From Pseudomonadota bacterium (GTDB lineage: Bacteria > Pseudomonadota > Alphaproteobacteria > Micropepsales > Micropepsaceae): a stretch of DNA of 34,102 nt. The notes below the pieces were generated by a model that did not search any database, was not told where the DNA came from, and was given only the letters and a program-made list of their open reading frames with translations. Below are positions 1 through 34,102 of the stretch, piece after piece (position 1 is the first letter of the stretch; each line of letters starts with the position of its first letter). The translations under genes were made by a program, and so were the position numbers. The stretch is taken from assembly GCA_018242085.1 (NCBI GenBank), contig JAFECO010000690.1:1-34102 (forward strand), in the 5' to 3' direction.

Positions 1-2028
1 GTGACGGAGTTGGGCATCACCGATCCTGCGTTCCGGGATTTGCTCCAGGCGCATGGCGTGACGGGCCTGGCCGGGGTGCCGCACAGCTATGGCCTGATGG
101 AGCGATGCGGCCTGCTGGAAAACCTGCCTGCGAATGTGACGACACTGACGCAGGCCGGCGGATGCATGGCGCAGGATCTTGCCATGCGGGTAGCCGCGCG
201 GGCCCACGGGATGGGGGCCCGGCTCTTCATCATGTATGGGCAGACCGAGGCCACCGCACGCATCGCCTATCTCCGTCCCGAACTGTTGTCGCGATATCCC
301 GGCGCCATCGGTCAAGCCGTCCCGGGCGGCGAGATCTGGCTGGAGAATGAGAGTGGCGCGCGCGTCGCCACCGGCGAGGCGGGCGAGCTTATCTATCGCG
401 GTCCCAATGTGATGATGGGCTATGCGAGCGAGCGGCGGCATATGGCCGACCCGCCAGGCCCCGATGTGCTGCGCACCGGCGATCTGGCGATCGAGATCGA
501 GCCCGGTATCTTTCGCATCGTCGGTCGCAAAAGCCGCTTTGTGAAGCCGTTCGGCTTGCGCATCGGGCTGGACGACCTGGAAGCCCGGTTTCACGAGGCC
601 GGAGCCGAAGCCTTCGCCGCGGGCGACGATGCCCTGGTGGTGATCGCTGCCGCCACCCTTGGGGATCTCGACAAGTCGCGGCGGGCGCTGGTTGCGCTGG
701 ATCTGCCGGACGACCTGTTTGCATTCATCCAACTCTCCGAGATTCCGCGGCTTCCGGGCGGCAAGGTTGACTATCCGGCCATTCTCTTCGCCGGTCGCGC
801 CGGCAAAGCTCCGATGAATCCCGCAACGGCGAATCCGATCGAGACGGTGGAGCAATATTACCGGCGGTTGGCGCGCGGCGCCCCCTTGGCGGATTCCGAC
901 AGCTTCGACAGCCTGAACGGGGATTCCCTCAGCTATGTCCAATGCGCGATCGCCATCGAGGAAGCGCTGGGCGAGACGCCGGACGGGTGGGAGAAGCTTT
1001 CTCTTGCGCGCTTGCGGGCGCTGGCGCGAGCCAATATGGCCCCACCCACCACGAATTGGCGCTTGATGTCGCTGGAAAGCGATATTGTCGTGCGCTGCCT
1101 GGCCATCACGCAAATCCTGTTTCAGCACGCCTTGGATAACATGCAAGGCGGTGCCGACTTGTTGATGATCCTGTCCGGCTTCAGCTGGGCGAGATTCCAG
1201 CAGACGCGCCTCCTGGCGGGCGAATCCGGTGGCGCGTTCATGGATTTCGCCCGGCGCTATCTGGTCATTTATCTCGGGATCATGCTCGCGGTTTTCGCCA
1301 TCAATCGGAAGATCGCCTGGTCGCATCAGTTGTTTGTCAGTACCTTTTTTGGCGATTGGGGCGGGATCCTCAACACTTATTGGTTCATCGAAAGCCTGAC
1401 CTGGTGTGTTGCCCTGATCTGCCTGGTTCTGGCCGTGCCGCCGGTCCGCGAATTCGCCGCGCGCCGGCCCGGGCTTTTCAGCCTTGTCTTTGTGGGTGCC
1501 GCCCTGGCGATCCGGTTGATCGGCGGTTTGATGCTCGACGCGCCCGCGCACCTGTTTCGCAGTCCGGACCAGATGCTGATTTATTTCGCCGCGGGTTGGG
1601 CGATAGCACTCGCCGGATGGGAGTTGCGCCTGGCTTTGTTCGCCATGCTTGGGGCCGTTTCGGCCATGGCGTGGGGTTGGAACGACACCCATGTGCTGGC
1701 GATTGTTGTTGCGGCCGTGCTGATCGTGTTTGTGCGCCGCGTCTCGATGCCGAGATTGGCTGGCCGGGTCGTGGGCGCGATCGCCGCGGCGAGTTTCTAC
1801 ATCTATCTTTTCAATATTTTTCCCGTGTACCTGACCGATATCGTCCTGCATGCCAGGTTCGGAAAATTCTGGCTCGCCCAGATCGCCGCCTCGCTGGCGC
1901 TGGGGATTGCCGTATCCCTGCTCCTCTCGCAGTTCGATAAGATTTGGGATTGCGCGCGCGCATGGACCACACTTGCCGGCAGGCGCATGGCCTTGGCCGC
2001 AGCATCCGTGGTGAGGCCGCTGCGTTAA
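1..2028 (+). CDS. Adenylation-carrier-acyltransferase-3 fusion protein (5' end missing)
   Basis: The N-terminal third is the C-terminal half of an AMP-forming acyl-activating enzyme: YGQTE (79-83), RTGDL (158-162), GRKSRFVKPFGLRI (175-188) and the catalytic-lysine motif LPGGKVDY with K255. A carrier domain follows, with the phosphopantetheine site LNGDSL (Ser309). The rest is a multi-helix membrane domain. It opens with an R-x10-H motif (R365, H376) and ILSGF (390-394), the signature of acyltransferase-3 (OafA-type) proteins. Inference: an acid is adenylated, loaded on the carrier and passed by the membrane domain to an acceptor in or beyond the inner membrane, much as DltA, DltC and DltB work together. 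The reading frame is open to base 1 and the usual N-terminal AMP-binding region is absent, so the GTG at 1 is probably internal and the gene starts upstream. Substrate and acceptor are unknown. Confidence 0.85.
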   Translation: MTELGITDPAFRDLLQAHGVTGLAGVPHSYGLMERCGLLENLPANVTTLTQAGGCMAQDLAMRVAARAHGMGARLFIMYGQTEATARIAYLRPELLSRYPGAIGQAVPGGEIWLENESGARVATGEAGELIYRGPNVMMGYASERRHMADPPGPDVLRTGDLAIEIEPGIFRIVGRKSRFVKPFGLRIGLDDLEARFHEAGAEAFAAGDDALVVIAAATLGDLDKSRRALVALDLPDDLFAFIQLSEIPRLPGGKVDYPAILFAGRAGKAPMNPATANPIETVEQYYRRLARGAPLADSDSFDSLNGDSLSYVQCAIAIEEALGETPDGWEKLSLARLRALARANMAPPTTNWRLMSLESDIVVRCLAITQILFQHALDNMQGGADLLMILSGFSWARFQQTRLLAGESGGAFMDFARRYLVIYLGIMLAVFAINRKIAWSHQLFVSTFFGDWGGILNTYWFIESLTWCVALICLVLAVPPVREFAARRPGLFSLVFVGAALAIRLIGGLMLDAPAHLFRSPDQMLIYFAAGWAIALAGWELRLALFAMLGAVSAMAWGWNDTHVLAIVVAAVLIVFVRRVSMPRLAGRVVGAIAAASFYIYLFNIFPVYLTDIVLHARFGKFWLAQIAASLALGIAVSLLLSQFDKIWDCARAWTTLAGRRMALAAASVVRPLR

Positions 2029-2032
2029 GGGA

Positions 2033-2064
2033 CGGTATTATAATGTGGGTTTTGCCAAATACCG
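2033..2064. other. Weak inverted repeat between convergent genes
   Basis: CGGTATT (2033-2039) pairs exactly with AATACCG (2058-2064) across an 18-base loop, just after the stop codon of the upstream plus-strand gene and before the end of the facing minus-strand kinase gene. It has no long T-run, so it is a weak terminator candidate only. Nothing else is evident in the 95 bases between the two genes. Confidence 0.25.
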
Positions 2065-2123
2065 ATTGATCGAAACCGAGACCGGCGAGGCCGCGATGTG
2101 CGCCCGCCATTGCCGCCGGCCGT

Positions 2124-2885
2124 CTAATTTCGCGGCAGATAGACTTCGACGGCCGAGCCTTGGCCTTTGACGCTGGAGAGTATGATGTCGCCCTTGCATT
2201 GGCGCACAAAGCCGGCGCATTTCGCAAGTCCCCAGCCCTGATGCCCCTTGCGGGTGGAGAAGAGCGGGTCCAGCGCGCGCCGCATCACATCGGCGCACAT
2301 GCCGCTGCCGGTGTCGTGCACGCTGAACCGGATATAGTTTCCGGCCGGCAATTGGCGGATCTGATTATCCTGCAGCGTCTCCTGACTTGTGCAGATGGCG
2401 ATCCTGCCGCGATGGTCCATCGCGGTGACGGCGTTCTTGATCAGCTCCTCCACCATGCTTTGGAATTTTTCCTGGTCCGTCGCCACCATGCAGCTTGTGG
2501 GTTCCAGTGCAAACGCGACCTCGATGCCGCGCAGAAGCGAGTGTTTCAGGTGCCCGATGGTCGTGATGACGCTGCGGTTAAGATCGAATTGGGTGACATT
2601 GAGCTTCTGGCGCCCCGCAAAGCTTTGGAGCTTTTGAGACAGTTCGATGCCGCGATTGGTGGTGCGAATGATGTCGCTGACCAGGCCGGCATTCTGGTCT
2701 TGCTTGTTCAGGCTCGATTCCAGAAGCGACATATTGCCGGCGACGGCCGTGAAAATATTGTTCAGCTCATGCGCGACCGTGCCGGCCAACTGCACCAGCG
2801 CGTCTACTTTTTCTCTGTCCGGCATGGCGTTTTGTTCCCGAAGGAACGCGTCTAATGCCAACCGCCGGAAAATTCGCTGACGCAT
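2124..2885 (-). CDS. Soluble sensor histidine kinase without sensor domain
   Basis: A 253-residue transmitter with no membrane segment and almost no N-terminal input region. The H-box is AGTVAHELNN with H39 as the phosphorylated histidine. The ATP-binding lid shows EELIKNAVTAM (N-box), VHDTGSGM (G1), DPLFSTR (F-box) and GWGLA (G2). The H-box type matches NtrB/CckA-like kinases. The gene lies 33 bases after the NarL-type regulator and is probably cotranscribed with it, so the two are likely partners. With no sensor domain, it may read its signal through another protein, for example the nearby membrane hybrid kinase. An alternative start is the internal Met21 (MPDREK); the Shine-Dalgarno sequence is weak for both. 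Confidence 0.85.
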   Translation of the reverse strand: MRQRIFRRLALDAFLREQNAMPDREKVDALVQLAGTVAHELNNIFTAVAGNMSLLESSLNKQDQNAGLVSDIIRTTNRGIELSQKLQSFAGRQKLNVTQFDLNRSVITTIGHLKHSLLRGIEVAFALEPTSCMVATDQEKFQSMVEELIKNAVTAMDHRGRIAICTSQETLQDNQIRQLPAGNYIRFSVHDTGSGMCADVMRRALDPLFSTRKGHQGWGLAKCAGFVRQCKGDIILSSVKGQGSAVEVYLPRN

Positions 2886-2897
2886 CGGGCCAGGTGG

Positions 2898-2915
2898 CCT
2901 ATACAGAAGTATAGG
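2898..2915. other. Perfect 7-bp hairpin between regulator and kinase genes
   Basis: CCTATAC (2898-2904) and GTATAGG (2909-2915) are exact inverted copies around the tetraloop AGAA (UUCU in the minus-strand mRNA). The hairpin fills half of the 33-base gap between the regulator stop and the kinase start. There is no T-tract, so it is more likely an mRNA processing or translation-control element, or a DNA operator, than a terminator. Confidence 0.5.
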
Positions 2916-2918
2916 AGG

Positions 2919-3536
2919 TCAGCCCAATCCTGCTTTGACGGCCTTCACGGCCGCTTCGGCGCGGCTTTTCACGTTCATTTTGCGGAACAGGTTGCGCAAA
3001 TGGAGCTTGATGGTGACCTCAGCCAGCCCCAGCTCGCGGGCGATTTCCTTGTTGGACCGGCCCAGGGCCACGCCGTGCAACACTTCTTTTTCCCGCGCGC
3101 TCATATTGGCGAGCCAGGCTGGACTGCCATGGGCAGCGGTCCCATTCAGCAGCACCTCGGTCGGAATGCTGGTGCCACCGGCCAAAAGCAGCTGAACGGT
3201 GTGGGCGAAATATTCGGAATTCGAGGTTTTGGGAATATAGCCGCGCACGCCGGCGCGCGCCGCGGCCAGCACCTCCTGGTTGCCGACGACACCTGAGACA
3301 ACGGCAAGCGGTGTGGTGGGAAAATCTCTGACCAGCTCGGCCAATGCATCGGCCGACATGCCCGGCATGTGATAGTCCATCAGGATCAGGTCGAAGTGTG
3401 GCGACTGCTCAGCCGCGGCGCGCAACTCATCGAGTGATGCAACTTCCTTGATATGCGCTTCCCGATAAAGCCGCTTGATCTGCAAGGCCGCGGCCTCGCG
3501 ATATAGCGGGTGATCGTCGGCAATCAGGATGCGCAT
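2919..3536 (-). CDS. NarL/LuxR-family response regulator
   Basis: A 205-residue two-domain regulator. The receiver has the acidic pair DD (7-8), the phosphoacceptor D54 in LILMDYHMPGM and the conserved lysine in GYIPK. The C-terminal LuxR-type helix-turn-helix runs from about residue 142, with MSAREKEVL, NKEIARELGL, TIKLHLRNLFRKM and NVKSRAEA. I chose the ATG at 3536 because GGAGAGG sits just upstream; a TTG four codons earlier lies within that ribosome-binding sequence. It should activate or repress transcription when phosphorylated. Its likely kinases are the soluble kinase just downstream or the hybrid kinase upstream. Confidence 0.9.
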   Translation of the reverse strand: MRILIADDHPLYREAAALQIKRLYREAHIKEVASLDELRAAAEQSPHFDLILMDYHMPGMSADALAELVRDFPTTPLAVVSGVVGNQEVLAAARAGVRGYIPKTSNSEYFAHTVQLLLAGGTSIPTEVLLNGTAAHGSPAWLANMSAREKEVLHGVALGRSNKEIARELGLAEVTIKLHLRNLFRKMNVKSRAEAAVKAVKAGLG

Positions 3537-3552
3537 GCTCCTCTCCAAACGA

Positions 3553-3590
3553 CCTCGCCATAATATCTTATCAAAAATCCAAACTAGGCT
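3553..3590 (-). promoter_or_regulatory. Possible promoter of the regulator-kinase pair
   Basis: The 73 bases between the hybrid kinase stop and the regulator start are strikingly AT-rich for this genome. On the minus strand they read a TATTAT -10-like hexamer (3560-3565) with a poor -35 (CTAGTT) about 16 bases upstream. A start near 3553 would leave a short leader carrying the strong GGAGAGG ribosome-binding site. Composition is the main evidence. Confidence 0.35.
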
Positions 3591-3609
3591 ACGCAGTGTT
3601 ATATTTCAG

Positions 3610-5955
3610 TTACTGGGATCCGGGTCGCGGCCTGAGCGCTTGCGCGATCGCTTGAATATCAACAGGCTTGTAGAGCACCGCGTCCGCGCCACCCGCCAGC
3701 GCCTGAGCTTCTGTCATTTCGGCAAGATTTCCCGTGCACAGGACCGCGCGTAAGCAAGGCGCCACCCGCTTGGCCTCCTGAATCAGCTCCATGCCGGACA
3801 TCAACGGCATCTGCTGGTCGGTGAGCAATGCGTCGAACGCGTCCGGGTCTTCCTCGATCGCCGCCAGCGCTGGGAACGGGCTCTGCACCGCGACGGTGGC
3901 AAAGCCCAGGCGCTCCAGGACGATCGACAGCATGTCGGCCATCTCCGTCTCATCGTCCACGATCAGCACGCGCCAGCCTTCGCCGGTGACGGGCATGGTG
4001 GCGGCAGCCATCCCTTCTTCGATCAGCGGCAGGAAAATATCGAAGCTGGTGCCGCTCCCCATCTCGGATCTCACATGGCAGAACCCGCCATGGGAGCGTA
4101 TCACGCCATGCACCACGGCCAGTCCCAGCCCGGTGCCGCGCAACCGCCCCTTGGTGGAAAAGAAGGGTTCGAACATCCGGTCCAAGGTTTCCGGCGCCAT
4201 GCCATGGCCGGTGTCGCGGACGGTCAGCAAAGCATAAGAAAGGTTCGGGCGCGGCTCGCCGATCAGCCGTTCGGTGGGCGCATTGGAGAATTTGCGCAAA
4301 CGCTCGATCTCGTCGCTTCGGGCAATCCGCGCATCGATCTCCACCGATCCTCGGCCATCCAGCGCATCGCGCGCATTGGTGGCCAGATTGGTGATCATCT
4401 GTCCCACTTGAATTTCATTGCCGCGCACCAGAAGAACGGCCGACGGCGCTTGGATCTCCAGCTTCGTGCCGGGACGCATGCCGGGCCCCAGAAAGTCGCC
4501 GCAGATTTCCACGGCCCGGCCCAAATTGACCACGCCATGGCTGACCTCGCGCGTCTCGGCAAAGGTCATGATCTGCTCGACCATTTCCTTGCCCCGCCTG
4601 GAGGCGCTCAGGATCCGCTGGGCGAATTCGTGGTTTTCGGATCCAGGGACGCTGTCCTGGGCGATGAGAACCGCGAACCCGGTAATGGCGCCCAGGATAT
4701 TGTTGAAGTCGTGCGCCACGCCGCTGGCAAGCTGGCCGATCGCCTCCAGCTTGGCCGCCTGTTTCAGGCGGCTTTCCAGCCGCAGCCGTTCGGCATCGGC
4801 GGAATTGCGGTCGGTAACGTCGATCAGCCGCGCGATGAGCCCGCCGGTGGCCAGGCGGCTGCGGCGAATTTCCAGATCGCGGCCGCCCAGGCGAACCGCA
4901 TGTTCGTCGTGCTCGGTCAGAAGGGGAATGGCGGGCCGCGGAAATATCGAACCCTCCGGACCCTGCCCGGCCAGACGTTTCGCGGCCTGGTTGGCGTATT
5001 GCACCGATCCGTTCCGGTCTTCGGTGTAAATGCCGTCATCGGTCAGATCCAGCGCCGCCAACGTGTCCGCGCTTTTTTGCGACGAAAGCTGCAGCGCCAC
5101 CAGGTTCGCCACTGCGCGCGCGAACGCTGTCTCCTCCTCATTCCAGCGATAGGGGACATGTTTCGCGAAAATGATGACCCCGCTCTGGGTCGCATCCTGG
5201 AAGGCTTCGGACGAAAGGGTCGCCCGCACGCCATAGCAGCGGGCCAGGCGCTGCACGATGGCTTCGCCAGGGGCCTGCTCGGTATCGTCGATGGCGACCG
5301 TCAATTCATTCTGCAATCGCATTTTGTGCTGGGGATCGGCCTCCAGAACCGTTCCCGCCACCGGCAGGTTGGGCGCCGCCACCTTGTGCCAGGCCTGCAG
5401 CACCGTGGTGCTGCGATCGTCGCGGTTGCGCAGGCCGATAATGGCGAAGCTGCAATCCAATGCCTGGGCGCCGATGCGGCAGATGGATTCCAGCCGGCAG
5501 TCGAGGCTGATGTCGGTCAAAAGACATTCGCGCATCATGCCGGCCAGCGCGGTCTTGTGGCGCTGCAAGGTGGCTTCGCTAGTCTGGATGCGGCTTTCCA
5601 GCTCCATATGGCTTTGCATGATCAACGCCACCACCCAGATGGAAGCCAGGGCAAAAGCCCGGTTGGCCCACATGCCCGCCACCGAAACGCCTGCGTCCGG
5701 GCCCAGTACCGCGCCCGCGAATGTCAGGACCGTGGTGACGATCGCGCACACGATCATCGCGCGCTTGCCGAACCGGTTGGTGAGCGCCACCACCGCCGAA
5801 TAGCCGATCCCGTCCATGACGCCGCGCGGGTTCGTGATATCGATGTAAAACAGACCGCCGCAGGAGAGAATCGCTCCCGCCGCGATCGCTGCGTCTGCCA
5901 GCCGCTGCGCCATGAAACGGCTGTGCGCCGGCATGAATAAGGGTTCAGACGTCAT
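3610..5955 (-). CDS. Membrane hybrid sensor histidine kinase (GAF, PAS-like, kinase, receiver)
   Basis: A 781-residue kinase. Four hydrophobic segments lie near the N-terminus (about 20-38, 48-60, 66-87, 95-114). A GAF-like domain follows (about 150-290), then a PAS-like domain (about 298-380) and the transmitter, with H-box ASGVAHDFNNILGAITGF (H415), N-box TNLATNARDAL, G1 DTGHGM, F-box FEPFFSTK and G2 GTGLGLAVVHG. A C-terminal receiver (about 660-778) has D713 in LLTDQQMP and a conserved lysine in LYKP. This is a CckA-like layout. The start is supported by AGGGGGC just upstream. The receiver suggests a phosphorelay needing an HPt protein; the HPt-like protein at 23991-24464 is a speculative partner. 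The gene is 73 bases upstream of the regulator-kinase pair on the same strand. Confidence 0.9.
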   Translation of the reverse strand: MTSEPLFMPAHSRFMAQRLADAAIAAGAILSCGGLFYIDITNPRGVMDGIGYSAVVALTNRFGKRAMIVCAIVTTVLTFAGAVLGPDAGVSVAGMWANRAFALASIWVVALIMQSHMELESRIQTSEATLQRHKTALAGMMRECLLTDISLDCRLESICRIGAQALDCSFAIIGLRNRDDRSTTVLQAWHKVAAPNLPVAGTVLEADPQHKMRLQNELTVAIDDTEQAPGEAIVQRLARCYGVRATLSSEAFQDATQSGVIIFAKHVPYRWNEEETAFARAVANLVALQLSSQKSADTLAALDLTDDGIYTEDRNGSVQYANQAAKRLAGQGPEGSIFPRPAIPLLTEHDEHAVRLGGRDLEIRRSRLATGGLIARLIDVTDRNSADAERLRLESRLKQAAKLEAIGQLASGVAHDFNNILGAITGFAVLIAQDSVPGSENHEFAQRILSASRRGKEMVEQIMTFAETREVSHGVVNLGRAVEICGDFLGPGMRPGTKLEIQAPSAVLLVRGNEIQVGQMITNLATNARDALDGRGSVEIDARIARSDEIERLRKFSNAPTERLIGEPRPNLSYALLTVRDTGHGMAPETLDRMFEPFFSTKGRLRGTGLGLAVVHGVIRSHGGFCHVRSEMGSGTSFDIFLPLIEEGMAAATMPVTGEGWRVLIVDDETEMADMLSIVLERLGFATVAVQSPFPALAAIEEDPDAFDALLTDQQMPLMSGMELIQEAKRVAPCLRAVLCTGNLAEMTEAQALAGGADAVLYKPVDIQAIAQALRPRPGSQ

Positions 5956-6048
5956 ACTGCCCCCTGTCTCGGCAAGGTTATCACATCACGCCCGGAATGG
6001 CACGATTGCCGTCATCCGGAGTGCGGCTTGGACCAGCCGGGGACGAGG

Positions 6049-6066
6049 CCGGTGCCGGCGGACCGG
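6049..6066. terminator. GC-rich hairpin after the chemotaxis operon
   Basis: CCGGT (6049-6053) pairs with ACCGG (6062-6066) around an eight-base GC-rich loop, ten bases beyond the stop codon of the last gene of the operon. There is no T-run, so if it ends transcription it would need Rho or act as a 3'-end stabiliser. The 120-base gap to the hybrid kinase gene shows no other clear signal. Confidence 0.25.
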
Positions 6067-6075
6067 TGGGGCCCG

Positions 6076-7134
6076 TCAGCCATTAAGTGCCGACAGCATG
6101 GGCGCGTCGTCCTCCTCCACCTGCAGATACTCGATGCCCTGGCGCATGTCGGACATGATGAAGGCCGCGCGGCTGCCCACGCCGCCGCTTGTGTTGGGAA
6201 ACCGTTCGGTCCAGGCCTGCATCTTCACGCTCAGCGCGCACAGCGCCCCGCCGATCGAGGTGTGGTAATTCGAGATCAGAGATTCGATCTTTTTGAATTT
6301 GTCCGCGGAGAGATCGCGCCACATATCGTTGGTGCTGCGCTCGAAGCTCTCGATCTTTCCGGTGATATTGGAAAGCCTGCCATTGATGGTGGATTCGAGC
6401 ATGCCGACCATTTTCATCAGGGACACATCCTGTGCCAGCTGGCGATTGGCTTTCACCAGGGCGATCCCGTCCATGAAGCTTTGGACCTGGGGCAGAAGCT
6501 GATCCAGGCAGCTGCGGTAATAGGAAAGCGACATGAAGATATCGCCATAATCTTCGAGAAATTTCGGGATGCGCTCGATCGGAATGCCCAGCCGGTCGGC
6601 CATCATGGCAAGCCGCGCCCGCACGGCTTCCGCATTTTCGGCGCGGAACATGCCCAATATGTCCTGAAAGCCCGCCCCTTTGGTGTCCTTGCCGAAAATC
6701 TCCGCCACCAGCGGGCGCGTGAAATGGGCCATGTAGCTGCTCAAGGACGCGGTCTTGGCCGCCGACAGGGTGAGCGCCGACTTGTCCGTGATTGCGATCT
6801 GATGTTCCCTGAGCAGGATCCTGAGGCTGTAGACATCGAAGCTCGGCAGGGTGCTGATGGTCTGCAGCAGTTTCACATCGGGATGGGGCGGGATCTGCTC
6901 CAGCGCCAGGAATTTCGCCACCGAGAGCACATCCAGCTGCCCGCGGCCGCAGCCCACGCCGCTGAACAATTCCACCACCGATTCCAACCGCGAATTCTTC
7001 ACCATGCGCGCGCGCAGAAAGATCTTGGTCTGGACCGGCAGGATCGAGATCGCCAGCGTATGCAGCGAATCCCGATCCTGATCCGAAAGTTGACCGTTCT
7101 CGCCTTCGTGCTGGGTCTGTGCCGCGGCGCTCAT
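6076..7134 (-). CDS. Protein of unknown function, last gene of the chemotaxis operon
   Basis: I do not recognise this 352-residue protein. It has no signal peptide or membrane segment and looks soluble and mostly helical. Its C-terminal third, with stretches such as SNITGKIESFERSTNDMW and LSADKFKKIESL, resembles a long helical-bundle region. The start codon follows the cheZ stop by three bases (TAG AAA ATG) with little ribosome-binding sequence of its own, so translation is probably coupled to cheZ. That placement suggests a role with CheZ or CheY, for example in localisation or in setting phosphatase activity. No catalytic motif is visible. It could also be a structural or polar scaffolding protein. 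Confidence 0.8.
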   Translation of the reverse strand: MSAAAQTQHEGENGQLSDQDRDSLHTLAISILPVQTKIFLRARMVKNSRLESVVELFSGVGCGRGQLDVLSVAKFLALEQIPPHPDVKLLQTISTLPSFDVYSLRILLREHQIAITDKSALTLSAAKTASLSSYMAHFTRPLVAEIFGKDTKGAGFQDILGMFRAENAEAVRARLAMMADRLGIPIERIPKFLEDYGDIFMSLSYYRSCLDQLLPQVQSFMDGIALVKANRQLAQDVSLMKMVGMLESTINGRLSNITGKIESFERSTNDMWRDLSADKFKKIESLISNYHTSIGGALCALSVKMQAWTERFPNTSGGVGSRAAFIMSDMRQGIEYLQVEEDDAPMLSALNG

Positions 7135-7137
7135 TTT

Positions 7138-7716
7138 CTAGCTGAGAGTCTCGAACAGTGCGTCGATATCGCTCTGGCTGCTGGCGTTCTTCATGAGCTG
7201 CGGACCGTTGAGCAGCGCCTCATCGCCTTGCGGGCCGGCATTCGGCGGCTGCGGCAGGGAGCCGAAAGCCTCGGTCAGCGAGGCAAGCTTGACTTCCAGG
7301 GACAACAGCACGCCCACCACCTTGGTGATGCGCTGTCCGGTGATGTCCTGGAATGCGCTGGCTTCGTAGATCTTGGTGACGGCTTCCATCAAAGCGCCGT
7401 TGGCGGGCGGTCCCAAGGTGGCGGCGACGCTCTCGATCGCTTCGGCGGCATCCATGATGCTGCCGGCGGCGCGCGCGGTCTCGGTGATGATCTCCTCAAG
7501 TTCGTCGGCAGTGTTGCCGAACAGGGGGGTATTGCCGCCCTGGCGCAGCGCGCCGATTTCGCTGCGCGTGGTCCGGATATGGTCGGACAGATATTGCAGC
7601 ACGCTGACCAGCGTGTCCTTCTGCGGGGACTGCAGCACCCGCAGTTCCGCGATCACGCGGTCCAAGAAGCCGTGCGCGTCCAGCAGACGCGACGCGTTGT
7701 TGAATTGGGGCTCCAT
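7138..7716 (-). CDS. cheZ: CheZ-family CheY-P phosphatase
   Basis: A 192-residue helical protein with the CheZ active-site motif FQDITGQRITKVV, which carries the Asp and Gln (D124, Q128) equivalent to D143 and Q147 of E. coli CheZ. It ends in a short acidic-hydrophobic helix, QSDIDALFETLS (181-192), as expected for the C-terminal peptide by which CheZ grips CheY. A flexible Pro/Gly-rich linker (about 153-175) joins the two. Its role would be to dephosphorylate CheY-P in the cytoplasm. It starts 7 bases after the cheY stop with GAGG as ribosome-binding site. The family fold is a long four-helix dimer, and the length fits. Confidence 0.88.
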   Translation of the reverse strand: MEPQFNNASRLLDAHGFLDRVIAELRVLQSPQKDTLVSVLQYLSDHIRTTRSEIGALRQGGNTPLFGNTADELEEIITETARAAGSIMDAAEAIESVAATLGPPANGALMEAVTKIYEASAFQDITGQRITKVVGVLLSLEVKLASLTEAFGSLPQPPNAGPQGDEALLNGPQLMKNASSQSDIDALFETLS

Positions 7717-7723
7717 CGGCGCC

Positions 7724-8113
7724 TCACGCCGTCACGCCGCAGACGCTGGCGATCTTGGCCCGCAGCGTGTCGGCATTGAAGGGTTTGACGATATAGTTGG
7801 AGACGCCGGCTTGCTTGGCGGCAATGACATTCTCGGTCTTGCTCTCGGCCGTGACCATGATGAACGGAATGTGCCTGAGGCGCGCGTCGGCGCGGACCTT
7901 GCGCAGCAGGTCCAGCCCGGTCATCGGCGCCATGTTCCAGTCCGAGATGATCAGGTCGGGCGGAGACTTCTGCATCAAATGAAAAGCGGTGTCGCCGTCA
8001 TTGGCTTCCTCGACATTTTCGATTTCGAGCTGGCGCAACAGGTTGCGCAGGATGCGCAGCATGGTTGTGTAGTCGTCGACGATGACGACGCGCATGTTCT
8101 TGTTGAGGCTCAT
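7724..8113 (-). CDS. cheY: CheY chemotaxis response regulator (copy next to cheZ)
   Basis: A stand-alone receiver of 129 residues with the acidic pair D13-D14, phosphoacceptor D58 in LIISDWNMAPMTG, T88 and the conserved K110 in YIVKPF. The SDWNM block is typical of true CheY proteins that bind the flagellar switch. AGGAG lies 6 bases before the ATG and overlaps the cheR stop region. Its position directly before cheZ suggests it is the main substrate of that phosphatase. The second CheY in this operon, at 10044-10427, has a different sequence and may act as a phosphate sink or on another target. Confidence 0.93.
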   Translation of the reverse strand: MSLNKNMRVVIVDDYTTMLRILRNLLRQLEIENVEEANDGDTAFHLMQKSPPDLIISDWNMAPMTGLDLLRKVRADARLRHIPFIMVTAESKTENVIAAKQAGVSNYIVKPFNADTLRAKIASVCGVTA

Positions 8114-8122
8114 CTCGTTCTC

Positions 8123-8974
8123 CTATGAAGCGGCGGAAAGCTGACGGACGAAGGGCTTGGGCGGTCCGGCATGGCCGTAGACGCCTTTCAGGCCCGGAAG
8201 CGCGGCAAGCGAGTTGCACAGGCCGAAGACGCTCTCCGCGCCGCCCAGAAGCAGCGCTCCGTCAGGGACGATGCGGCGGGTGATGCCGTTCAGGATCTGG
8301 GTCTTGGTCGGCTGGTCGAAATAGATCAGCACATTGCGGCACAAGACGATGTCGAACTGGCCGAGAGAGGAAAAATCCTCCAGCAGGTTCAACGGGCGGA
8401 AGGCCACGGTCCGGCGAATTTCAGGCTTGATCCGCCAATTGGGCTCTTCCTGATCGAAGTGGCGCACCAGCATCTGGATCGGCAGGCCGCGCTGGACCTC
8501 GAAAGTGGAATAGAGGCCGGTGCGGGCGCGGTCGAGCACGGTGGGCGACAGATCGGTGGCGATGATTTCGATTCGCCAGCCGGCCAGGATGGGGAAATTG
8601 TCCTTCATCATCATGGCCAGCGAATAGGGCTCCTGGCCGGTCGAGCAGGCCGCGCTCCAGATGCGCAAGGACCGCGAACCGGCGCGGCGCTCGATCAGGC
8701 GGGGGATCAGGGATTGGCGCAGCGTCTCGAAGGGATGGTTGTCGCGGAAGAACGAGGTCTCGTTGGTGGTCATGGCGTCGACCACCTTGTCCTTCACCGC
8801 ATGGGGACCCGGCTGGCGCAGAATGTCGGCGAGGCCGGACAGGCCCGCGACTTTGTGCTCGCGCAGGATCGCCGATAGCCGCGTTTCCAACAGATAGGTC
8901 TTGTCCTCGCTGATGATCAGCCCCGATCGATCCTTGAGGAATGACGCGATGACGGAAAAATCCTTGCTGCTCAT
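8123..8974 (-). CDS. cheR: CheR chemoreceptor glutamate methyltransferase
   Basis: A 283-residue SAM-dependent methyltransferase that adds methyl groups to receptor glutamates for adaptation. It has the all-helical N-terminal domain, the family motif NETSFFRD (71-78), the SAM-binding motif IWSAACSTGQEPYS (105-118), an acidic residue in IIATDLSP and the CRNVLIYFD motif. There is no TPR extension. The receptor encoded in the same operon lacks a C-terminal NWETF-type pentapeptide, so CheR probably docks without tethering. The ATG overlaps the cheB stop (ATGA), indicating coupled translation. Confidence 0.95.
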   Translation of the reverse strand: MSSKDFSVIASFLKDRSGLIISEDKTYLLETRLSAILREHKVAGLSGLADILRQPGPHAVKDKVVDAMTTNETSFFRDNHPFETLRQSLIPRLIERRAGSRSLRIWSAACSTGQEPYSLAMMMKDNFPILAGWRIEIIATDLSPTVLDRARTGLYSTFEVQRGLPIQMLVRHFDQEEPNWRIKPEIRRTVAFRPLNLLEDFSSLGQFDIVLCRNVLIYFDQPTKTQILNGITRRIVPDGALLLGGAESVFGLCNSLAALPGLKGVYGHAGPPKPFVRQLSAAS

Positions 8975-10047
8975 GGTGCTACGCTTTCGAACAGCGAGGC
9001 GACATGGCTCGCGATTTTGGGGAGGGGCAGGATCGCCGAGCAGATGCCGGCCTGCGCCACCGCTCCCGGCATGCCCCAGACCACGCTGGTGGCCTCATCC
9101 TGGGCGATCACCGGGCTGCCCGCGGCTGCGATGGCCTTGGCGCCGCCGCAGCCGTCGCTGCCCATGCCGGTGAGCATGATGGCGCAGCTTTCCGCGCCGA
9201 ATATCTGCGCGACGCTGCGGAACAAGGGATCCACCGAAGGGCGGCAGAAATTCTGGGGCGGGGTCTGCGACAGGCGGGCAGCAAAGCCTGCGCCTTCGCG
9301 CACAACTTCAAAATGATAGTCGCCGGGCGCCAGATAGATATGGCCCGGTTTGATCTCCATGCCATTGGCGGCTTCGCTGGTGGGCCGGCCGCTTGCCCGC
9401 TCGATATGCTGGGCGAGCACGGTGGTGAAGGTCGCCGGCATGTGCTGGGCAATCACGATCGGGCAGGAAACCTTCGGCGAAAGCGCGCCCAGAAGCGCGA
9501 GCAGCGCCTGGGGGCCGCCGGTGGAGCTGCCGATGGCTATGATGCGGGGCGGGCGCATCGTCTTGCCGCGCGCCACCATGTTGAGTTTGGCGATCGGCTG
9601 GGCCGACGCATCGGGCGAGGGTTTGGGCTTTTTTGCCTGGCCCAGCGCGACCACTTTATGGATCAGGTCGCGGTGGAATTCCTCGTTGGCGTTCAGCCGG
9701 TCCGTGGTCGGCTTGGCGATATAGTCGGCCGCGCCCAGCGCCATGGCGCGCAGGCTGACCGCCGCGTTGCGCTGGGTCAGCGTGGAAGCCATGATGATCC
9801 GGGCGCCGGGATTTGCCTGCTGCAGTTTCGGCAGCGCGGTCAGCCCGTCCATCACCGGCATTTCGATGTCCAGGATGACCACGTCCAGTGCGCGCTTGGC
9901 GGCTTGCACCACCGCCATCTCGCCATTGCTGCACGACGCGACGACGTCGATCCTGGGATCGCCCTTCAGCGTCCGGGTGATCAATCCGCGCACAATGGCG
10001 GAATCATCCACCACCATCACACTGACCGGTGTGGCGGATCCGTTCAT
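8971..10047 (-). CDS. cheB: CheB receptor methylesterase/deamidase
   Basis: A 358-residue protein with a regulatory receiver (D14-D15, D60 in VVILDIEMPVMDG, lysine in YIAKP), a linker of about 40 residues and the catalytic domain. The catalytic triad matches the family: S175 in IGSSTGGPQ, H202 in IAQHMP and D298 in LTGMGSDG. It removes methyl groups from receptors after phosphorylation by CheA, opposing CheR. It shares four-base overlaps with the cheY upstream and cheR downstream, so the three genes are translated as one block. Confidence 0.96.
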   Translation of the reverse strand: MNGSATPVSVMVVDDSAIVRGLITRTLKGDPRIDVVASCSNGEMAVVQAAKRALDVVILDIEMPVMDGLTALPKLQQANPGARIIMASTLTQRNAAVSLRAMALGAADYIAKPTTDRLNANEEFHRDLIHKVVALGQAKKPKPSPDASAQPIAKLNMVARGKTMRPPRIIAIGSSTGGPQALLALLGALSPKVSCPIVIAQHMPATFTTVLAQHIERASGRPTSEAANGMEIKPGHIYLAPGDYHFEVVREGAGFAARLSQTPPQNFCRPSVDPLFRSVAQIFGAESCAIMLTGMGSDGCGGAKAIAAAGSPVIAQDEATSVVWGMPGAVAQAGICSAILPLPKIASHVASLFESVAP

Positions 10048-10427
10048 GCGCGTTCCACCAGGCCGACTTGCACCAGCTTGTCGAGCAGAACATCGCGATC
10101 ATAAGGCTTCATGATGTATTCGTCGGCGCCCGCTTCCAGGGCTTCGCGGATCTTGGCCAGCCCATTCTCGGTGGTGCACATCACCACGATGGGACGGGGG
10201 TTCAGATCCATCGCGCGCAGCGACCTGAGACAGGTGATGCCGTCCATCTCCGGCATGTTCCAGTCCAGAAGGACAAAGTCCGGGACCGTGGTGCCGCAGA
10301 ATTCCACGGCCGCAAGGCCATGCTCGGCTTCCGCCGTGCGCAGACCCAGGCTGGATATGATGTCCATGGCGACGCGGCGGATGACGCGGGAATCGTCGAC
10401 CACCAGGCAAAGCGGTTTGTTGTTCAC
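10044..10427 (-). CDS. cheY: CheY-like response regulator (copy after cheA)
   Basis: A 127-residue single-domain receiver: D11-D12, phosphoacceptor D55 in VLLDWNMPEMDG, T85 and K107 in YIMKPYD. It begins with GTG overlapping the cheA stop (GTGA) and has a strong AGGAGG just upstream. Placed between cheA and cheB, it should take phosphate directly from CheA. Its sequence is clearly different from the CheY next to cheZ, so the two likely have distinct jobs, such as motor binding against phosphate sink. Which is which cannot be read from sequence alone. Confidence 0.92.
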   Translation of the reverse strand: MNNKPLCLVVDDSRVIRRVAMDIISSLGLRTAEAEHGLAAVEFCGTTVPDFVLLDWNMPEMDGITCLRSLRAMDLNPRPIVVMCTTENGLAKIREALEAGADEYIMKPYDRDVLLDKLVQVGLVERA

Positions 10428-13099
10428 GAGGCCCTCCTGAGTTCGGCGCGGTTCTGGCCGCGCGCCGCGACTTGGCGAAGGGCGCGGGCCAGATTCTCCG
10501 GCAGGTGCATCTGGTCGGACTTGGCGACATATTCGTCGAAGCCCGCTTCATGGCCGGCCTGGATGTCGTCATCTCCGGCATGGGAAGAAAGCGCGATCAG
10601 GGGCACTTCACCCCAGCGCGGATCGTTGCGGATCGCGCCGGCCAGCGCCAAACCGTCCATGTTCGGCATCTCGATATCGCTGATGATCACGTCGAACTGG
10701 CGGCCGTCCTCGCGCAGCTTGAGCGCTTCCACGCCGTCCGTGGCGGTGGCGACCTTCCAATTGTCCGAGGCCAGGAGCGGCGTGACCAGATTGCGGAAGA
10801 AGGGGCTGTCGTCCACCAACAGCGCATGCCGCAAGGATTTGTGCTGGGCGACGACCTCGAACCAGTCGGTGAAGGCCTGGGTCAGGAAATGGCCGATATC
10901 CACCACATCCACCGCCTTGCCGGCGATGATGGCGCTGCCCAAAAGGCCCGGGCGCGCCGAAGACAGTTCGATCGCCATGCGGTCGCGCACAATGTCGACC
11001 ACTTCGTCCACCACAAGACCCATGCTGCGGCCATTGTCGCTGAACACCAGCGTGTCCTGCCGGCCATCGTCCTTCCAATGATGCGCGGGATCGAAAGGCA
11101 CCAGCGGCACCAGATGGTTGCGATACTGCACGACATGACGGCCGCCCACATTCTCGATGGTGGCCGCTTCCAGGCTCTCGATGCGCGACACCAGCTCCAG
11201 CGGGATGGCCTTGAGTTCGCCGCCGCCGGTGCGGAACAAGAGGAAGGACGCCTGGTCGCCGCCCAGACCGTCGGAAGACGCTCTGCGGTCCTGGCTGCTC
11301 TCGGCATCGGCGCTTTCGATCTGGCCGGCTGCCCCGGACAGGCCGCTGGGATCCAGGATCATGATCACGCTGCCGTCGCCCAGGATGGTATTTCCCACAT
11401 AGAAGCGGGTGCCGCGCAGGATCGGCGCCACCGGCTTGACCACGATTTCCTCGGTGTCGAAGACCCGGTCCACGATGATGCCGAAGGTGTGGGCGCCCAT
11501 TTGGGCAACCACCACGAAACGGTCATGACCGGTGCCGGACGCCTCCAGCCCCAGCGCGCCGCGCAGCGATACCAGCGGCAGGAGCCGGTCGCGCAGGCGC
11601 AGGACCGGCGAGGTGTTGATGGTTTCGATGCGGACTTCGGAATGGTTGGAAACGCCCACCAGCTCGACGACATTCAGCTGGGGAATGGCAAAGCGCTGTC
11701 CGGCCGCCTCGACGATGAGGGCCGAGACGATGGCGAGGGTCAACGGAATCTTGATCAGGAAGGTGGTGCCGCGCCCCGCCACCGAGTTGAGCTCGATGGT
11801 CCCGCCGATGCGTTCGATATTGGTGCGCACCACGTCCATGCCGACGCCGCGGCCCGAAACGCTGGTCACCTTTTCGGCGGTCGAGAAGCCGGGCCGGAAA
11901 ATGAACTGCAGGATCTGCTGCTCGTTCATGCCGGCGATGGCGGCCTCGGTTGCCAGCCCGTTGGCGATGGCTTTCTGGCGGATGCGCTCCACATCCAGTC
12001 CGCGCCCGTCATCGGCGATGCGGATGAAGATGTGGCCGCTCTCATGATAGGCATTGAGCGCGATGGTGCCGGTTTCGGGTTTGCCCGCCGCCAGGCGACG
12101 CGCGCCGTCTTCGATGCCGTGATCGGCGGAATTGCGCACCATATGGGTGAGCGGATCCTTGATCATCTCCAGCACCTGGCGGTCGAGTTCGGTCTCCGCG
12201 CCCTGCATGGAAAGTTCGATTTTCTTGCCGGTGGCGACCGCCAGGTCGCGCACGATGCGGGGCAGCTTGTTCCAGGCATTGCCGATGGGCTGCATGCGCA
12301 TGCGCGTCACCCCGTCCTGCAGGTCGGAGGTGATGTGGCTGAGCCGCTGCAGCGGCACTTTGAACTCATTATCCTTCTGGACGCGCTGGGTCTGCATCAG
12401 CTGGTTGCGGGTCAGCACCAGTTCGCTGATCAAGGTCATCAGATTTTCGATGACATCCACATTCACGCGAATGGAGGAGGCGGTGGTCGCGGGCTCCTTT
12501 GTTTCACTCTGGGGCGCGGGCGAAGCGGATTCCGGGGCCGGCACGGCCGCGGGCGCGGCGGGAACAGGCTCGGGTTTGGCGGCGGGAGACGGGATATCGC
12601 TTTGCTGGATTATGGCTTCGGCCACTTCGGCCAGAAGTTCGGCGGCGACAGGGAACCCGCCATCGCCGAAGCTGGGAGCATGGTCTTCCACCGGCGCCGC
12701 GTCCGGTTCATGGACCGGCGCTTCGCCGCCGGCCAAGGCGTCGATCTCCGCGATCAATTCCGCGTCGCTGCCCGCGGGTTCGGCGCCCGTGCTTTCCATT
12801 TCCGCAAGCAAGGTGCGGATCCGGTCGATCGCCTTGAGAATGAGCGTGACCGCGCGCGGGGTGACATCCAGTTCGCCGTCGCGGAATTTTCCCAGAATAT
12901 TTTCGCCCGCATGGGCAACCGCGCCAAGCCGGGGCAGTCCCAGAAAGCCGCATGTTCCCTTGATGGTGTGCATCAGGCGGAAAATGTTGCTCAAGATGGT
13001 GACGTCGGAGGTCTCGCGCTCGAAGCGGACAAGCTCGACGTCCAGCACCGCGAGGCTTTCGGTGGTTTCGGCAAGGAATTCCTGAAGCAGATCGTCCAT
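10424..13099 (-). CDS. cheA: CheA hybrid histidine kinase with two CheW domains and a receiver
   Basis: An 891-residue kinase starting at MDDLLQEF, where GGGAGC precedes the ATG. Domains in order: HPt with H44 in LMHTIKGTCGF; a Pro/Ala/Glu-rich linker (about 125-208) with no recognisable P2 CheY-binding domain; dimerisation helices (210-270); ATPase with HMVRNSADHGIE, ADDGRGLD and GRGVGMDVV (319-425); a first CheW-like domain (about 450-590); a second CheW-like domain (about 617-745); and a C-terminal receiver with D763-D764, D808 and K860. Classical CheA has one CheW-like domain and no receiver. The receiver may be a phosphate sink or an autoregulatory switch, and the second CheW domain may change array geometry. 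It begins 16 bases after cheW. Confidence 0.95.
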   Translation of the reverse strand: MDDLLQEFLAETTESLAVLDVELVRFERETSDVTILSNIFRLMHTIKGTCGFLGLPRLGAVAHAGENILGKFRDGELDVTPRAVTLILKAIDRIRTLLAEMESTGAEPAGSDAELIAEIDALAGGEAPVHEPDAAPVEDHAPSFGDGGFPVAAELLAEVAEAIIQQSDIPSPAAKPEPVPAAPAAVPAPESASPAPQSETKEPATTASSIRVNVDVIENLMTLISELVLTRNQLMQTQRVQKDNEFKVPLQRLSHITSDLQDGVTRMRMQPIGNAWNKLPRIVRDLAVATGKKIELSMQGAETELDRQVLEMIKDPLTHMVRNSADHGIEDGARRLAAGKPETGTIALNAYHESGHIFIRIADDGRGLDVERIRQKAIANGLATEAAIAGMNEQQILQFIFRPGFSTAEKVTSVSGRGVGMDVVRTNIERIGGTIELNSVAGRGTTFLIKIPLTLAIVSALIVEAAGQRFAIPQLNVVELVGVSNHSEVRIETINTSPVLRLRDRLLPLVSLRGALGLEASGTGHDRFVVVAQMGAHTFGIIVDRVFDTEEIVVKPVAPILRGTRFYVGNTILGDGSVIMILDPSGLSGAAGQIESADAESSQDRRASSDGLGGDQASFLLFRTGGGELKAIPLELVSRIESLEAATIENVGGRHVVQYRNHLVPLVPFDPAHHWKDDGRQDTLVFSDNGRSMGLVVDEVVDIVRDRMAIELSSARPGLLGSAIIAGKAVDVVDIGHFLTQAFTDWFEVVAQHKSLRHALLVDDSPFFRNLVTPLLASDNWKVATATDGVEALKLREDGRQFDVIISDIEMPNMDGLALAGAIRNDPRWGEVPLIALSSHAGDDDIQAGHEAGFDEYVAKSDQMHLPENLARALRQVAARGQNRAELRRAS

Positions 13100-13115
13100 G
13101 GTAGTGCTCCCAGAG

Positions 13116-13592
13116 TCAGGCTTCGGTTCCGATCGCCAAGAGGCGATCGATATGCAAGGCAACCAGGAGGCCCCGATCGGTGCGGTAGACGGCGTCGGCC
13201 ATGTTGCGCCAGACCGCGTCCAGGGTGGCCGGGTTGCCTTCGCGCAAGCTGCGCGAAAGGGTGATCACATCGCCGACGGAATCCACGAAGAGGGTGTAGG
13301 ATTCGCCGCGACATTCCACGGTCACGCACATGCCGCCGCTGCCGGCTTCCGCCTTGGGCAGGGAAAGATGCTTGCGCATGTCGATCACGGTGACGATGCG
13401 GCCGCGCAGGTTGATCAGGCCTCGCACTTCCGGGGGTCCGCCCGGCACCGGCGCGATTTCTTCGGGGATCAGGATGTCCTGGACGCGGGTCACCGGCACG
13501 CCGAACAACTGGTCGGCCACGGTGAAGGTTACGAAAGCATCCGCACCGTCTTCGCTGCGGCTGGCGGGGGCAACAAGGGTCTCTGTGCTCAT
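13116..13592 (-). CDS. cheW: CheW receptor-kinase coupling protein
   Basis: A 158-residue CheW with the paired SH3-like fold sequence: FVTFTVADQLFGVPVTRVQDIL at the start of the first half, the conserved core PPEVRGLINLRGRIVTVIDMR (about 53-73), and a second subdomain ending in LLVALHIDRLL. It links receptor tips to CheA in the signalling array. AAGGC precedes the ATG. It is separated from the receptor gene upstream by 128 bases that hold a large inverted repeat, while the genes downstream follow with almost no gaps. Confidence 0.94.
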   Translation of the reverse strand: MSTETLVAPASRSEDGADAFVTFTVADQLFGVPVTRVQDILIPEEIAPVPGGPPEVRGLINLRGRIVTVIDMRKHLSLPKAEAGSGGMCVTVECRGESYTLFVDSVGDVITLSRSLREGNPATLDAVWRNMADAVYRTDRGLLVALHIDRLLAIGTEA

Positions 13593-13616
13593 GATGTCTG
13601 CCTTGATCAGGAAGTG

Positions 13617-13696
13617 GGGGAAGAAACAGGCCGGGCGCTATCAAGCCTTGCGGGTGGGAAGCTTGCTTGGATGCTTCACCGGCCTGTTCCTTCCCC
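13617..13696. repeat. Long inverted repeat between the receptor gene and cheW
   Basis: GGGGAAGAAACAGGCCGG (13617-13634) and its inverted partner at 13679-13696 match at 17 of 18 positions, separated by a 44-base loop. The loop can form a smaller hairpin from CAAGC (13642-13646) and GCTTG (13661-13665 or 13665-13669). The mRNA would fold into a very stable stem 24 bases upstream of the cheW start. There is no T-run, so it is better read as an mRNA processing or stability element, or partial attenuator, than an intrinsic terminator. Confidence 0.7.
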
Positions 13697-13720
13697 GGAG
13701 CCTCGCCCGGATGAGTGCCG

Positions 13721-15409
13721 TTAGGCGGCTTTCACCTGGGTGAGGAAGGTCTGCACCAGCTCGCGCATGTCGCCCGATTGCTTGGACAGCGTGCGTGCGG
13801 CCGTCAGCACCTGGTTGGCGCCGGCGCCGGTCGAGTTGGCCGCTTCGGTGACGCCACCGATATTGGCCGAGACTTCCTGGGTGCCCTTGGCGGCTTCTTC
13901 CACATTGCGGGCGATTTCCTGCGTGGCGGCGCCCTGTTCTTCCACCGCCGCGGCGATGGTGGTGGCAATCTGGTCGATCTCGCCGATGGTTTTGCCGATC
14001 GAGGCGATGGCGTTGACCGCATTCTGGGTCGCGCCCTGCACGCTGGTGATCTGCGTGCCGATTTCCTCGGTGGCCTTGGAGGTCTGGGTGGCGAGGTTTT
14101 TGACCTCGGCCGCGACCACGGCAAAGCCCTTGCCCGCTTCGCCCGCGCGCGCCGCCTCGATGGTGGCGTTGAGCGCAAGCAGATTGGTCTGGTCGGCGAT
14201 CGCGTTGATCAGGGCGACGATCTCGCCGATCTTCTGCGAAGCGTTGAGCAGGCCCTGGACCATTTCGTTGGCCTTTGCGGCCTCGGTCACCGCGGTGGCG
14301 GCGATCTGGCTGGAATGGCTGACCTGGCGTCCGATTTCCGCGATCGAAGAAGAGAGTTCTTCCGCGGCGGAAGCGACGGTCTGCACATTGGCCGCGCCCT
14401 GTTCGGAGGCCGCCGCGACGGCGCTGGCCTGCTTGGTGGCTTCCTCGGCGGTCGCGCTCATCGACTGGGCGCTGGCTTCCATCTGGGTGGCCTGGCTGGC
14501 GACGCCCTGAACGACGCCCTGAACCTTGACGTCGAAGTCCCGCGTCAGCTGGTCCACCAGGGCCGCACGCTTGGCGGTGGCGCGCTGGGCTTCTTCCTGT
14601 TCCGCTTTCAGGCGGTCGGATTCGATCATGCTGTCCTTGAAGACCTGCACGGCCTTGGCCATCTGACCCACTTCGTCCTTGCGCTCGGAGCCGTTGATCT
14701 CGGTGGTGAGGTCATGCTGCGCCAGCCGTCCCATCGCACCGGTCATGGCGCGGATCGGCGTGGAAACGCCCGACACGATCAGCCAGCCCATCGCCACGCA
14801 CAGCGCGGCGGCAGCGCCCAGCACAACCATGATCAGCATGCGCGAGCTTGCATATGTATCATCCGCGCTCTTGACCTGCGCATCGCTGGCCTTGCGCTGA
14901 TAAGCCTTGTCTTCGTTCAGCAGGTCCTGGACCTTGGTGAAGGTGGCGCGCAACTCGTTGGTATAATAATCGGTCGCCTGTTCGTTCTTGGCGGCTTCCG
15001 AAAGCTCCATCAATTTCTCGTTCTCGGCGACATAGTCAGTCCAGGCCGCATGCAGCTTGTCGGCGACGCCGCGCTCATAGCCGGCATCGACCGTGGCGAC
15101 ATATTTTTCCCAACCCTGGTTCGCCTGCTCCAGCGCTTCGGCCAGCTTCTTTTCTTCTTCCTTCTTGCCGGCGAGGTCGCTGGCCAGCATCTGCGAGGCC
15201 TGAACCTGGCGATAGCGGACGGCGCCATAGGCGAAATCACCCAGGCCATCGATGGCGACCAGATAATTGGACGCGATGGTTTGGGCATTGTCGTTGACCG
15301 CCGAAAGGCGGGTGATCGAGAACGTGCCCAGCAATATTGTGACTGCGAGGACGACGGCAAAGGCCGTCATGACCTTGCTGCGGATGGATAAATTCTGAAA
15401 CCAGCTCAT
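13721..15409 (-). CDS. Methyl-accepting chemotaxis protein
   Basis: A 562-residue transmembrane receptor from MSWFQNLS, with GGAGAA before the ATG. TM1 (13-34), a helical periplasmic sensor of about 155 residues (four-helix-bundle type), TM2 (191-213), HAMP (about 212-265) and a long signalling coiled coil. The conserved hairpin tip lies at about 405-435, with DQTNLLALNATIEAARAGE. It ends in QTFLTQVKAA with no NWETF-type tether for CheR/CheB. As first gene of the operon it is expected to be made in excess over the signalling proteins. The ligand is unknown; a small sensor of this type often binds small molecules directly or senses through a periplasmic binding protein. Confidence 0.94.
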   Translation of the reverse strand: MSWFQNLSIRSKVMTAFAVVLAVTILLGTFSITRLSAVNDNAQTIASNYLVAIDGLGDFAYGAVRYRQVQASQMLASDLAGKKEEEKKLAEALEQANQGWEKYVATVDAGYERGVADKLHAAWTDYVAENEKLMELSEAAKNEQATDYYTNELRATFTKVQDLLNEDKAYQRKASDAQVKSADDTYASSRMLIMVVLGAAAALCVAMGWLIVSGVSTPIRAMTGAMGRLAQHDLTTEINGSERKDEVGQMAKAVQVFKDSMIESDRLKAEQEEAQRATAKRAALVDQLTRDFDVKVQGVVQGVASQATQMEASAQSMSATAEEATKQASAVAAASEQGAANVQTVASAAEELSSSIAEIGRQVSHSSQIAATAVTEAAKANEMVQGLLNASQKIGEIVALINAIADQTNLLALNATIEAARAGEAGKGFAVVAAEVKNLATQTSKATEEIGTQITSVQGATQNAVNAIASIGKTIGEIDQIATTIAAAVEEQGAATQEIARNVEEAAKGTQEVSANIGGVTEAANSTGAGANQVLTAARTLSKQSGDMRELVQTFLTQVKAA

Positions 15410-15596
15410 TTTCTTCTCCAAGGCGGATGGCAGGAGAAGCAATAGGGGAGGCGCTTGGCCCCGGTTTTTCGGCCCTGCGTCGGATTGTTTCAGCTTGTGT
15501 CGAAGAGGCCACTATCCTGTGGCATTTAGGGCTTTTGTAACAAATTGGCACTATTTCCTGTCCCGTTAACCTTGCTGCTGCCTTGGGGGGCACGAA
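15410..15596. promoter_or_regulatory. Divergent control region of the chemotaxis operon and an OmpR-type regulator
   Basis: These 187 bases lie between two divergent starts and must hold promoters for both. Two inverted repeats are visible: GCCAC-N6-GTGGC (15508-15523) and TTTGT-A-ACAAA (15534-15544). I see no convincing sigma-54 or sigma-28 promoter, and sigma-70-like hexamers are poor on both strands. The repeats could be operators, for instance for the adjacent regulator. Confidence 0.45.
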
Positions 15597-16331
15597 ATGA
15601 CCAAGCATGTCACCATCGTCGAAGATGATCCGGATGTCCGCGCGCTTTTGGCGCGCAGTATGGGGGCCGAAGGCTACCGGGTTACGGCGCTGGAGACGGG
15701 CACCGACATCGAGGGCGTGATTTCCGCCGATCCGGTGGATCTGGTCATCCTCGACATCGGTCTTCCGGGCATTGACGGCCTGACCATCACGCAGCAGATC
15801 CGCCGCCATTCCGACGTCGCCATCATCATTGTCAGCGGCCGCGGCGATCTGGCCGATCGGGTCGTGGGACTGGAAATCGGCGCCGACGATTATGTCACCA
15901 AGCCTTTCGAACCGCGCGAGATCCAGGCCCGCGTGCGCTGCGTATTGCGCCGCGGCCGGCGCGAAGGCGATGCCGTTCCGCAGGCCGCCGACGATGCCCA
16001 TCAACGTTTCAGCTTCGGCAATTGGGTCCTGGACGCCACGGCCCAGTCATTGCACGGCGCCGAAGGCCATGCCGTCAGCCTGACCAGCGGTGAATTCAAG
16101 CTGCTGGAAACAATGGTGACGCGCGCCAACCGGGTTCTCACGCGCGATCAGCTGATGGACGCCTGTTATGGCAACCATTCGCCATCCTTCGATCGCAGCA
16201 TCGATGTCTGTATCGGCCGCTTGCGCAGAAAATTGCAGGACGATCCGCGCAACCCCGCGATCATCCGCACGATCCGCAACGGGGGCTATATGTTTGCCGC
16301 CCGCGTCACGCGGCAGGCCTATAAAAATTGA
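15597..16331 (+). CDS. OmpR/PhoB-family response regulator (orphan)
   Basis: A 244-residue regulator. The receiver has E9-D10-D11, phosphoacceptor D53 in LVILDIGLPGIDG and K102 in YVTKPFEP. The C-terminal winged-helix DNA-binding domain (about 135-240) contains LTSGEFKLLETMV, RSIDVCIGRLRRKL and IRTIRNGGYMF. GGGGGG lies 7 bases before the ATG. No kinase gene is adjacent, so its partner is encoded elsewhere or is one of the kinases at 2124-5955. Because it diverges from the receptor-che operon it is a reasonable candidate to control that operon or itself, but this is inference. Confidence 0.93.
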   Translation: MTKHVTIVEDDPDVRALLARSMGAEGYRVTALETGTDIEGVISADPVDLVILDIGLPGIDGLTITQQIRRHSDVAIIIVSGRGDLADRVVGLEIGADDYVTKPFEPREIQARVRCVLRRGRREGDAVPQAADDAHQRFSFGNWVLDATAQSLHGAEGHAVSLTSGEFKLLETMVTRANRVLTRDQLMDACYGNHSPSFDRSIDVCIGRLRRKLQDDPRNPAIIRTIRNGGYMFAARVTRQAYKN

Positions 16332-16540
16332 CCATCGCGTCCGGCCTTCCGTCCCGGCCTGTCGCGTAACATATTGAAAATACAGCATTATTCTGTACGC
16401 CGCGGATATCCGCAGCGAAGCCTGCACCCTTGCGCCGCCTCGGCGCGCGCCAGCCAGGGCGCTATTGAAATTCTCCCCTTTCACGGATCACATGAATTTC
16501 ATTGAGGCGTGATCGATTCCGAAATTCCGAAGGGGGCTCC
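16332..16540. promoter_or_regulatory. Palindrome-rich control region upstream of the ThDP enzyme gene
   Basis: These 209 bases contain four ordered symmetric or repeated elements. TACAG-N7-CTGTA lies at 16381-16397, the perfect palindrome GCGGATATCCGC at 16402-16413, TGAAATTC-N20-GAATTTCA at 16466-16501, and the direct repeat TTCCGAA-A-TTCCGAA at 16517-16531. A TTGAAA hexamer at 16465-16470 could be a -35, with a poor -10 (TCACAT) 17 bases downstream inside the wide inverted repeat. The AAGGGGG ribosome-binding site follows the direct repeat. Confidence 0.45.
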
Positions 16541-18181
16541 GTGATTGAGATGACCGGCGGTGAAGCGCTGGTGGCTGGCCTGAAGGATCATCATATCGAC
16601 ACGGTCTTCGGGCTCCCCGGCGCTCAGACATATGGTCTGTTCGACGCGCTTCATCGGGCACAAAAAGATATCCGGGTGATCGGCGCGCGGCATGAACAGG
16701 CCTGCGCCTATATGGCTTTCGGTTACACCCGCTCCACCGGACGCCCATCGGTGTTCTCCGTTGTTCCAGGGCCGGGCATGCTGAATGCCGCGGCGGGGCT
16801 CCTGACGGCGTTCGGGTGCAACGAACCTGTCCTGATGCTGACCGGTCAGGTGCCGAATGCTTTTCTGGGCAAGGGCCGGGGGCATCTGCACGAGATGCCG
16901 GATCAATTGGCGACCATGCGGGGATTCGTGAAATGGGCGGATCGCGTCAACTCTCCCGCCGAGGCGCGGGTTGGCGTGGCGCGCGCGTTCCAGCAGATGC
17001 TGTCCGGACGTCAGGGGCCCGCCGCCCTGGAGATGCCCTGGGATGTCTTCATGCAAAAAGGCAAGGTGGATGAAGGCGCCGTTTTGCCGGCTCTGGCGCC
17101 GCCATCCGTCGATCCCGATCACATTCTTGCCGCCGCCAAGCTGATCAAGGCCAGCCGGCATCCGATGATTTTCGTGGGCGCGGGCGCGTTCGGCGCCGCG
17201 CAAGCCATCCTGGCGCTTGCCGAAGAGATCGATGCGCCGGTGGTGGGCTTTCGCAGCGGCAGGGGCATCGTCAGCAACGATCACGAATTGGGCCTGACCA
17301 TCGCGGCGGCCTATAATCTGTGGCCCCAGACCGATCTGATGATCGGGATCGGAACCCGCCTCGAAGCGCCGTCATGGCGCTGGTCCTGGCAGCCGCCGGG
17401 CTTGAAGACCATCCGCATCGATATCGACCCCCGTGAGATGGAGCGGCTTGTGCCCGATGTGGCGATTGTGGGCGATGCCGGTCAGGCGACGGGACTTCTC
17501 GCCGAAGCGGTCCGCCGCGGCGGATTTCAACGGGAAAAGGGACGGCGCGAAACCATCAAGGATGCCGCGCGTCTTGCGGAGATCCAGATCCGTGCGGTTC
17601 AACCGCAAATGGCGTATCTGGATGTCCTGCGCCGGATCCTGCCGCGCGACGGCTTCGTCACCGACGAGCTTTCGCAAGTCGGCTTTGCGTCCTGGTATGG
17701 ATTTCCCGTCTATGAACCGCGGACCTATGTCACCTCCGGCTATATGGGGACCTTGGGTTCGGGTTTTCCCACCGCGCTGGGAATCAAGGCGGCGCATCCG
17801 GGCAGAGCCGTGGTGGCGATCACCGGCGATGGCGGGTTCATGTTCGCGGCGCCGGAACTGGCGACCGCCGCGCAATATGGCCTGGATGTCGTCACTTTGA
17901 TTTTCAACAACAATGCGTTCGGCAATGTGCGCCGCGATCAGCTCGAACAATTCGATGGGCGCACCATTGTCGCCGATCTCCGCAATCCGGATTTTGTCGG
18001 ATTTACCGAATCCTTCGGCCTGCGCGGCGCCAGCGTGAACACGCCGGAAGGCTTCGGCCGCGAGCTGGAGCGCGCGTTGAACGAAGGCGGGCCGCAGGTG
18101 ATCGAAATTCGCAACGAAGGGCCCGCCGAAGTCAGCCCCTGGCGGTTCATCCATCCGCCCAAGCCGGAAGGGGTGGCCTGA
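16541..18181 (+). CDS. ThDP-dependent enzyme, acetolactate-synthase-like
   Basis: A 546-residue member of the pyruvate oxidase/acetolactate synthase/decarboxylase superfamily. The N-terminal Pyr domain has GLPGAQTYGLFDAL and the catalytic glutamate E52 in ARHEQACAYMA. A central domain (about 185-330) follows, then the PP domain with the ThDP-Mg motif GDGG (429-432) leading to FNNNAFGN. I chose the GTG start because AAGGGGG is 4-5 bases upstream; the ATG three codons later is too far. No separate small subunit is nearby and the flanking gene is an aromatic-acid-type transporter, so a 2-oxoacid decarboxylase or carboligase of catabolism fits better than branched-chain amino acid synthesis. The substrate cannot be told from sequence. 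Confidence 0.88.
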   Translation: MIEMTGGEALVAGLKDHHIDTVFGLPGAQTYGLFDALHRAQKDIRVIGARHEQACAYMAFGYTRSTGRPSVFSVVPGPGMLNAAAGLLTAFGCNEPVLMLTGQVPNAFLGKGRGHLHEMPDQLATMRGFVKWADRVNSPAEARVGVARAFQQMLSGRQGPAALEMPWDVFMQKGKVDEGAVLPALAPPSVDPDHILAAAKLIKASRHPMIFVGAGAFGAAQAILALAEEIDAPVVGFRSGRGIVSNDHELGLTIAAAYNLWPQTDLMIGIGTRLEAPSWRWSWQPPGLKTIRIDIDPREMERLVPDVAIVGDAGQATGLLAEAVRRGGFQREKGRRETIKDAARLAEIQIRAVQPQMAYLDVLRRILPRDGFVTDELSQVGFASWYGFPVYEPRTYVTSGYMGTLGSGFPTALGIKAAHPGRAVVAITGDGGFMFAAPELATAAQYGLDVVTLIFNNNAFGNVRRDQLEQFDGRTIVADLRNPDFVGFTESFGLRGASVNTPEGFGRELERALNEGGPQVIEIRNEGPAEVSPWRFIHPPKPEGVA

Positions 18182-19527
18182 TGGACGCGCAAGCGCAAAC
18201 CTCGCACGCGGATCCGGTCATCGATGTCGGATCCTTGATCGATCAAGGCGCTTGGCCATTCTGGGCCAAGATCTATGTCTTCATGGCGGCGCTCGCCGTT
18301 TTGCTGGACGGATACGACAACCAGGTCCTCGGCTTCGCCTTGCCGGCGATGATCGCCGAATGGCATGCGGCGCGAAGCCTGTTTGCGCCCGTGCTGGCGA
18401 TCGGCCTGGTCGGCGTGGGGCTGGGCGCGGGTCTTGGCGGCCTGGTGGGCGACCGCATCGGCCGCAAAACGGCATTGATCGGCAGCGTCGTCCTGTTCGC
18501 ATTGGCCACCGGCGCGGTTGCCTGGATCCATGATATTTCGCCTTTGTTGATCTTGCGGCTTCTGGCCGGTATCGGCATCGGCGGTGTCTTCCCCAATGCG
18601 GCCGCGCTGGCGGCGGAATTCTCGCCGCAGAGGAACCGGCCCATGGCGGTCGCGCTCACCATCGTGTGCGTTCCCTTGGGCGGCATGATCGGCGGACTGA
18701 TCGCGGCGGCCATGTTGCCGGCTTTCGGCTGGCGTGCCTTGTTCATCCTGGGCGGTGCCGCGCCGCTGGCGATGGCGGTCATTCTGTTGTGGACCTTGCC
18801 GGAATCGCCGCGCTACCTGGCCCGCCGGCCCGGGCGCTTCGCAGAGCTCGCCAAAATTCTGAGGCGCTTCGGGCATCAGATTCCGCCGCGCGCGCGGTTC
18901 ATCGATCTCACCGAAGTCAGCGATTCCAGCAAGCCCGCATTGCTGGCGATATTCTCGCCCTTCTATTTGCGGGACACATTGATCCTGTGGGGCGCTTTTT
19001 TCTTCAACCTGTTCGCCGTGTACAGCGTCTTCAACTGGGCGCCGGCCTTGATGACGAGCATGGGGCTGGATCTGGCCAGCGCGAGCCGTACTGTGGCGGC
19101 GTATAATTTCGGCGCGGTGATCGGCGCCATCGCCTGCGCCTGGCTGATCGGCAGATTCGGTTCGCGCATCTCCATGGTCCTGATGACGATCCTGGCGGCG
19201 GGATGCGCCGCGGTCCTTTCGGTCTTGTCGCAAACGCATCCAACTGTTCAGGATCTGACCATCTGGATGGCCTTGCATGGCCTCTTCACCAACGGCGCCC
19301 AGACCACGCTCTATTCCTTGTCGGCCCATATTTATAAAGCGGATGTGCGGACGACCGGTTCTGGCACAGCCCTGGCGATAGGGCGCGTGGGCGCCATCGT
19401 TGGATCTTATGGCGGCGCGGCATTGGTCGATGCGGGCGGCTCGCGCTATTTCGCCGCCCTGACCATTGCCTTGATCGGAACCGCGACCTGCCTGACCTTC
19501 ATCCGGCGGCATATTCCCCGCCCGTAA
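18181..19527 (+). CDS. MFS transporter, aromatic acid:H+ symporter (AAHS)-like
   Basis: A 448-residue inner-membrane protein with about 12 transmembrane segments. The AAHS signature in TM1 is present as LLDGYDNQVLGFALP (41-55), and the MFS loop 2-3 motif is GDRIGRK (90-96). Family members import benzoate, 4-hydroxybenzoate, protocatechuate and related acids with protons. The start overlaps the stop of the ThDP enzyme gene (TGATG), so the two are translated together and probably act on one pathway: uptake of an acid and its decarboxylation or ligation. The gene ends at an intrinsic terminator. Confidence 0.88.
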   Translation: MDAQAQTSHADPVIDVGSLIDQGAWPFWAKIYVFMAALAVLLDGYDNQVLGFALPAMIAEWHAARSLFAPVLAIGLVGVGLGAGLGGLVGDRIGRKTALIGSVVLFALATGAVAWIHDISPLLILRLLAGIGIGGVFPNAAALAAEFSPQRNRPMAVALTIVCVPLGGMIGGLIAAAMLPAFGWRALFILGGAAPLAMAVILLWTLPESPRYLARRPGRFAELAKILRRFGHQIPPRARFIDLTEVSDSSKPALLAIFSPFYLRDTLILWGAFFFNLFAVYSVFNWAPALMTSMGLDLASASRTVAAYNFGAVIGAIACAWLIGRFGSRISMVLMTILAAGCAAVLSVLSQTHPTVQDLTIWMALHGLFTNGAQTTLYSLSAHIYKADVRTTGSGTALAIGRVGAIVGSYGGAALVDAGGSRYFAALTIALIGTATCLTFIRRHIPRP

Positions 19528-19544
19528 GGAATATCTGTTTTTTT
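19511..19544 (+). terminator. Intrinsic terminator after the transporter gene
   Basis: ATATTCC (19511-19517) pairs with GGAATAT (19528-19534) around a 10-base loop that contains the stop codon, followed by CTG and a run of seven T (19538-19544). The stem is AT-rich and so of modest strength, but stem plus T-run is the only classical intrinsic terminator I see in the window. Confidence 0.65.
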
Positions 19545-19596
19545 AGCCCGCATCTTTACGCAACCCTGGCATGCAGCCCAGGAGCGCACTGGCGAT

Positions 19597-19664
19597 GCTT
19601 AGCAAAGCTTGGCGCGCATGTTAGACCTTGGCCTAGGCGCGCGCGGATATTCCATGGATTTGCG
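19597..19664 (+). promoter_or_regulatory. Promoter-like element A, upstream of the S10 peptidase
   Basis: A -35-like CTTAGC (19598-19603), a 17-base spacer ending in TG, and a -10-like TTAGAC (19621-19626) are followed by a stretch ending in TGGATTTGCG. The same arrangement and much of the sequence recur at 21446-21508 before the threonine ammonia-lyase gene. The -10 resembles the GCTANAWC element of alphaproteobacterial housekeeping promoters. A small hairpin, CCTGG-N8-CCAGG (19565-19582), lies just upstream. Confidence 0.55.
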
Positions 19665-19697
19665 CGGCATCGGACTCAAGATGACAGGGCGGCAACG

Positions 19698-21428
19698 ATG
19701 AAACGCAGCAGTGTAATCCTTGGACTTTCGGCGCTGATCGCCTTGGCGCCCGCGACATGGGCCGCCACCTCGCCGCTGCGGCCGGAAAGCGCCAATCAAA
19801 CCAGCAAACCCGATGCCCTCTCCAGCGCCGCGCCGGACCAGGGCGTTTTGTTCCATCCCGAAAGCGTGGACAGCGAAGGCAGCGTCACGGTGGAGGGCGC
19901 GCGGATCGATTATCGCGCGACGGCCGGCACCATCATCGTGCATCCCAAGGATTGGGACGACGCGGCCTGGCGCGAACATCCCGGCAAGACGGGCGAGGAC
20001 GAAGACAAGAGCAAGCAAAGCGACGCCGACAAGAAAAACGAGCAGGATCTGGGCGACCGCAATCCCACCTCGGCGGAAGCCTCCATATTCTACGTCGCCT
20101 ATTTCAAGAAAGGCGCGCCGGCCAAGGACCGTCCCATCACCTTCCTGTTCAATGGCGGGCCCGGCTCGTCCACCGTGTGGCTGCATATGGGCGCCTTCGG
20201 GCCGCGCCGGGTTCACACGCCGGGCGACACGCATGTTCCCGCCGCACCATACGAATTGATCCAAAACGCCTACAGTCTTCTGGATGTGTCGGATCTTGTG
20301 TTTATCGACGCGCCGGGGACGGGCTTTTCGCGGATCGCCGGCAAGGACAAGGAAAAGGCCTTTTACGGCGTCGACCCCGACGCCTATGCTTTCAGTCAAT
20401 TCATTTTGGGTTTTCTGTCCAAATATGACCGGTGGAATTCGCCCAAATTCCTGTTCGGCGAAAGCTATGGCACGCCCCGCAACGCGAACCTGATCAATCT
20501 CCTGCAAACCGGCAACAGCGTGGATTTCAACGGCGTGATCCAGCTGTCGCAGATCCTGAATTTCGACCTCAGCGCGGATACGCCGCAATATAATCCCGGC
20601 ACCGACCAGTCCTACATCGTGGCGCTGCCCACCTATGCGGCCTCGGCCTGGTATCACAATCGCCTGGGCGCCGCGCGGCCCGCGGCCCTGGAGCCTTTCC
20701 TGAAAGAGGTCGAGCATTTCGCCACCACGGACTATGCCTTGGCGCTGCAGGAAGGCGCGGCGATCGATCCCAAGCGCAAGGAGGCGATCGCCGAGCAGCT
20801 CGCCCATTATACCGGACTGCCGGCGGCCTATATCCTGAAGTCGAATCTGCGCGTGAATGGCGGGCAATTCGAGAAAATGCTCCAGGACGGCGATGACGTG
20901 ACCACGGGACGGCTGGACACGCGCTTCTCCGGTCCCGATCTGGATCCCTTGAGCCGCGAGGCGGAATATGACCCGCAATCGGCGGCCATCGCCTCGGCCT
21001 ATGTTTCGTCCTTCAACGATTATGTGCGCAAGGATCTGCATTATGGCGACGGCCGTTCCTACCGGCCGGAGATCGATGTGGGCAAATATTGGACGTCGAA
21101 TCACAAGCCGCCGGGCGCGACCGATCCCCAGCCGGGCATCCTCAACCTGATGCCCGACCTCGCATCGGCGATGAAAACCAATCCGAATCTGAAAGTGCTG
21201 GTGGCCGGGGGCTATTACGATCTCGCCACGCCCTATTTCGAAGGGCTTTACGAGATGCGGCACCTTCCCATTCCCGACAAGCTGCAGGCCAATATCGAGT
21301 ATCACTATTATCCTTCGGGCCATATGGTCTATGCCAATGACGAGTCCTTGAAATCGCTGCACGACGATGTCGCGCGGTTCATTCGCCAAAACCAGAATCA
21401 GAGCCAATCGGCCATAAAGGGAAAATAG
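19698..21428 (+). CDS. Secreted S10-family serine carboxypeptidase
   Basis: A 576-residue protein with a Sec signal peptide (cleavage probably after TWA, near residue 22), so it acts in the periplasm or outside. The S10 hallmarks are all present: NGGPGSS oxyanion motif, the nucleophile S256 in FGESYG, D508 in GGYYDLATPYF and H542 in PSGHMVY. S10 enzymes remove C-terminal residues from peptides, usually at acidic pH. An acidic Asp/Lys-rich insert (about 95-125) precedes the catalytic core. The ribosome-binding site is poor (GGCGG). The gene is preceded by promoter-like element A and followed by the lyase gene with its own copy of that element, so the two may respond together in peptide and amino acid use. 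Confidence 0.9.
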   Translation: MKRSSVILGLSALIALAPATWAATSPLRPESANQTSKPDALSSAAPDQGVLFHPESVDSEGSVTVEGARIDYRATAGTIIVHPKDWDDAAWREHPGKTGEDEDKSKQSDADKKNEQDLGDRNPTSAEASIFYVAYFKKGAPAKDRPITFLFNGGPGSSTVWLHMGAFGPRRVHTPGDTHVPAAPYELIQNAYSLLDVSDLVFIDAPGTGFSRIAGKDKEKAFYGVDPDAYAFSQFILGFLSKYDRWNSPKFLFGESYGTPRNANLINLLQTGNSVDFNGVIQLSQILNFDLSADTPQYNPGTDQSYIVALPTYAASAWYHNRLGAARPAALEPFLKEVEHFATTDYALALQEGAAIDPKRKEAIAEQLAHYTGLPAAYILKSNLRVNGGQFEKMLQDGDDVTTGRLDTRFSGPDLDPLSREAEYDPQSAAIASAYVSSFNDYVRKDLHYGDGRSYRPEIDVGKYWTSNHKPPGATDPQPGILNLMPDLASAMKTNPNLKVLVAGGYYDLATPYFEGLYEMRHLPIPDKLQANIEYHYYPSGHMVYANDESLKSLHDDVARFIRQNQNQSQSAIKGK

Positions 21429-21445
21429 GCTTATCGTTCAGCGGC

Positions 21446-21508
21446 GCTTAGCAAGACCCCCGGCGCATGCTAGGACTTGGCCGTTCGGGGATTTCCGCTG
21501 GATTTGCG
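21446..21508 (+). promoter_or_regulatory. Promoter-like element B, upstream of threonine ammonia-lyase
   Basis: CTTAGC (21447-21452), a 17-base spacer ending GCGCATG, then CTAGGA (21470-21475) and the downstream block ending TGGATTTGCG. It aligns with element A at 19597-19664, sharing GCTTAGCAA, GCGCATG, CTTGGCC and TGGATTTGCG, with one 5-base gap. The lyase ATG follows 3 bases after the element. Confidence 0.55.
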
Positions 21509-21511
21509 ATC

Positions 21512-22738
21512 ATGACAGAACCGCTTCCTGTGACGCTGGACGATATCCGGGCCGCCGCCAAGACCATCGCGGGCCATGTGGTGCGCACGCCGATGCGCCA
21601 TTCCCAGACCCTCTCCGAAATCGCCGGTTGCGATATTTATTTGAAGTTCGAGAACCGGCAATTCACCGCCTCTTTCAAGGAACGCGGCGCCTATAATCGC
21701 CTGATGGCGCTGACGCCGGAGGAGCGCAAGCGCGGCGTCGCCGCCATGAGCGCGGGCAATCATGCCCAGGGCGTGGCGTATCACGCCGGGCGCTTGGGAA
21801 TTCCCGCCACCATCGTGATGCCGGTGACCGCGCCCTTCACCAAGGTCAAGCACACCCGCGATTTCGGCGCCACGGTGATCCTGGAAGGCAACGATCTCAA
21901 GGAAGCCAATGTCGCGGCCCGCGCCATCGCCGACCGCGACGGCCTCACCTTCATTCATCCTTATGACGATGTGAAAGTGATCGCTGGCCAAGGCACTTTG
22001 GGTCTGGAGATGCTGGAGGATGCGCCCGAACTGGATACCTTGATGGTGCCGGTGGGCGGCGGCGGACTGATTTCGGGCATCGCGGTGGCGGCCAAGGCGC
22101 TGAAGCCCGGCATCACCATCTATGGCGCGCAGGCCGAGCTTTATCCGGTGATGCGCCAGGCGATGCGGGGCGAGCCTCTGACCCAGGACGCCCCGGCCCA
22201 GACCATCGCGGAAGGCATCGCGGTCAAGCATCCGGGCGCGCTGACCACCGAAATCGTCAAGGCGCTGGTGACGGACATTCTGCTGGTGGGCGAATCCGCC
22301 ATGGAGCATGCCCTGGCCATGATCCTGGAAATCGAAAAAACCGTGATCGAAGGGGCGGCGGCGGCGGGCTTTGCCGCCGTGCTCAAGAACCGGGAATTGT
22401 TCGCGGGCCGCAAGGTCGGCATCGTGATGTCCGGCGGCAATATCGACATGCGGATGCTGTCGAATGTGATCCTGCGCGAGTTGTCGCGCGAAGGCCGCAT
22501 TCTCACTCTGGATGTGGCGATCGCCGATCAGCCTGGCGCCTTGTCGCGGGTGGCGGCGCTGGTGGGCGAGGCAGGCGGCAATATCCTGGAAGTCTCCCAC
22601 AACCGCATGATGAGCGGCCTCTCCGCCAAATCGGCCACCCTGGGCATGGTGATCGAGGCGCGCGATGCCGAACATGCCGCGGAAATCCGCGCCGGGCTGG
22701 AAAAAGGCGGCTTTCCGGTGCTTACGGCGCGCCGTTAA
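21512..22738 (+). CDS. ilvA: Threonine ammonia-lyase with C-terminal ACT domain
   Basis: A 408-residue PLP enzyme that converts threonine to 2-oxobutanoate and ammonia, the entry to isoleucine synthesis or to threonine breakdown. The PLP lysine is K56 in [13 protein letters not shown], the phosphate-binding glycine loop is VGGGGLISG (181-189), and SGGN lies near the end of the catalytic domain. A single ACT domain (about 328-404) with [13 protein letters not shown] should bind an amino acid effector. This size matches the shorter TdcB/IlvA1-like form rather than the E. coli IlvA with two regulatory subdomains. I placed the start at MTEPLPV, where family homology should begin; a Met 15 codons upstream lies within promoter-like element B. 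Confidence 0.9.
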
Positions 22739-22812
22739 CTATCGTTAAGAAATTGCTTCCCAAGTTCCCATCTCTGTGTCCTGAATCGGGACAAAACAGG
22801 TGGGTATTGGAC

Positions 22813-23013
22813 ATGCCGAAAAGCGTCGCGCAACTGACGGGCGTCATCGTCTGCAGCATTGTGGTCTTTGGCTCGGACATGGACGTCACCTATGCGATGC
22901 CGCTGGGCATCCTCTCCGGCGCGCTGGCGGTTTTCTTTGTCGCGGTGGCCGAGGGCCGGGAGCGGATGAAACTAGGCGCCTTCCGGCGGGATGGAATTCA
23001 GCGCCGCCTCTAG
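22813..23013 (+). CDS. Small putative membrane protein
   Basis: A 66-residue ORF beginning MPKSVAQLTG, with GGTGGG about 9 bases before the ATG. Two hydrophobic stretches (about 7-19 and 28-46) could each cross the membrane, and the tail is basic (GAFRRDGIQRRL). I do not recognise the family. Its last 42 bases overlap the end of motA on the opposite strand, so the two transcripts would be complementary at their 3' ends. Composition resembles its neighbours. It could be a chance ORF, but start context and hydrophobic pattern favour a real gene. Confidence 0.5.
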   Translation: MPKSVAQLTGVIVCSIVVFGSDMDVTYAMPLGILSGALAVFFVAVAEGRERMKLGAFRRDGIQRRL

Positions 23014-23844
23014 TTCCTGGAAGCTGGGCTGATATTCGCCCGGCACGCTGCCGCGCCCGATTTCCACCGACACCTGCGCGGCATTGCCATGCAGATGCGC
23101 GACCAGGATGTCGCGGATCACGTGATAGAACAGCGAATCCTCGTCGGCGACGGCTTTCAGCCGCGCCCCCAGGGGGCCGACGATACCGTAAGCCAGAAAC
23201 ACGCCCAGAAACGTACCGACCAGGGCCGAACCGATCATGCCGCCCAGCACGGCGGGCGGTTCGGTGATGGCGCCCATGGTCTTGATCACGCCCAAGACGG
23301 CGGCGACGATGCCCAGCGCCGGAAGGCCGTCGGCCATGGATTGCAGCGCATTGGCGCCGATCAGGGCTTCGTGATGGTGCTTTTCCAGCTGCTTTTCCAT
23401 CGCGGTCTCGACCTGGTGCGGGTCTTCCAGGCTCATGGTCATCATCCGGAGCGTGTCGCAGATGAAATCGAGCGCGAAATGGTCCTTCATGATCTTGGGA
23501 TAGCGCTTGAAGATCGAGGATTCGGCCGGCTTTTCGATATGGGCTTCCAGGGCGATCAAGCCCTTGGACTTCATGGTCTTGGTCAGAAGGAAGAGAAGGC
23601 AGAGAAGGTCGCGGTAGTCGCCCGGCTTCCAGCGGGGACCGGAAATGATCTGGCCCATGCTGCCGCCGATCTTCTTCAGGTTGAAGACCGAGCCGGCGAT
23701 CAGCATCGCGGCGATGGCGGCGCCGAAAATGGTGAGCATTTCGTGCGGGGCCGCTTCGATCACGACTTCCAGCGAACCGCCGGTCATCAGATAGCCGCCG
23801 AACACGCACGCAAACAGAACGACAATGCCGCCTAACTGAAGCAT
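22972..23844 (-). CDS. motA: Flagellar motor stator protein MotA
   Basis: A 290-residue inner-membrane protein matching MotA along its whole length. It has the N-terminal helix ending FGGYLMTGGSL, the cytoplasmic loop ALEAHIE (E100, equivalent to E98 of E. coli), DGLPALGIVAAV with P175, VGTFLGVFLAYG and P224 in GIVGPLGA. With MotB it forms the ion channel that powers flagellar rotation. I chose the start at MLQLGG, where E. coli MotA also begins; a start 13 codons upstream falls inside a hairpin (23880-23898). No motB is adjacent, so it must be encoded elsewhere. Confidence 0.93.
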   Translation of the reverse strand: MLQLGGIVVLFACVFGGYLMTGGSLEVVIEAAPHEMLTIFGAAIAAMLIAGSVFNLKKIGGSMGQIISGPRWKPGDYRDLLCLLFLLTKTMKSKGLIALEAHIEKPAESSIFKRYPKIMKDHFALDFICDTLRMMTMSLEDPHQVETAMEKQLEKHHHEALIGANALQSMADGLPALGIVAAVLGVIKTMGAITEPPAVLGGMIGSALVGTFLGVFLAYGIVGPLGARLKAVADEDSLFYHVIRDILVAHLHGNAAQVSVEIGRGSVPGEYQPSFQELEAALNSIPPEGA

Positions 23845-23990
23845 GAAAAGAAGACCTGCCCGCGACCGAATCCAAGACGGCATTTCGCGATGAAATGCAC
23901 GATGGCCTTATTATTAACGCCAGGGCTTAAGGAGGGGTGAATTGCACAGCATTTCGGCGGAGCGAAGTGTTAACGCTTCCTCAATCGGCG
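23845..23990. promoter_or_regulatory. motA upstream region with three inverted repeats
   Basis: On the 146 bases between the HPt-like gene and motA I see three elements. GCATTTC-GCGAT-GAAATGC is a perfect 7-bp hairpin (23880-23898). CCTTA-N17-TAAGG lies at 23906-23932. GAAGTGTTAACGCTTC is a 16-bp palindrome broken only by one central-flank mismatch (23964-23979). The TTAAC cores resemble CtrA half-sites, but no TTAA-N7-TTAA is present. AGGTC about 10 bases before the motA ATG is a weak ribosome-binding site. Confidence 0.45.
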
Positions 23991-24464
23991 TCACGGCGCG
24001 GCTTTGATTTCGGCCAGCTTGTGCGCCACCAGCGCCGCCAGCTCCTTGACCACGGCATCGCTCATCCGGCCGGCTTCATCCTTGGCGCGGGCGGCGCGGG
24101 CAAGCGCCGAGACATGCAGCGCAATGACGGCCTTGTCGGGCTGGGCGCGGAGATTTTCCATCTCGTCGAAATAACGGCACAGCCCGCCGGCGATGCGTCC
24201 GGTGGCGCGCAATCCCGCGGTTTCCGCGAAGCCGCGCAATTCATGGGCCTTTTCGAAGACGAGCCGGAGATCGCCGGCCGCATTTTCCAATTCGCGCACA
24301 TAATCGTGCACCGCCAGGCGCAGTTTCGGGCCGTGGCTCCGGATCGCATGGGCGCCGCGCGCGGCGGCTTCCGGCGAGCGCAGAGTGCGCGCCATTTTCG
24401 CCGCGTCGCTCTTGCTCACCATCTGAGGGTAATCGTCTGGCGGGATGACTTGCTTTTTTCTCAT
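23991..24464 (-). CDS. Putative HPt-like histidine phosphotransfer protein
   Basis: A 157-residue soluble, helical protein. KAHELRGFAETAGL (72-85) fits the HPt signature H-x-L-K/R-G with a candidate phosphohistidine at H74, and the surrounding helices have suitable length. The rest is Ala-rich helix. The ATG directly follows the stop of the receiver gene upstream (TGA ATG), so the two are coupled and probably exchange phosphate. It could serve the receiver of the hybrid kinase at 3610-5955. The match rests on a short motif, so a non-phosphorylated helical protein remains possible. Confidence 0.65.
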   Translation of the reverse strand: MRKKQVIPPDDYPQMVSKSDAAKMARTLRSPEAAARGAHAIRSHGPKLRLAVHDYVRELENAAGDLRLVFEKAHELRGFAETAGLRATGRIAGGLCRYFDEMENLRAQPDKAVIALHVSALARAARAKDEAGRMSDAVVKELAALVAHKLAEIKAAP

Positions 24465-24974
24465 TCACACCTGAAGGTCGTAGCGATCCCCATGCCGACG
24501 CCATGGTCCCGTATAATTCTCCTGTGCCTTGCGCCGCCGGTCGGGGCCGAAATACGATTCGCAGCGGACAAAGGCACGGGGCCGCTCCAGGATTTCGGCG
24601 ATGCGCGCGAACAGGCCTTGGGCCGTGATGGGCTTGGCGATGAATTCGGTGACGCCGGCATCGCGGGCCGCTTCCACCTTGTGCCGCTCGGTGTGCCCGG
24701 TGATCATGATCACCGGCACAAAAGGATTGGCGCTGCGCGGGGATCGCCGCACATCGCGGGTGAAATCGATCCCATCCATCGGCAGCATCGCCAGATCCGA
24801 CAGAACCAGGTCGCAAGGTTTCTCGCGCAGGATGTCCAGGGCGACGGTGCCGTTGGCCGCTTCATGAATTTCGCGGATGCCGATGGAATTCAGCAGCGAA
24901 CGCAGAAGCGATCGCATATGCTTGTTGTCCTCGACAACCAGCACCCGCAGCACTTCCAAGGCAGACCCTGCCAT
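24465..24974 (-). CDS. Single-domain response regulator with a basic C-terminal tail
   Basis: A 169-residue protein from MAGSALEV. The receiver has E15-D16, phosphoacceptor D60 in LVLSDLAMLPMDG, T92 in MITGHT and K114 in FIAKPI. A tail of about 40 residues follows, containing YFGPDRRRK and YTGPWRR, with no DNA-binding domain. I know GPDRRR-type tails only as a recurring feature of alphaproteobacterial receivers and have no function for it. Its neighbour downstream is an HPt-like protein, and motA follows, so a motility-linked relay is plausible. Confidence 0.85.
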   Translation of the reverse strand: MAGSALEVLRVLVVEDNKHMRSLLRSLLNSIGIREIHEAANGTVALDILREKPCDLVLSDLAMLPMDGIDFTRDVRRSPRSANPFVPVIMITGHTERHKVEAARDAGVTEFIAKPITAQGLFARIAEILERPRAFVRCESYFGPDRRRKAQENYTGPWRRHGDRYDLQV

Positions 24975-25025
24975 ACGCGTTACTATCCCCGGCTTCACGC
25001 CAATCGCGGCACCCTATGGAGGAGC

Positions 25026-25060
25026 CGTCCATTTGCCCGAACGTGCCGGCGGAATGGACG
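25026..25060. other. 8-bp inverted repeat in a divergent intergenic region
   Basis: CGTCCATT (25026-25033) and AATGGACG (25053-25060) are exact inverted copies around a 19-base GC-rich loop, in the 167 bases between the receiver gene (minus) and the Nudix gene (plus). It could be an operator for either gene or a leader hairpin of the Nudix transcript. No convincing promoter hexamers are visible nearby. Confidence 0.35.
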
Positions 25061-25141
25061 CGAGGCGCCGAGACTGCCAGCGCAGGTTACGAAATCTTGG
25101 TTATCAAGCGGTTTATGAATTTACGACGGAAAGGGTAGTTC

Positions 25142-25594
25142 TTGGACGCATCCCGCATCCTGACCGGCCTGCTTTTGACGATGAAATCCATTCTCAATCC
25201 GGTGGCCTTTGGCGTGGCCGGGGTCATTATGGATGCAGAGGGGCAAGTCCTGCTGGTCCGCCAGACTTACATGACGGGATGGCGGCTGCCGGGCGGAGGG
25301 ATCGGCCGGGGCGAGCCGGCGGAGGCCGGCATGCGCCGGGAGCTGCAGGAAGAGGTGGGGCTCGCCGGCGGCACGGCGCGGCTCTACGGACTCTATAGCC
25401 GCCGGGTCTGGTGGGTCACCCACATCACCGCCCTCTATATCGTCGAAGGCGCCACCGTGAATTTCCAGCCCAACATGGAAGTGCGGGCCATCACCTGGGC
25501 CCGTCCGCAAACGCCGCCGCCGGATACCGCGCCGGGGACCTTGCGCCGCCTGGCCGAACTTGCGTCGGACGCAGGGCCCGCACCGCATTGGTAA
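25142..25594 (+). CDS. Nudix hydrolase
   Basis: A 150-residue protein with a complete Nudix box: glycine, GIGRGE, then RELQEEVGL, matching G-x5-E-x7-REUxEExGU (about residues 58-80). Such enzymes hydrolyse nucleoside diphosphates linked to another group, using Mg2+ bound by the box glutamates. The substrate is not readable. TTG is chosen as start because AAAGGG lies 6 bases before it; the first in-frame ATG, 13 codons later, has no ribosome-binding site. The N-terminal hydrophobic stretch (ILTGLLLT) is short and not a clear signal. Confidence 0.85.
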   Translation: MDASRILTGLLLTMKSILNPVAFGVAGVIMDAEGQVLLVRQTYMTGWRLPGGGIGRGEPAEAGMRRELQEEVGLAGGTARLYGLYSRRVWWVTHITALYIVEGATVNFQPNMEVRAITWARPQTPPPDTAPGTLRRLAELASDAGPAPHW

Positions 25595-25650
25595 GTCTTG
25601 CCTTTGCCCACCCGCGCGCGTAGTCGAACGGCCTATCTCCTGGTTTTGTC

Positions 25651-25674
25651 GCGGCTCCGGAGGAAAACAGCCGC
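25651..25674. other. Hairpin between the Nudix and GNAT genes
   Basis: GCGGCT (25651-25656) and AGCCGC (25669-25674) pair around a 12-base loop containing CCGGAGG. It lies in the 122-base gap between two same-strand genes and lacks a T-run. It may end or trim the Nudix transcript. Confidence 0.3.
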
Positions 25675-25716
25675 ACGACGCTGCCGCTAACGACCCACTT
25701 TTCCTGGAACCGCTCC

Positions 25717-26268
25717 GTGTCATCACCAGCAGAAATCCGCGACTGGGAAATCCGGCAGGAAGGCGCCGGGGATGAACCCTTTATCGCCGCATTGAACGAA
25801 GCGGGGTTCGGGCCCGGGCGTTACGCCAAGACCGCGTACCGGTTGCGCGAGGGCGTGCGCGCGGTGGCGGAGCTGGGTTTTGTCGCGATCGAAAACGGGA
25901 CCTTGCGCGGTTCGGTCCGCTTCTGGCCGGTCAAGGTGGGCCATGACGATGTTCTGTTGCTGGGGCCCTTGGCCGTCGACGGCGCCCAGCGCGGACGCGG
26001 CATCGGCATTTCGTTGATGCAAGCGGGGATCGCGGCCGCGCGCGAAAAAGGCTGGCGGGCGATCCTGCTGGTGGGCGACGAGCCTTATTATGCGCGCGCG
26101 GGATTTGCGAAATTGCCGCCCGGCCGGGTGCAGTTTCCAGGTCCCGTGGATTCGAGCCGCCTGCTGGGTCTGGCGCTGGCCGATGGCGCGCTGGAAAATC
26201 TGAACGGTCTTATCCGCCGCGCCCGCATCGACGAAGCGGTTTGTGCCGACAGCGCGCCGCTGGGTTAG
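25717..26268 (+). CDS. GNAT-family N-acetyltransferase
   Basis: A 183-residue protein with the GNAT acetyl-CoA site: LLLGPLAVDGAQRGRGIGISLM, in which the Q/R-x-x-G-x-G/A motif reads QRGRGIG, followed by GWRAILLVGDEPYYARAGF, the usual strand with a Tyr near the C-terminal part. The PYYARAGF block is typical of the YhbS-like subgroup. The acceptor is unknown. The start is GTG, with GGAA 7 bases upstream. It faces the end of the VWA gene on the other strand with only 30 bases between. Confidence 0.88.
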   Translation: MSSPAEIRDWEIRQEGAGDEPFIAALNEAGFGPGRYAKTAYRLREGVRAVAELGFVAIENGTLRGSVRFWPVKVGHDDVLLLGPLAVDGAQRGRGIGISLMQAGIAAAREKGWRAILLVGDEPYYARAGFAKLPPGRVQFPGPVDSSRLLGLALADGALENLNGLIRRARIDEAVCADSAPLG

Positions 26269-26298
26269 CGGCCCTCGACGCCGGCAAGCGCGGACGGT

Positions 26299-28356
26299 CT
26301 AACGACCTTCGAGCTTCCAAGCCAAAAACAGCGAGCCCACCACCAGCAGCAGCGCGGCCCAGGCCGGCAGAAGCGGTTGCTGTTCCAATGCCGTGACGCG
26401 ATAGGCATTGTTGCGCCGAAGCCCGATCCAGTCGGAGCCGAATGCGGTCTGCGCGGGCGCGACCCGGCGCAGGCCCACCGCGCCATCGGTCAGCCAATGT
26501 ACCGAACCGCCGCTGGCCTTCGCCAAGGGTTCCAGGACATCGGAGGTGGCGCGCATGTCCGCGACTTCTTTCGGATTGAGCGGCCCGGCCGCGGTCACCG
26601 CCGACAAGGTGCCGTCGGTGAGACGGTAAAGACCCAGTTCGCGCACCTTGGCTGTGCCGCGCCATGTCCCGGCTTCGATGCGGGCAAGGGGAATGGTGAC
26701 ATGCGCGCCGGACGGCATGGTCATGTCGACGGGCTTGGCGTCGGCCGCCATGGTCCGCCGCGTCACCACCATCTCGCCATCCACCACGGCGGCGGAAAGA
26801 TTCTCCGCTTCCAGTTCCGGCTCCTTCATCAGCCAATGGGCCAGCCGGCGCAGCAGTTCGGCCTGGGGCCCACCGCCTTCGAAGCCGCGCGCCCACAACC
26901 AGATCTGGTCGGACATCAGTTCGGCGACACGGCCTTTCTTCACCTGGTCCAGCACCAGCAGGGGCTGATTGTTGGGTCCGCTCATGATGGTCTGGCCGCC
27001 GATGCTGGTGGCGCCGATCTGCCGGAACCAGCGGCCCCATGTGGGCTCGGACTGGATTTCATTGTTGCTGCCGGGAAGATCGCGGGTGACCGGATGTGCC
27101 AGGCCGGTGGCGGTGACGCGGGGCCGGAAGGCTTGCGTGAATATCTCGGTGGAAGGCTGCGCCGGCAGCACGCTGGCCAGCGGCGTGCGATAGAGACTCT
27201 GGTCCTTGGCGAATTCGGTGCCCGACGACACCAGCAAGGCGCCGCCTTCATCGACATAATTGGCGATGTTCTCGAAATAGGCCATGGGCAGGATGCCCGC
27301 TTCGCCATAGCGGTCGAAAATCACCAGGTCGAAGCTTTTGAGCTTCTCCAGAAACAATTCCCGCGTGGGGAAGGTGATCAAGGACAGCTCTTCGATGGGC
27401 GTGGCGTCCTGCTTGTCCGGGGGGCGCAGGATGGTGAAATGCACCAGATCGACCGACGGATCGGCCTTCAAGAGATTGCGCCATACCCGTTCGCCGGCAT
27501 GGGGTTCGCCGGAAATCAGCAGCACCCGCAACCGGTCGCGCACGCCGGAAACCGACACCACCGCGCGATTGTTCTGCAAGGTGAGTTCCGAGGGGCCGGG
27601 CGCCGCCGACAATTCCACGATATTCTCGCCTTCATGGGTGACGGGGACTTTCAAAGTGGTTTCCTGGCCCACCGTCACCACCCGGTTGCCCAAGGGCTTG
27701 CCGTCCACCGACAGGCTGACTTCGGCGCTGCCGCCGGGCGGGCCGCCGAAATCATCCACCTTGAGCACCATCTGCGCGCTCTGGCCCACGATGGCGAAAC
27801 GCTCGGCGTTGAGCACGGTAAGTTTGCGATCCCGTTCGCCATGCCGGCCCGCGATCAAGACCTGCAGCGGCGCCTTGAAGTTCAGCGCTTCCGGCGCGTC
27901 ATGCACCTGTCCGTCGGTGATCATGATCGCCCCGGCGATGCGGCCGGGCGGCACATCGGCCAGCGCGCTGTTCAAGGCGGCGAAGGCCTGGGTGCCGTTA
28001 TTTTCGCCGGTCGTGGTGGTGGTGATGCTGGTCTCGCGCAAGGTGAGATTGGGCTGGCCCGCGATCTGCCGGCGCAGCGCCGCGAGCGCGGCATCGGCCT
28101 GGGTGGTGCGCTCTCCCACGCCCATGCTTTGCGAGCGGTCCACCACCAACGCCACAACATCGGGCAGGGGCGCATGGGTCTCCTTCACCAGGATCGGGCC
28201 CGCCAGCGCGAACAGAATAATGGCGAAGGCCATGCCGCGCATCAGGGCGCCCCGCGCTCCGCGCCAGATGCTGAAGGCCGTGATCGCCAGGGCGGCGATG
28301 ATCAACATCGCCAGAAGGCTTAAGGGAATATGGGGATCGAAAGCCAGCCGGGTCAT
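26299..28356 (-). CDS. VWA-type membrane protein with amidotransferase-like region
   Basis: A 685-residue protein with two N-terminal transmembrane segments (about 11-31 and 40-57) and one at the C-terminus (about 660-680). After TM2 comes a von Willebrand A-like domain with the metal-binding motif D-x-S-x-S as DRSQSM (D73, S75, S77) and MITDGQ. The middle (about 310-480) resembles a class I glutamine amidotransferase-like fold, as in FDLVIFDRYGEAG and YVDEGGALLVSSG, with no clear catalytic Cys. It overlaps the upstream gene by four bases (ATGA) and is last in the MoxR operon. Such proteins are thought to work with the MoxR chaperone at the envelope; the exact role is unknown. Confidence 0.8.
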   Translation of the reverse strand: MTRLAFDPHIPLSLLAMLIIAALAITAFSIWRGARGALMRGMAFAIILFALAGPILVKETHAPLPDVVALVVDRSQSMGVGERTTQADAALAALRRQIAGQPNLTLRETSITTTTTGENNGTQAFAALNSALADVPPGRIAGAIMITDGQVHDAPEALNFKAPLQVLIAGRHGERDRKLTVLNAERFAIVGQSAQMVLKVDDFGGPPGGSAEVSLSVDGKPLGNRVVTVGQETTLKVPVTHEGENIVELSAAPGPSELTLQNNRAVVSVSGVRDRLRVLLISGEPHAGERVWRNLLKADPSVDLVHFTILRPPDKQDATPIEELSLITFPTRELFLEKLKSFDLVIFDRYGEAGILPMAYFENIANYVDEGGALLVSSGTEFAKDQSLYRTPLASVLPAQPSTEIFTQAFRPRVTATGLAHPVTRDLPGSNNEIQSEPTWGRWFRQIGATSIGGQTIMSGPNNQPLLVLDQVKKGRVAELMSDQIWLWARGFEGGGPQAELLRRLAHWLMKEPELEAENLSAAVVDGEMVVTRRTMAADAKPVDMTMPSGAHVTIPLARIEAGTWRGTAKVRELGLYRLTDGTLSAVTAAGPLNPKEVADMRATSDVLEPLAKASGGSVHWLTDGAVGLRRVAPAQTAFGSDWIGLRRNNAYRVTALEQQPLLPAWAALLLVVGSLFLAWKLEGR

Positions 28357-31058
28357 TTTCCGAGCCGTTCCAAAAGCGCGGGGGCATGCACCTGGTCGGT
28401 CTTGTAATTGCCCGTCAGGGCATACATCACCAGATTGATGCCGAAGCGCAGCGCCATCTCGCGCTGCATCTCGCCGCCCGGCACCGGCTCGCTCAAGGGA
28501 TGGCCGGACGGATCGATCGCCCAGGCGGCGGCCCAGTCATTGCCGCCGATGATCACCGGCGAAACCCCGTCGCCGCCGCGCGCGGGCGCGCGCTCGCCAT
28601 TCTTTTCGGCGGGCGGCAGCCGCTCCACCCAGACCTGTCCTCCCGTCCAGCGGCCGGGAAAGTCTTTGAGAATATAAAAGGCCTTGGTCAGCACATGATC
28701 GGCGGGCACCGGTTCCAGCGGCGGCAGGTCCAGGCCCTGGGTGATGCGGCGCAAGGTCTGCTGGCCGGGGGAATTGGGGCCGCGCACCGCGCCCAATGTG
28801 AGATCGCGGGTATCGAACAGGATGGTGCCGCCCAGGCGCATATAATCGTTGAGCTTGGAGATCATGTCCGGCGTGAGATTCTTTTCGCGCGGATCCATCG
28901 GCCAATAGAGCAAGGGATAGAAAGCCAGATCGTCGCGCGCGATATCGACGCCGATCGGATCCTGCGGCTCATAAGACGTGCGCGCCCGCAGCACGCGGTC
29001 CACGCCCATCAGCCCCGCCTTGCTGATTTCATCCAGTTCGGGAAGGCCCGTGATCACATAGGCAAGGCGGGTGTCGAGCGCGCCTTTGAGATTGATGGCC
29101 TCATCGGCGCGAGCATGGGGCGCGGCGACAAGCAAGAATACCAGTGCGGCGGCCGCCGAGCCCAGCATCCGTTGCGGAAAATAGCCGCGCAGCCACAGCG
29201 ACACCAAGGCGTCCAGGAACAGCAGCAACGCGCCCAATGCCAGAAGATAGGGCTGCAGCGCGATGGTGCGCGCTTCGCCATAGCTTTGCATGCCCGAAAC
29301 ACTGAGCGGCGTGAGGACCGCGTCGGCGCCCAATTCATTCAGCGCGCTGGCCACGCCCTTGGCGCCGTAAAGGCCGGGCGGATGCTTGGCCGACACGGTC
29401 ATGTGTTCGAATGCCCGCGCCGCGATGGGCGTGATGTCCGGCGTGGGCGGTTGCAGGCGCCCGAAGCCGTCCATGATGCTGAGGGGCGCCAGGCTGGTCA
29501 GCCGCGCCAGCGACGCGGCGGGCGTGCCCGTCGACAGCGCCAGGAGCCGCTTGAGCATGTCCACATAAAGTCCCGACAAGGGCAGGGTGGACCAGGCGGG
29601 GCTGGCGGTGATGTGGAACAAGACGATCCAGCCGCCATCGCTTTGCTTGGCGGTGACCAAAGGCGTGCCGTCGGTCAGCCGCGCCCAGGCGCGGTCCGCC
29701 AGTTCGGCGCTGGGCTCGGCCAATATCTGCCGCGACACCGTCACTTCGGCCGGTATTGCCAAGCCATTGAACGGCGAAGCGGCGGGAAAGCCCGCCAGAT
29801 GCTGCGGCTGGTTCCAGGCCATGGCGCTGCCCAGATAGCGGCCGCCGGTGCGCAAGGCGACCGGCACCAATTCGTCGCTGCCGTTGGACATGCGCGGACC
29901 GGCGAAACGGATCAAGACGCCGCCGCTTTTGAGGAATTTTGTCACCGCATCGGCGTCGCTGCCGCTGATCTTGCCCACATCGGCCAGGAACAGCACCGAA
30001 ACGTGATGGCCGATCAATTCGCTGATGGTGCCTTTTTCCACTTGGGCGAAGGGCGTGAGCGCGCGTTCGAGATAATAGATGTCCGACAGCAGCGGCTGTT
30101 CATTCTCCGTCGCCGCCGCCGAAACCAAACCCACGCGCCGCTCGGCGCCGCCGGTGTCCAGAAGCTGCATGGCGCCGGCGCTGTCCTCGCCCCGGATTTC
30201 CAATCGCGCGGTCTGGTTGCGCACTTCCATGGGCAGCGTGATATGCGCGTCCGCGCGCCGATTGCCGGCTTTGAAATCCAGCGGCGCATCGGCCAGCATC
30301 TCGCCGCGCGGCCCGATGGCGGCGACCTGGATGCGCATTGCGGAATCCGCATGCGCGCGAATGGCGGTGGCGGCGAAGCCGGTGCCGTCGTGACGGGGCG
30401 GCAGCAATCCGAAGGCGGGCTGGTCCGGCGTGAAGACGCGCAAGGGCCCCAGTGCCGCCAGCGCGCGGTGCAGGGCCTCACCCTGGCCGTCTTCGATGCC
30501 ATCGCTGAGCCAGGAAATCTGCGGCTGGCCTACCAGATGCGCGCGGGCGATTTCGCGCGCGGCCGCCGCGCGGTCGCCGGGCCAGGACATGGGCTTTAAT
30601 TCGCGCGCGGTTTTTTCCGCCGCGCCCGCATCCATCAAGGTCACGGGACCCGGTGTGGCGGTGGGCACGATGGCGACGGGACGGTCGCCCGCGGCCCGGA
30701 GCAGGTCGGAAATCAATGTCTGGCGCTGATCCCAATGTTTGGCGGCGGTCCAGCCATTATCCACCACCAGGACCAAAGGACCGTCGCCCAGGATTTTCAC
30801 CACCCGCCCCAGCAAGGGGTCGGCCAACGCCAAGATCAGAAGTCCCGCCGCCACGAGGCGCAGAAGCAGCAGCCACCAGGGCGTATGGGCGGGCGTCTGT
30901 TCTTCGTCTTTCAGGCCCAGCAAAAGGCGCATCGGCGGAAACAGGATGCGGCGCGGCTGCGGCGGGGTGACTTTCAGCAGCCACCACAGGACCGGAAGCG
31001 CCGCCAACGCCGCCAGAACCCAGGGCGCGCCGAAACTCAATGACGAAAACAATCCCAT
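28353..31058 (-). CDS. BatA-type membrane protein with C-terminal DUF4159 domain
   Basis: A 901-residue protein. The N-terminus has the BatA pattern: a helix at about 10-28 with WVLAALAALPVLWWLL, the PPQPRRILFPPMRLL segment and a second helix (about 62-80). A VWA-like fold follows but lacks the full metal motif (VVDNGWTAA). Two further hydrophobic segments lie at about 590-650, then an ARADE signal-like junction. The C-terminal domain (about 690-895) is DUF4159-like, with FYPLLYWPMD and YMRLGGTILFDTRD. It starts 3 bases after the DUF58 gene stop and overlaps the next gene, so it is in one operon with MoxR. Function is not established. Confidence 0.8.
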   Translation of the reverse strand: MGLFSSLSFGAPWVLAALAALPVLWWLLKVTPPQPRRILFPPMRLLLGLKDEEQTPAHTPWWLLLLRLVAAGLLILALADPLLGRVVKILGDGPLVLVVDNGWTAAKHWDQRQTLISDLLRAAGDRPVAIVPTATPGPVTLMDAGAAEKTARELKPMSWPGDRAAAAREIARAHLVGQPQISWLSDGIEDGQGEALHRALAALGPLRVFTPDQPAFGLLPPRHDGTGFAATAIRAHADSAMRIQVAAIGPRGEMLADAPLDFKAGNRRADAHITLPMEVRNQTARLEIRGEDSAGAMQLLDTGGAERRVGLVSAAATENEQPLLSDIYYLERALTPFAQVEKGTISELIGHHVSVLFLADVGKISGSDADAVTKFLKSGGVLIRFAGPRMSNGSDELVPVALRTGGRYLGSAMAWNQPQHLAGFPAASPFNGLAIPAEVTVSRQILAEPSAELADRAWARLTDGTPLVTAKQSDGGWIVLFHITASPAWSTLPLSGLYVDMLKRLLALSTGTPAASLARLTSLAPLSIMDGFGRLQPPTPDITPIAARAFEHMTVSAKHPPGLYGAKGVASALNELGADAVLTPLSVSGMQSYGEARTIALQPYLLALGALLLFLDALVSLWLRGYFPQRMLGSAAAALVFLLVAAPHARADEAINLKGALDTRLAYVITGLPELDEISKAGLMGVDRVLRARTSYEPQDPIGVDIARDDLAFYPLLYWPMDPREKNLTPDMISKLNDYMRLGGTILFDTRDLTLGAVRGPNSPGQQTLRRITQGLDLPPLEPVPADHVLTKAFYILKDFPGRWTGGQVWVERLPPAEKNGERAPARGGDGVSPVIIGGNDWAAAWAIDPSGHPLSEPVPGGEMQREMALRFGINLVMYALTGNYKTDQVHAPALLERLGK

Positions 31059-31061
31059 CGC

Positions 31062-31943
31062 TCAGCTTGGCCCGATGGCGGCATGCAGCGCGATCAACGC
31101 ATTCTGCGGCGCATGATCGGTGCGATGGGTGGTGACGGTCCAGCCCAGTCTTGTGGCGGTGCGGGCGATTTTCTCGCCATGGGCGGCGAAGCGGGCGCGA
31201 TAATCCTTGCCGATGCTTTCGACGCGGCCGAACAGGGCGCTGTCCCGGCCGCGAGGGGATTCGAAACGGGCCCGGCCGCTATAAGGAAAATCCTCTTCCG
31301 CCGGATCGACGATCCGCACCAGATGACCCACCGCGCCCAGCCGCGCGAAACCGGTCATGCGCGCTTCCGCATCGGGCGCCAAAAAATCGCTCAGCCAGAC
31401 GATGCGCGATCCGCGCGCGATCGGGGTTGCGGGCGGGCCGTCATGGCGTTCGGTCCGCGCCTTTTCCTTTTCCTGCAGAACGGGGTCGAGCAGGGAATGG
31501 CCGATGCGCGACAGAGTAAAACGGGATGCGGCAGGAAGATAATCCGCGCCCATCAGTCCCACGCGCTCGCCGCCCCGCACCAAGAGAGAGGCCAGCGCCA
31601 GGAGCAGAAGATTGGCGCGCTGAAGCTTGCTCACCTCGCCCGAACCGAACCGCATGCCCGGATCGCCGTCCCGCCAGAACCAGACGGTCTGGGCGGCTTC
31701 CCATTCGCGCTCGCGGACAAAAAGATGTTGCGACTTGGCCGATTGCCGCCAGTCGATGCGGCCCACCGAATCCGCCGAGCCATAGCGGCGGAACTGCCAG
31801 AAATTCTCGCCGATGCCGGCCTTGCGGCGGCCATGCGCGCCCAGGCTGATCGATGCGGCAAGCCGGTCCGCCGCCACCATGAGCGGCGGCAGGCCCGCGC
31901 CCAAAGCGTCCGCTTCATGCTGGAGCGGCGAAAATCCCGTCAA
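31062..31943 (-). CDS. DUF58 domain-containing protein
   Basis: A 293-residue soluble protein. The DUF58 core is seen in FRRYGSADSVGRIDWRQSAK and LFVREREWE, followed by a VWA-like fold with VWFWRDGDPGM. DUF58 proteins are almost always encoded next to MoxR ATPases, as here, and may be its substrates or adaptors. The start codon is TTG (GAGG about 9 bases upstream); the next in-frame start is ATG at codon 22. It begins 10 bases after the moxR-like gene and ends 3 bases before the BatA/DUF4159 gene. Confidence 0.85.
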   Translation of the reverse strand: MTGFSPLQHEADALGAGLPPLMVAADRLAASISLGAHGRRKAGIGENFWQFRRYGSADSVGRIDWRQSAKSQHLFVREREWEAAQTVWFWRDGDPGMRFGSGEVSKLQRANLLLLALASLLVRGGERVGLMGADYLPAASRFTLSRIGHSLLDPVLQEKEKARTERHDGPPATPIARGSRIVWLSDFLAPDAEARMTGFARLGAVGHLVRIVDPAEEDFPYSGRARFESPRGRDSALFGRVESIGKDYRARFAAHGEKIARTATRLGWTVTTHRTDHAPQNALIALHAAIGPS

Positions 31944-31953
31944 TCAAGATACC

Positions 31954-32955
31954 TCAAAGCAGTGCGTTGCAGAGCTTTTCGATCACTTGCGCCGTGGTGG
32001 CGCCTTCCGCGCGTGCGGAGAAACTGAGTGCCATGCGATGGCGCAGGACCGGCCCCGCCAGCGCCACGATATCGTCGGTGGAAGGCGTCAGCCGTCCGTC
32101 CAGCAGCGCGCGCGCCCGTGCCGCCAGCATGAAGGCCTGGCTGGCGCGGGGGCCGGGGCCCCAGGCGATCAGTCCGCGGGTTTCGTCATGATCGGAATCG
32201 GGGCGCGCCGCGCGCACCAAGGTGAGGATCGACTCCATCACTTTCTCGCCCACCGGCATGCGCCGCACCAGCGCCTGGGCGGCGATCAAATCTTCGGGCC
32301 CGCAGACCCGCGTGGCCCGCGCTTCCTCGCCCATGGTGGTGGCGAGCAGCATGCGGCGCTCGGATTCCAGGTCGGGATAGCCGACATCGATCTGCAGCAG
32401 GAAACGGTCGAGCTGGGCTTCGGGCAGGGCATAGGTGCCTTCCTGCTCCAACGGATTCTGGGTCGCCAGCACATGAAACAGGCGGGGCAGGTCGTAACGC
32501 GCCCCCGCCACGGTGACATGCTTTTCCTGCATCGCCTGCAGAAGCGCCGATTGGGTGCGGGGGCTGGCGCGGTTGATTTCATCCGCCATCAGAAGCTGGG
32601 TGAAGACGGGGCCTTGGATGAAGCGGAAGGCGCGGCTGCCCGAGGCGCTTTCTTCCATCACTTCGGAGCCGGTGATGTCGGTGGGCATCAGGTCGGGCGT
32701 GAACTGAATGCGGCTGGTGTCCAGGCCCAGCACGATCGCCAACGTCTCCACCAGCTTGGTTTTGGCCAGGCCGGGCACGCCGATGAGCAGTCCATGGCCG
32801 CCCGCCAAGAGGGTCACCAGCGATTGTTCGATCACATCGTCCTGACCGAAGATCACTTGTCCCAAGCGCTTTTTCGCCGCGGCGAATGTCTGGGCCGCGG
32901 CATCCAGCCGGGCCGGGGCATCGTGTCCGCTAAGGGTCTCGGCGTCCTGGATCAT
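31954..32955 (-). CDS. MoxR-family AAA+ ATPase
   Basis: A 333-residue AAA+ protein with Walker A GVPGLAKT (59-66), Walker B LLMADEINRA (121-130), sensor 1 in LATQNP and a C-terminal lid with GPGPRASQAFM. MoxR proteins act as chaperones that load metals or assemble complexes, and are usually encoded with DUF58 and VWA partners, exactly the three genes that follow. It is first in its operon. The ribosome-binding site is weak. It diverges from the DUF1285 gene across 130 bases. Confidence 0.92.
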   Translation of the reverse strand: MIQDAETLSGHDAPARLDAAAQTFAAAKKRLGQVIFGQDDVIEQSLVTLLAGGHGLLIGVPGLAKTKLVETLAIVLGLDTSRIQFTPDLMPTDITGSEVMEESASGSRAFRFIQGPVFTQLLMADEINRASPRTQSALLQAMQEKHVTVAGARYDLPRLFHVLATQNPLEQEGTYALPEAQLDRFLLQIDVGYPDLESERRMLLATTMGEEARATRVCGPEDLIAAQALVRRMPVGEKVMESILTLVRAARPDSDHDETRGLIAWGPGPRASQAFMLAARARALLDGRLTPSTDDIVALAGPVLRHRMALSFSARAEGATTAQVIEKLCNALL

Positions 32956-33024
32956 GCGGGTTTTCTCGTGTCTTTCTTGCCGCCGTATGCTGGGGAACCG
33001 TCATTCTGCACCCTGAGCAGGCCG

Positions 33025-33063
33025 TGGCAACTGCCAAAACCCCCTCCACACTTCACTTATAAT
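33025..33063 (+). promoter_or_regulatory. Promoter of the DUF1285 gene with palindrome at the -35 region
   Basis: A perfect TATAAT -10 (33058-33063) lies 22 bases before the DUF1285 start. No good -35 exists at 17 bases. Instead the region holds a palindrome, TGGCA-AC-TGCCA (33025-33036), ending 21 bases upstream of the -10. An activator bound there could replace the -35 contact, or a repressor could block it. The divergent moxR-like gene may share the region. Confidence 0.45.
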
Positions 33064-33085
33064 GCGGAAGCGGCATAAATCGGCC

Positions 33086-33658
33086 ATGACGCGCGACCCA
33101 ACTTCCGGCCCTCCCTCAAGCCGGGGCCTTGCCGGACTGGAGACGGCTGCCCGGAGCCATGCCGGGTTGCCGCCGGTGGAACGCTGGAATCCCGATTATT
33201 GCGGCGACAGCGAAATGCGGATCGCCAGGGACGGCACCTGGTTTCACCAGGGCGAGCCCATCCGGCGCCCGGCCCTGGTGCGGTTGTTCTCCACCATCCT
33301 GCGCAAAGATGACGAGGGGTTCATGCTGGTGACACCGGCGGAGAAACTCTCGATCGCGGTCGAGGATGCGCCCTTCATGGCGGTGGCGATGGCTTTATCG
33401 GGCGAAGGTGAAACCCAGTGCCTGACATTCACCACCAATGTGGGTGACGATGTGACGGCGGGCCCGAATCATGGGTTGCGATTCGTGCCCGATGCCAAAA
33501 GTGGCGCGCCCGTGCCTTATCTGCATGTGCGCCGGGGGCTGGAGGCAAAAGTGGCGCGGCCGGTCTATTATCAGCTGGTCGAGCGCGCCGTGATGCGGGG
33601 CAAGGATCTGGGCGTGTGGAGCGATAAGAGTTTCTTTGTGATGGGCCGGGCGCCGTGA
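33086..33658 (+). CDS. DUF1285 family protein
   Basis: A 190-residue soluble protein. The N-terminal half contains MRIARDGTWFHQGEPIRRPALVRLFSTIL and a following FMLVTPAEKLSIAVEDAPF, the pattern of DUF1285 proteins; the C-terminal part ends VYYQLVERAVMRGKDLGVWSDKSFFVMG. The function of this family is unknown to me. The start at MTRDPTSG is preferred over an upstream ATG (33062) that overlaps the -10 hexamer. The next gene, a CoA-pyrophosphatase-type Nudix protein, begins within 8 bases of its stop, so they form an operon. Confidence 0.85.
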   Translation: MTRDPTSGPPSSRGLAGLETAARSHAGLPPVERWNPDYCGDSEMRIARDGTWFHQGEPIRRPALVRLFSTILRKDDEGFMLVTPAEKLSIAVEDAPFMAVAMALSGEGETQCLTFTTNVGDDVTAGPNHGLRFVPDAKSGAPVPYLHVRRGLEAKVARPVYYQLVERAVMRGKDLGVWSDKSFFVMGRAP

Positions 33659-33666
33659 GGGATGTC

Positions 33667-34102
33667 ATGGCGCGCCTGAAGGATGATCCGCTCGCCGCGC
33701 TGCGGGGCGTGCTCTTGGCCGCGCCGCCCGATCATATCGGCCATGACGATTACGATCTGCATCCCGAACTTCGGCCGCCGGACCAGATCGCGGCGACCGA
33801 GGCCGCCGTGCTGTTGCCCGTGATCATGCGGCCCGAGCCCAGCATTCTGTTCACCCAGCGCACGGCGCATCTGGCGCGTCATAGCGGGCAGGTGAGTTTT
33901 CCCGGCGGGCGCAGTGAAGCATCCGATCTGTCGCCGGTGGAAACGGCGCTGCGCGAGACCATGGAAGAGACCGGGATCGAACCGGCCTTTGTCAGTGTCG
34001 CCGGCTACTTGCCGCGCTATCGCACCGGCACGGGCTATGACATCTCGCCGGTGGTGGGCGTCTTGTCCGACGGCTTCACACTCGCGCCCAATCCCGATGA
34101 AG
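33667..34102 (+). CDS. CoA-pyrophosphatase-type Nudix hydrolase (3' end cut by window)
   Basis: The frame is open from the ATG at 33667 to the end of the window (145 codons), with GAGGG 5 bases before the ATG. An in-frame GTG at 33655 overlapping the upstream stop is an alternative start. The sequence contains ILFTQRTAHLARHSGQVSFPGG, then SDLSPVETALRETMEETGI: the Nudix box preceded by the extended motif of the CoA diphosphatase (NudL/YeaB-like) subfamily. These enzymes split CoA into 4'-phosphopantetheine and 3',5'-ADP. The C-terminus lies outside the window. Confidence 0.88.
   Translation, partial: MARLKDDPLAALRGVLLAAPPDHIGHDDYDLHPELRPPDQIAATEAAVLLPVIMRPEPSILFTQRTAHLARHSGQVSFPGGRSEASDLSPVETALRETMEETGIEPAFVSVAGYLPRYRTGTGYDISPVVGVLSDGFTLAPNPDE

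Follow-up and report, generated by a model that had tools for sequence, protein, structure and literature searches.

The Dlt system (DltA, DltC, DltB, DltD) combines adenylation, a carrier thioester and transfer by a membrane acyltransferase. AlmEFG, which glycylates the lipid A of Vibrio, is a Gram-negative case with an adenylation enzyme, a carrier and a membrane-side transferase, and ε-poly-L-lysine synthetase has adenylation (A) and carrier domains on one membrane protein. The MBOAT-SGNH pairs PatA/PatB also take an acyl group across the membrane to envelope polymers (PMC12148441). Acyltransferase-3 (AT3) proteins such as OafB, OatA and Oac, whose usual partner is SGNH, share an R-x10-H motif and approximately ten transmembrane (TM) helices. 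In reviews the AT3 donor is held to be acyl-CoA and not a carrier protein, and the AT3 fusions that they mention are to SGNH and alanine racemase, together with some eukaryotic ones (PMC9558356, PMC9833829). Both R-x10-H and a second motif, RXXR, are essential in ordinary AT3s, and in simulations of OafB, Arg74 of RXXR touches the 3′-phosphate of CoA (PMC9833829).

The protein described here resembles Dlt in these steps but is a single polypeptide, with an AT3 domain instead of a DltB-type MBOAT and without the Asp contact of the D-Ala type. AlmEFG differs from it in being three proteins with a transferase of another family and an amino acid substrate, and ε-poly-L-lysine synthetase in having another membrane region and chemistry, without AT3. 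PatA/PatB lack the fused activation and carrier domains, and unlike OafB, OatA and Oac, for which acyl-CoA is the presumed donor, the family of the window protein has a fused carrier and has lost RXXR. The closest curated family to its A domain is the exosortase A-associated acyl ligase TIGR03098 (ligase_PEP_1), although a complete orthologue (L007) scores 154.1 bits against a cut-off of 592.35, and no exopolysaccharide (EPS) cluster of the kind described below was seen beside the gene; both the window contig and the L007 sequence stop just upstream of it.

The window is the whole stretch of DNA analysed, 34,102 nucleotides long, and its first letter is base 1 of contig C654 in an alphaproteobacterial assembly of 2.8 Mb and 709 contigs. 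Positions 1–2028 of the plus strand form a single open frame of 675 codons without an internal stop, the 3′ portion of a gene truncated by the contig end (Table 1). The sequence-only reading had placed adenylation, carrier and AT3 domains on a single polypeptide here, and this is confirmed by the open frame, the Pfam domains and the presence of S309, R365/H376 and LSGF. The GTG at base 1 was rejected as a start codon and is an artefact, because the contig begins there and L007 extends approximately 195 N-terminal residues further. An overlapping minus-strand ORF (1..1851, 617 aa) was rejected as spurious, since the gene-like codon signature sits in the plus frame (GC3 0.77, GC2 0.48). The minus strand from 2124 to 15442 holds signalling and chemotaxis genes (a histidine kinase, a LuxR-type regulator, a hybrid kinase, CheR, CheB, a CheA-type kinase and a methyl-accepting protein) with no evident link to the fusion gene.

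Table 1. Features of the A-PCP-AT3 gene in the window (PCP, peptidyl/acyl carrier domain).
Feature	Position (nt)	Strand	Remarks
Whole A-PCP-AT3 gene fragment	1..2028	+	~195 N-terminal codons lie beyond the contig end
Adenylation (ANL) domain, C-terminal ~60%	1..786	+	Pfam, alignment, A-domain fold in the L007 model
Peptidyl/acyl carrier domain (PCP), FDSLNGDSLSYV	841..1044	+	S309 is the phosphopantetheine serine, nt 925-927
Acyltransferase-3 (AT3) membrane domain	1066..1935	+	~ten TM helices
R365 and H376 of R-x10-H, in TM1	1093..1095 and 1126..1128	+	
Residue 605, Asn in place of the His of YLxH	1813..1815	+	

The complete orthologue is metagenomic and 93% identical; it occupies L007:285-2897, starts with an ATG at 285 and encodes 870 aa, with the A domain at approximately residues 1–460, the PCP at approximately 478–540 and AT3 at approximately 548–840. 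Through it the full A domain was recovered and its pocket read, as the sequence-only reading had proposed. Window residues S309, R365 and H376 correspond to S504, R560 and H571 of L007. In the window protein AMP-binding is matched at residues 9–141 (Pfam, E=1.9e-17), and ANL motifs A3, A5, A7, A8 and A10 are all present including the catalytic Lys, A3 being read from L007; the window itself has YGQTEA (Y79–A84), TGD (D161), GRKSRFVKPFG (R176, K182) and PGGKVD, with catalytic K255. The A10 lysine (window K255; K450) is invariant across 47 aligned members, as are many A-domain residues. The phosphopantetheine serine, in a GxDS-type motif, is likewise invariant (47/47), as are R560 and H571, so that loss of the carrier serine or of the R/H pair, named beforehand as a sign against the proposed function, is not seen.

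PP-binding (PF00550) scores 13.5 bits in the window protein, under the cut-off of 20.8, and is above it in family members L109, L045 and L086. Acyl_transf_3 (PF01757, cut-off 31) scores 33.6 bits at residues 384–643 of the window protein and 37.1 bits in L007. LSGF, W461 and YLFN are also present in the window AT3, and in both the window protein and L007 the His of YLxH is replaced by Asn, nearly all relatives having His. The weak PCP and AT3 scores of the window protein and this substitution count against the explanation that we favour below. Structure prediction, also proposed earlier, gave confident AlphaFold models (pLDDT 88.6 for the whole L007 protein and 91.0 for AT3). The helix pattern of the AT3 model is compatible with the approximately ten TM helices of the AT3 fold, and its fold search returned nothing significant in the PDB and one viral model (E=2.3e-4); the best matches of the A-domain model include the PltF- and HitB-carrier complexes and DltA. 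The genome encodes one AcpS-type PPTase.

A scan of species-representative genomes returned more than 500 relatives, and nearly all of those examined, the best 80, are single ORFs of 830–950 residues. The three-domain order recurs widely, in Pseudomonadota, Actinomycetota and one Bacteroidota, and with hundreds of relatives the fusion is not rare. On a quick tree of A domains, in which the deep branching order is uncertain, two large branches stand out, one of Actinomycetota and one alphaproteobacterial (mostly Rhizobiales), beside scattered others including the one Bacteroidota; the window's orthologue clusters with Sphingobium SYK-6 (87% support). In 84 of the 93 rows the A domain and AT3 share an ORF, and a stop or separate start between the carrier and membrane parts is thus not general. 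The exceptions are Sphingomonas montana (L083), whose frame is interrupted between PCP and AT3 by a natural split or an error, a frameshift (L112), two SGNH swaps and five A-only proteins. The A-PCP-AT3 architecture is real and old. An orthologue of the window gene is absent from all 36 same-genus genomes, and A-to-AT3 matches at E ≤ 1e-80 occur in only 4 of the class's 289 genomes, counting that of the window; from this patchy distribution the gene is accessory in the window's lineage. Family members in rhizobia and mycobacteria are mostly annotated 'AMP-binding protein', and a literature search that took in few subscription papers found no published account of an AMP-binding/PP-binding/AT3 fusion.

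We compared 44 PCP-fused AT3 domains with 27 AT3 domains from the genomes of relatives, either stand-alone or C-terminally extended; the latter were chosen by Pfam score and lean to good scorers, but the low scorers included keep RXXR. R-x10-H is present throughout (44/44 and 27/27). At the two aligned positions of RXXR, in TM3, Arg is found in 1/44 and 13/44 of the PCP-fused domains versus 25/27 and 27/27 of the comparison domains. The aligned pair is present in at most one of the 44 fused members, and one Arg remains near the site in 36 of them. Loss of RXXR with R-x10-H kept would follow from donation by a tethered pantetheine arm instead of CoA, for which it is indirect evidence. CoA may still be the donor, since R560, whose OafB counterpart has been modelled touching the CoA phosphate, is retained.

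In Photobacterium and Massilia (L085:9440-13513 and L086:9431-13583) the A-PCP module is fused to SGNH and the next gene encodes a DltB-like MBOAT, which makes apt the comparison with Dlt drawn in the sequence-only reading. Judged by gene content these loci would be compact two-gene Dlt-like systems, the exchange evidently swapping the membrane part for the other known transmembrane acyl route. The window's own genome has a paralogue on contig C652 (L006), a 950-aa ligase_PEP_1-PCP-AT3 fusion whose A domain scores 613 bits against TIGR03098, above the cut-off of 592.35. It is surrounded by an EPS cluster (L006:2171-15772) with a DltB-like MBOAT, an FkbH-domain protein, an FMN-dependent alpha-hydroxy-acid dehydrogenase, an XrtA-type sugar transferase and a glycosyltransferase. 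Through these EPS genes the PCP-AT3 module is linked, in this organism, to the modification of exopolysaccharide; the polymer served by the window copy may differ. The cluster perhaps directs a glyceryl- or lactyl-type decoration of EPS. In Rhizorhapis (L008:9377-14259) a second AT3 gene, this one stand-alone, overlaps the fusion gene and precedes that of a GtrA-type glycosyltransferase, an arrangement that points to a glycan acceptor. A stand-alone relative of the A domain at L153:6811-13019 has homologues of LuxE and LuxC, a probable glycosyltransferase gene and an MBOAT downstream, and may put the same adenylation family to another use.

Amino-acid A domains hold the alpha-amino group of their substrate by the residue that is Asp235 in GrsA. 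With the register taken from A-domain alignments, the equivalent position is an invariant Gly (G180, 44/44), leaving the Asp contact absent, and the pocket position equivalent to GrsA-331 is an invariant Arg (window R87, 44/44). These two residues lead us to infer a non-amino acid that may carry another acidic or hydroxyl group, and a non-amino, possibly acidic, substrate is likelier than an amino acid. Of the amino or carboxylic acid originally proposed as the donated group, an amino acid is disfavoured by the Gly that replaces the alpha-amino Asp.

Promoter analyses gave a clue to physiology. For the actinobacterial form, the sequence ahead of the presumed first operon gene was scored at 30 loci against the DtxR/IdeR box consensus, TTAGGTTAGSCTAACCTAA, giving a mean of 13.7/19 compared with 9.6 for random windows, and the total of 411 beat every one of the 300 half-site permutations, the highest of which reached 372; L048 and L073 are among the few loci without a convincing box. 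The palindrome of RirA is TGA-N9-TCA (PMC8822346), and it is found upstream of the gene in 23 of 27 Rhizobiales, although this test was picked after the promoters had been inspected. Control spacings of 3–8 and 10–15 gave 0–3 matches, and random windows a mean of 2.6 and a maximum of 8; the spacing control supports a RirA-type signal in the Rhizobiales. Since many of the box-bearing loci are closely related, their counts are not independent; the box nevertheless stays conserved while the spacer sequence varies. Scans with Fur, Irr and RirA-like consensus sequences over all Pseudomonadota pooled gave no signal, the RirA-like consensus used there being too specific, and TGA-N9-TCA was found in 0/9 Rhodobacterales and 0/16 other Pseudomonadota including L007.

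A ferric-type ABC importer (SBP_bac_6, PhnSTU/Fbp-like), counted where at least two of its three genes lie within approximately 4 kb, accompanies the fusion gene at 24 of 34 actinobacterial loci and in three rhizobia; the Ensifer and Leisingera copies have no importer adjoining. DtxR/IdeR-like box, Fbp-like importer and A-PCP-AT3 gene occur together at L031:5827-11998 and L109:9407-16022, and in several mycobacteria the fusion gene and the importer overlap by a few bases. L107 carries the S. meliloti gene, probably SMc00592, a tag assigned from gene order before its published expression profile was consulted. SMc00592, a 'hypothetical, transmembrane protein', is among 36 swarming-specific genes and has an expression profile like those of the iron genes hmu, fhu and exb (PMC2848241). 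In Rhizobiales and Actinomycetota the family thus appears to answer to two unrelated regulators, and iron starvation there probably lifts the repression of the gene. A low-iron role is well supported as predicted regulation in the two clades, and the product there most likely serves iron acquisition or adaptation of the envelope to low iron.

We consider it probable that the window protein is a self-contained transmembrane acylation enzyme that activates, loads and transfers an acyl group. The cytoplasmic A domain would turn a small carboxylic acid, probably no alpha-amino acid and possibly bearing a second acidic or hydroxyl group, into an acyl-AMP, and the acyl group would be loaded onto the phosphopantetheine arm of the protein's own PCP. 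This arm would enter the AT3 pore from the cytoplasmic side, replacing acyl-CoA, and at the R-x10-H centre the acyl group would be handed on to an acceptor beyond the membrane, for which a polymer or lipid of the envelope is plausible. Transfer from A to PCP to AT3 is supported by the loss of RXXR, the SGNH/MBOAT swap and the EPS-linked paralogue, and the activate-load-pass scheme first suggested for this polypeptide draws good support from conservation, domain swaps and the missing CoA motif. If instead the A-PCP and AT3 halves were independent, with the thioesters feeding another pathway, AT3 taking acyl-CoA and the fusion merely co-localising them, R-x10-H would be retained as observed, and the A-only relative with LuxE and LuxC partners would fit. 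Such independence is improbable in view of RXXR being degenerate in the fused AT3s and kept in the others compared, the retention of the fusion across three phyla, and an SGNH and MBOAT exchange that preserves the transfer logic. Dlt- or Alm-like aminoacylation, in which an amino acid is put on lipid A or a polymer, has the same logic and an A domain distantly related to DltA (E=4.9e-16) in its favour, but the invariant Gly instead of Asp at the GrsA-235 equivalent and the invariant Arg at 331 make it very improbable.

The iron boxes and the ferric-type importer beside many relatives, which were out of view for the sequence-only reading, allow for a siderophore or iron-acquisition role. The protein could be a minimal siderophore (metallophore) enzyme whose AT3 acylates a small soluble acceptor, with the external chelator returned by the Fbp-like ABC importer. 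We rate this as possible but on the unlikely side: the boxes of two unrelated regulators, the importer neighbours in actinobacteria and rhizobia and the co-induction of the probable S. meliloti member with hmu, fhu and exb speak for it, but no further biosynthesis genes were seen adjoining, many copies stand alone with no transporter beside them, the window's orthologue is without an iron box, and the AT3 acceptors known to date are mostly glycans (PMC9558356). A metallophore link by way of methylolanthanin genes proved a false lead. We also put forward, as a speculation that is unlikely as it stands, an iron-starvation system in which the self-charging protein would build an iron-binding group at the outer face, surface-bound or released, that feeds ferric iron to the Fbp-like importer, under control of RirA in rhizobia or DtxR/IdeR in actinobacteria and with carrier-fed AT3 domains.

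The self-contained acylation enzyme that we favour has consequences for AT3 proteins in general. A carrier-fed AT3, if true, would widen the range of groups that can be transferred and make donor specificity testable within one polypeptide. Because the A-PCP module pairs either with AT3 or with SGNH and MBOAT, one activation logic joins two unrelated membrane acyltransferase folds. For a family annotated mostly as 'AMP-binding protein', the iron boxes are a first physiological handle and the first testable clue to its role.
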